From Cellulophaga sp. BC115SP (GTDB lineage: Bacteria; Bacteroidota; Bacteroidia; Cytophagales; Spirosomataceae), in NCBI RefSeq assembly GCF_009905545.1, contig NZ_JAAALB010000050.1:1-42445 (forward strand): 42,445 nucleotides of DNA, written 5' to 3'. Below the pieces are notes generated by a model. That model was not told where the DNA came from. It saw only the letters and a list, made by a program, of their open reading frames with translations, and made no database searches. Positions 1 through 42,445 of this stretch are shown here, piece after piece. A program made the translations under genes and the position numbers. Numbering within the stretch: the first letter of the stretch is position 1; every line of letters starts with the position of its first letter.

Positions 1-93
1 GTGCATTTTCGGGGATTGCTTTTTGATAAAAATGCCTGATAATCAATTGTTTATACTCTAAAAGGGAAGCCTAATTAGAAAAGCAAAATAAAA
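1..93. other. Sequence downstream of the CRISPR accessory gene
   Basis: No gene, repeat or clear terminator seen in these first 93 bases. The CRISPR array, if adjacent, would lie to the left of the window. Confidence 0.5.
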
Positions 94-441
94 CTAATAC
101 GCTCGAAACTGCACAAACTCAAAACGAGAAGTTTTGGTATCTCCAACTTGCTCAGTAATGCGTTCGGTAGTACTAGCAATACATGATATACCTATAAATT
201 TAAGCCTTTGAACCAATCTAAAAGCAAAGGTCATTTCACCCATCAAATGTACCGCAAGCGGATTGAGTTGACGAATTTTTATTTCGTATTCGTCCACAAG
301 TATATCAAGCGAAGCTGAATCTAGGGCAGGTGAAATTTGTGGAAATGGTAGATCTATTACTTCTTTATATAATTCAATAGCATGGTCATATTGTTTGGCA
401 GACCATTGTTTACTAGGGTGATTGGTGAGATTGAGGAGCAT
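94..441 (-). CDS. Small CARF-like CRISPR accessory protein, possible ring nuclease
   Basis: A 115-residue protein at the downstream end of the type III locus. The frame stays open further upstream, but I chose the ATG at 441 because the sequence from there (MLLNLTNHPS) looks like a real beta-strand start, an AGAAGAAA purine run lies just upstream, and the residues before it are a shadow of the preceding gene. It overlaps the end of the CARF-HEPN gene by 29 bp. Recognisable blocks are NLTNHPS near the N-terminus, a DLPFPQISP stretch, MGEMTFAFRL and CIASTTER, arranged like a compact Rossmann fold. Small single-domain CARF-like Csx proteins beside type III loci include cyclic-oligoadenylate-degrading ring nucleases. 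Membership here is inferred from size, fold pattern and position; I cannot name the family with certainty. Confidence 0.65.
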   Translation of the reverse strand: MLLNLTNHPSKQWSAKQYDHAIELYKEVIDLPFPQISPALDSASLDILVDEYEIKIRQLNPLAVHLMGEMTFAFRLVQRLKFIGISCIASTTERITEQVGDTKTSRFEFVQFRAY

Positions 442-1789
442 AAATAATTTCTTCTGTGTTTTTAATATATGAAAAAAGATTGTCTTTAAACGTTTTACTA
501 TCACCAGCATTTTTGAGGTATCCCGCATGCTGAATATCATTTCTACTACTCGTAATCTTTGCAAATAAACTAACAAATTGTGTAATTAACGGATTTGTCA
601 TAAGTAGATAAACTCTATCTTTTTCTTTTTTTAGCATAGAGTTCCACTCTGTTTCAGGAGTCTGTTTATGAATTATGTTCAGTATAGAAGAAATAAGTGT
701 TCTTGGTTTTTCTTCATAACAATTGTAAAAACTATCGTTGTAAGTTGTTTTTAATTGGTCGAGTAAATACGTTATAATGCCTTCTTGTAATTGTGTAATA
801 CCTTGCTGTATAAGGTTGTGTTTATAACACCATTTGGAGGATTCTAGCCAGACATATTTTGTTTGAATAAGAGGCGTGACTTTATTTTTAATAATTTGGA
901 AAAGGGGTTTCAGAGGTTTGATAAATAAATCTGATGATTCTATTGTTGCGATAATAGTATTTAAATTCGTAGCGTCAAATTCTTTAAGTCCTTTACCTCT
1001 ATTAGTAAAAATGTTGCCGATTAGTGTATTTAAAATACTCCCCAAACTCTTCAAACTTTTTGATAACTCATCTTTGCCTTGTGTTTGTGCTAATACAGGC
1101 TTTATATTTTCATTGGTTAATTCGAAAATACTATCAGCAAAGCCATACTGATTAAAGTTGTTAGCAGCTTGTGTCCAGCGTTGCAATTCTATTAAAGGTA
1201 AAAGATTGATAATAGGAGCATTACGCTCTTCAATAGGCATACTAAGTACTTTTGCTTGAACCCCTAATTTTTCAAAAGCACCATAAAATACACCTTTGAC
1301 TGAAACATTTTTTGTTACCTTCAAAAAATCAATCAGCGTTACTCCAAGCATTGGCAAAAACCTAAAGGCATGAGTTATATCTAAAATCAGTTCATCTCCA
1401 TTTTCAATAACATTTGATACAGTTTCAAATATCTCCCAAATCTCTTTTTCGGAAAAACCTTCTTTAATTGGTAAAGATTGATATTGAGGATTGTTTGAAT
1501 CTCCTAAAATATTCTTATAAACTGTTTGTAAACCTATATTGGGTAAGTCGTATTGTTTACTGTTGTTATTCCACTGACCATCATCTAGGTAATTCATTTG
1601 ATAAGCCAGTGATGTGGTAAATGTAAAAATCACATCATTTTGAGTGAAATCGCTACAAAATAGCTTAATGATAGCTTCCTGTACATACTTTATATTGCTT
1701 ACCTTTTGCGTAGCATCTTTCTCTATAAAATAGTTACACGGAACATAGTTATTAGTCCCCAAAAACGAAATAAAAACTTTACGTCCCAT
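413..1789 (-). CDS. CARF-HEPN ribonuclease, TM1812/Csx1 group
   Basis: 458 residues. The N-terminus (MGRKVFISFLGTNNY) and the LDITHAFRFLPML block at residues 136-148 are signatures of the TIGR02221/TM1812 family, a CARF domain that binds cyclic oligoadenylate made by Cas10. The C-terminal half is helical and carries RNDIQH at residues 416-421, a good RX4H HEPN ribonuclease motif. The expected role is collateral RNA cleavage after target recognition by the type III complex. The gene starts 1 bp after the ATPase stop codon and overlaps the next gene, so it belongs to the operon. The ligand ring size cannot be told from sequence. Family assignment is firm; the active state is inferred from the intact motif. 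Confidence 0.85.
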   Translation of the reverse strand: MGRKVFISFLGTNNYVPCNYFIEKDATQKVSNIKYVQEAIIKLFCSDFTQNDVIFTFTTSLAYQMNYLDDGQWNNNSKQYDLPNIGLQTVYKNILGDSNNPQYQSLPIKEGFSEKEIWEIFETVSNVIENGDELILDITHAFRFLPMLGVTLIDFLKVTKNVSVKGVFYGAFEKLGVQAKVLSMPIEERNAPIINLLPLIELQRWTQAANNFNQYGFADSIFELTNENIKPVLAQTQGKDELSKSLKSLGSILNTLIGNIFTNRGKGLKEFDATNLNTIIATIESSDLFIKPLKPLFQIIKNKVTPLIQTKYVWLESSKWCYKHNLIQQGITQLQEGIITYLLDQLKTTYNDSFYNCYEEKPRTLISSILNIIHKQTPETEWNSMLKKEKDRVYLLMTNPLITQFVSLFAKITSSRNDIQHAGYLKNAGDSKTFKDNLFSYIKNTEEIIYAPQSHQSP

Positions 1790-1790
1790 T

Positions 1791-2948
1791 TTAAAAGTTG
1801 AGTTTAGTTAACTGATTAAAACCATATACCGTTGCGTCACTACGTTTTTGAAATTGGTCTCCTCCGTACACTACATACGAATTGGTAGTAGGATTGATTT
1901 TCTTGAGATAATTTAATCCTTTGAAAAAATCTTTCTGGATGGTTTTCCCTGATTTTATCTCGATGGCTTCGAGCTGTACACCATTCTGTACCAATAAGTC
2001 TATTTCATGTTGAGCCGAATCTCGCCAAAAATAAAATTGAGGTCTTTTTCCTTGATTCAACGACTTCTTCATTAACTCTGTTATGACCAGATTTTCGAAT
2101 AGATTCCCTTTAGCAAAGTGTAGGTCTAATTCCTGTGTATTTCTAATACCTAATAAATGAGCCGCCAAGCCTGTATCATAAAAATACACTTTGGGGGTAC
2201 TGACCAAACGCTTACTAAAGTTCTCGAAATAGGGATTTAATCGAAAAGCCACAAAGGATGTTTCCAAAACCGACATCCAAGCATTAATCGTTTTGTTATC
2301 TAAACCCAATTCTACTCCAAGACTATTCTGATTAAACAACTGTCCAATACGTCCAGCCAACAATCGAATAAAACGCTGGAACAAATCAAGGTTCATTATA
2401 TTCTTTACTTGTCGTACATCTCGTTCGATATAGGTCTGCAAATAACTATCATAAAAATCTTCTGAACTAATATCATTGACCAATTTTCGAGGATAAAAAC
2501 CTTGTATCAACTGACTTTCCCAATCGGCAGAGAGGTATTGAGTACTTTGCAATTCTTCTATAGCAAAAGGGAGTAAATTAAAAATAGCCACTCGACCAGC
2601 TAAGGACTGGGTAATTTTTTCCATCAGCAAAAAGTTTTGAGAACCTGTCAAAATATATTCGCCCATTCGTTGTCGAGCATCTGTATATATCTGCAAATAC
2701 GAAAACAACTCAGGCACATATTGTACTTCGTCAAGAATAACTCCATTTTGATAGGTTTCCAAAAAACCCACAGGGTCTTGTTGAGCAAAAAGCCTATCAG
2801 AAGGATTTTCGAGCGATACATATTGATAATCAGGACGTAACATTCTCGTCAGCGTAGTTTTACCCGACTGCCTAGGCCCAGTAATACTTACGATAGGATA
2901 TTTTCCTAATAGTTCATTTACTTTATTTGTAATAGTTCGAGCTATCAT
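1791..2948 (-). CDS. AAA-family ATPase with DUF4143 domain
   Basis: 385 residues. Walker A is GPRQSGKTT at residues 24-32, Walker B is VILDEVQ near 70-76, and a sensor-like ILTGSQ follows at 99-104, which is the AAA_14 pattern. The C-terminal part matches DUF4143, ending in HEIDLLVQNG and LEAIEIKSGK, a PD-(D/E)XK-like fold. These proteins are common in Bacteroidota and archaea, often in many copies per genome, and their cellular role is poorly known. It lies between two CARF effector genes, on the same strand, with 1 bp to the downstream gene. The start codon is inside a 47-bp palindrome. It could be a recruited defence component or a selfish passenger; the sequence does not decide. Confidence 0.85.
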   Translation of the reverse strand: MIARTITNKVNELLGKYPIVSITGPRQSGKTTLTRMLRPDYQYVSLENPSDRLFAQQDPVGFLETYQNGVILDEVQYVPELFSYLQIYTDARQRMGEYILTGSQNFLLMEKITQSLAGRVAIFNLLPFAIEELQSTQYLSADWESQLIQGFYPRKLVNDISSEDFYDSYLQTYIERDVRQVKNIMNLDLFQRFIRLLAGRIGQLFNQNSLGVELGLDNKTINAWMSVLETSFVAFRLNPYFENFSKRLVSTPKVYFYDTGLAAHLLGIRNTQELDLHFAKGNLFENLVITELMKKSLNQGKRPQFYFWRDSAQHEIDLLVQNGVQLEAIEIKSGKTIQKDFFKGLNYLKKINPTTNSYVVYGGDQFQKRSDATVYGFNQLTKLNF

Positions 2949-2993
2949 TTTCTTGTATATTTAGGAATTAAATTCCTAAATATACAAGAAAAT
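2947..2993. repeat. 47-bp perfect palindrome over the ATPase start
   Basis: Two perfectly complementary 23-bp arms (2947-2969 and 2971-2993) around a single A. The inner part reads TTTAGGAATT, then its complement. The element fills the gap between the Card1-like stop codon (2997-2999) and the ATPase gene, and includes the A and T of the ATG at 2948 and the purine stretch just upstream. As RNA it would form a long stem that hides the ribosome binding region. There is no T-tract, so it is not a standard intrinsic terminator. Confidence 0.95.
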
Positions 2994-2996
2994 AAA

Positions 2997-4106
2997 CTAT
3001 TTAGAAAGGTCAAACAAGGTTTTATATTCTATCCCATACTCTCTGCACTTTTCGACTATATTTTTACTTAGTAAAGGGTTCGAACTAGTTTCCAAAGGGT
3101 ATTTTGTTATTAGAATACTTTTTGAAATTAATCCTCCAAAAGTATCTCTACGATTTTTTATTCTATCGATATGTTCTGACTTGACATCTCCAGATTTGCA
3201 TTCAATAAAAATAAGTTTCCCATTGTCATTTATTAGAATATCGACCTCGTTTTTTTCAGTGCTTTGATTAGATAAATAAGGAAACTTAACACTTAGATAG
3301 ATATTCTGTGGAGAATATTTCTTCTTCAATTCAGATGCCGTCAAAAGTTCGAACCATCCAGCATTGAAGAAAAAGAAATCTACATCAGCTTCACTTAATG
3401 TACTCCTTAAAAAGATTACATCGTTGTGTTTAGCAAGGAACTTCCCATCATCGAAGCTTAACTTGAATGATTTAGTCGATACCAATTCATTTGAAATTAT
3501 CTTAATAATGCTCTGTTCGTTATTTTTTGAATCTCTGTATTTTCTAAATGGAGTTACTACGTCCTTTAAAAACACTTTCCACGACTCACTTGTATGATGG
3601 TATTTTATGAACTTAATTACTTTTTTAAACTTTAATAAAGCATCTTCGAAATTAATTTTAGAAGTAATTTTTTGCCCTTGAAGCTCTATGTATTCCTCTA
3701 AAAGAATTTCTGTAGTTACGCTATCTTTCGTCTTTTTATTTAACCAGTGAAGATTTTGATTAGTATCAAAATAGCAAACATTCTCAGCTTGATTGATTTC
3801 ATGGGCAAAAGCATATAAAGCCAAAGACATAATTTTTGTTCCACCACTGATATTTGAGATAATTTCATCATCAGCATTGATGTTAAGTAAATGAAGCTTT
3901 TGTAAGCAACTATCATAGTCAAAACCTCCAACGTCAAAAGATTCAACCTTACAGTTGTAACTATTTTCGATGGTATTAACTAAATTTTGGTTATGTACTT
4001 TAGTATCATCTGAATAGAGATGCACCACTTTATCAGGATTGACATATTTGAAAACACGGAAGTTTCCAATGACTTCTTTACCAATCAGCGAGATTAAAAT
4101 TTTCAT
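2997..4106 (-). CDS. card1: Card1/Can2-type CARF nuclease
   Basis: 369 residues. The N-terminal CARF domain shows the ligand-loop motif SNISGGTKIMSLAL (residues 84-97, SGGTK at 87-91). A linker leads to a C-terminal DUF1887 PD-(D/E)XK nuclease domain with NEVDILIND (D289) and FIECKSGD (E302, K304), the expected metal-binding and catalytic residues. AGWFELL near 249-255 matches the GGWFE block of characterised Card1/Can2 proteins, and the length fits. Those enzymes are activated by cyclic tetra-adenylate and cut ssDNA and RNA or nick DNA. The start overlaps the stop of the upstream RAMP gene as ATGA, so the two are translationally coupled. The choice between Card1 and Can2 naming is arbitrary here. 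Confidence 0.88.
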   Translation of the reverse strand: MKILISLIGKEVIGNFRVFKYVNPDKVVHLYSDDTKVHNQNLVNTIENSYNCKVESFDVGGFDYDSCLQKLHLLNINADDEIISNISGGTKIMSLALYAFAHEINQAENVCYFDTNQNLHWLNKKTKDSVTTEILLEEYIELQGQKITSKINFEDALLKFKKVIKFIKYHHTSESWKVFLKDVVTPFRKYRDSKNNEQSIIKIISNELVSTKSFKLSFDDGKFLAKHNDVIFLRSTLSEADVDFFFFNAGWFELLTASELKKKYSPQNIYLSVKFPYLSNQSTEKNEVDILINDNGKLIFIECKSGDVKSEHIDRIKNRRDTFGGLISKSILITKYPLETSSNPLLSKNIVEKCREYGIEYKTLFDLSK

Positions 4107-6145
4107 CCTATCAATTGTTTATAAAGTTCTTGAGCTTTTTCTTTTCCGAGCCATAGAGAAATAGGAAGTTGCCACGGATTGTCATTAAACGTTCTGTTTT
4201 TAAAAGTCTTCCTTGTTTCTTTCTCATCAAAGACTCTTTTTATTGTTTCAATAATAAATTCTTGATAGCCATCAGCTTCATCGTTAAAATCATTTTTCAA
4301 CATATTTCTTAATTCCTTGAAGCTTTTACAAGATGAAAATGGGTTCTCTCCACTTGAACTAGCTATCTTTTTCTTATTCTCAAGTAATTGACGAGCTGAT
4401 TTGACTTGAATATGTTGAGTTGGATATTCTGCTAAAATATCTTTATCCTCCTTGATGGTTTTAAATTGATTTGTCCTTGTTGTTAATATAGGATGTCTTA
4501 GTATTTCTCCTGAACTTGCCATTGCAAATAGTATTTTGATACGTTCAGAATTTATTTTTTCATATCCTATTAACTCCTCAAAAGATGCTAAATACTCTAA
4601 AAACTCACTTTGTAATCCTTTAAGTTGAAGGTCTGATATTTTAATTTTGCCATATCCTAATGGCTTTGCCATACCAATATTATGGAATACTGATTTTTCA
4701 TTTCCATGAAATGTTAAAGCCGATAATAATGCTCCAATTTCAGTTTTTTTAAGATTGTGAAATCTGATTTTTAAAATAAATTCTGTTCCTTCTGCTAAAG
4801 GTTTAAAATGTGTGAAAACGTTTGGATTGTTACGCTGCTCGGCTGTGTATCGTGCTTCAAAAGCTTGATGATTATTGGGGTTTTGTAGAGGGTATCTTTT
4901 ATAACCGCTCAATGTCGCATCTGAATCTTGATAAGAGTAATGCGTGCCATTTTTTTTAGGCTGTTGGAGATAAAAAGGGAAAAAAGAAGCTTTAGGAGAA
5001 CCTAAAATTTCTCTCCTTTCAGGCAAAACTGTTGCACTGGTTGCCATTGCGTTAGATATAAAAACCCTTCCTTTTAGACTATTACCATCATCTATATAGC
5101 CAAATATTAAATCTGGTAAATTGATAATTTGTTTTATTATATCTTTATACGGTCTAATTGGGTTTAGCTCATGGATGCTGTGTTTAAATGGTAGTTTGTA
5201 CATGTACGCTAAACCAAAATGTTTGATACTTTCACTTTGGTTATTTACAGGAGTAAAAAAAACAGGTACTTTAGAACCTTTTTCTAACTTTTGTTTCCAG
5301 AATTTCCAATCTATAGATATATTTTGAGAATCATGGTCTAAGTAGATAAATTTAAAATCTTTCTTTTGTTGTGGTGTAAGAGGATATATTTTAGGATTCT
5401 TGGCATTAAAAAATACAAATTCATTAATTTTACCAGAAGGCGTAGCCCTTTCTTCATTTCTACTTGAAGACTGTCCTGTAAATACAATTGTTCCTTCTGT
5501 CCCTTTATCACTTAAACTTGTAATAAGTCTTCCATATTTATTAGGAACTACTGAAAATTTTTGATGTAAACTTGTATCACCAATCTCATCGTACTTAAAT
5601 TTTGATGACTTGTCACTTGGGTTTTTGCCAAGAAATAAATTTCTAAAAGGTAAATTCAATGGTGCTTTGGCTAATTCCGTATGAGAAATTAATGCAAAAT
5701 TGTCACATTCTTCAATAACCCAGTTTCCTTCAAAATCTTCAAAAAGCCATCCAGCTTGCACATCCGAGCTTTTGTATGAACGCATATACTCACTATCTCT
5801 TGTCAAATCTCTAAAAGCATATCTATCATTATCCACCTGCTTCATTCTCGAAAAGCTCATAATTTCCAGCACATTCCGCAACATTCCTTTGATGGAAGTA
5901 GCAGGGATAAAGTAGCGTTTATTTGCTCCTTCGCCAATATGAGAAAACTCGTTTTCTTCTGTATCTTTGGCGTGTCCATTCCTAATAAAAATTGGTGTTT
6001 CAGCCGTAATTTTTAAGGAAATTTCTCCACTTTCGCCATCAAAAAATGGAATATCATGACTAACTTGGTTAGCCCATTCTGGTTTATATACTTCGCTTTC
6101 CGTAGGAGCGGGTACAAAATTATAGGGTGATTTTACTTCTGTCAT
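4103..6145 (-). CDS. TIGR03986-family RAMP protein, Cas7-like with large insertion
   Basis: 680 residues, much longer than a usual Cas7. The N-terminal RAMP fold has PIFIRNGHAKDTEENEF followed by the characteristic FIPATSIKGMLR block (residues 79-90). The matching glycine-rich loop, GMAKPLGYGKIKI, is at about 491-503, so some 400 residues are inserted within or around one RAMP fold, and a further 180 helical residues follow. D61 lies where the RNA-cleaving aspartate sits in active Cas7 subunits. The family occurs in type III effector complexes. By size and position it parallels the Cas7-insertion subunit of III-D variant complexes. It starts 4 bp after the TIGR04423 gene ends. Confidence 0.8.
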   Translation of the reverse strand: MTEVKSPYNFVPAPTESEVYKPEWANQVSHDIPFFDGESGEISLKITAETPIFIRNGHAKDTEENEFSHIGEGANKRYFIPATSIKGMLRNVLEIMSFSRMKQVDNDRYAFRDLTRDSEYMRSYKSSDVQAGWLFEDFEGNWVIEECDNFALISHTELAKAPLNLPFRNLFLGKNPSDKSSKFKYDEIGDTSLHQKFSVVPNKYGRLITSLSDKGTEGTIVFTGQSSSRNEERATPSGKINEFVFFNAKNPKIYPLTPQQKKDFKFIYLDHDSQNISIDWKFWKQKLEKGSKVPVFFTPVNNQSESIKHFGLAYMYKLPFKHSIHELNPIRPYKDIIKQIINLPDLIFGYIDDGNSLKGRVFISNAMATSATVLPERREILGSPKASFFPFYLQQPKKNGTHYSYQDSDATLSGYKRYPLQNPNNHQAFEARYTAEQRNNPNVFTHFKPLAEGTEFILKIRFHNLKKTEIGALLSALTFHGNEKSVFHNIGMAKPLGYGKIKISDLQLKGLQSEFLEYLASFEELIGYEKINSERIKILFAMASSGEILRHPILTTRTNQFKTIKEDKDILAEYPTQHIQVKSARQLLENKKKIASSSGENPFSSCKSFKELRNMLKNDFNDEADGYQEFIIETIKRVFDEKETRKTFKNRTFNDNPWQLPISLWLGKEKAQELYKQLIG

Positions 6146-6149
6146 TTTC

Positions 6150-6566
6150 TTAATGTTTTTCGGTTGAAGAATTAAAACCTGTAAAAATGAGTGCTTTCAT
6201 GGTCATTACTTCCATTTTTTCACAAAATGCGTCTGGTTCTGGAATCCATAATTGTTGAAAGTAAACGTGTTTTACTTTATCTAAGCGGTGAGGTAAATAG
6301 GCTTTTTCTTCCAATTTATGTCCAGCAGGTAGTTCTTTTAATTTAAACACTTGAATATGATACTTGCCTGTATGACGAATCATGATAGAAGTTCCTCCAT
6401 CTTCTGCGTTCCAAAGCAGGGCTTCAATGATAAAGGTATTTTCTTCAAACTGAACAGAGTCAAAGAGTGCTTTATCTAAAATTTGAGGTTCTTTTTTATT
6501 TGAAAACCAAACATAGCCTTCGTATGTTAGTTTGGGTATATCTGAAAGATTATCTAGTTTCTTCAT
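6150..6566 (-). CDS. TIGR04423-family type III CRISPR protein
   Basis: 138 residues from the ATG at 6566 (MKKLDNLSDIPKLTYEGYVWFSN). Longer starts at 6590 and 6623 exist, but they lie deep in the upstream RAMP gene, and the IPKLxYEGYxWxS opening is where this family normally begins. From 6566 the overlap with the upstream gene is 17 bp. The protein is mixed alpha/beta with no nuclease motif. TIGR04423 members occur only beside Bacteroidota type III CRISPR genes and have no established function. The position between two RAMP genes suggests a structural subunit of the effector complex, perhaps a counterpart of Csx19; that is inference. Confidence 0.8.
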   Translation of the reverse strand: MKKLDNLSDIPKLTYEGYVWFSNKKEPQILDKALFDSVQFEENTFIIEALLWNAEDGGTSIMIRHTGKYHIQVFKLKELPAGHKLEEKAYLPHRLDKVKHVYFQQLWIPEPDAFCEKMEVMTMKALIFTGFNSSTEKH

Positions 6567-7983
6567 AGTCAAATAGGGCTTTTTCGTCATTATTCTTAAA
6601 TACTTTTCCTGTAAAAATTCCATGTCCTTTGGTTGTCATACCGCCCAAAGGGAGTAAGCCTTTGCATAAGTCTTTTAAAGTTTCTTCAAAAGCTTTTTGA
6701 ATCGTATCTTCTTGGTTATAATCCAGATAGACAGTGAACTCAAAAGATGTATCTTCCTTTTTAAAATAAGAAACTTTTTCACTAAACAAAGCACCGTCTA
6801 ATGCTCCGCCTGTAAATCTATCAATGGCTACGTGATTAAAGATTTTATCGTTTTCTACTTCTGTATCAGAATAGTAAAAATCGTTTAATATTACTTTTCC
6901 TCTTTGTCCATCCTCTCGTTTTTCATCACCAGCAGCACCGCCAAAAAGTTCAAAAACAGCATCATTGGCAGTACCAGTATAGCATTTTACGTTAAGGTCT
7001 CTTAATTGCTTATTTTCTGGACTCAATAATTTATCTGCCCATTTTTCAGTCAATCTATTATAATGAAAAGCCGTTCTATGCGACAAAGCTCCTTTGATAG
7101 ATGAAGCAGGAATAAGGGTTCGTTCATCAAACTTGATAGTACCATTTTCATACTCAGCAATTTCTTCAGTGACAGGCTTGTTGTCAGCTTCATCGTCGCC
7201 AAAACCTTCACTAAAAATAAAGAATTTGTCGGGCTTTAAGATTAGCTTATATTCTGTCAAATTTGAGTCATTACTTTTTCTGTCTTTTGGCGTAAATCCT
7301 TCATTTTTATGATTAAATGAAGGATTAAAATTAAGATAGTCATTAAAATCTTTTGAATCTTTTGACTTTTCTAAATCATACACTCGTTGCTCAAGGCTAT
7401 GAATGTTGAGTTTGCCATAACCATTTCTTGTGCCTTGTCCAATTCTAAAGAGTGGACTTGAAAAGTTAGCTAAAATATCATCCCAATGTTTTTTATCTTC
7501 ATTTTTGCCTTTGAGTTCCAATTCAAAAATAAAGCGTGTGCCTTTATAGACTATTTCATTGTCGAAAAGCCCTTTATCTTTGGTATCAGCTACACCTCTA
7601 TCATTAATTCTTACGTGCTGGCGTGATGGCAAGTTGGTATATTTGTCAAGTATATTTTCTGGAATATTTGCCGTTAATCCTTCTGCTACCTCATTTTCAT
7701 TGATGAGCATATAAGCCGAACTGATTTTTAGGCGTGAGCCTAAGCCTGTATTGCCCTTTTGATAGCCAAATATTTCTTTCCAAATAGTACTATTTTCAGG
7801 GTCATTATCTTCCAGTGCGTGACGTAAAACACCAGTTAAAGAAGTTCCCTGAATCATAGGCAAGCCATGAATATCTTTCTGAACTAAAGCATCTTTCAAA
7901 AGAGAGGCTTCGCCAGAACCAACAAATAAGCCCGTTTCTGCTTCTAAAACAATACGAGCAATATATCTATGTGTAAAAGCCAT
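6550..7983 (-). CDS. Tandem Cas7-Cas7 RAMP subunit
   Basis: 477 residues made of two RAMP modules. Module 1 has GLFVGSGEASLLKDALV with D31 in the place of the Cas7 catalytic aspartate, GTSLTGVLR at 46-54 and the glycine loop GQGTRNGYGKL ending near 192. Module 2 repeats the layout with PASSIKGAL at 292-300 and GGMTTKGHG at 447-455. The D residue of module 2 is not clear; an acidic stretch (GDDEADNKPVTEE) lies in its place. The protein should form two adjacent backbone subunits along the crRNA, like the Cas7-2x protein of III-D variant complexes. It starts 1 bp from the end of the Csx10-like gene. Confidence 0.85.
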   Translation of the reverse strand: MAFTHRYIARIVLEAETGLFVGSGEASLLKDALVQKDIHGLPMIQGTSLTGVLRHALEDNDPENSTIWKEIFGYQKGNTGLGSRLKISSAYMLINENEVAEGLTANIPENILDKYTNLPSRQHVRINDRGVADTKDKGLFDNEIVYKGTRFIFELELKGKNEDKKHWDDILANFSSPLFRIGQGTRNGYGKLNIHSLEQRVYDLEKSKDSKDFNDYLNFNPSFNHKNEGFTPKDRKSNDSNLTEYKLILKPDKFFIFSEGFGDDEADNKPVTEEIAEYENGTIKFDERTLIPASSIKGALSHRTAFHYNRLTEKWADKLLSPENKQLRDLNVKCYTGTANDAVFELFGGAAGDEKREDGQRGKVILNDFYYSDTEVENDKIFNHVAIDRFTGGALDGALFSEKVSYFKKEDTSFEFTVYLDYNQEDTIQKAFEETLKDLCKGLLPLGGMTTKGHGIFTGKVFKNNDEKALFDYEETR

Positions 7984-7984
7984 C

Positions 7985-9436
7985 TTATTTTTTATTTTTT
8001 AGTTTCTGTGCTTCTTTTGCCATTTCAGCGGCGTATTTGGCAAAAAATATAGTACCATGTTGTTTGTTATCATCAAAGATTGCTTGAAACTTCTGAGTTC
8101 GTCCTCCTTTGCTCCAATACCTCTCAAGAGCAACCCCATGAGAGATAAAATCTTTAAAGATTTGCTTTTCTAATTCTACAATATCTTTTGTATTTTCTGC
8201 ATAGGCACGAATACCACCCCATTGACTTGGTGTAATCTTCATAAGTTCTTTTGAAGATTCAAGATTTAATGCTTTATGGATAGCCTTAGAAATAGCTAAA
8301 TCTTTATCTTTTTGTTTTTTTAGTCCGTTTAAAAACTTACCTAAATCGCTTGTAGGTTCTGGCTCTTTAGATGCTGGTTGTGTACTTTCTTCTTTATCAT
8401 CAGAATTATTATGTTCTTTGAATAGGTCAAACGTCCAGTCCCCATCACTTTCATTACCTTTCAAAAATGCAGGATTATAAATCACTCGCCCTAAACCTTC
8501 GGGTTGGTATTCGCCAACGCTGTTTATTTTGTCTTCTGGTGCAACTGCATCTTTTACATAGAAAACAGAACCTTTCAAAATACAATCCCTTTGGGTATTG
8601 GGTGTATTTCTAATACCATTCCACGGCGAATAAGCATAAGTACGGATTTGAGATTTTTTCCAACAGATTTCACCACCACTGAGTCCTAAATCTTTAGGCT
8701 TAGGTTGAAAAGTCGTTTGTCCAAATTCATTGAAAAAGCAAAGGTTACTTTCAGCATAAACGATGGTATAATTTTGTGGCGTTTCGATAGTTTTGATAAG
8801 CGTTGGATTCGCAATTGGCTGAATATCAACCTGTCCATATTGAGCCGTTTTAGATTTACCAATGCGTTTGTTGCCTATAAGAAACTTTTCTACAATTTCT
8901 TGATATTCAGCATTTTCATAACGTATCGAAAAAACATATACTTGACCAGCCTTTAAAGATTCAAAGCCAAACATTGCACCATCTTTTGAGCGTCTTTCTT
9001 CTCTTTCCTGAGCAGATTTTAAAACAAAGTTCTTTTTTGGGCTTTCCAAGATGTGACCAGATGAAGTTAAATAACCGCTTCTTTCTTGCTTTAACTGAAT
9101 ACCTTTTTCTCTGAAATTATCAAAATGGTGTTTGTCCAATAAATGATGAACCCATGTTTTTGTTTTGTCTAACTTATCTTTGAATAGTGAAAAAGGCATG
9201 GCATAACTAACCTCTGCCCCATCCAAAGAAATATGTGCATCACCAAAGGATACATCTCCAGTGTGTAAGATTTTATATGCTTTTTCTTTATGATTTATAT
9301 ATATATCATTAGCCACAATCCCCAAGAAATTACTTCCTGCGATATAGTCTAAAGTCGTCATATTTCCCTCGGTCGCCATCTTGTTGTTCAAAACAACATC
9401 ACTCAGAAGGGTACATTTATAATATTGTTCTGTCAT
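7985..9436 (-). CDS. Csx10/Cas5-like RAMP protein with helical C-terminal extension
   Basis: 483 residues. The first 340 resemble Csx10, the Cas5-group RAMP of type III-D: LLSDVVLNNK at the first strand, DYIAGSNFLGIVA, a KSKTAQYGQVDI glycine loop and YQPEGLGRVIYNPAFL near 310. An acidic low-complexity linker (about 345-360, DDKEESTQPASKEPEP) leads to a helical tail of about 120 residues with PSQWGGIRAYAEN and a lysine/alanine-rich end. The tail could be a fused small subunit (Cas11). The protein should cap the crRNA 5' tag end of the complex. Csx10 identity is fairly sure; the Cas11 fusion is inference from helix content and length. Confidence 0.75.
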   Translation of the reverse strand: MTEQYYKCTLLSDVVLNNKMATEGNMTTLDYIAGSNFLGIVANDIYINHKEKAYKILHTGDVSFGDAHISLDGAEVSYAMPFSLFKDKLDKTKTWVHHLLDKHHFDNFREKGIQLKQERSGYLTSSGHILESPKKNFVLKSAQEREERRSKDGAMFGFESLKAGQVYVFSIRYENAEYQEIVEKFLIGNKRIGKSKTAQYGQVDIQPIANPTLIKTIETPQNYTIVYAESNLCFFNEFGQTTFQPKPKDLGLSGGEICWKKSQIRTYAYSPWNGIRNTPNTQRDCILKGSVFYVKDAVAPEDKINSVGEYQPEGLGRVIYNPAFLKGNESDGDWTFDLFKEHNNSDDKEESTQPASKEPEPTSDLGKFLNGLKKQKDKDLAISKAIHKALNLESSKELMKITPSQWGGIRAYAENTKDIVELEKQIFKDFISHGVALERYWSKGGRTQKFQAIFDDNKQHGTIFFAKYAAEMAKEAQKLKNKK

Positions 9437-9439
9437 GGT

Positions 9440-9988
9440 CTAATTCGATTTAGAAGTGATTTCAAACTTACATCTACCTAATCCTCGGTTGCGGTTTACA
9501 CCTACATGCCTAACCCACTTGAGGGCTTTTTCCAGTAACTCTATCTGGTCTTCATCACGAATTCCTGAAATAGTACCCTCTAAGGTAATGGGAATACAAA
9601 CCTCCATTACTCTTAAAGAATTCTCTTTTGCCGTGCCATTCTGCCCAATTTGCGTTGAAGCAATGTTGCGATATAGGAAGTTACTGAGTTCAGAAACAAT
9701 GTCTTCTCTTTCTTCTTTTGAAAGAGTGGCATTAGAGAAAAAAGCTTTTTTATCATTGTTATCATAGGCTTCAATCCCAAAGATGACGTTTATATCATCC
9801 TTAGTACATTGGTTGACTTCTGCCATATCTTCCAAAGCCTCTTTTAATAAGCCCTTTATAGTCTTACCAGCAATGTAGGGTAAATTACGGTCATCTTTGA
9901 TAACCGTTGCATCAGCTTCAGCACCGCCCGATAAACCCGAACCGCAATGCCAATCGCTTAAAAATGTTATTTTGTAGGTCAGTTCCAT
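9440..9988 (-). CDS. Single-domain Cas7-like RAMP subunit
   Basis: 182 residues, the size of half a Csm3. The N-terminus MELTYKITFLSDWHCGSGL is a RAMP first strand, followed by GGAEADATVIKDD with D26 in the place of the Csm3 RNA-cleaving aspartate, PYIAGKTIKGLLKEAL at 37-52, and a C-terminal glycine loop RNRGLGRCKF. It should be a backbone subunit that binds crRNA and may cut target RNA every 6 nt. It lies 4 bp after the Csx10-like gene starts and 3 bp from the cas10 stop, so it is co-translated with both. Confidence 0.85.
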   Translation of the reverse strand: MELTYKITFLSDWHCGSGLSGGAEADATVIKDDRNLPYIAGKTIKGLLKEALEDMAEVNQCTKDDINVIFGIEAYDNNDKKAFFSNATLSKEEREDIVSELSNFLYRNIASTQIGQNGTAKENSLRVMEVCIPITLEGTISGIRDEDQIELLEKALKWVRHVGVNRNRGLGRCKFEITSKSN

Positions 9989-9991
9989 AGT

Positions 9992-11665
9992 TTAGTATTT
10001 TAAGGAATGAAGTTGGATTACGTCGTAGATGATGGTTTTATACTCAAGTAAAGGCTTTTTATTTTGCTCTTTATTTTTCGCTATTTGTTCTTGAGTGTAT
10101 ATGATTTCTTCAAGAGTATTTGCCAAATTCAAACGTTTATACAGACTTTCAACACCTCTACTTTTTTCCGTTTGTTCCATTCTTGTCATCATAAAATCCG
10201 CAGTAGATTTATCTTTATACAATTCTGAAATCCATTGGCGAAGTTTAGATACACACTTTGATTTGTCATTTTCAGGGGCTGCTTCTTTTGCTAACTCCTT
10301 TAACTTTTCATCAAGCATTTCTACATTTGGTTCGCCTTTATCAGGGTGAATTAAATACGGACCATAATCAAAGCTTACATTTGAAATTTTAGCCGTAAGT
10401 GTTTTTTCTGTCATATCTTCCAAACTCTCAATAAATGAGGATTGGACTTTGTAGAAAGAAATACTTGAAGGAGGAATGTTAATATTCTCATTATCAGCAT
10501 ATTTCTTAAACTTGTCTTCCTTTGAAAACTTCTTAGCTTTACCCGTAAGTAAGTCCGCTAAATGTACGCCATAATGAAAAGGATATTTTTCTTTGATATA
10601 GGCAATACCTGCACAGGCAGTAATGCCATTTTCAAAGCCTTCAACTTGGTAATCATTCTTTAAAAACTTAAACTGTGTTTTAGTTTCATTTTCAAATGCT
10701 TCTAAAAACTTAATCGTAAAATCTAAAGCTAAATCTGCGCGAATAATGACAGTGAGGTCATCCCCTCCAAGTATTACAGGACGGATGGGATAAATAAGTG
10801 TTTTATTCTTGTCCTCTTCTCCTAAATTTTTACGCAGTTTGTCCATATCAGCATTGATAACTTTATCAAACGCATCTTGAGCAGCATTTTTAGTAGCAAA
10901 ATCAAGGTTTTTAGAGAAAGTAGCAAATGCTTTTTGTACCTCTTCTTTTGTCTTCCCTTGTAACTTTTCACTAAGTTTCTGTAAAAGAATTCCCAAAGCA
11001 TTTCCATCTGCATGAATAACTGCTAACCATGCGTTTTTCCCACTTTCTGCAATCTTTTCTACATCGTGAGCAACTTCGTATTTAGATACATTTTTGTTAG
11101 ATATTTTAAAAAACAAGTTTTCTTTTTGTTGGTCATCTTTATACTGATAGTCAGGGTCAGACTTTCGACGCTTTTTATGAGTTGCTTCACAAATCTCTTC
11201 AATTCCCCCTTTGCGTTTATATCTTTCAATATAAGCCACACCACCAGCCCTTCTATCTCGTTTTAAACCCATAAAGCCTGTTTCAACAGGCATTGAAGCC
11301 TTGTTTCTTTGTGCTTTTAGTTTTGTTTCTAATTCATTAATTGCATCTGGTAAGTTTTCAGAACACTTCACTACTGCCTGAGAAATTGTAATACCAGGAG
11401 CTAAGTTGGCAATATGCTTAGGGAAATCTCTAACCACTTTTTTACAATCTTCATCAGATTGAAACAGATACTTAATATTGCCTGCTGCTTTAATTATTGT
11501 GTCATCAGAGGAAAGTTGTATTCCTTGCTTTTCACAAAAATCGTCAAACTCGTTGGTGCAAATCTGTTCAACCAACTCACTTGCACCAACAATTTCCTTG
11601 AGTTTGTTTGTTTGAAAAATAAAGCCCTGTATGCCTTGCACACTGGCTCCGTAGAGGTATGCCAT
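9992..11665 (-). CDS. cas10: Cas10, HD-less, with GGDD cyclase motif
   Basis: 557 residues. The protein opens directly in the first palm domain (GASVQGIQGFIFQTNKL, ASELVEQI), so the N-terminal HD DNase domain of larger Cas10 proteins is absent. HADGNALG at 218-225 belongs to the palm region, and LGGDDLTVII at 299-308 gives an intact GGDD active site for making cyclic oligoadenylate from ATP. A helical C-terminal domain follows. No other gene in the operon supplies an HD domain, so immunity here should act through signalling to the CARF nucleases. The layout is Cmr2-like. It is 32 bp downstream of cas6. Confidence 0.93.
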   Translation of the reverse strand: MAYLYGASVQGIQGFIFQTNKLKEIVGASELVEQICTNEFDDFCEKQGIQLSSDDTIIKAAGNIKYLFQSDEDCKKVVRDFPKHIANLAPGITISQAVVKCSENLPDAINELETKLKAQRNKASMPVETGFMGLKRDRRAGGVAYIERYKRKGGIEEICEATHKKRRKSDPDYQYKDDQQKENLFFKISNKNVSKYEVAHDVEKIAESGKNAWLAVIHADGNALGILLQKLSEKLQGKTKEEVQKAFATFSKNLDFATKNAAQDAFDKVINADMDKLRKNLGEEDKNKTLIYPIRPVILGGDDLTVIIRADLALDFTIKFLEAFENETKTQFKFLKNDYQVEGFENGITACAGIAYIKEKYPFHYGVHLADLLTGKAKKFSKEDKFKKYADNENINIPPSSISFYKVQSSFIESLEDMTEKTLTAKISNVSFDYGPYLIHPDKGEPNVEMLDEKLKELAKEAAPENDKSKCVSKLRQWISELYKDKSTADFMMTRMEQTEKSRGVESLYKRLNLANTLEEIIYTQEQIAKNKEQNKKPLLEYKTIIYDVIQLHSLKY

Positions 11666-11697
11666 AATATTTTATAGATTTTAATGTATAACTTCTG

Positions 11698-12369
11698 CTA
11701 TTTCCTCTCCCTAACCACCGTTCCAAAACCCAAACTAATTCCTTTTCCAATCCCTAAGTAGTCTGGTAAGAAAACATTTGTTTTGAAATTGATGTCGAAG
11801 GCTAGGAGGCGTTGTTCTTTGTAGGGGACAGTTCGGGTGCTTACTATGCTGTCTATACGCACCTTGACTTCTTTGTCGATAAACCATTTGATTCCTTTGG
11901 CAAAGGAGAGGATATTGCCGACCAAAACTTTTTCTAAAAAGGTAATTCGATCAATATCATTGCTGAGTTGATTATACTTTTTGTGGTTCTCTTGATTGAT
12001 GGCTAACCAGTTTTTGAGTCTATAATCAAAGGTGTTTTCCCAAACTTGCATCTGATATTGTTGCATCGAGATGCTTTTTACAGCTAATGAAACCTCTCTA
12101 TCAGAGATAGTGACTTTGCTACGGTTTTTCTCAAAAAAATGATGAACCTCATCAACGCCATAGTCGACACAGATAAGAGAAGGGGAACCTCCAATCATTT
12201 TGTATTGGATTACAGGATAGCCATACAAATAACCATCGCCAAGATGATTATGAAAATGGATATTTTCGCGACCAGCACATTTGATAACAGCTCCACGGAA
12301 GGCAGGTAATTCGAACGGTTTAATAGAGGCTTCGAATTGTATTTTTAGGTATCGAATTTTCAAACTCAT
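11698..12369 (-). CDS. cas6: Cas6 crRNA-processing endoribonuclease
   Basis: 223 residues, first gene of the operon. The N-terminal part (LKIRYLKIQFEASIKPFELPAFRGAVI, YLYGYPVIQYK) and the C-terminal part ending in LPDYLGIGKGISLGFGTVV form the two ferredoxin-like folds of Bacteroidota Cas6 (Cas6b-like N and C domains). The glycine-rich loop GIGKGISLGFGT is the usual RNA-binding signature. It would cut precursor crRNA within the repeat, although no repeat array is visible in the window. Candidate catalytic histidines (H35, H39 and H41 in the N-terminal part) cannot be singled out by eye. Confidence 0.88.
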   Translation of the reverse strand: MSLKIRYLKIQFEASIKPFELPAFRGAVIKCAGRENIHFHNHLGDGYLYGYPVIQYKMIGGSPSLICVDYGVDEVHHFFEKNRSKVTISDREVSLAVKSISMQQYQMQVWENTFDYRLKNWLAINQENHKKYNQLSNDIDRITFLEKVLVGNILSFAKGIKWFIDKEVKVRIDSIVSTRTVPYKEQRLLAFDINFKTNVFLPDYLGIGKGISLGFGTVVRERK

Positions 12370-12433
12370 ATTGGATAGGTTGTGATTGGGCGGTGAGTTA
12401 ATAATGCAAGTGCATCTCGCAATGTTTAAGATT

Positions 12434-12452
12434 TATTTGTGATCCACAAATA
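12434..12452. promoter_or_regulatory. Dyad upstream of cas6, possible operator
   Basis: Inverted repeat TATTTGTG-ATC-CACAAATA (8-bp arms, 3-bp centre) about 65 bp upstream of the cas6 start codon. It is a plausible regulator site or part of the cas promoter. I found no perfect TAnnTTTG box on the minus strand nearby. Confidence 0.4.
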
Positions 12453-12827
12453 TTGAATCAGGATTTTTTTAAAATCTTATTAAACGGTTATTGGCAAACT
12501 TCATTCCATTTCGTGCTACAAGATTATTTCTTAACCTTTGTCAATTTTTACAAAGAAACAAAAGTGTAGTGTAAGGTAATTACACTAGGCTAAAATAGCC
12601 TCTCAGATACCTTTTACTTAAAATTAAATATTAAAATAAACTTTGATATATGGTACAAGTATAATTTCCATGATTTGTTAAAGTAAATACAGCCTGAAAA
12701 TCGTAGGTTATTTGTACCAGAAAAGGAGGGAATTAATAACGAAAAAGTAATTATCACAGCCCCTTATGACGGATGATAGATGAGATTGATAGTGGAAAAT
12801 TACAGAGTATTTAAACGCTGATTTATA

Positions 12828-12870
12828 CTATAGAAAAAGCTGACCTGAAAATGGTCAGCTTTTTCTATAG
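12828..12870. terminator. Bidirectional intrinsic terminator
   Basis: Perfect 18-bp inverted repeat (12828-12845 and 12853-12870) with a 7-nt loop. The arms contain AAAAAGCTGACC and its complement, so a T-run follows the GC-rich stem in both directions. It lies 20 bp beyond the adh stop codon. Confidence 0.9.
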
Positions 12871-12889
12871 ACAATAATGAATTTGAATG

Positions 12890-14053
12890 TTAAGCTATTA
12901 CTTCTTCTGCATAAACAACACCTTCGTAGCAAGCATTATATATTGCTTTTAACTCATCTAATGACGGAACTCTTGGATTGAAACCTGTGCAAGGATCTAC
13001 CAATGCGTTGTTAGCAATATAGTCTAAGTTTCTCTCCCAGTCTTCTTTTGAAATGCCGAAATCTTTGATAGCAGATTGATTATTTACATCTGAACGTAGA
13101 GTTTCAATTGCCTGAGCCAAATCTTCCGCAGTTTCTTTGCCCAAAACTCTTGCTAATGCTGGGTAACGGTCTGTGGCAAATGCGTTATAACGAATTACAT
13201 TTGGAAGGAAAATCGCATTAGATGCCCCGTGAGGAATACCATACAAAGCACCTACTTGGTGAGATAATGAGTGAACAATTCCTAACCATGCATTATTGAA
13301 AGCCAAACCTGCCATAAATGAGGCATCATGCATATTTTGACGAGCCGTAATGTTATCAGGATTTACAACTGCTTCTTTCAAGTTGTCGAAAACAATCTCT
13401 AATCCCCCTTTCGAAAGTGCATCTGCAATATTGTTATCGATGTTAGAAACAAACGCTTCTACACAGTGTGTTAGAGCATCAAGCCCAGTGTTAGAAGTAA
13501 CGTGAGCTGGCATTGATGCACAGATTTCACCGTCAACAATCGCGATATCAGGAGTCAATTCGTAGGAAACGATTGGATATTTTACACCTTTTTCTCTGTC
13601 AGTAATTACAGCAAGTCCTGTCGTTTCTGTTCCAGTTCCGCTTGTAGAGGGGATGGCAATGAATTTTGCCTTGTTTCTAAGAACGGGTACCGTGAAAGGC
13701 TTAGTCATTGCGTCGAAGTCAGCATTCGGATATTCATAAAACACCCACATGATTTTTGCAGCATCGATTGCCGAACATCCCCCCAAACCAATAATCCAAT
13801 CTGGTTGGAATGCTGCCATAATATCAGCACCTTTAAAGCAAGTTGCAGAAGATGGATCTTCTTCTACTCCTTCAAATACTTGCGTTTGAATGCCTGCTTC
13901 AGCCAGGTACTCAATTGCTTTGTCTAATGTTCCACTCTTTCTCATAGAGCTTCCACCAGTTACTATTACGGCTTTAGAGCCTTTAATGCTTTTTAATTCT
14001 CCGAGAGTTCCAGCACCGTGAAAAACTTCACCTGCGATAAATAATTTGCTCAT
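12890..14053 (-). CDS. Iron-containing alcohol dehydrogenase
   Basis: 387 residues from the ATG at 14053 (MSKLFIAGEV); an upstream in-frame ATG exists but 14053 has a purine-rich leader and fits the family start. NAD(P) is bound by GGCSAIDAAK (91-100). The metal ligands of group III alcohol dehydrogenases are all present: D192 and H196 in GLDALTHCVEAF, H261 in IVHSLSHQ and H275 in GIPHGASNA. It resembles the AdhB/YiaY/1,3-propanediol dehydrogenase group; the substrate is unknown. It has its own TAATTTTG promoter box at 14077-14084 and a strong terminator, and follows an AraC regulator gene that probably controls it. Confidence 0.92.
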   Translation of the reverse strand: MSKLFIAGEVFHGAGTLGELKSIKGSKAVIVTGGSSMRKSGTLDKAIEYLAEAGIQTQVFEGVEEDPSSATCFKGADIMAAFQPDWIIGLGGCSAIDAAKIMWVFYEYPNADFDAMTKPFTVPVLRNKAKFIAIPSTSGTGTETTGLAVITDREKGVKYPIVSYELTPDIAIVDGEICASMPAHVTSNTGLDALTHCVEAFVSNIDNNIADALSKGGLEIVFDNLKEAVVNPDNITARQNMHDASFMAGLAFNNAWLGIVHSLSHQVGALYGIPHGASNAIFLPNVIRYNAFATDRYPALARVLGKETAEDLAQAIETLRSDVNNQSAIKDFGISKEDWERNLDYIANNALVDPCTGFNPRVPSLDELKAIYNACYEGVVYAEEVIA

Positions 14054-14076
14054 TTTTTTCTGATTTTTTGATGAGA

Positions 14077-14084
14077 CAAAATTA
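14077..14084 (-). promoter_or_regulatory. -7 promoter box for the alcohol dehydrogenase
   Basis: Minus-strand TAATTTTG, a perfect match to the Bacteroidota -7 element TAnnTTTG, placed 24 bp before the chosen ATG and inside the gap after the AraC gene. Confidence 0.55.
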
Positions 14085-14120
14085 CTTAGACGTGAGAGTA
14101 ACAATGTTATACAAACAAGA

Positions 14121-14996
14121 CTATGCGTTATACATTTGCGCCAGTTCCTGCTGAAGTTCAGTTGGTGTTTCTTTTAATTTTGCTTTTACGAATTTATTAA
14201 GTGCAGAAGGGGAGTTAAAACCTAAATCAAAGGCAATTTCTTTATGGGTTAGATCTGAAAAAATCAATTGTCGCTTAATTTCAATTAAAATTCTCTTATG
14301 AATTGCCTGAATTGCTGTTTCACCACAATGTTTTTTGGTAATGGCATTCAACTTTTTAGGAGTAATTGCTAGCTCTTCAGAATAGTATTGTACAGTTCTA
14401 TGTTGTTTATAATGCTCATTTAAGAGCTTTTTAAATCTTACATAGATGGGCTTATCTACAGTTTCATGCTGTAAAATAGGGTGCAAGCCATGAACTGACT
14501 CAATCAATCCAAGTAGAAAAATTTTAATATGGAATCTAGCTTGTTCTTTTTTAATTAGACTTGGTTTTTCGTAAATACTTTTAATAAGCTTTACCAAATG
14601 AAGACTTTGTTCAAAATCTTCTTTGGGTAAAAAAGTACAATTAAGCTGAGTCGAAAGATTCACATTATAGGTACTTAATTCATTTTTAAGAATATCTGAA
14701 CAGAATAATATTTCTTCGAAAAGGATGATTTTTCCTTTTAAATCACTACTTAGATCTGAAATAAAATGAACCTGATCAGGGAAAACAACGGCTATTTTTC
14801 CTGCTTTTAGGTAATGTAATTTCTCTTCAATATGTAGCTGCAATGTTCCAGTCTCGATAACCAAAATAATAAAGTGATCTTTTTTATGAGGTTCCAAATA
14901 TGTTTGCTGTGTACATTCAACTAAATCAAAAACTCTGAATGATAAATTTCTATCTTCAGGTTTCAGAATATATTTCTTTATTTCTAACTTATTCAT
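14121..14996 (-). CDS. AraC-family transcriptional regulator
   Basis: 291 residues. The N-terminal half is a cupin-like sensor domain (HFIILVIETGTLQLHIEEKLHYLKAGKIAVVFPDQVHFI). The C-terminal 100 residues carry the two AraC helix-turn-helix motifs: VQYYSEELAITPKKLNAITKK and THKEIAFDLGFNSPSALNKFVKAK, the latter with the usual IAxxLGFxSxxxxxxxF pattern. It precedes the alcohol dehydrogenase on the same strand with a 67-bp gap and is its likely regulator. The inducer is unknown. Confidence 0.9.
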   Translation of the reverse strand: MNKLEIKKYILKPEDRNLSFRVFDLVECTQQTYLEPHKKDHFIILVIETGTLQLHIEEKLHYLKAGKIAVVFPDQVHFISDLSSDLKGKIILFEEILFCSDILKNELSTYNVNLSTQLNCTFLPKEDFEQSLHLVKLIKSIYEKPSLIKKEQARFHIKIFLLGLIESVHGLHPILQHETVDKPIYVRFKKLLNEHYKQHRTVQYYSEELAITPKKLNAITKKHCGETAIQAIHKRILIEIKRQLIFSDLTHKEIAFDLGFNSPSALNKFVKAKLKETPTELQQELAQMYNA

Positions 14997-15041
14997 TTCT
15001 ATTATTTATCCTGTGAAATATCACTTCAATCCTTAAGAATA

Positions 15042-15049
15042 CAAAAGTA
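15042..15049 (-). promoter_or_regulatory. -7 promoter box for the AraC regulator
   Basis: Minus-strand TACTTTTG (TAnnTTTG) 46 bp upstream of the start codon at 14996, a normal leader length. Confidence 0.5.
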
Positions 15050-15079
15050 ATTAGTATTAAAGATTTGATTATAGAAGGT

Positions 15080-15908
15080 CTAAACGTTACTAAGAAAATC
15101 TTTGAATGCTGTACTCAAGATCTCCAACCCTCACCCGAACAACTTTCAGGAACAAGCTATATTGATTCTTATAAAATGCTTCCGCTGTTGATATGGATAT
15201 TGTACTTTTCGAAAAGTTCGTCAGTAATTTCTTCAGTATCTTTTTTAATGATGGAGCAATCAACCCATATTAAGATAAGTTACTTTCAATTTTATGACTT
15301 CTAAATCTGGCAAATATTATTGAAAATAATCATTCAAAACATGTAATTTTCATAAAGATAAACTTTCAGTTATTCTAGCCATTCTTCGCCTTCATTATAA
15401 GCTAAAATTCTCGCTTCTATTGCAAAAGGGTATATTTCGCAGACTTCTTTATAATATAAGTGACCGATTTTGTAAAAACTTATCGCAGATTGATATAAAA
15501 GGAATATGTTTATTTCCTGAATAGACAAGGTCACAGTGAATCTCATTGGAGATTATTACAACGTTGCTTTTAAACATCTTTCACTAATTTGTCGCAATTA
15601 GTCTTCCACTCACACCACTGGATTATGCAGGCTGCCAAGCAAAAGAAGTTTGTTTAGCTTTGAGCTTTTTTTCTAAATCTGAATAATCATACTCGACAAG
15701 TACCAGAAAATGAGATTCGCTTTAAAAGTAATTTGTTGATAAGGGTTTTAGCGGATACAGATACAACCCAATCTTGACCACCTTCTACAAATAGACGGTT
15801 GCAAATAGTTTTGCTTACCGCAATGTGTATGACCATTCTTTTTATTGTTGTACTACCATAATTACTACAGTTTATATTACCTTTTTTATAACAAAAAAAA
15901 TAAAGCAT
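15080..15908 (-). pseudogene. Decayed MalY/PatB-type aminotransferase
   Basis: Reading the minus strand through frameshifts and stops recovers ordered blocks of a PLP fold-type I aminotransferase of the MalY/PatB (cystathionine beta-lyase-like) group: IHIAVSKTICNRLFVEGGQ, then YSDLEKKLKAKQ, HNPV, LRQISERCLK, IISNEIHCDLVYSGNKHIPF, ARILAYNEGEEWLE, PDLEVIKLKVTYL, WVDCSIIKKDTEEITDEL and INSGS. These match the family order, including the HNPxG and SDEIHxDL motifs. The lysine block between HIPF and AYNEG is scrambled. At least three stops and several frameshifts are present, for example one extra base near 15271, and the first 110 or so residues are gone. No intact copy is in the window. Confidence 0.8.
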
Positions 15909-15963
15909 TACATTTACAGGACTACCAAGGTTTTTAATAGGGCTAGATAATATGAAAACAAAA

Positions 15964-16002
15964 AGCTAGGCTTCAATATTTGCAACTAATTGAAGCTTAG
16001 CT
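15964..16002 (-). terminator. Intrinsic terminator after egtB
   Basis: Inverted repeat 15964-15977 / 15989-16002 (14-bp arms, one G-T mismatch, 11-nt loop). On the minus strand it is followed by TTTTTGTTTT, so it ends the operon 20 bp beyond the EgtB stop codon. Confidence 0.8.
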
Positions 16003-16022
16003 AGAAAAGTACTTACTCTAAC

Positions 16023-17171
16023 TTAAAGTGCTAGTCTTATTCCCATAAACTGCCAACGGTGTTGTGGCTGAAAGAAATTTCGGTACGTATTTCTTGAATG
16101 TCCTTCTGGAGTTGCTACCGAACCACCTCTCAAAACCATTTGATTAACCATAAATTTACCGTTATACTCTCCGATAGCACCTGCTGCTTTCTGAAAGCCT
16201 GGATAAGGTAAATAGGCACTATTTGTCCATTCCCAACGTTGGCCCCACTGAAAATGTGCGGATGCTACTTCCCATTCTGCTTCGGTAGGTAGTCGCATTC
16301 CTTTCCAAGCTGCAAAAGCGGATGCTTCATAGAAGTTTACATGACAAACCGCTTGGTTAAGCCTGATTTCTTGTAAACCATCTAAGCTATACGTAAACCA
16401 TTTGTCATCAATTAAATACCAATATAAAGGAGCTTTCGCTTTATTTTTATTTACCCATTCCCAACCGTCAGCGTGCCAATATTGAAATTTTTCGTAGCCT
16501 CCATCTTTTATAAATTCAAGGTAGTCTGCATTGGTTACTAAACGCTGTTGTATTTTATACGATTGAAGATACACTTTGTGTCGATTTAGTTCATTATCAA
16601 AACAAAAATCATCCCCCTCAAATCCAATTTTGTAAACGCCTTCTGGAATCGACAAAAAGCTTTCATTCTCATTGATTTCTTGTTCTTCCAATCGAATATC
16701 AATCGAAGGAAAAAGGGGATTATGCCCCAGAATGTATTTAATGTCTGTTAAAAGTAATTCTTGATGTTGTTGCTCGTGGTTTAAGCCTAAAATAAAAAGG
16801 TCTTGTAATTCCTTCTCGATAGTTGTGCTGGCTAAAAAATCTACCATCGCAGCATCTACGTATTTTCGATAAACGTAAATATCTTCTACTGACGGGCGGC
16901 TTAAATTTCCTCTATCAGTACGGATTAATCTTGCTCCAACGGTTTCGTAATAACTGTTGAAAACAAAGTTGTAATTTGGGTCAAATACTCTATAGTTTGT
17001 ACAATTGGGCTGTAAAATAAAGGTTTCAAAAAACCAAGTAGTATGTCCTAAATGCCACTTGGGTGGGCTTACATCTACGATGGGTTGCACCACGTAATCT
17101 TCGGTTTTGAGTGATACACAAATATCAACTGAATGTTGTCTGACCGAAATGTATTGCTTGAGTAAATCCAT
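16023..17171 (-). CDS. egtB: EgtB-like iron-dependent sulfoxide synthase
   Basis: 382 residues. The N-terminal DinB-like domain carries the iron ligands: H43 in KWHLGHTTWFFETF and H132/H136 in LNHEQQHQELLL. The C-terminal domain is of the formylglycine-generating/sulfatase-modifying type (MRLPTEAEWEVA, RWEWTNSAY, VLRGGSVATPEGHSRNTYRNFF). EgtB joins a thiol donor to hergynine (trimethylhistidine) with oxygen. The adjacent EgtD makes hergynine, so the pair should run ergothioneine synthesis; no EgtA, EgtC or EgtE is visible here, so the donor may be free cysteine and the C-S lyase may lie elsewhere. Final gene of the operon, 18 bp after egtD. Confidence 0.88.
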   Translation of the reverse strand: MDLLKQYISVRQHSVDICVSLKTEDYVVQPIVDVSPPKWHLGHTTWFFETFILQPNCTNYRVFDPNYNFVFNSYYETVGARLIRTDRGNLSRPSVEDIYVYRKYVDAAMVDFLASTTIEKELQDLFILGLNHEQQHQELLLTDIKYILGHNPLFPSIDIRLEEQEINENESFLSIPEGVYKIGFEGDDFCFDNELNRHKVYLQSYKIQQRLVTNADYLEFIKDGGYEKFQYWHADGWEWVNKNKAKAPLYWYLIDDKWFTYSLDGLQEIRLNQAVCHVNFYEASAFAAWKGMRLPTEAEWEVASAHFQWGQRWEWTNSAYLPYPGFQKAAGAIGEYNGKFMVNQMVLRGGSVATPEGHSRNTYRNFFQPQHRWQFMGIRLAL

Positions 17172-17189
17172 GTTAAAATCTGTTTAGAA

Positions 17190-18182
17190 TTAGGCTACTT
17201 CCCAAATGGCATCTACAAAGTAGTTATGCGTATCAAAACAATTTAAAATAGGTTTAAACCCACTTTCAAATGCCATTTTTTCAATTTCAGTCAAAGCATA
17301 TTTTTGAGAAACCTCCATAAAAATACTTTCACTTTGGGTAAATGAAATGGTTTCTGAACCAATTGTTACTTCCTGCTTGCAAAGACTTACTAAGTAACTT
17401 TTGCAAGCACCCGTTTCGGGGTCATAAGTTTGATAATGCTCAAAATTAGCTATGTTAAAATTCCCTTTGAGTTCCTGATTGATTCGGACAAGTAGATTCA
17501 AATTAAATTGACTTGTAAAACCTTCGTTATCATTATAGGCTTTTAAAATGGTAGCAGGGTTTTTCTTTAAATCAAATCCAATTATAATTCTATCTCCTTT
17601 TGTAAGATTTTGGGAAAGCTTTCTACAGAAATTAAGGGATTCTTTGGGACTCATATTTCCAATGTTTGCCCCTAAAAACAGTATAACTTTACGGTTTGAT
17701 GACAGTTCACAAGCTTTTTGCAAGGCTTCAAAATAATCTCCTTGAATCGGGCATACCGATAAATTAGGCAATGAGGCAAAAAGATTATTTTCAAGAATAT
17801 CAAGAATATAGCCCGAAATGTCAATAGGTAAATACCGAAAATCTGTGTTTTGCTCTTTCAGGTATTTTAGTAGATGAAACGTTTTGGTAGCATCGCCAGC
17901 ACCCAATTCGATTAAATCAAAGGCAGATGCGTTGGCACGAATACCATCAGCTAATTGAGCAGATGAATTTTGAAAAATATCCATTTCGGCTCTCGTAAGA
18001 TAATAATCCTTGCAGTTCATTATCTTTTGAAACAAAATATCGCCATGCTCATTATAAAAGTATTTAGACGATAAATGCTTTTGTGGAGCTTTTAAACCAT
18101 TGACTACATCTTTATAAAACTGACTTGATGTTTCCTCTGAGTCCATCAAATCTATACTTTCTAATTCTTTTAACGTATCCAT
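17190..18182 (-). CDS. egtD: EgtD histidine N-alpha-methyltransferase
   Basis: 330 residues. SSKYFYNEHGDILFQKIMNCKDYYLTRAE is the family's N-terminal block, LIELGAGDATKTF (90-102) the SAM-binding motif I with GAGD at 94-97, LPIDISGYIL the second SAM block with D121, and LFLGANIGNMSP (169-179) contains the asparagine that contacts histidine. QSESIFMEVSQKY near the C-terminus is the usual substrate-side ExS block. It methylates histidine three times to hergynine. Tight spacing to egtB (18 bp) and to the MDR gene (6 bp) shows one transcript. Confidence 0.9.
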   Translation of the reverse strand: MDTLKELESIDLMDSEETSSQFYKDVVNGLKAPQKHLSSKYFYNEHGDILFQKIMNCKDYYLTRAEMDIFQNSSAQLADGIRANASAFDLIELGAGDATKTFHLLKYLKEQNTDFRYLPIDISGYILDILENNLFASLPNLSVCPIQGDYFEALQKACELSSNRKVILFLGANIGNMSPKESLNFCRKLSQNLTKGDRIIIGFDLKKNPATILKAYNDNEGFTSQFNLNLLVRINQELKGNFNIANFEHYQTYDPETGACKSYLVSLCKQEVTIGSETISFTQSESIFMEVSQKYALTEIEKMAFESGFKPILNCFDTHNYFVDAIWEVA

Positions 18183-18188
18183 TGATAG

Positions 18189-19166
18189 CTATTTATGTTC
18201 TGTAATCATTACAATTTTACCAGAAGCCTTATTACTCTCCATAAATTGATGGGCCACTACAATTTCAGTAAATGGAAAAACGGTATGATTGATCATTTGT
18301 AATGTATGATTCTCAATATCTAAAATAAATGCCTGAAAAGCATCTGAACTAACTCTAACTGCTCCGCTATCATAAGTCGTGAGTGAAACTGTCGGAGGAA
18401 TTACCTCCATTGGTGCAAAGTTTTGAAACGACCATTGTTCTGATAGCATTCCTGTCATACACGCAATTCCGCCTCGTTTTACACACAATAAAGTATCGGG
18501 TAAGGTATTGACTCCGACCAATTCGAGTGCTTTATCAACACCTTCAGGGATTATGTCTTTCATGGTTTCATGAATTAAACCATTATCAATCAAAACCTTA
18601 TTGGCTCCATTTGATAAAAGCGATTGCTCTTTATTCTTATCTCTTGTGGTGGAAATAACGCTTACACCAAACTTACTTGCCATTTGGGTCGCCAATAGTC
18701 CAATAGAAGATGAACCACCTCTAATTAAAAGCGATTCGCCTTTTTGTATTTTCAGTGCAAGGTGCAACGAACCGTAAACTGTTTGAAACATTTCGGGTAA
18801 AGCACCTAAAATTGACCACGAAAGTTTACTATCAAAGGGCATTAAAATACTTTTAGGAAATACGCCATATTCGGCATAACTACCATCAAAATCTCGTCCC
18901 ATACCTCCCATGAAAGCAGCTACTTTTTGCCCATTTTTTAGCTCTCCAGAAGGGTCTTCTATTACTTCACCAACACATTCAATGCCCAATATCCTTGGAA
19001 ATTTTACGTTTGGGGAGTAGCCTTTGCGGGTCATTAATTCCGAGCGATTGAGTCCAAAAGCTTTGATTTTGACCAGCACTTCACCATTTTGGGGGTTTGG
19101 CATAGGTCGTTCTTCGATAATTAAATTCTCAGAACTACCCGATTCATAGATAACGATAGCTTTCAT
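18189..19166 (-). CDS. Zinc-type MDR oxidoreductase, quinone-reductase-like
   Basis: 325 residues from the ATG at 19166 (MKAIVIYESG), the standard start of the family; a start eight codons upstream is possible. The N-terminal GroES-like fold (GEVLVKIKAFGLNRSELMTRKGY, LGIECVGEV) and the Rossmann motif IRGGSSSIGLLATQMASKFG mark an NAD(P)H-dependent medium-chain reductase. Cysteine zinc ligands of true alcohol dehydrogenases are missing, as in quinone oxidoreductases and related enone reductases. It is inside the egt operon, 6 bp from egtD; a redox role linked to that pathway is only a guess from context. Confidence 0.85.
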   Translation of the reverse strand: MKAIVIYESGSSENLIIEERPMPNPQNGEVLVKIKAFGLNRSELMTRKGYSPNVKFPRILGIECVGEVIEDPSGELKNGQKVAAFMGGMGRDFDGSYAEYGVFPKSILMPFDSKLSWSILGALPEMFQTVYGSLHLALKIQKGESLLIRGGSSSIGLLATQMASKFGVSVISTTRDKNKEQSLLSNGANKVLIDNGLIHETMKDIIPEGVDKALELVGVNTLPDTLLCVKRGGIACMTGMLSEQWSFQNFAPMEVIPPTVSLTTYDSGAVRVSSDAFQAFILDIENHTLQMINHTVFPFTEIVVAHQFMESNKASGKIVMITEHK

Positions 19167-19200
19167 GATACGTATTTTATCAATTACCAAATGGTGATAT

Positions 19201-20283
19201 TTACTTCATAAACAAGCCTGCACCCAGATTTGACCCTAAAGTACCTGCCTTGATATGTAAAAAGTATTTACTCGTTTGATCTTCAATTACTTCCAATCTT
19301 CCTTTTTTCTTCAAAATGACATTTTTACCCAGTTTGAGTTTGTCGTCAGATGCTTTTTCACCAAATCCTTGTGGCCCACCGCCTTTATTTACAAAAGAAT
19401 TATAGCCCACAATAACAGAGTTTTCAATAGAAAAAGAGTCTTTTTCATCTTTATTCAACATCCATAATACATTGGCATTACTGATTACATTGTTGTAAAA
19501 CTTGAAATCAGGCGTAGCCGACCAAGTCCAAACAATACCGCCATAGCTATCAATGACTAAATTATGGTGCATAGATGAATTGGTAGCAGGGCTATTCCAT
19601 AATACAAGGGCATCTTTCACTCCGTAAAATACACAGTGGTCAATTTCTTGTTCTTTTCCATTTGCCAAAATCCCCAAATGGTTAGGTAAAGCGTATTTGT
19701 TGCCCAAGAATAAACATTGCGTAACTCTGAAATCTTCTAAATTTTTCCCTTCCCACATAATAGGATAGTTTCTAACCAAAACCCCTTTCGATGGATTTTC
19801 GTGGACAGGCTCTCCCAGAATTCGTAATCCTTGAATGGTGACATGGCTATTTTGAATCATGATACCAAAATTCTGACCGCCAGTAAGTTCACCTTTGTCG
19901 TTTTTCTCTACAGAAAAAGGCATTGTTGAAATCATAATTGGCATTTCTGCTGGAGTCCAATTAGCATCATCAGGTAAGACTTCAGCACGAATCGTTAAGC
20001 GATTAGTTTTTGTAAACTTCCATTTTTTAGGGTTAAAATCTGCCGTTTCGCTCATACCATAAACACCTGCTGCAAGAAAAACGCTTATTGCCCCTTCACC
20101 TTCGGCAGTGTTCACTCGTTTAGCGGCTTCGCTCAATGATTTTAAAGGGTTTTCTTTTGTACCCTTGTTGGAATCACTCCCTATATTGGGATTTATAAAA
20201 ATTTTATTTTCAATCACTTGCCCAAAGCTTTGAAGGCTAAGTATTGTAAATAATGCTACTAAGTAAACTATACTTTTTCTCAT
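19201..20283 (-). CDS. Secreted right-handed beta-helix protein
   Basis: 360 residues with a signal peptide (MRKSIVYLVALFTILSLQSFGQ, likely cleaved after GQ). The mature part begins IFINPNIGSDSNKGTKENPLKSLSEAA, the usual opening of pectate-lyase-like beta-helix proteins, and the centre has repeated short strands with HHN/CVF steps (VTIQGLRILG, IDHCVFYGV, SSMHHNLVID, FKFYNNVIS). Such proteins bind or cleave polysaccharides; no catalytic set can be assigned here. It is third in the six-gene operon, 20 bp after the LamG-like gene. Its link with ergothioneine genes is unexplained. Confidence 0.8.
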   Translation of the reverse strand: MRKSIVYLVALFTILSLQSFGQVIENKIFINPNIGSDSNKGTKENPLKSLSEAAKRVNTAEGEGAISVFLAAGVYGMSETADFNPKKWKFTKTNRLTIRAEVLPDDANWTPAEMPIMISTMPFSVEKNDKGELTGGQNFGIMIQNSHVTIQGLRILGEPVHENPSKGVLVRNYPIMWEGKNLEDFRVTQCLFLGNKYALPNHLGILANGKEQEIDHCVFYGVKDALVLWNSPATNSSMHHNLVIDSYGGIVWTWSATPDFKFYNNVISNANVLWMLNKDEKDSFSIENSVIVGYNSFVNKGGGPQGFGEKASDDKLKLGKNVILKKKGRLEVIEDQTSKYFLHIKAGTLGSNLGAGLFMK

Positions 20284-20303
20284 CTTGATTTTTTTAAAAC
20301 TAG

Positions 20304-21047
20304 TTAAATATCACCTACTTTTCCTTCTTCTTTCTTCTCTTTCAAAGCTCTCTTAGTTACTTTCAAATCTTTGAAATAACCCGTTGTGGCAATATCTACA
20401 TATAGCCCAACATAGCCTTTTTTGTTTTTACCCAACATCTTATTGACTATAAATGAGGAGTATTTCATGTTGTTGATGAACATTTCGGCTGTTTCTCCAT
20501 TGATTTCCAATCGCATTGTAATCCACTCATTCAACATCACAGGAGCTGAACCCTCGTACGAACCTGCTGGAAATTTGTCTCTCAACGTTTGAAATTTGAA
20601 GTCGGGATAAGAAAAATACTGTACCGCATGGTTTCTTGCCATTTGATTGTTTATTCTACCTACCTTTGGACGTAAATAAATAGACTCCCAAGCCGAATCA
20701 TCTGCCGCAATTCTGTAATACAAGCCAATAAAACCTGCCGCTGGTGCGTAAGGCGATGGGTTTTGAATCTGGCTATACATTTTTACTTCTATTGTGCCAT
20801 TTTCAAAATCATCAATATCTACAAGTCGAGCGTAATGACGGTCGTCAACCGTGGTTTCTAATTTCTTCTCATCGAATGGAAGAGCTTTTAAATCACGTTC
20901 TATTTTGAGAACCTTATCGCCTTGAAATTTGATAATTTCTCCAGTTACATTGTGTAATTCAAACGTCTGTTTACCAAATTTCAAGTTTTGCCCAAAACTC
21001 TTGAGTGATAGCAGACAGATTACAGGAAGTATAAGAAGTTTTTTCAT
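20304..21047 (-). CDS. Secreted LamG/concanavalin-like protein, copy 1
   Basis: 247 residues with a signal peptide (MKKLLILPVICLLSLKSFGQ). The mature region is a beta-sandwich with DIDDFENGTIEVKMYSQ, GFIGLYYRIAADDS, IYLRP, RNHAVQYFSYPDFKF and GYVGLYVDIATTGYFKDLKV, typical of concanavalin A-like/DUF1080-type domains. A paralogue is encoded at 28094-28759 with the same order of motifs. No catalytic residues are recognised; a sugar- or surface-binding role is inferred. It is the second gene of the operon. Confidence 0.75.
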   Translation of the reverse strand: MKKLLILPVICLLSLKSFGQNLKFGKQTFELHNVTGEIIKFQGDKVLKIERDLKALPFDEKKLETTVDDRHYARLVDIDDFENGTIEVKMYSQIQNPSPYAPAAGFIGLYYRIAADDSAWESIYLRPKVGRINNQMARNHAVQYFSYPDFKFQTLRDKFPAGSYEGSAPVMLNEWITMRLEINGETAEMFINNMKYSSFIVNKMLGKNKKGYVGLYVDIATTGYFKDLKVTKRALKEKKEEGKVGDI

Positions 21048-21087
21048 TTTATGTTATTGAAACGTTTTTAGATATTATGAGTATCAA

Positions 21088-21480
21088 TTAATTGGAAGAA
21101 ATACCTTTTTGATGAAGAATCTCAAGTGTGTTATCATAGCCTTCAATAATTTGGTTATTGGCTAAATGGTAGGTGTTGGTGACGTACATTTGGTTTGATT
21201 TATTATCCATTAATACGTTATTGTCCATGGCATTTATCAAAAACCTTAGGAAATACTTATCCTTCACGATAGTAATATCGTCTATTTCCCAGCGTACATT
21301 ATGGAAATGATTTTGTATTCCTTCGATGATTTTTAAATACCCAATTGGCCCTTCAAATACCTCAATGCTATTAGAAATATAGAATTGAGCATTCGGACTA
21401 ATTAGCTGTTGAGCTAAATTTTCGTCAGCTGTATTTAATAATTGGACGAATTGTTTGAAGAATAAAGCGTACCCTTTCAT
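21088..21480 (-). CDS. SnoaL/NTF2-like protein, first gene of the egt operon
   Basis: 130 residues, cytoplasmic. The pattern FVQLLNTADENLAQQLISPNAQFYISNSIEVFEGPIGYLKIIEGI with later strands WEIDDITIVKDKYFLRFLI and TYHLANNQIIEGYD is that of SnoaL-like NTF2 folds, which include ester cyclases and many small-molecule-binding proteins of unknown role. It directly follows the dyad-controlled promoter, with GGAG just before the ATG and a very short leader. Confidence 0.75.
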   Translation of the reverse strand: MKGYALFFKQFVQLLNTADENLAQQLISPNAQFYISNSIEVFEGPIGYLKIIEGIQNHFHNVRWEIDDITIVKDKYFLRFLINAMDNNVLMDNKSNQMYVTNTYHLANNQIIEGYDNTLEILHQKGISSN

Positions 21481-21493
21481 ACTCCTTTTTTTT

Positions 21494-21541
21494 ATGCAAA
21501 ATTAGAGGAGTATAAAGGGATTTATCGTTCACCTATATTAA
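21494..21541 (-). promoter_or_regulatory. Promoter of the six-gene egt operon with Fnr-like dyad
   Basis: On the minus strand, TAATTTTG (21497-21504, perfect TAnnTTTG) followed by CAT. The dyad TTAAT-ATAG-GTGAA (21528-21541) is centred 37.5 bp upstream of the last G of the box. The string ATAGGTGAACGA-N20-TAATTTTGCAT here recurs as ATAGGTGAACGA-N20-CAACTTTGCAT before the gene at 25171. The geometry fits an activator bound near -42 to -44. Confidence 0.7.
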
Positions 21542-21587
21542 GAAAAACAATGAATGTAGATTCATCTTTTTAGTTAATATAGATTAA
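21528..21587. promoter_or_regulatory. Array of three 14-bp dyads at 23-bp spacing
   Basis: Dyads at 21528-21541 (TTCAC-CTAT-ATTAA), 21551-21564 (TGAAT-GTAG-ATTCA) and 21574-21587 (TTAAT-ATAG-ATTAA). Centres are 21534.5, 21557.5 and 21580.5, exactly 23 bp apart. The 5-4-5 layout is that of Crp/Fnr-family sites. The last one overlaps the stop codon of the adjacent Crp/Fnr gene. Confidence 0.7.
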
Positions 21588-22162
21588 GATTTAGTGGAGA
21601 TTTTTTTACGAATTTTACTCAAAAATTGAGGAGTGATACCCAAATATGAAGCTATTTGAACATTTGAGATACGTGCTGCTAAGTCAGCATAGCGGTCTAG
21701 GAAACTAAGGTAGCGTTGTTCGGCAGTAGAGCTGAAGTTTTGTAAAACTCGATCTTGGATTTCAATAAATTTATTTTCGACAGTAACCTTGAAAACCCTA
21801 TCTAGTTTTATAATATTGATGTACAAAAAGTATAAATCTTTTTGCTCTATTTGAATAATTTCTGAAGGTTCAAGGGCTTCAATAAATAATTTACTGGGCT
21901 TTTTCGTATGAAAACTACCAAGGTCTGCAATCCAATCTCCTTCCGCTGTAAATTGAATATTATGCTCGAAACCTTTGTCATCAATACCATACATCCTAAA
22001 TAGACCTTTTAAAACAAAAGTATAGTGCTTGCAAACAAATCCTTCTTGCAATATCATTTGACGACGTTTGATTTTTCGCACACTAATTTTTGACTCAATT
22101 AAATTTAATTGAGAGGCATCAAGGGATATATATTTATTGAAATGAGCTATAAGTGCTTCCAT
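21584..22162 (-). CDS. Crp/Fnr-family transcriptional regulator 1
   Basis: 192 residues. The N-terminal cyclic-nucleotide-binding fold is visible (GFVCKHYTFVLKGLFRMYGIDDKGFEHNIQFTAEGDWIADLGSF) but has no cysteine cluster for an iron-sulphur site. The C-terminal helix-turn-helix reads RISNVQIASYLGITPQFLSKIRKK, the form usual in Bacteroidota Crp-like proteins. The ligand is unknown. It is divergent from the ABC transporter genes and sits directly upstream of the operator array of the egt operon, so it is the prime candidate regulator. Its paralogue at 24480-25064 shares the EGxWIxDLxSF and ASYLGIxPQxLSxIR blocks. Confidence 0.9.
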   Translation of the reverse strand: MEALIAHFNKYISLDASQLNLIESKISVRKIKRRQMILQEGFVCKHYTFVLKGLFRMYGIDDKGFEHNIQFTAEGDWIADLGSFHTKKPSKLFIEALEPSEIIQIEQKDLYFLYINIIKLDRVFKVTVENKFIEIQDRVLQNFSSTAEQRYLSFLDRYADLAARISNVQIASYLGITPQFLSKIRKKISTKS

Positions 22163-22184
22163 TGCATGGGTATAATTAGTGCTT

Positions 22185-22206
22185 CAAATTTATAAAACTA
22201 TTTTCA
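22185..22206 (-). promoter_or_regulatory. -7 box of Crp/Fnr gene 1 with weak adjacent dyad
   Basis: Minus-strand TAAATTTG (22185-22192) 23 bp before the start codon. Directly upstream is TGAAA-ATAG-TTTTA (22193-22206), a weaker relative of the dyads at 21528-21587, in a position suited to autorepression. Confidence 0.4.
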
Positions 22207-22212
22207 GCAATT

Positions 22213-22932
22213 ATGCAAAAAAATAAGAATGTAGTCGAACTTATAGATATTACACTGTCTTTCCAAGATAGAAAGGTGCTTGTTGATTTGTCTGTAAATT
22301 TTCAAAGTGGAAAGGTAACTGCTTTATTTGGAAAGAGTGGTAGTGGAAAATCAACCATCTTACAGCTAATCAATGGAATGATTATTCCTGAATATGGCAA
22401 AGTGAAGGTTTTTGATGATTGCTTTGATTATCAACAGGCTAATATACTGCGTCTTCAAATTGGTTATGTTGTTCAGCATGTGGGACTATTCCCTCACTTA
22501 ACGATTGAAAAAAATATTAGTTTACTAGGAAAAATATCCAAACAGTCTATCAAATCAATGAATGAACGTACCCGTTTTTTGATGGATACAGTTGGACTAT
22601 CGCAAGATTATTTAAACAAATACCCCCATCAACTTTCTGGAGGAGAACAGCAAAGAGTTGGACTTTGCAGAGCTCTATTTCTCAAGCCTCCTTTATTGTT
22701 GATGGATGAACCCTTCGCTTCGCTCGATTATTCAACACGGACAGGAATTTATAACTATTTTAAAATACTTCAAGAAACAGAGCCATGTTCGGTAATTATT
22801 GTTACCCATCAATTTGATGAAGCTGAAACATTGGCAGATAATTTTGTTTGGCTCGAAAATGGGAAAATAAAGTCTCAGGGTAATAAATCAGATTTTCCTT
22901 CCATTAAAACAGATTATTTAGCCGCATTATGA
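22213..22932 (+). CDS. ABC transporter ATPase, OpuC/ProV/EgtU-A type
   Basis: 239 residues. Walker A GKSGSGKST, Q-loop IGYVVQHVGLFPHLT, signature LSGGEQQRVGLCRAL, Walker B LLLMDEPFASLD and the switch histidine VTHQFDEAE are all intact. It lacks the C-terminal CBS domains of OpuCA/ProV, as is common in small systems of this class. It energises import of quaternary-amine compounds with the two downstream gene products. Its stop overlaps the next start as ATGA. Divergent from a Crp/Fnr regulator and from the egt operon, which makes a betaine-like substrate such as ergothioneine or hergynine worth considering. Confidence 0.88.
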   Translation: MQKNKNVVELIDITLSFQDRKVLVDLSVNFQSGKVTALFGKSGSGKSTILQLINGMIIPEYGKVKVFDDCFDYQQANILRLQIGYVVQHVGLFPHLTIEKNISLLGKISKQSIKSMNERTRFLMDTVGLSQDYLNKYPHQLSGGEQQRVGLCRALFLKPPLLLMDEPFASLDYSTRTGIYNYFKILQETEPCSVIIVTHQFDEAETLADNFVWLENGKIKSQGNKSDFPSIKTDYLAAL

Positions 22933-23636
22933 GAATTAAAATTATCATTATTTTACTCTGTATTATACAGCCAGCTTTTGCCCAAAAGGTTATAAAAGTG
23001 GGAGCAAAACACTTTAATGAAGGTTATATTTTGAGCGAAATGATTTCTTTACTACTGGAGGATAACGGTTTTAAGGTAGAGAGGAAATTTAACTTAGGAG
23101 GCACAAATGTATGCTTTGAAGCATTAAAAAATGGTGAAATCGATATATATCCTGAATATTCTGGGACAATTTCAGCAGAAATTTTAAAAGAGAGTTCTAC
23201 CTTAAACCTTCATAAAATCAAGCGTTTATTAACTTCAAATTATGGTTTAGAAATCTCAGAACCTTTGGGGTTTAACAATACTTATGCCTTATTAATAAAG
23301 CCAGAAATCGCACAAAAATATCAGCTTAAAAACATTAGTGATTTAAGAAAATATCCTAATCTAAAGGGGGGATTTAGCTATGAATTTCTCAGACGAGAGG
23401 ATGGTTGGGGAAAACTCGCTGCATTTTATCATTTAAAACAAAATCCAGTAGGGCTTGAACATGGTTTGGCATACAAAGCAATCAACAATAATCAAATAGA
23501 TTTTACGGATGCTTATTCAACAGACGGAGAAATTATACAAGAAAAATTAATGCTATTGAACGATGATTTACGTTTTTTCCCATCCTATCAAGCAGTAGCT
23601 TTTTATGCTCCCAAAACAGAAGATGCTGTTAAATAA
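22929..23636 (+). CDS. Osmoprotectant/ergothioneine-type substrate-binding protein, truncated by a stop
   Basis: 235 residues with a signal peptide (MRIKIIIILLCIIQPAFAQ). VGAKHFNEGYILSEMISLLLE, FNLGGTNVCFEALKNGEIDIYPEYSGT and DFTDAYSTDGEI are hallmarks of the OpuAC/ProX-like family (PF04069). The frame ends at a TAA (23634-23636), but translation past it continues in the same frame (SVQKLCGVINETEMQALNAQ, then EIARHFL) exactly as the last 40 residues of these domains, and runs into the permease. The ancestral gene was therefore a binding protein-permease fusion. The domain as encoded lacks its final helices unless the stop is read through. Confidence 0.85.
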   Translation: MRIKIIIILLCIIQPAFAQKVIKVGAKHFNEGYILSEMISLLLEDNGFKVERKFNLGGTNVCFEALKNGEIDIYPEYSGTISAEILKESSTLNLHKIKRLLTSNYGLEISEPLGFNNTYALLIKPEIAQKYQLKNISDLRKYPNLKGGFSYEFLRREDGWGKLAAFYHLKQNPVGLEHGLAYKAINNNQIDFTDAYSTDGEIIQEKLMLLNDDLRFFPSYQAVAFYAPKTEDAVK

Positions 23637-23675
23637 TCCGTTCAAAAACTATGTGGAGTAATCAATGAAACGGAA

Positions 23676-24410
23676 ATGCAGGCATTAAACGCCCAAGTGT
23701 TATTTGAAAAAAAGAGTTTTAAAGAAATAGCACGTCATTTCTTGACAAGAAAGAACTTGTTGAAACATGCCAGTAACGAAGACGAAAATAAGTGGCATGA
23801 AATAGTAGAACATAGTTTTGTTCATCTCCAACTTACCTTTTTTTCGCTATTGTTAGCCATTTTAGTCGCAATACCATTAGGTGTTTTTTTGTATAGATTC
23901 CAGTCGTTGTTAAAGCCAACTTTATATTTGATAGGTATCATGCAAACAATACCATCTATTGCTCTACTTGCTTTAATGCTGCCGTTTTTCGGTATTGGTA
24001 TAGTACCAGCCATTGTAGCATTAATCATTTATGCTATTTTACCCATACTTCGAAATACCATTGTTGGTCTTTACTCTGTTGACCCCCAATTAAAGAAAGT
24101 CGCCACAGCAATTGGATTGAACGATTACAAGCGATTAGTCTTAATAGAATTACCGCTGGCAATTCCGATGATTATTACAGGTATTCGGACGGCGGCAGTA
24201 ATTAATGTAGGCACAGCAACATTAGCCGCATTTATTGGAGCAGGTGGACTGGGTGAATTTATCGTCACAGGTTTGGCACTAAACAATACAAATTTAATTT
24301 TACAAGGGGCTATTCCATCTGCCATTCTAGCAATTTTCCTTGAATTGTGTTTTGAACTTATCGAGCGGTTTTTAGTTTCGGAGCATTTAAGACAAAAAAT
24401 TGTCAGATAA
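23676..24410 (+). CDS. ABC transporter permease, OpuCB/ProW type, split from the binding protein
   Basis: 244 residues from the ATG at 23676, in the same frame as the preceding gene and 13 codons after its stop. The first 35 residues (MQALNAQVLFEKKSFKEIARHFLTRK) are the tail of the binding-protein domain, not permease. About five or six membrane segments follow, with the EAA-type loop VGLYSVDPQLKKVATAIGLNDYKRLVLIELPLAIPMIITG and GAGGLGEFI. No ribosome binding site is obvious before 23676, so expression may depend on re-initiation or read-through. If both halves are made, the membrane part is complete. Confidence 0.85.
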   Translation: MQALNAQVLFEKKSFKEIARHFLTRKNLLKHASNEDENKWHEIVEHSFVHLQLTFFSLLLAILVAIPLGVFLYRFQSLLKPTLYLIGIMQTIPSIALLALMLPFFGIGIVPAIVALIIYAILPILRNTIVGLYSVDPQLKKVATAIGLNDYKRLVLIELPLAIPMIITGIRTAAVINVGTATLAAFIGAGGLGEFIVTGLALNNTNLILQGAIPSAILAIFLELCFELIERFLVSEHLRQKIVR

Positions 24411-24479
24411 ATCATTCCATAATTCAACATTTAACCACAAGAAGTTTAAACAAACGATGTTAAGAAAAGTACTACAACG

Positions 24480-25064
24480 ATGAAAAGTACCATAAAAGAG
24501 AATATAGAAGAGAAGTTGAAGCAAGAATTGACCATTGAGGAGTATGAAAAATTCACTTTGCTTTTAGAGCCATTGACCATTCAAAAAAAACAACAACTTG
24601 TAACTGAAGATAGAGTATGTAAATACCTCTATTTTGTGGAAGAAGGAGTCCTGCATTCATTTTTGACTGACGATAATGGAGAAAACCATACAATACAGTT
24701 TGGCTTTGAAGGACATTGGATTTCAGATTTATACAGTTTTGTTAGTAACACTACTGCTACTTTTAATATTGAAGCATTAGAAGAAACAACTATACTGGCG
24801 ATATCGAAAAGTAATTTTGAAAAAGCACTTAATGATATTCCTAAATTTGAACGTTTCTTTAGAATATTAATACAAAACGCTTATATTCAATCACAACATC
24901 GTATTGCTAAAAATTATAGTGATGATGCTGAGCACCGTTATTTAGCCCTTATTAAACAACAACCTGACCTTCTGCAACGTGTTCCACAATATTTAGTAGC
25001 TTCTTATTTGGGGATTAAACCGCAATCGTTGAGTCGTATTCGACAAAATTTATCCAAAAAATAA
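24480..25064 (+). CDS. Crp/Fnr-family transcriptional regulator 2
   Basis: 194 residues. CKYLYFVEEGVLHSFLTDDNGENHTIQFGFEGHWISDLYSF is the effector domain and VASYLGIKPQSLSRIRQN the recognition helix region. It is clearly paralogous to regulator 1 (shared VCK, HTIQF/HNIQF, EGxWIxDLxSF, ASYLGIxPQxLSxIR). A dyad TTCAC-ATAG-GTGAA begins 15 bp after its stop codon and belongs to the promoter of the next gene. Both regulators may bind the same 14-bp sites. Confidence 0.9.
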   Translation: MKSTIKENIEEKLKQELTIEEYEKFTLLLEPLTIQKKQQLVTEDRVCKYLYFVEEGVLHSFLTDDNGENHTIQFGFEGHWISDLYSFVSNTTATFNIEALEETTILAISKSNFEKALNDIPKFERFFRILIQNAYIQSQHRIAKNYSDDAEHRYLALIKQQPDLLQRVPQYLVASYLGIKPQSLSRIRQNLSKK

Positions 25065-25078
25065 ACTCAATTACTTTA

Positions 25079-25126
25079 TTCACATAGGTGAACGAAAGCC
25101 AATCGTTGTAAGCCCCAACTTTGCAT
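25079..25126 (+). promoter_or_regulatory. Dyad-controlled promoter of the SnoaL-like gene
   Basis: TTCAC-ATAG-GTGAA (25079-25092), a perfect 5-4-5 dyad, then CAACTTTG (25116-25123), one base off TAnnTTTG. The dyad centre to final G distance is 37.5 bp, identical to that at the egt promoter, and ATAGGTGAACGA, N20 and TTTGCAT are shared with it. Confidence 0.7.
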
Positions 25127-25170
25127 CATCAATCAATAAGGATTGCATCAGTCTTTAAACAGTTAGAAAA

Positions 25171-25743
25171 ATGCAAAAGTTATCAATTATCGCAACAACA
25201 GTTTTATTAACATTTTCATTCATCACAATTTTTGCTCAAAGTAAACAAAATAGTCAAGCAGAAATAACAGCATTAAGAAATCAACTAAATGAAATAACGA
25301 AAGCAAATAGTGAAGTACAAAAGCATTTAGCCACGTTTGAAACTTTGGATTATCAAGTTTTTAGTAATCAAGAATGGAACAGATTACACGAAAGCCATTC
25401 AAAAAACATTAAAGTATATTGGCCAGACGGGCATATAACAGAAGGTATAGAAATTCATATAGAAGACCTAAAAAAACTTTTTGTATATGCTCCAGACACT
25501 CGTATAAAGGTTCATCCAATCAAATTTGGCTCAGGAAAATTTACAGCTGTGACAGGGGTTTTTGAAGGAACATTTACCAAACCGATGCCAATTGGTAATG
25601 GTAAGTTCATACAACCTACTGGTAAATCATTTAAAATGCCTATGGCTACAGTTGGTATTTGGGGTGAAGATGGAACAATGATCGAAGAACATCTTTTTTG
25701 GGATAACCAAACCTACGCCAACCAAATAGGTTTAGGGAATTAG
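25171..25743 (+). CDS. Secreted SnoaL-like ester-cyclase-family protein
   Basis: 190 residues with a signal peptide (cleavage likely after TIFAQ), a short coiled-coil-like stretch (AEITALRNQLNEITKANSEVQ) and a SnoaL-like domain: NIKVYWPDGHITEGIEIHIEDLKKLFVYAPDTRIKVHPIKFGSGKFTAVTGVFEGTF, with conserved WPDG, HP and EEHLFWDNQTY at the end. The WDN/FWDNQ ending is common in ester cyclases of this superfamily. The substrate is unknown. It has its own promoter and is followed by a hairpin terminator. Confidence 0.8.
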   Translation: MQKLSIIATTVLLTFSFITIFAQSKQNSQAEITALRNQLNEITKANSEVQKHLATFETLDYQVFSNQEWNRLHESHSKNIKVYWPDGHITEGIEIHIEDLKKLFVYAPDTRIKVHPIKFGSGKFTAVTGVFEGTFTKPMPIGNGKFIQPTGKSFKMPMATVGIWGEDGTMIEEHLFWDNQTYANQIGLGN

Positions 25744-25752
25744 GGTCGTTGA

Positions 25753-25777
25753 CTGAGGTATTGCTATAATACCTCAG
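25753..25777 (+). terminator. Intrinsic terminator
   Basis: Perfect 10-bp stem CTGAGGTATT / AATACCTCAG with a 5-nt loop, then CTTTCCTTTTC, 10 bp after the stop codon at 25741-25743. Confidence 0.8.
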
Positions 25778-25804
25778 CTTTCCTTTTCATTATTAAAATT
25801 GACT

Positions 25805-25820
25805 TTTACACTCCTGTAAA
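25805..25820. promoter_or_regulatory. Dyad just upstream of the dioxygenase gene
   Basis: TTTACA-CTCC-TGTAAA, 6-bp arms with 4-bp centre, 7 bp before the ATG at 25828. It has the spacing of Crp/Fnr-type sites but a different centre from the rTAG dyads; the position so close to the start would suit repression. Confidence 0.3.
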
Positions 25821-25827
25821 CAGTAAA

Positions 25828-26706
25828 ATGGAACGCAAATATTTTTTGAAGACGATGGCTACTTTGCCTTTAATCTCTCATGATATGACCCTCAATGCTC
25901 TCAAGAACATTACGGATGGCTTTTTTAATACTAAAAAAATGCCTGTTTTGTTTATCGGACATGGTCATCCAATGAATGCGTTGTTTGATAATAATTTTAC
26001 CCAAAAATTATTGTCAATTGGAAAACAAATAGAAAAACCCAATGCTATTATGGTTATTTCAGCACACTGGGAAACTCGTGGCACTTTTGTTTCTGTAAAT
26101 AATCAGCCCAAAACAATTTATGATTTTGGAGGATTCGACAAACGCTTATTTGATATAAAATATGAACCCAAAGGGCATCCAGCGTTAGCCCAAGAAGTGA
26201 TAGAATTAGCTAAAGATTTTTATGTAAAAGGGGATCATTCAATGGGGCTAGACCACGGTGCGTGGACTATTCTAAAATATTTATTTCCTAAAGTAGATGT
26301 ACCAGTTTTTCAATTGAGTATTGATTATACACAACCTGCTGAATATCATTTTCAGTTAGCCAATAAGCTGAAAAAATTAAGAGAAAAAGGTGTATTGATT
26401 ATTGGTAGTGGGAATATCGTTCATAATTTGAGCATACTAGATTGGAGAAATATAGATGCGAAACCACAAGAATGGGCAGTAGAATTTGATGAATTAGTAA
26501 AATCGAGGCTAAATAAACAAGATTTCTCGTCGCTTATTAAATATGAGCAGTTTGGGAAATTAGCCCAAATGGCAATTCCTACGAACGACCATTATTTGCC
26601 CATGATCTATACGTTAGGTTTAGTAGAGAAGAGAGAAACAGTAAAGTATCTTTTTGAAGGCATACAGTATGGAACTATTAGTATGCGTTGTTATGAGATT
26701 TCTTAA
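25828..26706 (+). CDS. LigB-family 4,5-DOPA-extradiol-dioxygenase-like protein
   Basis: 292 residues. MPVLFIGHGHPMNAL (38-52), VISAHWETRG, HSMGLDHGAWTILKYLFP and IGSGNIVHNL are the metal-site and active-site blocks of the YgiD/DODA family (class III extradiol dioxygenases, with a divalent metal held by histidines). An N-terminal extension of 37 residues precedes the family's usual start at M38; it is not a clear signal peptide. Family members open the ring of DOPA-like catechols in plants, whereas the bacterial function is mostly unproven. Confidence 0.88.
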   Translation: MERKYFLKTMATLPLISHDMTLNALKNITDGFFNTKKMPVLFIGHGHPMNALFDNNFTQKLLSIGKQIEKPNAIMVISAHWETRGTFVSVNNQPKTIYDFGGFDKRLFDIKYEPKGHPALAQEVIELAKDFYVKGDHSMGLDHGAWTILKYLFPKVDVPVFQLSIDYTQPAEYHFQLANKLKKLREKGVLIIGSGNIVHNLSILDWRNIDAKPQEWAVEFDELVKSRLNKQDFSSLIKYEQFGKLAQMAIPTNDHYLPMIYTLGLVEKRETVKYLFEGIQYGTISMRCYEIS

Positions 26707-26717
26707 TAATTGTACAA

Positions 26718-27437
26718 GTGAAAAAAAATATAGTTTCTTTAATTTTCTTAATCATGATGACATCAAACTCACAGAGTGGATATGCTAAAGGTGATACAAC
26801 TCTATTATATTATGTAGCTCGCCCTCCGAAAGTTCAAAATCAAAAGCCTTCATTATTAATTCTTTTACATGGCGTTGGGAGTAATGAGCAAGATTTATTT
26901 CGCATTGCTAACAGCTTACCAGATAATTTTTTAGTGATTAGTGCTAGAGCTCCATTTACTATTTCAGAAGGAAGATATAAATGGTATGATGTTGATTTTT
27001 CTTCGGGTAGTCCACGATTTAATGCAGAACAAGCTGAAAAAAGTAGATTAGTTATCTTAAGTTTTATCAATGAGCTTAAAGAAAAACACTCATTTAATGA
27101 AAATGAGATTTATTTAGGTGGTTTTAGCCAAGGAGCAATCATGTCTTTTAGTGTAGGGCTTACTCGACCAGACAAAGTAAAAGGAGTTATTGCCCTGAGC
27201 GGGAGAGTATTAAGTGACATCAAACCCAAGATTGCAGAGCAAAATAAATTGAACGGCCTGAAAGTCTTAGTAATTCATGGCACCAAAGATGAAGTATTAA
27301 GCATTAATTACGCCCGACAATGCAAGCATTTATTAGATAGCCTGCATATTCAGAATACCTATTTTGAACTAAACATGGGTCATACTATTACAAGCGAGGT
27401 CACTGATCTAATAAGTAAATGGCTTAAAGCTGAATAA
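26718..27437 (+). CDS. Phospholipase/carboxylesterase-family hydrolase
   Basis: 239 residues starting with GTG at 26718, 11 bp after the dioxygenase stop. A signal-like N-terminus (MKKNIVSLIFLIMMTSNSQSGYA) precedes an alpha/beta hydrolase of the PF02230 group: LILLHGVGSNEQDLF (oxyanion region), nucleophile S137 in GGFSQGA, an aspartate in IHGTKDEVLS and the histidine in MGHTITSEV. Probably an exported or periplasmic esterase of short acyl groups; co-transcribed with the dioxygenase. Confidence 0.85.
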   Translation: MKKNIVSLIFLIMMTSNSQSGYAKGDTTLLYYVARPPKVQNQKPSLLILLHGVGSNEQDLFRIANSLPDNFLVISARAPFTISEGRYKWYDVDFSSGSPRFNAEQAEKSRLVILSFINELKEKHSFNENEIYLGGFSQGAIMSFSVGLTRPDKVKGVIALSGRVLSDIKPKIAEQNKLNGLKVLVIHGTKDEVLSINYARQCKHLLDSLHIQNTYFELNMGHTITSEVTDLISKWLKAE

Positions 27438-27495
27438 GTTTTAGCTTTCATTGTAAATATAATGAACTGTTTTTTATATAAACTAACGCCATTTC

Positions 27496-27539
27496 TTAAT
27501 GTAGATTAAGTGTAGCTTTTTTACATATATCTAATTTTG
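27496..27539 (+). promoter_or_regulatory. Dyad-controlled promoter of the second SnoaL-like gene
   Basis: TTAAT-GTAG-ATTAA (27496-27509) with TAATTTTG (27532-27539) downstream; the dyad centre to final G distance is 36.5 bp, within 1 bp of the other two promoters of this type. Confidence 0.65.
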
Positions 27540-27586
27540 TGCATTGAAATAATTTTTATCAGATTAAATAAACAATATTTTTAACC

Positions 27587-27937
27587 ATGCAAGATTCAAC
27601 AACAAACGACGTTTTGATGCACCACCTTACTGCTTTTGGCAATAATGATTTAGCCGAAATTATGCTTGATTATACAGAAGAGTCAGAAGTACTTACAGCA
27701 ACAGGAGCTATCAAAGGGTTGAGTGCTATTACTGCATTTTTTTCAGATTTATTTATCACAATCCCTACAGGTTCAGATTTTGAAATGAAGCAATTAACCG
27801 TTACCGAAAACGTAGCTCATATCATCTGGGCAAGTGAATCGGAAGTTGCTGCTATTCCGTTTGGCACTGATACATTTGTGATGGAAAATGGAAAAATTAA
27901 ATTCCATACCGTATCTGCCGATATAAAATATAAATAA
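27587..27937 (+). CDS. SnoaL/NTF2-like cytoplasmic protein
   Basis: 116 residues, no signal peptide. HHLTAFGNNDLAEIMLDYTEESEVLTATGAIKGLSAITAFFSDLF is the typical helix-strand opening of SnoaL-like folds, followed by strands with VAHIIWASESE and DTFVMENGKIKFHT. Function unknown. It is single, with its own dyad-bearing promoter, so it probably belongs to the same regulon as the genes at 21088 and 25171. Confidence 0.78.
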   Translation: MQDSTTNDVLMHHLTAFGNNDLAEIMLDYTEESEVLTATGAIKGLSAITAFFSDLFITIPTGSDFEMKQLTVTENVAHIIWASESEVAAIPFGTDTFVMENGKIKFHTVSADIKYK

Positions 27938-28093
27938 TTAGCCATGGCCAATTCCAGAGAAATTAAAATTGTACAAAGATATTATTCTAAATAATAGAAA
28001 GATTTCAACCAAACTGATAAATTATACTTACAAATTAAGACTTTAAGTTCAAATTTAACTGTAGGTTTATTCTTTAACGCTAACTAATCAGGT

Positions 28094-28759
28094 ATGAAAT
28101 CGCTCATAAGTTTCTTAATAATAGGCATTTCTATAAACGCATTGGGGCAGCAAGTCAACTTGTCTGCTCCAAATCTTTTACCCAATCAGGTATATATGTC
28201 ATCCGAAAAACTGGATGGCAAAAAAGTGATTAAGGTAATCAAAGATTCTACCTTAGAAGCAGTGGACGAAGCCACGTTTGTTAAAATCAAGGATGCTGAT
28301 TTTAAAGATGGCATCATTGAGGTGATGGTACTGAGCAGATTACACGCAAAAGCCCGCCCATCTGATAGAGGATTCATTGGAATTGCTTATCGAATCAATG
28401 CCGACAACTCAAAATTTGAATGTATGTACATTCGTCCAACCAATGGACGGGCAGATGACCAAATTCGTCGAAATCATTCCATTCAATATTTTTCTTTCCC
28501 CGATTTTAAATTTACTCGATTGCGAAAAGAATCGCCCGAAATGTATGAATCATATACAGATATGGGCTTAAACGAGTGGATAAAAATTAAGATTGAGGTA
28601 AAAGGCAAGCAAGCAAAACTATTTTTGAATGGGAATAAACAGCCTTCATTGGTGGTAAATGACCTCAAAATGGGAGCAGATGTTTCTGGAGCTTTAGGCT
28701 TATTTGTAGATGTTGGAACAGAAGGGTATTTTAGAGATTTGAAGGTAACAAAATGGTAA
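28094..28759 (+). CDS. Secreted LamG/concanavalin-like protein, copy 2
   Basis: 221 residues with a signal peptide (MKSLISFLIIGISINALGQ). It is a paralogue of the protein at 20304-21047: DFKDGIIEVMVLSR, GFIGIAYRINADNS, YIRPTNGRADDQIRRNHSIQYFSFPDFKF, NEWIKIKIEV and GALGLFVDVGTEGYFRDLKVTKW line up in order. The RNHxxQYFSxPDFKF block is nearly identical. No catalytic residues recognised. Ends 25 bp before a terminator hairpin. Confidence 0.75.
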   Translation: MKSLISFLIIGISINALGQQVNLSAPNLLPNQVYMSSEKLDGKKVIKVIKDSTLEAVDEATFVKIKDADFKDGIIEVMVLSRLHAKARPSDRGFIGIAYRINADNSKFECMYIRPTNGRADDQIRRNHSIQYFSFPDFKFTRLRKESPEMYESYTDMGLNEWIKIKIEVKGKQAKLFLNGNKQPSLVVNDLKMGADVSGALGLFVDVGTEGYFRDLKVTKW

Positions 28760-28784
28760 TTTTTGCTGAATGTAAAGAGTAAAG

Positions 28785-28819
28785 CCATCAAGAGGTGAAC
28801 ATTGTCTTCTTCTTGATGG
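28785..28819 (+). terminator. Intrinsic terminator between convergent genes
   Basis: CCATCAAGA / TCTTGATGG 9-bp stem with a 17-nt loop followed by TTTTGTTTATCTTT on the plus strand, just past the stop codon at 28757-28759 and before the convergent gene ending at 28826. Confidence 0.7.
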
Positions 28820-28825
28820 TTTTGT

Positions 28826-29485
28826 TTATCTTTCTCCCTCAATTTCCTTTTGAATCATAGTACGAGCATCTTCGGCAGCAATTGGTCTTACTACCCTTTT
28901 CGTAACCTTCCAACCGTCTGTTGTTCGCACGAGGGTATATTTATTGATGGTAAGCTGATAAATTGAAAAACCAGGAGAAACGCCTTTTCCTGCAAGCTTT
29001 ACATGAGAGGCGGCAGAATCGGGCATGACAATGAGTAAGTACCCTGTGGCAACCGCACTATCGCCCTTGAGTTTGATATGTGGAAGCATCGCCAAATGAG
29101 TCATTCCTGCTTTTATCGCCACTTTTTGTTCGGGAGCGTTTATAATTTTTAGGACTTCTTCTCGCCCTTTATCTTGCTTTACACCTCTGTCGAAAGTAGC
29201 ATCTTCTGTAAACATTTTTGTCCAATACGATTCGGAAGCAACATCAGAGCTAAACGCAGAACCTGCCAAAAGATTTAAGATTTCGAGTCTATCTTCTGTG
29301 GCTCTTAGGCGAGCAAGAAGTTGTTCGGTCTTCGATGCTCTTTTATCGGTATCGTGAGCTATGTTGTTTCTTTTGGCTATTGCTGAGTTTTTAGTTTCAA
29401 TCTTCTGAGCGAAAAGCAGATTTGACATCAATAAGAAGCATACTTGAAGTACAAATTGCTTAGTAAAATTAATTAAGCTTTTCAT
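28826..29485 (-). CDS. Secreted SnoaL-like protein
   Basis: 219 residues from the ATG at 29485 (MKSLINFTKQFVLQVCFLLMSNLLFAQ, a good signal peptide); a start nine codons upstream would spoil it. The mature part has a polar stretch, then TEDRLEILNLLAGSAFSSDVASESYWTKMFTEDATFDRGVKQDKGREEVLKIIN, the opening of an SnoaL_4-type NTF2 fold, with strands MTHLAMLPHIKLKGDSAVATGYLLIV and YTLVRTTDGWKVTKRVVRP. Function unknown. A TTTCA-ATAG-ATTAA sequence (29486-29499) abuts its start codon. Confidence 0.78.
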   Translation of the reverse strand: MKSLINFTKQFVLQVCFLLMSNLLFAQKIETKNSAIAKRNNIAHDTDKRASKTEQLLARLRATEDRLEILNLLAGSAFSSDVASESYWTKMFTEDATFDRGVKQDKGREEVLKIINAPEQKVAIKAGMTHLAMLPHIKLKGDSAVATGYLLIVMPDSAASHVKLAGKGVSPGFSIYQLTINKYTLVRTTDGWKVTKRVVRPIAAEDARTMIQKEIEGER

Positions 29486-29531
29486 TTTCAATAGATTAAA
29501 GTTATTTTGCAAAACATTAAATACTTCAACA

Positions 29532-29849
29532 TTATACTTGATAATCTTCTCTTACGGGACAAAATATATCAAATATTTTACATTTTGTAAGTGCTTTTCC
29601 TCCATGTATAACATGGGGAGCAATCACCGCTATTTGTCCGTTCTCATATACTTTTGTTTGCTCACCCACGGTCAATTCAAACTTTCCTTCTAAAACCTGC
29701 GTGACTTGTTCATGGAAATGTTGGTGCATGGGCAAAATTGCTCCTTCTTCAACATCCCAATAACCCAAAGTCATATTTTCTGTATGAATAAACCTTGCCT
29801 TAAATCCCTTTATGATTTCTTTTTGAGGTAGTGAATCTATATCAATCAT
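29532..29849 (-). CDS. Cupin-domain protein
   Basis: 105 residues, a single cupin. Motif 1 is HQHFHEQVTQVLEGKFEL, with two histidines and a glutamate for metal binding; motif 2 is GQIAVIAPHVIHGGKAL. It overlaps the end of the small membrane-protein gene by 8 bp and so belongs to the minus-strand catabolic operon. Small cupins of this form can be isomerases, dioxygenases or ligand-binding proteins; the reaction is unknown. Confidence 0.85.
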   Translation of the reverse strand: MIDIDSLPQKEIIKGFKARFIHTENMTLGYWDVEEGAILPMHQHFHEQVTQVLEGKFELTVGEQTKVYENGQIAVIAPHVIHGGKALTKCKIFDIFCPVREDYQV

Positions 29850-30102
29850 CGTTTTTATTTGTATTATTTTTGTCTTTTTTCCATTTAAGAAAACCTCGAA
29901 GATTCATCATTAAAAAGAAAATATTTCCTACACTTATACCAAAACTTTGCATTTTGAAGACTCCCAAATATATCCAAAGGGCATTAGCAAGTATATAAGA
30001 AATAAAACCTATGCGATTTTTGTTACCAATTAGATAAACAGCGAATAAACTTGCAGCCATTGCCAACCAATCTAAACCATAATATTTGAGATAAACATCC
30101 AT
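29842..30102 (-). CDS. Small PnuC-like membrane protein
   Basis: 86 residues with three hydrophobic segments (LDWLAMAASLFAVYLIG, IGFISYILANALWIYLGVF, VGNIFFLMMNLRGFLKW) and a charged tail. The YLIGNKNRxGFxxYIxANxLWI and NxRGFxxW patterns resemble half of a PnuC/nicotinamide mononucleotide transporter. It is short for a stand-alone transporter, so it may act as an oligomer. It lies 20 bp after the SDR gene and overlaps the cupin gene. Confidence 0.6.
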   Translation of the reverse strand: MDVYLKYYGLDWLAMAASLFAVYLIGNKNRIGFISYILANALWIYLGVFKMQSFGISVGNIFFLMMNLRGFLKWKKDKNNTNKNDD

Positions 30103-30122
30103 GATGACACTGTGTTATGTTT

Positions 30123-30917
30123 TTAATGAATATGAATTCCTCCATTAACATCAATCGTCGCTCCTGTTACAAAGCCTGAAAGGTCAGAAGCTAAAAAAAG
30201 ACAAGCTCCTGCTAATTCAGCCGTTTTTCCAACACGTCTTAACGGAATACCCACTACTACGTTATTTAATTGTTCTTCAGAAAGTCCGTCTAACATGGGC
30301 GTTTCTATCATGGCAGGACAAATGACGTTGGCACGAATATTCATCGGAGCAAATTCTCTGGCGATTGAACGAGTTAAGCTAATTACGCCACCTTTTGAAG
30401 CAGCATAATGAGAGCCACCGACTAATCCTCCCCCACGCTGACCCGCCAAAGAAGCCAAATTGACGATAACCCCTGCTTGTTTTTCAGCAAAAACTTTCAA
30501 AACACTTTTGCAAATATTGAACGTACCTTTGAGGTTTACGTCCATGATTAAATCATAATCTTGCTCATTAATCGACAGCATTCCTTCTGATTTTACAATG
30601 CCTGCACAATTCACCAAGCAGTCAATTGTACCAAAATGTGCAACCGCTTTTTGAATGGCATCGTCACAAGCTGTCGTACTTCTTACATCACATTGCAGAC
30701 AAATTATTTCTGTTTTTTTCCCGATTTGTGTTTCAAGATGTTTGGTTAAATCATTGGCAATCTGCTCGTTCATGACCAAATCTAAAATCACTAATTTTGC
30801 TCCATGAGCCGCAAAAAGTTCTGCCGTTCCATACCCGATACTCCTGATGGATGCCGCTCCTGTAATGACACAAACTTTATTTTGGAGCTGTAAAAACTGG
30901 TATTTAATATTTTCCAT
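30123..30917 (-). CDS. Short-chain dehydrogenase/reductase
   Basis: 264 residues. NAD(P) binding at VITGAASIRSIGYGTAELF (18-35, with an unusual two-residue enlargement of the glycine motif), CDVRS, NCAG at 103-106, and the catalytic S156, Y171 and K175 (SLAGQRGG, HYAASKGG). The C-terminus DLSGFVTGATIDVNGG is the usual FabG-like ending. It starts 5 bp before the thiolase gene ends, in the same operon, and probably oxidises a hydroxyl group of the pathway intermediate. Substrate unknown. Confidence 0.88.
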   Translation of the reverse strand: MENIKYQFLQLQNKVCVITGAASIRSIGYGTAELFAAHGAKLVILDLVMNEQIANDLTKHLETQIGKKTEIICLQCDVRSTTACDDAIQKAVAHFGTIDCLVNCAGIVKSEGMLSINEQDYDLIMDVNLKGTFNICKSVLKVFAEKQAGVIVNLASLAGQRGGGLVGGSHYAASKGGVISLTRSIAREFAPMNIRANVICPAMIETPMLDGLSEEQLNNVVVGIPLRRVGKTAELAGACLFLASDLSGFVTGATIDVNGGIHIH

Positions 30918-30922
30918 TTTTC

Positions 30923-32137
30923 TTAAAGGGTAACATTTTCAATAATTACAGCATAACCCATGCCTACGCCAACACACATAGAGGCAAGAGCATATTTTTT
31001 CTTTGAACGAAGTAGCTCATTTACAGCAGCTTGAATAATTCGAGTACCCGACATGCCAAGCGGATGCCCCATTGCAATTGCTCCACCGTTGGGGTTTACT
31101 CTTGCGTCGTCATCGGCAATGCCCAAATTGCGGGTAACGGCTAAACATTGTGCGGCAAAGGCTTCATTAAACTCAAATACATCTATTTGGTCGAGGGTTA
31201 AGCCTGCTTTTTTCAAAGCTTTTTGGCTTGCTCCGACTGGGCCAATGCCCATAATTTTAGGTTCAACCCCCACTACTGCCGAGGCTACAATTCTTGCTTT
31301 TGGGCTAAAGTTGTAGTGGTTGATAGCTTCTTCCGAAGTAATCAACATGGCGGCTGCTCCATCGTTGAGTCCCGAGGCATTTCCTGCGGTTACAGTGCCG
31401 TTTTCTTTTTTGAAAATGGGTTTTAATTTTGATAAAATTTCAAGCGAAGTATTTCCTTTGATAAATTCATCTTTTTCAAAAACAGTAATATTCCCTTTTT
31501 TATCTGCCATTTCTACTTTCACAATTTCTTCGGCCAACACGCCATTTTGTTGGGCTACGAAGGCTTTTTGTTGCGAACGAAAGGCAAATAAATCTTGGTC
31601 TTCACGGCTAATTTTATACATCTCTGCCAAGTTTTCAGCCGTTACGCCCATGGCATCTGTGCCATACATTTTGTGTAACTTGGGGTTCACGAATCGCCAA
31701 CCAAAACTTGAGTCGAATAGTTGAACATCGCCCCCAAAAGGTTTAGAAGATTTACCCATTACCATTGGGCCACGAGTCATGTGTTCCATACCTCCTGCAA
31801 TAAAAATATCGCCATCGTCTGCTTTGATGGCTCGGTTGGCATGAATTACAGCCGACATTCCCGACGAACACAAACGATTGACGGTTTCGCCCGGAACAGT
31901 ATATGGAATTCCCGCCAATAGCAATGCCATACGAGCCACGTTTCGGTTGTCTTCTCCTGCTTGATTATGACAACCTAAAATCACATCGTCGATTAATTCT
32001 AACGGTAGATTAGGGTTTCTTTTGATAAGTTCTTGAATCGGTAAAGCTGCCAAATCATCGGCACGAAGATTTGATAAGCTACCGCCCAAACTTCCAATGG
32101 GGGTCCGAATAGCGTCAATTATATAGGATTGTTTCAT
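30923..32137 (-). CDS. Thiolase, 3-oxoadipyl-CoA-thiolase-like
   Basis: 404 residues from the ATG at 32137 (MKQSYIIDAIRTPIG); a TTG three codons upstream is less likely. Nucleophile C90 in VNRLCSSGMS, histidine in NPNGGAIAMGHPLGMSG and acid/base cysteine in ASMCVGVGMG are intact. IDDVILGCHNQAGEDNRNVARMA and GWRFVNPKL are strongly reminiscent of PcaF/PaaJ-type 3-oxoadipyl-CoA thiolases. It would cleave a 3-oxoacyl-CoA to acetyl-CoA and a shorter acyl-CoA. The pathway partners here are the CoA transferase, hydratase and 3-hydroxyacyl-CoA dehydrogenase. Confidence 0.9.
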   Translation of the reverse strand: MKQSYIIDAIRTPIGSLGGSLSNLRADDLAALPIQELIKRNPNLPLELIDDVILGCHNQAGEDNRNVARMALLLAGIPYTVPGETVNRLCSSGMSAVIHANRAIKADDGDIFIAGGMEHMTRGPMVMGKSSKPFGGDVQLFDSSFGWRFVNPKLHKMYGTDAMGVTAENLAEMYKISREDQDLFAFRSQQKAFVAQQNGVLAEEIVKVEMADKKGNITVFEKDEFIKGNTSLEILSKLKPIFKKENGTVTAGNASGLNDGAAAMLITSEEAINHYNFSPKARIVASAVVGVEPKIMGIGPVGASQKALKKAGLTLDQIDVFEFNEAFAAQCLAVTRNLGIADDDARVNPNGGAIAMGHPLGMSGTRIIQAAVNELLRSKKKYALASMCVGVGMGYAVIIENVTL

Positions 32138-32155
32138 AAAATTCAATAAATAAAT

Positions 32156-33364
32156 TTAAAGCTCTTTTTTGAATTGAAAGGTCGCATTTTCATTAATCAA
32201 CCTTTCCATTTCTGCATCTGAGTAACCCATATCGTGCAGAATCTCTTTGGTATCCCAACCGCAAGGGACAGCCGAAGTGCGAGCAGAAGGATACACGCCA
32301 TCTACTTGGATGGTTGAACGAATCACTGCTGTTTTGCCTTCTGTCGGATGATTTTCAAAATTGATTAACTCCACTGCCTTCAAGTGTGGGTCTTGGGTAA
32401 GTGTTTCAAGCGTATGGCAAGGCATAGCTGGCAAATCGGCTTTTTGGAATACTTCAAGCCACTCTTCGGTTGTTTTACTGTCTAATGCCGCCCCACGAAT
32501 CTCAAACCATTCCGAAACGTACTTGGCTCTGCTTGCTACGGTCTGAAATCTTTCATCAGTTAAAAGTTCTGTCCTGTCGGTAATTTTCAAAAAGGCTTTT
32601 ACTTGTGCATCTGTATTGATGGTAAAGGAAATGTAGCCATCTTTGGTTTTAACGGGTTGGTTATGAGGACTCAACAAGCGAAGGTCGCCTGCTGGACCAA
32701 CGGGTGGTTCAAAACTTTGTTGGGCCAAATGTTCTTGCAAAACAAATGAAGCCATCGTTTCAAACATCGGGATTTCGATACTTGCACCAATTCCTGTATG
32801 TTGTTTTTGCATCAAAGCCGCCATCACTACACCTGCCGTAATTTCGCCAACTACGTGGTCACAAATCAACATGGGGACGTAAGCGGGTTTGCCGTCACGT
32901 GCCAAGGCAAGTCCAGCCATACCCGAAGCTCCCTGCAAAACGCTGTCGTAAGTGGGTAGTCCCGAGTAAGGCCCATCTGTGCCGTAGCCAGTAATCAGAC
33001 AGTAAATTTTTTCGGGATACTTCGCCCGAATACTTTTACTACCCAAGCCCAAACGCTCCAGAGCATCGGGTCGCATATTGGCGACAATCACATCGGCCCA
33101 TGCTACTAATTTTTGAATAATGTCTTTGCCACCTTCTTTTTTTAGGTCAAGACAAATGTTTTTCTTGCCTCTGTTTAGGTGCAAATACGCTCCAGAATGT
33201 TGCCCCGTTGGCGACATTCCACCCAAACCACGCATCAAATCGCCCGAAGGGTTTTCTACTTTGATGATTTCCGCTCCATATTGTCCCAGTCGCCACGTAG
33301 CTACAGGGCCAACTACTACGGAAGTTAGGTCAAGGATTTTGATATTTTTTAATGGTTTAAACAT
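32156..33364 (-). CDS. CaiB/BaiF-type class III CoA transferase
   Basis: 402 residues. The family's opening LKNIKILDLTSVVVGPVATWRLGQYGAEIIKVENPSGDLMRG, NRGKKNICLDLKKEGGKDII, ITGYGTDGPYSGLPTYDSVLQG and the catalytic aspartate D169 (MLICDHVVGE) are present. It moves CoA between an acyl-CoA and a free carboxylic acid, so it is probably the activation step for the acid this cluster degrades. It lies 18 bp upstream of the thiolase on the same strand and is separated from the hydratase gene by a repeat-rich 65-bp spacer. Confidence 0.9.
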   Translation of the reverse strand: MFKPLKNIKILDLTSVVVGPVATWRLGQYGAEIIKVENPSGDLMRGLGGMSPTGQHSGAYLHLNRGKKNICLDLKKEGGKDIIQKLVAWADVIVANMRPDALERLGLGSKSIRAKYPEKIYCLITGYGTDGPYSGLPTYDSVLQGASGMAGLALARDGKPAYVPMLICDHVVGEITAGVVMAALMQKQHTGIGASIEIPMFETMASFVLQEHLAQQSFEPPVGPAGDLRLLSPHNQPVKTKDGYISFTINTDAQVKAFLKITDRTELLTDERFQTVASRAKYVSEWFEIRGAALDSKTTEEWLEVFQKADLPAMPCHTLETLTQDPHLKAVELINFENHPTEGKTAVIRSTIQVDGVYPSARTSAVPCGWDTKEILHDMGYSDAEMERLINENATFQFKKEL

Positions 33365-33374
33365 TTTAAAGTTT

Positions 33375-33435
33375 AATTAGGAATTAGGAATCGTTTAATT
33401 AGGAATTGGGAGTTTTCGATTCGTAATTCCTAATT
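33375..33435. repeat. TTAGGAATT inverted repeat between CoA transferase and hydratase genes
   Basis: A 19-bp imperfect inverted repeat, 33375-33393 against 33417-33435 with one mismatch, built from AATTAGGAATT units, with another such unit in the loop. The stop codon of the hydratase gene (33430-33432) is formed inside it. Confidence 0.75.
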
Positions 33436-34272
33436 AATCTCACATTGAACCGCTACTTCATCATTATTATCATAAATTTTTCCTTCGCCATTTTCGTATT
33501 CCAATCTTAAAGGGCGATTGCAGTACAATGGTGCGATATGCTTTACTTTGATTCCTTTTAAATCAACGCCTTTTTCTTTTCGCAAAAATTCAGTCATCAA
33601 TAGCGTAGCCAAGCCTCCATTTACAACCAAATCAGGCAAGCCTTCTACTTGCTGCGTGTAATTTCTATCTAAATGAATTTTATGAGAATTGAATCCCAAA
33701 GCTGAGTATTGAAACAAAAGGGTTTCGTCAGGAACGATAGAATTAGGAAGTTTTAAATTAGGAATTAGGAATGAAGAATTAGGAATTTCTAATTCACGAT
33801 TCCTAATTCCTAATTCCTCATTCCTAATTTCTAATTCCTTCAAAATATAAGTTTGCGTTTCTACAATGGCAGGCGTATCAGCTTCAAGAGAACGCAATTC
33901 ATGTTGAAGGGTGACGATTGCCATTTGTCCGTTTTTCGTCGTTTTTTCTGTAATACTTTTTATAAAACTGCTCTTTTCTATTATCGAACCTATTATAATT
34001 TCCCCAAGATAGGCTACGGTTCTACCGCCTAAAAGCAATCTTGGCAAGCCAAGGTCTGGTAGCGGAACGCCCAAGCCCGGAAAACCGTCTTTGCGTAATG
34101 CAGACTTTCGGGTTTCGCCAGCCAACATAAAAAAATGCCAACCCTTTGGAAGTGCATCGCCCTCAGCAAATGATTGCGTTTCTAAATCTAACATGGCAGC
34201 CACACGACGAACCATTGTCAAACTGCATAGCTCTTTGGATTTTATGGGAGATGCTGAAAGGTAATCTTGCAT
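33430..34272 (-). CDS. MaoC/HTD2-like acyl-CoA hydratase with an in-frame repeat insertion
   Basis: 280 residues forming two hot-dog modules. The N-terminal module (LCSLTMVRRVAAMLDL, WHFFMLAGETRKSALRKDGFP, LLLGGRTVAYLGEI) resembles FAS1-type dehydratase/mesaconyl-C4-CoA hydratase proteins. The C-terminal one has the MaoC-like motif LLFQYSALGFNSHKIHLDRNY (186-205) and LPDLVVNGGLAT. It should add or remove water on an enoyl-CoA/3-hydroxyacyl-CoA. The linker at about 145-178 is encoded by a TTAGGAATT repeat that keeps the frame open. First gene of the minus-strand catabolic operon, with a TACTTTTG box upstream. Confidence 0.78.
   Translation of the reverse strand: MQDYLSASPIKSKELCSLTMVRRVAAMLDLETQSFAEGDALPKGWHFFMLAGETRKSALRKDGFPGLGVPLPDLGLPRLLLGGRTVAYLGEIIIGSIIEKSSFIKSITEKTTKNGQMAIVTLQHELRSLEADTPAIVETQTYILKELEIRNEELGIRNRELEIPNSSFLIPNLKLPNSIVPDETLLFQYSALGFNSHKIHLDRNYTQQVEGLPDLVVNGGLATLLMTEFLRKEKGVDLKGIKVKHIAPLYCNRPLRLEYENGEGKIYDNNDEVAVQCEIN
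33740..33840. repeat. TTAGGAATT repeat array inside the hydratase gene
   Basis: About ten copies of an AATTAGGAAT-like unit, left half in one orientation and right half in the other, so that the block forms an imperfect hairpin with stems over 25 bp. On the minus strand it is read as a polar linker of the type LEIRNEELGIRNRELEIPNS. Confidence 0.85.
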
Positions 34273-34304
34273 AATGAAAATGTGTTTACTGATATAATTT
34301 CTAA

Positions 34305-34312
34305 CAAAAGTA
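34305..34312 (-). promoter_or_regulatory. -7 box of the minus-strand catabolic operon
   Basis: Minus-strand TACTTTTG (TAnnTTTG), 33 bp before the hydratase start codon. The dyad at 34328-34349 covers the region where the -33 element should lie. Confidence 0.5.
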
Positions 34313-34327
34313 TAATTTAATTTTTAT

Positions 34328-34349
34328 ATATGAAAATATAATTTCATAT
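34328..34349. promoter_or_regulatory. Candidate IclR operator in the divergent promoter region
   Basis: Dyad ATATGAAA-N6-TTTCATAT centred in the 111-bp gap between the divergent hydratase and VOC genes. IclR-type sites are short AT-rich palindromes with GAAA/TTTC half-sites. It overlaps the -33 region of the minus-strand promoter and a CATATTTG sequence (34345-34352) that may be the plus-strand -7 box. Confidence 0.5.
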
Positions 34350-34383
34350 TTGCAAAGTAATTCAATTTAAAAGCATTCAAAAT

Positions 34384-34800
34384 ATGGAATTCAAATATCA
34401 TCATACGAATTTTTGCACCGAGGATGTGCCAAGATTATCAAATTTCTATAAAACGGTTTTTGACTTAAAGCAAATCCAAGATGAAGAACATGGTTTTACA
34501 AGCTCAGATACTGTGAACCGCTATGAAGGACAAGTGGAGTTTTTGACGGACGGACAAGTTGAATTTCATATTGCTATAAAAGACCACAATACGGGATTCC
34601 GCCAGAATATGCCGATAAATCCAATGCAAAGAGGTCATTACTGTTTTAGAACGGATGACATTGAAAGCTTTAAAAAGAGATTAGAAGAACTAAATATCCC
34701 TTATGCCGACTATGGCAAATGGGCTTTGAAAGGCTGGTATCAGGTGTTTTTTCATGACCCAGATGGAAATATTATTGAGGTTCATCAGATAGGAATGTGA
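34384..34800 (+). CDS. VOC-superfamily protein (glyoxalase/dioxygenase fold)
   Basis: 138 residues, two beta-alpha-beta-beta-beta modules. KYHHTNFCTEDVPRLSNFYKTVFDL opens the fold with the first metal histidine, RGHYCFRTDDIESFKKRLEEL the second module, and FFHDPDGNIIEVHQ is the conserved end with the metal-binding glutamate. Could be a lyase, epimerase or small dioxygenase in the same pathway. It is first on the plus strand after the divergent promoter and 104 bp from the IclR gene. Confidence 0.85.
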   Translation: MEFKYHHTNFCTEDVPRLSNFYKTVFDLKQIQDEEHGFTSSDTVNRYEGQVEFLTDGQVEFHIAIKDHNTGFRQNMPINPMQRGHYCFRTDDIESFKKRLEELNIPYADYGKWALKGWYQVFFHDPDGNIIEVHQIGM

Positions 34801-34810
34801 TTTGATTAGT

Positions 34811-34902
34811 GATATATGATTTTGAATTTACGATTTGTAAATTCGTGATTGAACAGTTTTTATCCAGAAAATCGTAAATCAATATAATCACAAATCATAC
34901 AT
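34811..34902. repeat. AATCGTAAATC-type inverted repeats before the IclR gene
   Basis: GAATTTAC-GATTT-GTAAATTC forms a hairpin at 34824-34844. A second copy, AATCGTAAATC near 34870, is complementary to the first arm, so alternative pairing is possible. TGATTTGTGATT-like units flank both. The block fills the VOC-IclR gap. Confidence 0.6.
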
Positions 34903-34904
34903 AG

Positions 34905-35678
34905 ATGAAAGAAGAGAACAGCACATATTCTGCCCCAGCATTAGAGAAAGGACTTGATATTTTGGAACTACTATGCCAGTCTGAAAGTGGATTAACACAA
35001 CAAGAAATTGCCAGTAAGTTAGGGCGAAATTTGGGTGAAATTTATCGAATGCTCAATTGTTTGGTTCAAAGAAACTACGTTACCAACTACGGTAATAATT
35101 ATACCATTACCTCCAAGTTGTTTCAATTATCGCATTATCATCCTCCTACCTATCGCTTACTTACCGAGTCGCTTCCGATTATGGAAGTATTGTCGAGAGC
35201 AATTTCATTTCCTTGTGATTTGAGGGTGTACAACAATGGTATTCAAACGGTTATCGCCTCAATTCAGCCACCAGATGGGCTTGGTTTTATGACCCGTGTA
35301 GGTTCTGAAATTGAGGTTGCACCCTCTGCATCGGGCTTAGTCTTATTGGCTTTTCAAGACCCCGTTATTAGAGAAATTAGAATTAAAGAAAGTCTTCCAA
35401 ACAAATCTGAAACAGAAATAGAAGCCTTTCGGAATAGTTTAAAAGACATTGAGACTCAAGGATTTGCTTCTATCAGAAGTAACCAGTATGCAGGACTTCA
35501 TGCCATTTCATTTCCTATTTTAGATATGAACGGCAATGCTATCGCCGCCATGACAGTCCCTATGCTGGCTCGTATTGATGGAACAAACCAATTTTCACAA
35601 GAACAAGTACAAGCATTGTTAAAAGAGAGTGTATCTAATCTTAGTAGAAGGATTTCTAACACAACCCCCCCTGTTTGA
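34905..35678 (+). CDS. IclR-family transcriptional regulator
   Basis: 257 residues. The N-terminal winged helix (APALEKGLDILELLCQSESGLTQQEIASKLGRNLGEIYRMLNCLVQRNYV) and the C-terminal effector domain (VGSEIEVAPSASGLVLLAF, GFASIRSNQYAGLHAISFPILDMNGNAIAAMTVPML) are both typical. IclR proteins often control aromatic-acid and beta-ketoadipate catabolism. It is placed between the catabolic genes on both strands and is the likely regulator of both, through the dyad at 34328-34349. Confidence 0.92.
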   Translation: MKEENSTYSAPALEKGLDILELLCQSESGLTQQEIASKLGRNLGEIYRMLNCLVQRNYVTNYGNNYTITSKLFQLSHYHPPTYRLLTESLPIMEVLSRAISFPCDLRVYNNGIQTVIASIQPPDGLGFMTRVGSEIEVAPSASGLVLLAFQDPVIREIRIKESLPNKSETEIEAFRNSLKDIETQGFASIRSNQYAGLHAISFPILDMNGNAIAAMTVPMLARIDGTNQFSQEQVQALLKESVSNLSRRISNTTPPV

Positions 35679-35719
35679 TTTAACATACCCAATGGTATCA
35701 ATCAACATTTTATAGGATT

Positions 35720-36799
35720 ATGAATAGAGTATATCGATTGTCACTTATAAGTTCGGCCATTTTAGGACTTTTAGCAATAGGAATGTTGATTGGGGCAAAG
35801 GGTGACGCAACAGGCCCTTTTGTGATTGGTTCGTTGGTATGTTTGGCTTTAGGTGGACGAATTGTACCAACCCTCAAGCAAATGTCCTTTACCTTATGGG
35901 TATTTGCTGCGGTTGCATTGGGGATGTATTATCCTCAGTATTTTCAGCAAATAGGCGATTTTAAATTTACAAGTCTTATTGTTCCGCTCATCCAGTTGAT
36001 TATGTTTTCGATGGGAACAGAAATGAGTTTAAAAGACTTTGAAGGAGTAATTAAAATGCCCAAAGCCGTTATTATTGGGCTAATAAGTCATTTTACCATA
36101 ATGCCTTTAGTGGCAGTTGTACTGGCTAATGGACTCGGTTTTCCGCCCGAAATTGCGGCGGGAGTTATTCTCATTGGTTCTGTTCCCAGCGGCGTAACCT
36201 CCAATGTACTAGCTTTTATTGCCAAAGCCAATATGCCTTTATCAGTTACAATTGCGGCTATTTCAACCTTAGTTGCTCCAGTAATGACTCCATTTTTGAT
36301 GAAAATATTGGCTGGACAATACGTTGAAATTGATTTTGTAAAAATGATGCTTCACGTGGTTGAAATTATCCTTGTGCCAATTGCTTTGGGTCTGATTATC
36401 AATAAACTGATTAGAAAGGGTGTAAAATGGCTACAAACTATCATGCCGATTATTTCCATGACGGGTGTGTTGATGATGCTTGTGGTAATTGTTTCTTCGG
36501 GAAGAGATTCCTTATTGGCTATTGGGCCTTTACTCTTTTTATCGTCTATGATTCATCACTCAATCGGCTATTTATTAGGCTATTGGAGTGGCAGACTGAT
36601 GGGGCTTGACGAAAAGTCATGTCGTACCATTTCATTAGAAGTAGGTATGCAAAACGGAGGACTCGCCTCGGGCATTGCCTTGCAAATGGGCAAAATCGCC
36701 ACTGTTGGTTTGGCATCGGCTATTTCTGTACCATGGATGACCATTTCGGGTTCGTTGTTGGCTAATTGGTGGAGAAATAAAGAAGTAAAAGATGCCTAA
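35720..36799 (+). CDS. BASS-family (bile acid:sodium symporter-like) transporter
   Basis: 359 residues with about ten membrane segments. LIVPLIQLIMFSMGTEMSLKDFEGVIKMPKAVIIGL, VILIGSVPSGVTSNVLAFIAKANMPLSVTIAAISTLVAPVMTPFL and SLEVGMQNGGLASGIAL match the PF01758 fold, including the two crossover regions that hold sodium. Members import organic anions such as bile acids, pantoate or keto acids. It follows the IclR gene by 41 bp and may import the acid handled by the adjacent CoA transferase. Confidence 0.9.
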   Translation: MNRVYRLSLISSAILGLLAIGMLIGAKGDATGPFVIGSLVCLALGGRIVPTLKQMSFTLWVFAAVALGMYYPQYFQQIGDFKFTSLIVPLIQLIMFSMGTEMSLKDFEGVIKMPKAVIIGLISHFTIMPLVAVVLANGLGFPPEIAAGVILIGSVPSGVTSNVLAFIAKANMPLSVTIAAISTLVAPVMTPFLMKILAGQYVEIDFVKMMLHVVEIILVPIALGLIINKLIRKGVKWLQTIMPIISMTGVLMMLVVIVSSGRDSLLAIGPLLFLSSMIHHSIGYLLGYWSGRLMGLDEKSCRTISLEVGMQNGGLASGIALQMGKIATVGLASAISVPWMTISGSLLANWWRNKEVKDA

Positions 36800-36856
36800 A
36801 ACTTTTTTAATCTTTTAATGAAAGTCAACACTTAAAACAAATATTGACCTTTAATC

Positions 36857-39226
36857 ATGAAGTCAAAAGCACTGTACATCATACCATTTTTACTGATTCT
36901 CATTTTAAGTTTTAAAAAAGATAACAAAGGGCATTTGAAAACTGATAAGCTACCACAATTAGGAAAAAACTCTATTGACGAGGTTATAAAGGCTTTGACC
37001 TTAGAAGAAAAAGTGCGTTTGGTGATGGGTATGGGAATGTTTATTCCCGGACTTCCAGAAGGGATGATTCCTACAATGGATTCTACTGATGCAGGTATTC
37101 CTGAAAAAGTATTGGGTGCAGCAGGCAGAACGCACGCTGTACCACGTTTGGGTATTCCATCAATTACTTTGTCTGATGGCCCTGCTGGGGTACGTATTGC
37201 CCCGATTCGCAACAACGACTCTACGCATACTTATTATGCAACTGCTTTCCCTATTGGTACATTATTGGCTTCTACTTGGGATACCAATTTAGTACAAAAT
37301 ATGGGGGAAGCCTTGGGCGACGAAGTAAAAGAGTACGGCATAGACGTTTTGTTAAGTCCAGCTATGAATATACACCGTACTACGTTGGGAGGTCGTAATT
37401 TTGAATATTATTCAGAAGACCCACTTGTGTCTGGAAGTATTGCCGCTGCTATTGTCAATGGTGTACAAAGCAAGGGCGTAGGTACCTCTGTAAAACATTT
37501 TGTAGCCAACAACCATGAGTTTAATCGGTTCAGAATGAATGTACATGTAAGCGAAAGAGCTTTACGAGAAATTTATCTTAAAAATTTCCAAATAGCTCTT
37601 CAAAAATGTAGCCCTTGGACAATCATGTCTTCTTACAACATGGTCAATGGCACTTATACTTCCCAGAATAGAGCTTTGTTGGATACTTTTTTAAGACAAG
37701 AATCTCAATTTAAGGGTTTAGTGATGTCGGATTGGTTTGGTGGAAAAGATGCCGTAGCACAAATGCAAGCAGGCAATGACCTTTTAATGCCTGGTACTCT
37801 AAACCAAAAAATGAGTATCATACAAGCCGTTCAAACAGGGAAATTATCTGTTAAGCAATTAGACGAAAATGTAAAACGAGTATTAGAACTGGTGGTAAAA
37901 TCACCTACCTTCAAAGGTTATCAATATTCAAACAAACCTGATTTAAAACAACACGCCCAAGTATCTCGCAAAGTAGCAAGCGAAGGAATGATTTTGTTGA
38001 AAAATGAAGCAACTTTACCTATGAATACGGTAAAAAAAGTAGCTTTATTCGGAAATTTTAGTTATGATTTAATTGCTGGAGGAACAGGTAGTGGCGATGT
38101 GAATAAAAGCTATATGATTTCATTAGATAAAGGTTTAGTAAACGCTAATTTTGTTATTAACCCTTTATTATCAGAAACTTACAAAAAATATTACGCTGAA
38201 GGTAAAGCCAAGCTCCCCCCACTTCTATCTCCTTTTCATCCTCATACTGCTGTTGCCGAAATGCCAATTGATGAGGCTTTAGCCCAAAAAATGGCCCTCG
38301 AAAATGATATAGCTGTATTGACCATAGGCAAACACTCAGGTGAGTTTTTGGATAGAGATTTAAACAAAGATTTTAACCTTACAAGTGCCGAAAAAGCCCT
38401 CATCGAAAATGTGGCTAAAGCATTCCATGCACAAGGTAAAAAAGTAGTAGTTGTCTTGAATATCGGAGGGGTAATAGAAATAGCCAGTTGGCGAGATAAA
38501 GTAGATGCCATTCTTTTAGCATGGCAAGGAGGCTTAGAAAGTGGTAATGCCATTACAGACATCTTGAAAGGAACGGTAAACCCCTCGGGAAAACTGGCGA
38601 CCACTTTTCCGATGAGTTACCAAGATGACCCAACTGCCAAAAGTTTTCCTGGAAAAATAATTAAAACAATACCTGATAAATACCTTTTGGCTGATGCCGA
38701 CCTTTCTGAAATCACCTACGAAGAAGGGATTTATGTGGGCTATCGATACTTCAATACTTTTCGTATCAAACCCGCTTTTGACTTTGGCTTTGGCTTATCA
38801 TATACTACATTCAAATACAGCGACTTACGTCTAAGCACTCAGGTATTCAAAGATAAAATTAAGGTGAATATAACCGTAACTAATACGGGTAAAGTGGCAG
38901 GAAAGGAAGTGGTGCAACTCTATGTTTCAGCACCAACGCATAAGATTCATAAGCCCGAAAGAGAACTAAAAGCCTTCGGCAAAACAAAATTGTTACAACC
39001 AAATGAAGCACAAACGTTCACGTTTTACGTATCACCGATGGATTTAGCTTCATTTAATTCCTCACAATCGGCTTGGATAGCAGATGCAGGTACTTATACC
39101 CTAAGCATTGGTAACAAAGGAAGTAGCCAAACCCTTAAAGCTAATTTTAGCTTGGCAAAAGCACGAGTTTTGAATAAAACGCCAAAGATTTTATTAGCTC
39201 AAAAACAAATCGACGAATTGAAGTAA
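36857..39226 (+). CDS. GH3-family beta-glucosidase
   Basis: 789 residues, hydrophobic N-terminus (MKSKALYIIPFLLILILSF) for export, then the GH3 barrel: LSDGPAGVRI (106-113), LSPAMNIHRTTLGGRNFEYYSEDP (167-189), KHFVANNHEFNR (213-224) and the nucleophile D292 in GLVMSDWFGG. The second GH3 domain has KVALFG and IASWRDKVDAILLAWQGGLESGNAITDIL, followed by FDFGFGLSYTTF and a C-terminal fibronectin-III-like domain (VTVTNTGKVAGKEVVQLYV type). BglX-like in layout. Likely splits beta-glucosides outside the cytoplasm, supplying sugar and an aglycone. Confidence 0.93.
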   Translation: MKSKALYIIPFLLILILSFKKDNKGHLKTDKLPQLGKNSIDEVIKALTLEEKVRLVMGMGMFIPGLPEGMIPTMDSTDAGIPEKVLGAAGRTHAVPRLGIPSITLSDGPAGVRIAPIRNNDSTHTYYATAFPIGTLLASTWDTNLVQNMGEALGDEVKEYGIDVLLSPAMNIHRTTLGGRNFEYYSEDPLVSGSIAAAIVNGVQSKGVGTSVKHFVANNHEFNRFRMNVHVSERALREIYLKNFQIALQKCSPWTIMSSYNMVNGTYTSQNRALLDTFLRQESQFKGLVMSDWFGGKDAVAQMQAGNDLLMPGTLNQKMSIIQAVQTGKLSVKQLDENVKRVLELVVKSPTFKGYQYSNKPDLKQHAQVSRKVASEGMILLKNEATLPMNTVKKVALFGNFSYDLIAGGTGSGDVNKSYMISLDKGLVNANFVINPLLSETYKKYYAEGKAKLPPLLSPFHPHTAVAEMPIDEALAQKMALENDIAVLTIGKHSGEFLDRDLNKDFNLTSAEKALIENVAKAFHAQGKKVVVVLNIGGVIEIASWRDKVDAILLAWQGGLESGNAITDILKGTVNPSGKLATTFPMSYQDDPTAKSFPGKIIKTIPDKYLLADADLSEITYEEGIYVGYRYFNTFRIKPAFDFGFGLSYTTFKYSDLRLSTQVFKDKIKVNITVTNTGKVAGKEVVQLYVSAPTHKIHKPERELKAFGKTKLLQPNEAQTFTFYVSPMDLASFNSSQSAWIADAGTYTLSIGNKGSSQTLKANFSLAKARVLNKTPKILLAQKQIDELK

Positions 39227-39267
39227 AAGGCAAAAGAGCAATCGAATTTTAATCTATTCTGGAAAAT

Positions 39268-40128
39268 ATGTTGGAAATACAAAAAATAGCCGTTGTCGGT
39301 GCGGGCAACATGGGGCATCAGATTGCAATGTGTGCGGCTTTAGCAGGCTTTCAAGTAAAGTGTACAGACACCAATCCTGAGATTCTGACAAAAGCTATTG
39401 CTTTTGCCGATACTTACTTAAAAGAAAGAGTAACAAAAGGCAAGCTGAGTGAAGAAGCCGCCAAGCAAGCCCGTAACAACATCTCTTTCACTTCGAGCAT
39501 AGCAGAAGCCGCCCAAGATGCCGACCTTGTGATTGAAGCGATTATCGAAAAATTAGACATCAAGCGAAAACTCTTTGCTGACTTAGATAAAATTTGTCCA
39601 GCTCACACCATTTTGGCTACAAATAGTTCGTATATCGTCAGTTCTAAAATTGCCGATGCTACCAACAGACCCGATAAAGTTTGCAATATGCACTTTTTCA
39701 ATCCTGCTTTGGTGATGAAATGCGTAGAAGTGGTAAAGGGATTACACGTTTCGGAAGAAACGGCCGATACGGTAATGAATGTCGCAAAGAAAATGGGGAA
39801 AACGCCAGTGTTATTGCACAAAGAAATTTATGGCTTTTTGGTGAATCGTTTGTTACAAGCCACCCGACAAGAAGCCTTGAAATTATTGGATATGGGCGTA
39901 GCAAGTTTTGAAGACATCGACACCGCCGCCAAAAACGGCTTGGGCTATCCGATGGGGCCTTTTTCTTTATTAGACCTAACGGGCATAGACTTAGCCTATC
40001 ATGTAGGCATGGAAAAATACCAAGAATCTGGCGACCCTGCTGATAGGCCTTCTCCCACAGTTGTCGAAAAATATACTAAAGGAGAATGGGGCAAAAAAGT
40101 AGGAAAAGGTTTTTATGATTACGAATAA
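39268..40128 (+). CDS. 3-hydroxyacyl-CoA dehydrogenase (3-hydroxybutyryl-CoA type)
   Basis: 286 residues. NAD binding at IAVVGAGNMGHQIAMCAALAGFQVKCTD (7-34), then DLVIEAIIEKLDIKRKLF, TNSSYIVSSKIAD and the catalytic block MHFFNPALVMKCVEVV. The C-terminal helical domain has GFLVNRLLQATRQEALKLLDMGVASFEDIDTAAKNGLGYPMGPFSLLDLTGID and GKKVGKGFYDYE. Length matches single-function HBD/PaaH enzymes. It would supply the 3-oxoacyl-CoA used by the thiolase at 30923-32137. Confidence 0.93.
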   Translation: MLEIQKIAVVGAGNMGHQIAMCAALAGFQVKCTDTNPEILTKAIAFADTYLKERVTKGKLSEEAAKQARNNISFTSSIAEAAQDADLVIEAIIEKLDIKRKLFADLDKICPAHTILATNSSYIVSSKIADATNRPDKVCNMHFFNPALVMKCVEVVKGLHVSEETADTVMNVAKKMGKTPVLLHKEIYGFLVNRLLQATRQEALKLLDMGVASFEDIDTAAKNGLGYPMGPFSLLDLTGIDLAYHVGMEKYQESGDPADRPSPTVVEKYTKGEWGKKVGKGFYDYE

Positions 40129-40168
40129 ATTTTATTGAAATTTCCAGAAGTATTCCAAAAACAAGACT

Positions 40169-41695
40169 ATGAAAAAAATCTTATTATTAATCCTTCTGAG
40201 TGTTTCTTTATTGGTAAAAGCTCAAAATTCTCCGATTGTATCAACCTCCAATGGTAAGGTGCAAGGTTCAAACAGTTCAGATAATACTGTTCGTATTTTC
40301 AAGGGTATTCCTTTTGCAGCCCCACCCGTAGGTGATTTGCGTTGGAAAGCTCCACAAGCCGTACAAAACTGGAAAGGTATTAAAGCGTGTACAAGCTTTT
40401 CGGCAAGCCCTATGCAAAATAAACCTCAGCCTTTTTATTGTTGGACAGAAGAGTTTATCGCTCAACCAGAACCCATCAACGAAGATTGTTTGTACCTCAA
40501 TGTTTGGACAAGCACAAATGCAAAATCCGAAAAACAACCCGTATTGGTATGGATTTATGGTGGTGGATTAAATAGTGGTTCTGCCAATTGTGCCATTTAT
40601 GATGGCGAAGAAATGGCAAAAAAAGGCGTAGTTTTTGTCAGTATCAATTATCGTGTTGGCGTTTTTGGTTTCATGGCTCATCCTGAACTAACGAAAGAGT
40701 CCGGCTATCAGTCTTCTGGAAATTATGGCTTTTTAGACCAAATCGCTGCTTTGAAATGGGTACAAAAAAATATAGCTGCCTTTGGTGGCGACCCAAACAA
40801 TGTAACTATTGCCGGACAATCTGCGGGAGCATTTAGCGTAACCGCCTTGATATCTTCACCGTTGGCGAAGGGACTTTTTCACAAGGCTATTCCGCAAAGT
40901 GGGGGTTTGTTATCGAATATGCTCAGTCAGAATTTAGAAAAAGCGGAGTCGCAAGGGCTTGCTTTTATGAAAAAAGCAAATGCCAATTCCATAGCAGAAC
41001 TAAGAAAAAAATCAGCCGAAGAATTGCAAACTTTGAGCAATAACCAAGAATTAGGCAGATTTGGCACAACGATGGACGGATACGTTTTACCTGTGAATTT
41101 GTTTGAACATTTTCAAAAAGGCTTGCATAATCAAACCCCAATTTTAACAGGTTGGGTTACAGGCGATGGTAGTTTTTTAGGAGATAGTAGAATGACTGTT
41201 GAAGACTATCAAAAAGAAGCCCAAACAAAATATGGAGACAGAGCCGAAAACTATTTAAGTATTTTTCCAGCTACAACAACTGATGAAGTAAAAGCTGTGA
41301 AACAAAAATTAACCTTATTAGGTTTTGCGGGCTTGCCTTCGCATTTATTAGCCAGTTTTAATAGCAAGACCAGTTATGTGTATCAATTCGGACACGTGCC
41401 ACCCGACAAGCCCAATTTTCCAAATTATGGAGCATTTCATACTTCCGAAGTACCTTATGTTCTTCATACTTTGCATACTTGGAATCGTCCGTGGCAAGCA
41501 TTAGACAAAAAAATAGAAAATATATTTTCAAGTTACTGGGTCAATTTTGCGAAAACGGGGAATCCTAATGGACAAAATTTGCCAGCATGGAAAAGTTACG
41601 ATAGACAGAAAGGCGAAATTTTGGTAGTAGATTCTAAGATAGAATCGAAACCAGCATTTTTGAAAAAAGAATTTGATTTTTTAGAAGTGAGATAA
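40169..41695 (+). CDS. Secreted type-B carboxylesterase
   Basis: 508 residues with a signal peptide (MKKILLLILLSVSLLVKAQ). FKGIPFAAPPVGDLRWKAP, EDCLYLNVWT (107-114), oxyanion hole GGG at 131-133, nucleophile S218 in GGDPNNVTIAGQSAGAFSV and the catalytic histidine in GAFHTSEVPYVL identify the PF00135 family; the C-terminal YWVNFAKTGNPNG is typical. It probably hydrolyses esters of plant- or algal-type organic acids outside the cytoplasm, complementing the beta-glucosidase. Confidence 0.9.
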   Translation: MKKILLLILLSVSLLVKAQNSPIVSTSNGKVQGSNSSDNTVRIFKGIPFAAPPVGDLRWKAPQAVQNWKGIKACTSFSASPMQNKPQPFYCWTEEFIAQPEPINEDCLYLNVWTSTNAKSEKQPVLVWIYGGGLNSGSANCAIYDGEEMAKKGVVFVSINYRVGVFGFMAHPELTKESGYQSSGNYGFLDQIAALKWVQKNIAAFGGDPNNVTIAGQSAGAFSVTALISSPLAKGLFHKAIPQSGGLLSNMLSQNLEKAESQGLAFMKKANANSIAELRKKSAEELQTLSNNQELGRFGTTMDGYVLPVNLFEHFQKGLHNQTPILTGWVTGDGSFLGDSRMTVEDYQKEAQTKYGDRAENYLSIFPATTTDEVKAVKQKLTLLGFAGLPSHLLASFNSKTSYVYQFGHVPPDKPNFPNYGAFHTSEVPYVLHTLHTWNRPWQALDKKIENIFSSYWVNFAKTGNPNGQNLPAWKSYDRQKGEILVVDSKIESKPAFLKKEFDFLEVR

Positions 41696-41777
41696 GGATT
41701 ACTGTAACTAAATTACTGGGACAACATGTTCTTTGCTTTTTAAAAAATAGGATAGTATAAACATTTAAAATAGAGCC

Positions 41778-42445
41778 ATGTTTTCAAAATTTATTTCAAT
41801 CATAACGATAGTAATACTATCAATATCCAATCTTTATGGACAGCAAACACTACGAAGAGCGTTCCAGCCTGCTAATGTAGTAAATAAAATTCCGTATGGA
41901 AATAATCCTCAAGGAGGGCATTATGTACAAACAAAAGATGCTAAAATTTATTATGAAGTCTATGGTAAAGGTCAACCAATCGTGTTGTTGCATGGAGGTT
42001 TATTTGGCTCGACCATTGAGTTTGCTGATTTTATCGACCAACTGAAAGGACAATATCAAGTGATAGCTATTTCTACTCGTGGACATGGTAAATCAGAATT
42101 GGGAACAGAGCCACTAACACTTGAGCAAAGAGCCAATGATGCCATGACTGTTATCAATGCTGTTACTAAAGATAGTGTCATCGTACTTGGCTTTAGTGAT
42201 GGTGGGTATTCGGCTTATAAATTAGGCGCCATGTATCCAGCAAGAGTAAAGAAAATGATTGTCATTGGTGCTGGTGAGATTCGTCCGGGATTAAGAGAGT
42301 TTAAATTCACGGCAAAGATGGCAATGGAAATGGATAAACCTTTCTGGGAGCAACAACTCAAATTGATGCCAGAACCCAACCGAGTGGAAGATTTGTTTAC
42401 ACAAGTAGCCAACTGCTATAATAATGTTACGGTGAGTAAAGAATT
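41778..42445 (+). CDS. Alpha/beta hydrolase, cut by the window end
   Basis: Open from the ATG at 41778 to the last base (222 codons seen, no stop). Signal peptide MFSKFISIITIVILSISNLYGQ. The mature part shows YYEVYGKGQPIVLLHGGLFGS (oxyanion region), ISTRGHGKSELG, the nucleophile elbow LGFSDGGYSAYKLGAMYP and VKKMIVIGAG. The nucleophile is the serine of GFSDGG. The acid and histidine lie beyond the window. Third exported hydrolase of the plus-strand cluster. Confidence 0.85.
   Translation, partial: MFSKFISIITIVILSISNLYGQQTLRRAFQPANVVNKIPYGNNPQGGHYVQTKDAKIYYEVYGKGQPIVLLHGGLFGSTIEFADFIDQLKGQYQVIAISTRGHGKSELGTEPLTLEQRANDAMTVINAVTKDSVIVLGFSDGGYSAYKLGAMYPARVKKMIVIGAGEIRPGLREFKFTAKMAMEMDKPFWEQQLKLMPEPNRVEDLFTQVANCYNNVTVSKE

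Follow-up and report, generated by a model that had tools for sequence, protein, structure and literature searches.

Class II activation by FNR and CRP of E. coli is exerted from an activator dyad near -41.5; CRP binds cAMP through the Arg-Ser pair of its RSA motif, and FNR carries an N-terminal cysteine cluster. In Bacillus, the quinone-stress regulons are under the control of MhqR, YodB and CatR, which are repressors of the MarR/DUF24 type. In Desulfitobacterium (Firmicutes), CprK/RdhK acts at a dehalobox, TTAAT-N4-ATTAA, centred at -41.5 (PMC7062800, PMC2610375), and CprK has Val192 at the position of FNR Glu209, reading A instead of G (PMC2610375).

The window analysed here, that is, the whole stretch of 42,445 nt from Cellulophaga sp. 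BC115SP (contig NZ_JAAALB010000050.1, assembly GCF_009905545.1, forward strand), contains three promoters, P1, P2 and P3, for which a first-pass annotation had described one shared design. The three are indeed related, and the regulon proposed there is largely supported, but two operator classes, mostly tandem, have to be distinguished. P1 and P3 are probably tandem promoters of Crp1 type and P2 a single-dyad promoter of Crp2 type, all of them activator-dependent and serving a small detoxification gene set. These related classes would be tied to Crp1-type regulators (P1 and P3) and to Crp2-type regulators, whose recognition helix differs (P2).

P1, on the reverse strand, shows an exact TAnnTTTG box of the Bacteroidota sigma-A type (TAATTTTG, 21504-21497) and a proximal dyad (TTAATATAGGTGAA, 21528..21541). 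P3, on the forward strand, has the same exact box (TAATTTTG, 27532..27539) behind its proximal dyad (TTAATGTAGATTAA, 27496..27509), and P2, also on the forward strand, a CAnnTTTG box (CAACTTTG, 25116..25123) and a single dyad (TTCACATAGGTGAA, 25079..25092). When the claimed distances from dyad centre to the final G of the -7 box were re-measured, they were confirmed at all three promoters (P1, 37.5 bp; P2, 37.5 bp; P3, 36.5 bp). Taking into account that the -7 box of F. psychrophilum occupies -12 to -5 (PMC9723704), the dyads are predicted at -42.5 (P1, P2) and -41.5 (P3), the starts being derived from the box. They would therefore sit near -41.5, as those of E. coli class II activators do. 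The annotated Crp/Fnr-type operator in class II position, upstream of the egt operon and of SnoaL-like genes, is supported. The pattern TTnAN6TnAA with at least 4/7 pairs and YAnnTTTG at 36.5 or 37.5 occurs three times in the window against a mean of 0.295 (maximum 3) in 200 dinucleotide shuffles; with at least 5/7 pairs the figures are 2 against 0.105 (maximum 2), and with at least 6/7 pairs, 2 against 0.045 (maximum 1). Since motif and spacing were picked once the sites were already known, these values flatter the sites, and the comparative evidence is decisive. Two supposed weaker relatives, 22193-22206 and 29486-29499, did not stand: they have 5/7 and 3/7 pairs, no box at 36.5 or 37.5 on either strand by eye, no operator-model match at E up to 10 in the window search, and low partial scores only with the scoring matrices (4.3 and -25.0, respectively).

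As had been claimed, ATAGGTGAACGA-N20-(T/C)AAnTTTGCAT is an exact match in both P1 and P2. This common stretch, together with the location of each promoter behind a Crp gene and before a SnoaL gene, could mean that P1 and P2 are alike merely through local duplication of one promoter, P3 being a chance dyad. Such an origin is hardly credible. The positional counterpart of P1 is the tandem operator of Emticicia aquatica and that of P2 lies in L047 and L230-L232, in separate lineages, so that the existence of separate homologous promoters has already largely refuted it; moreover, P3 is the top window match of an external operator model, R1.

The dyads and spacing of P1 and P3 are instead explained by homologous tandem operators, which consist of two cTTAAnnTAnnTTAAg dyads at a distance of 23 bp, whose centres precede the -7 box by 60.5 and 37.5 bp. 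P1 contains a middle dyad (TGAATCTACATTCA, 21551..21564, reverse strand, 60.5 bp from the box), which is an additional 23-bp unit with respect to E. aquatica, and a third, distal one (TTAATCTATATTAA, 21574..21587, reverse strand, 83.5 bp), which is overlapped by the Crp1 stop codon and holds the same position relative to it as the E. aquatica distal dyad. P3 shows a degenerate distal dyad (TTTATATAAACTAA, 27473..27486, forward strand, 4/7 pairs, 59.5 bp), with the linker CGCCATTTC directly 3' of it.

A 23-bp dyad pair with at least 17/20 consensus bases lies behind 20 of the 29 Crp1 homologues that had been selected on the protein alone, every one followed by nAnnTTTG at 37.5 (17) or 36.5 (3); three homologues (L018, L033, L037) show no operator within the stretch examined. 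The training set of R1 excluded the window but included the counterpart from E. aquatica; the model places P3 first (E 7.5e-5) and P1 second (E 3.1e-4) in the window, and second (E 0.013) and third (E 0.071) in the 7.1-Mb genome, where 150 of 5034 candidates were scored, all these E-values being rough. Its top site in that genome, L171, precedes a symporter-like gene and, like others at similar E-values, may be a chance match. Searches by family and by class drew an even sample of the genomes. The scan of GTDB genomes yielded 81 operators (80 distinct sequences, 69 after dropping those with six differences or fewer), 80 of them in records bearing Bacteroidota names, where the other genera of the scan set are ones that we take to belong to the phylum; L121, titled Nitrosopumilus and lying within a repeat, is probably a chance match. 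The two sets overlap, nine of the 20 sites behind homologues having been recovered by the scan as well. A Crp1-like gene precedes 59/81 operators by no more than 400 bp, and nAnnTTTG appears at 36.5 or 37.5 in 75/81 (expected 0.3 for 80), the box being absent from the search pattern. Other spacings, examined in the first 80 loci (80-locus counts exclude L170, the 81st), gave only 3 boxes. The possibility that the dyads are the terminator of the Crp gene was rejected, because AT-rich dyads occur without a Crp1-like gene in 16/80 loci (including L121) and stand before -7 boxes.

In the 73 model sequences, TTTG is found at -33 in 0/73 and TTG in 20/73, and the -7 octamer begins with T in just 13/73; such weak -33 and -7 elements are as expected of activator-dependent promoters. 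The distal dyad is TTAA-N6-TTAA in 73/73, partly by choice, since pattern or consensus score had served to select the sequences. Crp1 and Crp2 could otherwise be repressors whose dyads block the promoters through the -33 region until release under stress, and the proximal dyad does overlap the expected position of the -33 element. However, the spacing of 37.5/36.5 bp to the -7 box is nearly constant (the 75/81 loci above), which favours activation because a repressor would need no exact phasing; the weak promoter elements fit activation better as well, and so does the class II position, as in a CprK promoter (PMC7062800). Repression thus seems improbable.

Under the activator reading, P1 and P3 would be sigma-A promoters dependent on Crp1, a Crp/Fnr subfamily of the Bacteroidota. 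One dimer of Crp1 would occupy the cTTAAnnTAnnTTAAg dyad over the -33 region (centre about -42), making a class II contact with RNA polymerase, and a second dimer would bind the dyad exactly 23 bp upstream, at about -65; in P1 the 23-bp register would extend to a third unit, and in P3 the distal unit would have decayed. Crp2, the sister regulator, would have its equivalent promoter in P2, with one dyad only. The joint targets would be a small set of genes for SnoaL-like proteins, oxidoreductases, a hydrolase, a dioxygenase and ergothioneine synthesis, switched on most likely against stress from quinones or other electrophiles and oxidative stress.

Crp1 (192 aa, 21584..22162, reverse strand) and Crp2 (194 aa, 24480..25064, forward strand) are Crp/Fnr-type regulators sharing 39% identity, both above the PF00027 cut-off and both without a match to the Pfam Crp HTH; residues 3-188 of Crp1 match PDB 3dn7 (E 6.8e-31). 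With Crp1 and Crp2 counted, a search of this genome with Crp1 gave 15 matches (E up to 1e-5). The predicted recognition helices of Crp1 and Crp2 are TPQFLSKIR (with Q179) and KPQSLSRIR, respectively; in an alignment to FNR by eye, both present Q at the position of Glu209. The helix TPEFLS(K) is conserved within the Crp1 family: the homologues L011-L039, 60-83% identical, have E at position 179 in 29/29, and the 59 distinct family rows, window Crp1 included, have E in 57, Q in 1 and V in 1, with Arg four residues further on in only 3/59 (alignment by eye). The departure of the window Crp1 at E179Q and the poor symmetry of the P1 proximal dyad, the weakest of the three with 4/7 pairs, are observations that count against the proposal.

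The resemblance to CprK/RdhK comprises the Crp/Fnr fold and the P3 proximal dyad, TTAAT-GTAG-ATTAA at about -41.5; the dehalobox form fits P3 and the P1 distal dyad. However, CprK has Val192 where the window regulators have Q and most Crp1-family rows have E, the Pfam scan of 20 window ORFs gave no dehalogenase family, and the available parts of PMC7062800 and PMC2610375 do not mention a tandem 23-bp operator for CprK/RdhK. The FNR operator TTGAT-N4-ATCAA is absent from P1-P3, where the third place of each half-site is A or C, and the cAMP-CRP operator TGTGA-N6-TCACA is absent as well. The segment GDWIADLGSFHTKKPS of Crp1 is devoid of the RSA motif, and Crp1 has a single cysteine and therefore lacks the N-terminal cluster of FNR; sensing of cAMP or through an FeS centre was unsupported. 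A disulphide switch, proposed for the Crp1 family from C44 (58/59 rows) and C54 (57/59), was also discarded, both the window Crp1 and that of E. aquatica having Leu54.

P2 consists of a single dyad behind Crp2, TT(A/C)AC-N4-GT(G/T)AA, common to four Crp2 homologues: those with (K/Q)PQSLSR helices (L047, L230-L232) have TTAAC-N4-GT(G/T)AA at 36.5 in 4/4. Since the half-site GTGAACGA is common to P1 and P2, and found in L230 too, and both regulators have Q at the Glu209-aligned position, either Crp1 or Crp2 might govern all three promoters. This is rather unlikely, given that TTAA or TGAA sites are found at P3 and in two P1 dyads and that P2 is of the Crp2 class and barely scored by R1 (4.8 bits, E 1.1). 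With two regulators, the GTGAA half-site of P1 and Q179 of Crp1 suggest that the DNA specificities of Crp1 and Crp2 overlap in this genome. Among ten SnoaL2 homologues, sampled by protein similarity, such a dyad stands directly upstream only in L224, and directly before the homologue in none of L006-L009 and L225-L229, L008 and L227 having little upstream DNA. FNR-like TTGATC-type dyads at 60.5 and 59.5 in L007 and L009 were rejected as the same operator, being a third variant.

Helices and half-sites correspond mostly. FNR-type TTGA-N6-TCAA dyads accompany the PETLSR helices of Crp2-like relatives and, in loci picked by protein similarity and counted without correction for kinship, E-x-(L/I)-S-R helices go with TTGA (12/12, several from close relatives), QSLSR with TT(A/C)A (5/5) and Crp1-class EFLSK with TTAA (14/14); the EYLSE (L079) and QTLSV (L087) helices also go with TTAA dyads. 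A strict code is contradicted by L071 and L072, which combine EFLSK with TTGA. The filter asked for at least 6/7 pairs in 74 loci, a second set also admitting 4-5 pairs with a box; L018 (site within a neighbouring gene) and L082 (site within its own gene) were dropped beforehand, L046 and L077 are one gene, and in the remaining loci, including L084 (PQSLSR), no dyad passed. Covariation inside the dyads is weak. These natural pairs (PETLSR/TTGA, PQSLSR/TT(A/C)AC and, mostly, PEFLSK/TTAA) are useful for a DNA-recognition code. Bacteroidota have many short Crp/Fnr proteins without a known role, and a fixed-geometry operator gives testable regulons for one subfamily, tying Crp1 across the phylum to genes of SnoaL-like proteins, of oxidoreductases and, in some cases, of ergothioneine synthesis. 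A full-text literature search, with subscription papers mostly outside its scope, gave no such operator or regulon in titles and abstract openings.

The putative P1 operon (16023..21480, reverse strand) comprises six genes with intergenic gaps of 6-40 bp: SnoaL1 (21088-21480), a 3-keto-disaccharide-hydrolase-like gene (20304-21047) and a beta-helix protein gene (19201-20283), all three with family matches below curated cut-offs, a quinone-oxidoreductase-like gene (18189-19190), EgtD (17190-18182; above the PF10017 cut-off, with an EgtD equivalog score below its cut-off) and EgtB (16023-17171; above cut-off). The putative P2 operon (25171..27437, forward strand) contains SnoaL2 (25171-25743), a LigB/4,5-DOPA-extradiol-dioxygenase gene (25828-26706) and an alpha/beta hydrolase gene (26718-27437), whose MhqD match is far below cut-off. 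Behind P3 lies SnoaL3 (27587..27937, forward strand, 116 aa; PF12680 25.8 bits, cut-off 27). Elsewhere, first genes could be tallied in 64/80 loci, the other 16 being without a complete ORF by the rule used; NAD(P)-binding, SnoaL-like and quinone-oxidoreductase-like genes stand behind the operators, FMN-reductase genes occur too, and SnoaL_2 is found in 22/72 later operon genes, Pfam tallies not being additive because families overlap. In 70 control ORFs (of 72 drawn from 392, two very long ones omitted), no SnoaL family is among the 25 of 99 families listed, and one could hide below. Extradiol dioxygenase, hydrolase, quinone-oxidoreductase-like and FMN-reductase genes are also the gene types of the MhqR/YodB/CatR regulons, whose regulators are MarR/DUF24-type, whereas those of the window are Crp/Fnr proteins. 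The small regulon with SnoaL-like genes that had been annotated stands as to these genes, and it looks small here, but its operator is spread over the Bacteroidota.

Support for the link with ergothioneine comes from this genome and a pair of related Runella genomes: QOR-EgtD-EgtV-EgtU follows the operator in two Runella-group genomes (L124, the same as L199, and L102, the same as L196), the egt-containing relatives L198, L200 and L208 have it beside the egt genes and not before them, and 24/29 EgtD loci have no operator within 1.5 kb. A broader reading, which we put forward only tentatively, would be a phylum-wide quinone/electrophile regulon of thiol-bearing Crp/Fnr proteins bound as two adjoining dimers at a distance of 23 bp (about -42 and -65), into which egt was recruited here and in Runella, Crp1 co-drifting with its operators (E179Q; TTAA to TGAA/GTGAA) towards Crp2 and the regulons merging. 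The SnoaL2-LigB-hydrolase gene order is also preceded by a tandem operator in L116 and L146, both from Mucilaginibacter. SnoaL3 homologues (56-64% identity) lie downstream of the tandem operator in 5/80 loci and nowhere else in those loci, and SnoaL1 homologues have the operator upstream in E. aquatica and in all four others found (L042-L045), which are outside the training sequences of the operator model.

The three-site pattern described in the first-pass annotation, with dyad centres 37.5, 37.5 and 36.5 bp from the last G of an nAnnTTTG-type -7 box at promoters P1, P2 and P3, was reconfirmed on the sequence and is real, and its nature had been guessed well. P1 precedes SnoaL1 and then the ergothioneine (egt) genes, P2 precedes SnoaL2-LigB-hydrolase and P3 precedes SnoaL3; P1 lies directly behind the gene for Crp1 and P2 directly behind that for Crp2, two Crp/Fnr-type regulators with 39% identity over 161 residues. 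This geometry, observed three times, had a mean of 0.295 occurrences (maximum 3) in 200 dinucleotide shuffles. P1 carries three dyads in a 23-bp register, at 83.5, 60.5 and 37.5 bp. Its outermost dyad overlaps the Crp1 stop codon, and the distal dyad of Emticicia aquatica is placed likewise; thus, the middle unit TGAATCTACATTCA looks like an insertion.

Crp1 homologues were searched for in 200 genomes drawn from the family of Crp1, and the DNA behind the 29 best, window excluded, was inspected. A pair of dyads whose centres are separated by 23 bp, matching the consensus at 17 or more of 20 bases, was present in 20 of these 29 loci, the nearer dyad lying 37.5 bp (17 loci) or 36.5 bp (three) from an nAnnTTTG box. 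Four further loci (L020, L021, L035, L039) have only the nearer dyad in clear form, L031 has a weaker pair (15/20 consensus bases), and L024 has its pair 0.8 kb farther downstream; no operator was found in the DNA behind the gene in the remaining three (L018, L033, L037). In E. aquatica (L011, L041, L148), two stops interrupt the SnoaL1 homologue that follows the homologous tandem operator, the promoter being intact. Cysteines are conserved in the Crp1-type family at residues 44 (58 of 59 distinct sequences) and 54 (57 of 59), residue 54 being Leu in the window Crp1 and in E. aquatica.

A single pattern, covering the distal dyad, the linker and the start of the proximal dyad but no promoter element, was scanned against the 84,980 species genomes of the GTDB collection. 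It matched 81 stretches (69 after removal of near-identical ones), nine of which are also among the 20 Crp1-homologue operator sites. All but one (80/81) lie in records whose genus names belong to the Bacteroidota. In 75 of the 81, the proximal centre has an nAnnTTTG box at a distance of 36.5 or 37.5 bp, about 0.3 being expected for 80, and a Crp1-like gene lies within 400 bp upstream in 59; the locus examined lacks such a gene in 16 of the first 80. From sequence, the system is best described as probable class II regulation by Crp/Fnr proteins, exerted through a conserved tandem operator on a SnoaL-rich, phylum-wide regulon.

The first genes behind the operators (64 complete; family tallies overlap) include F420_oxidored (24), zinc-type dehydrogenase/quinone oxidoreductase (8), SnoaL_2 (8) and NmrA (5), and SnoaL_2 (22) and DUF4440 (17) occur among 72 later genes of the same runs; the 25 families listed, of 99 matched by 70 control ORFs of these loci, include no SnoaL family. 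In 30 of 80 loci, homologues of window cluster genes (at least 40% identity) lie behind the operator. Those of the quinone oxidoreductase lie downstream of it in 19 loci and elsewhere in one, the downstream side making up 281,379 of the 636,884 bases counted. Each of the five SnoaL1 homologues found in 200 genomes is preceded by the operator; four of these loci (L042-L045) are outside the training set of R1, the promoter model described below. SnoaL2-LigB-hydrolase follows a tandem operator in two Mucilaginibacter, and in L224 a TTAATCTAGGTTAA dyad, at 36.5, precedes the SnoaL2 homologue; among the SnoaL2 homologues chosen by protein similarity, the nine others are without such a dyad. In L007 and L009, SnoaL2-LigB clusters of other genera with an upstream Crp-like gene, TTGATC-type dyads at 60.5/59.5 lie upstream of a reductase-like gene. 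The gene content (quinone-oxidoreductase-like, 4,5-DOPA-extradiol-dioxygenase, NmrA, ergothioneine and a weakly MhqD-like hydrolase) suggests electrophile or oxidative stress as the signal.

Taking into account that gaps in the window run from SnoaL1 to EgtB are of 6-40 bp, a single transcript is plausible. The operator also stands upstream of QOR-EgtD-EgtV-EgtU (QOR, quinone-oxidoreductase-like) in two Runella-group genomes, at one site found as L124 and L199 and another found as L102 and L196. It occurs within 1.5 kb in five of 29 EgtD loci, and in three of these five it lies past the egt gene, from where it would act on a neighbouring gene instead. The egt link thus occurs in two lineages and is not a general one. 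Adjoining the egt genes, divergent from Crp1, is an EgtU/betaine-type transporter (22929-24410) whose OpuAC-like substrate-binding and permease parts share a frame that an in-frame TAA codon (23634-23636) interrupts between them. Also adjoining the cluster (28826-29849, minus strand) are SnoaL4 and a cupin gene, and the R1 search of the window gave no operator-model match before them.

Since the box of Flavobacterium psychrophilum promoters is placed at -12 to -5 (PMC9723704), the proximal centres would lie at about -42.5 (P1, P2) and -41.5 (P3), a class II position for which the nearest precedent is a CprK promoter (PMC7062800). In the -33 region of 73 promoters, TTTG never occurs (0/73) and TTG occurs in 20, and the -7 octamer begins with T in only 13, which fits dependence of the operator promoters on an activator. 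A second dimer on the distal dyad, near -65, might contribute a contact of class I type or assist binding of the proximal dimer.

Crp2 homologues with a (K/Q)PQSLSR helix (L047, L230, L231, L232) all have TTAAC-N4-GT(G/T)AA 36.5 bp from the box (4/4); three of these dyads (L047, L231, L232) precede a gene judged by eye to be YceI-like, and the Crp gene of L232 contains a stop. In L233, with helix PETLSR, the dyad is TTGACATTTGTCAA. Crp1-class regulators, mostly EFLSK, pair with TTAA, and FNR-like helices with TTGA; against this rule, the Crp-like proteins of L071/L072 have an EFLSK helix, yet TTGAACTAGTTCAA dyads lie upstream. Work on CprK links the residue at the FNR-209 position to the TTAA/TTGA base choice (PMC2610375). 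This residue is Q in the window Crp1 and E in 29/29 homologues, and the P1 proximal half-site GTGAACGA recurs unchanged in P2 and in the Crp2-type site of L230, which together point to a possible overlap of Crp1 and Crp2 in this genome.

R1, a sequence-only model from 73 tandem-operator promoters, none from the window, ranked P3 first (E 7.5e-5) and P1 second (E 3.1e-4) in the window, and second (E 0.013) and third (E 0.071) in the whole genome. The first genome match (E 0.009), about 190 bp upstream of a gene judged by eye to be symporter-like, may be a chance match. The fifth falls in the promoter that follows a further Crp-like gene (helix TQQTLSVIRS), where TTAATATAGATTAA lies 36.5 bp upstream of CAACTTTG (source genome G000, contig C111, 23407-23456; L087, L175). 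Behind this site are a 133-aa gene and then a gene that, on visual inspection, resembles an RND-type efflux adaptor.
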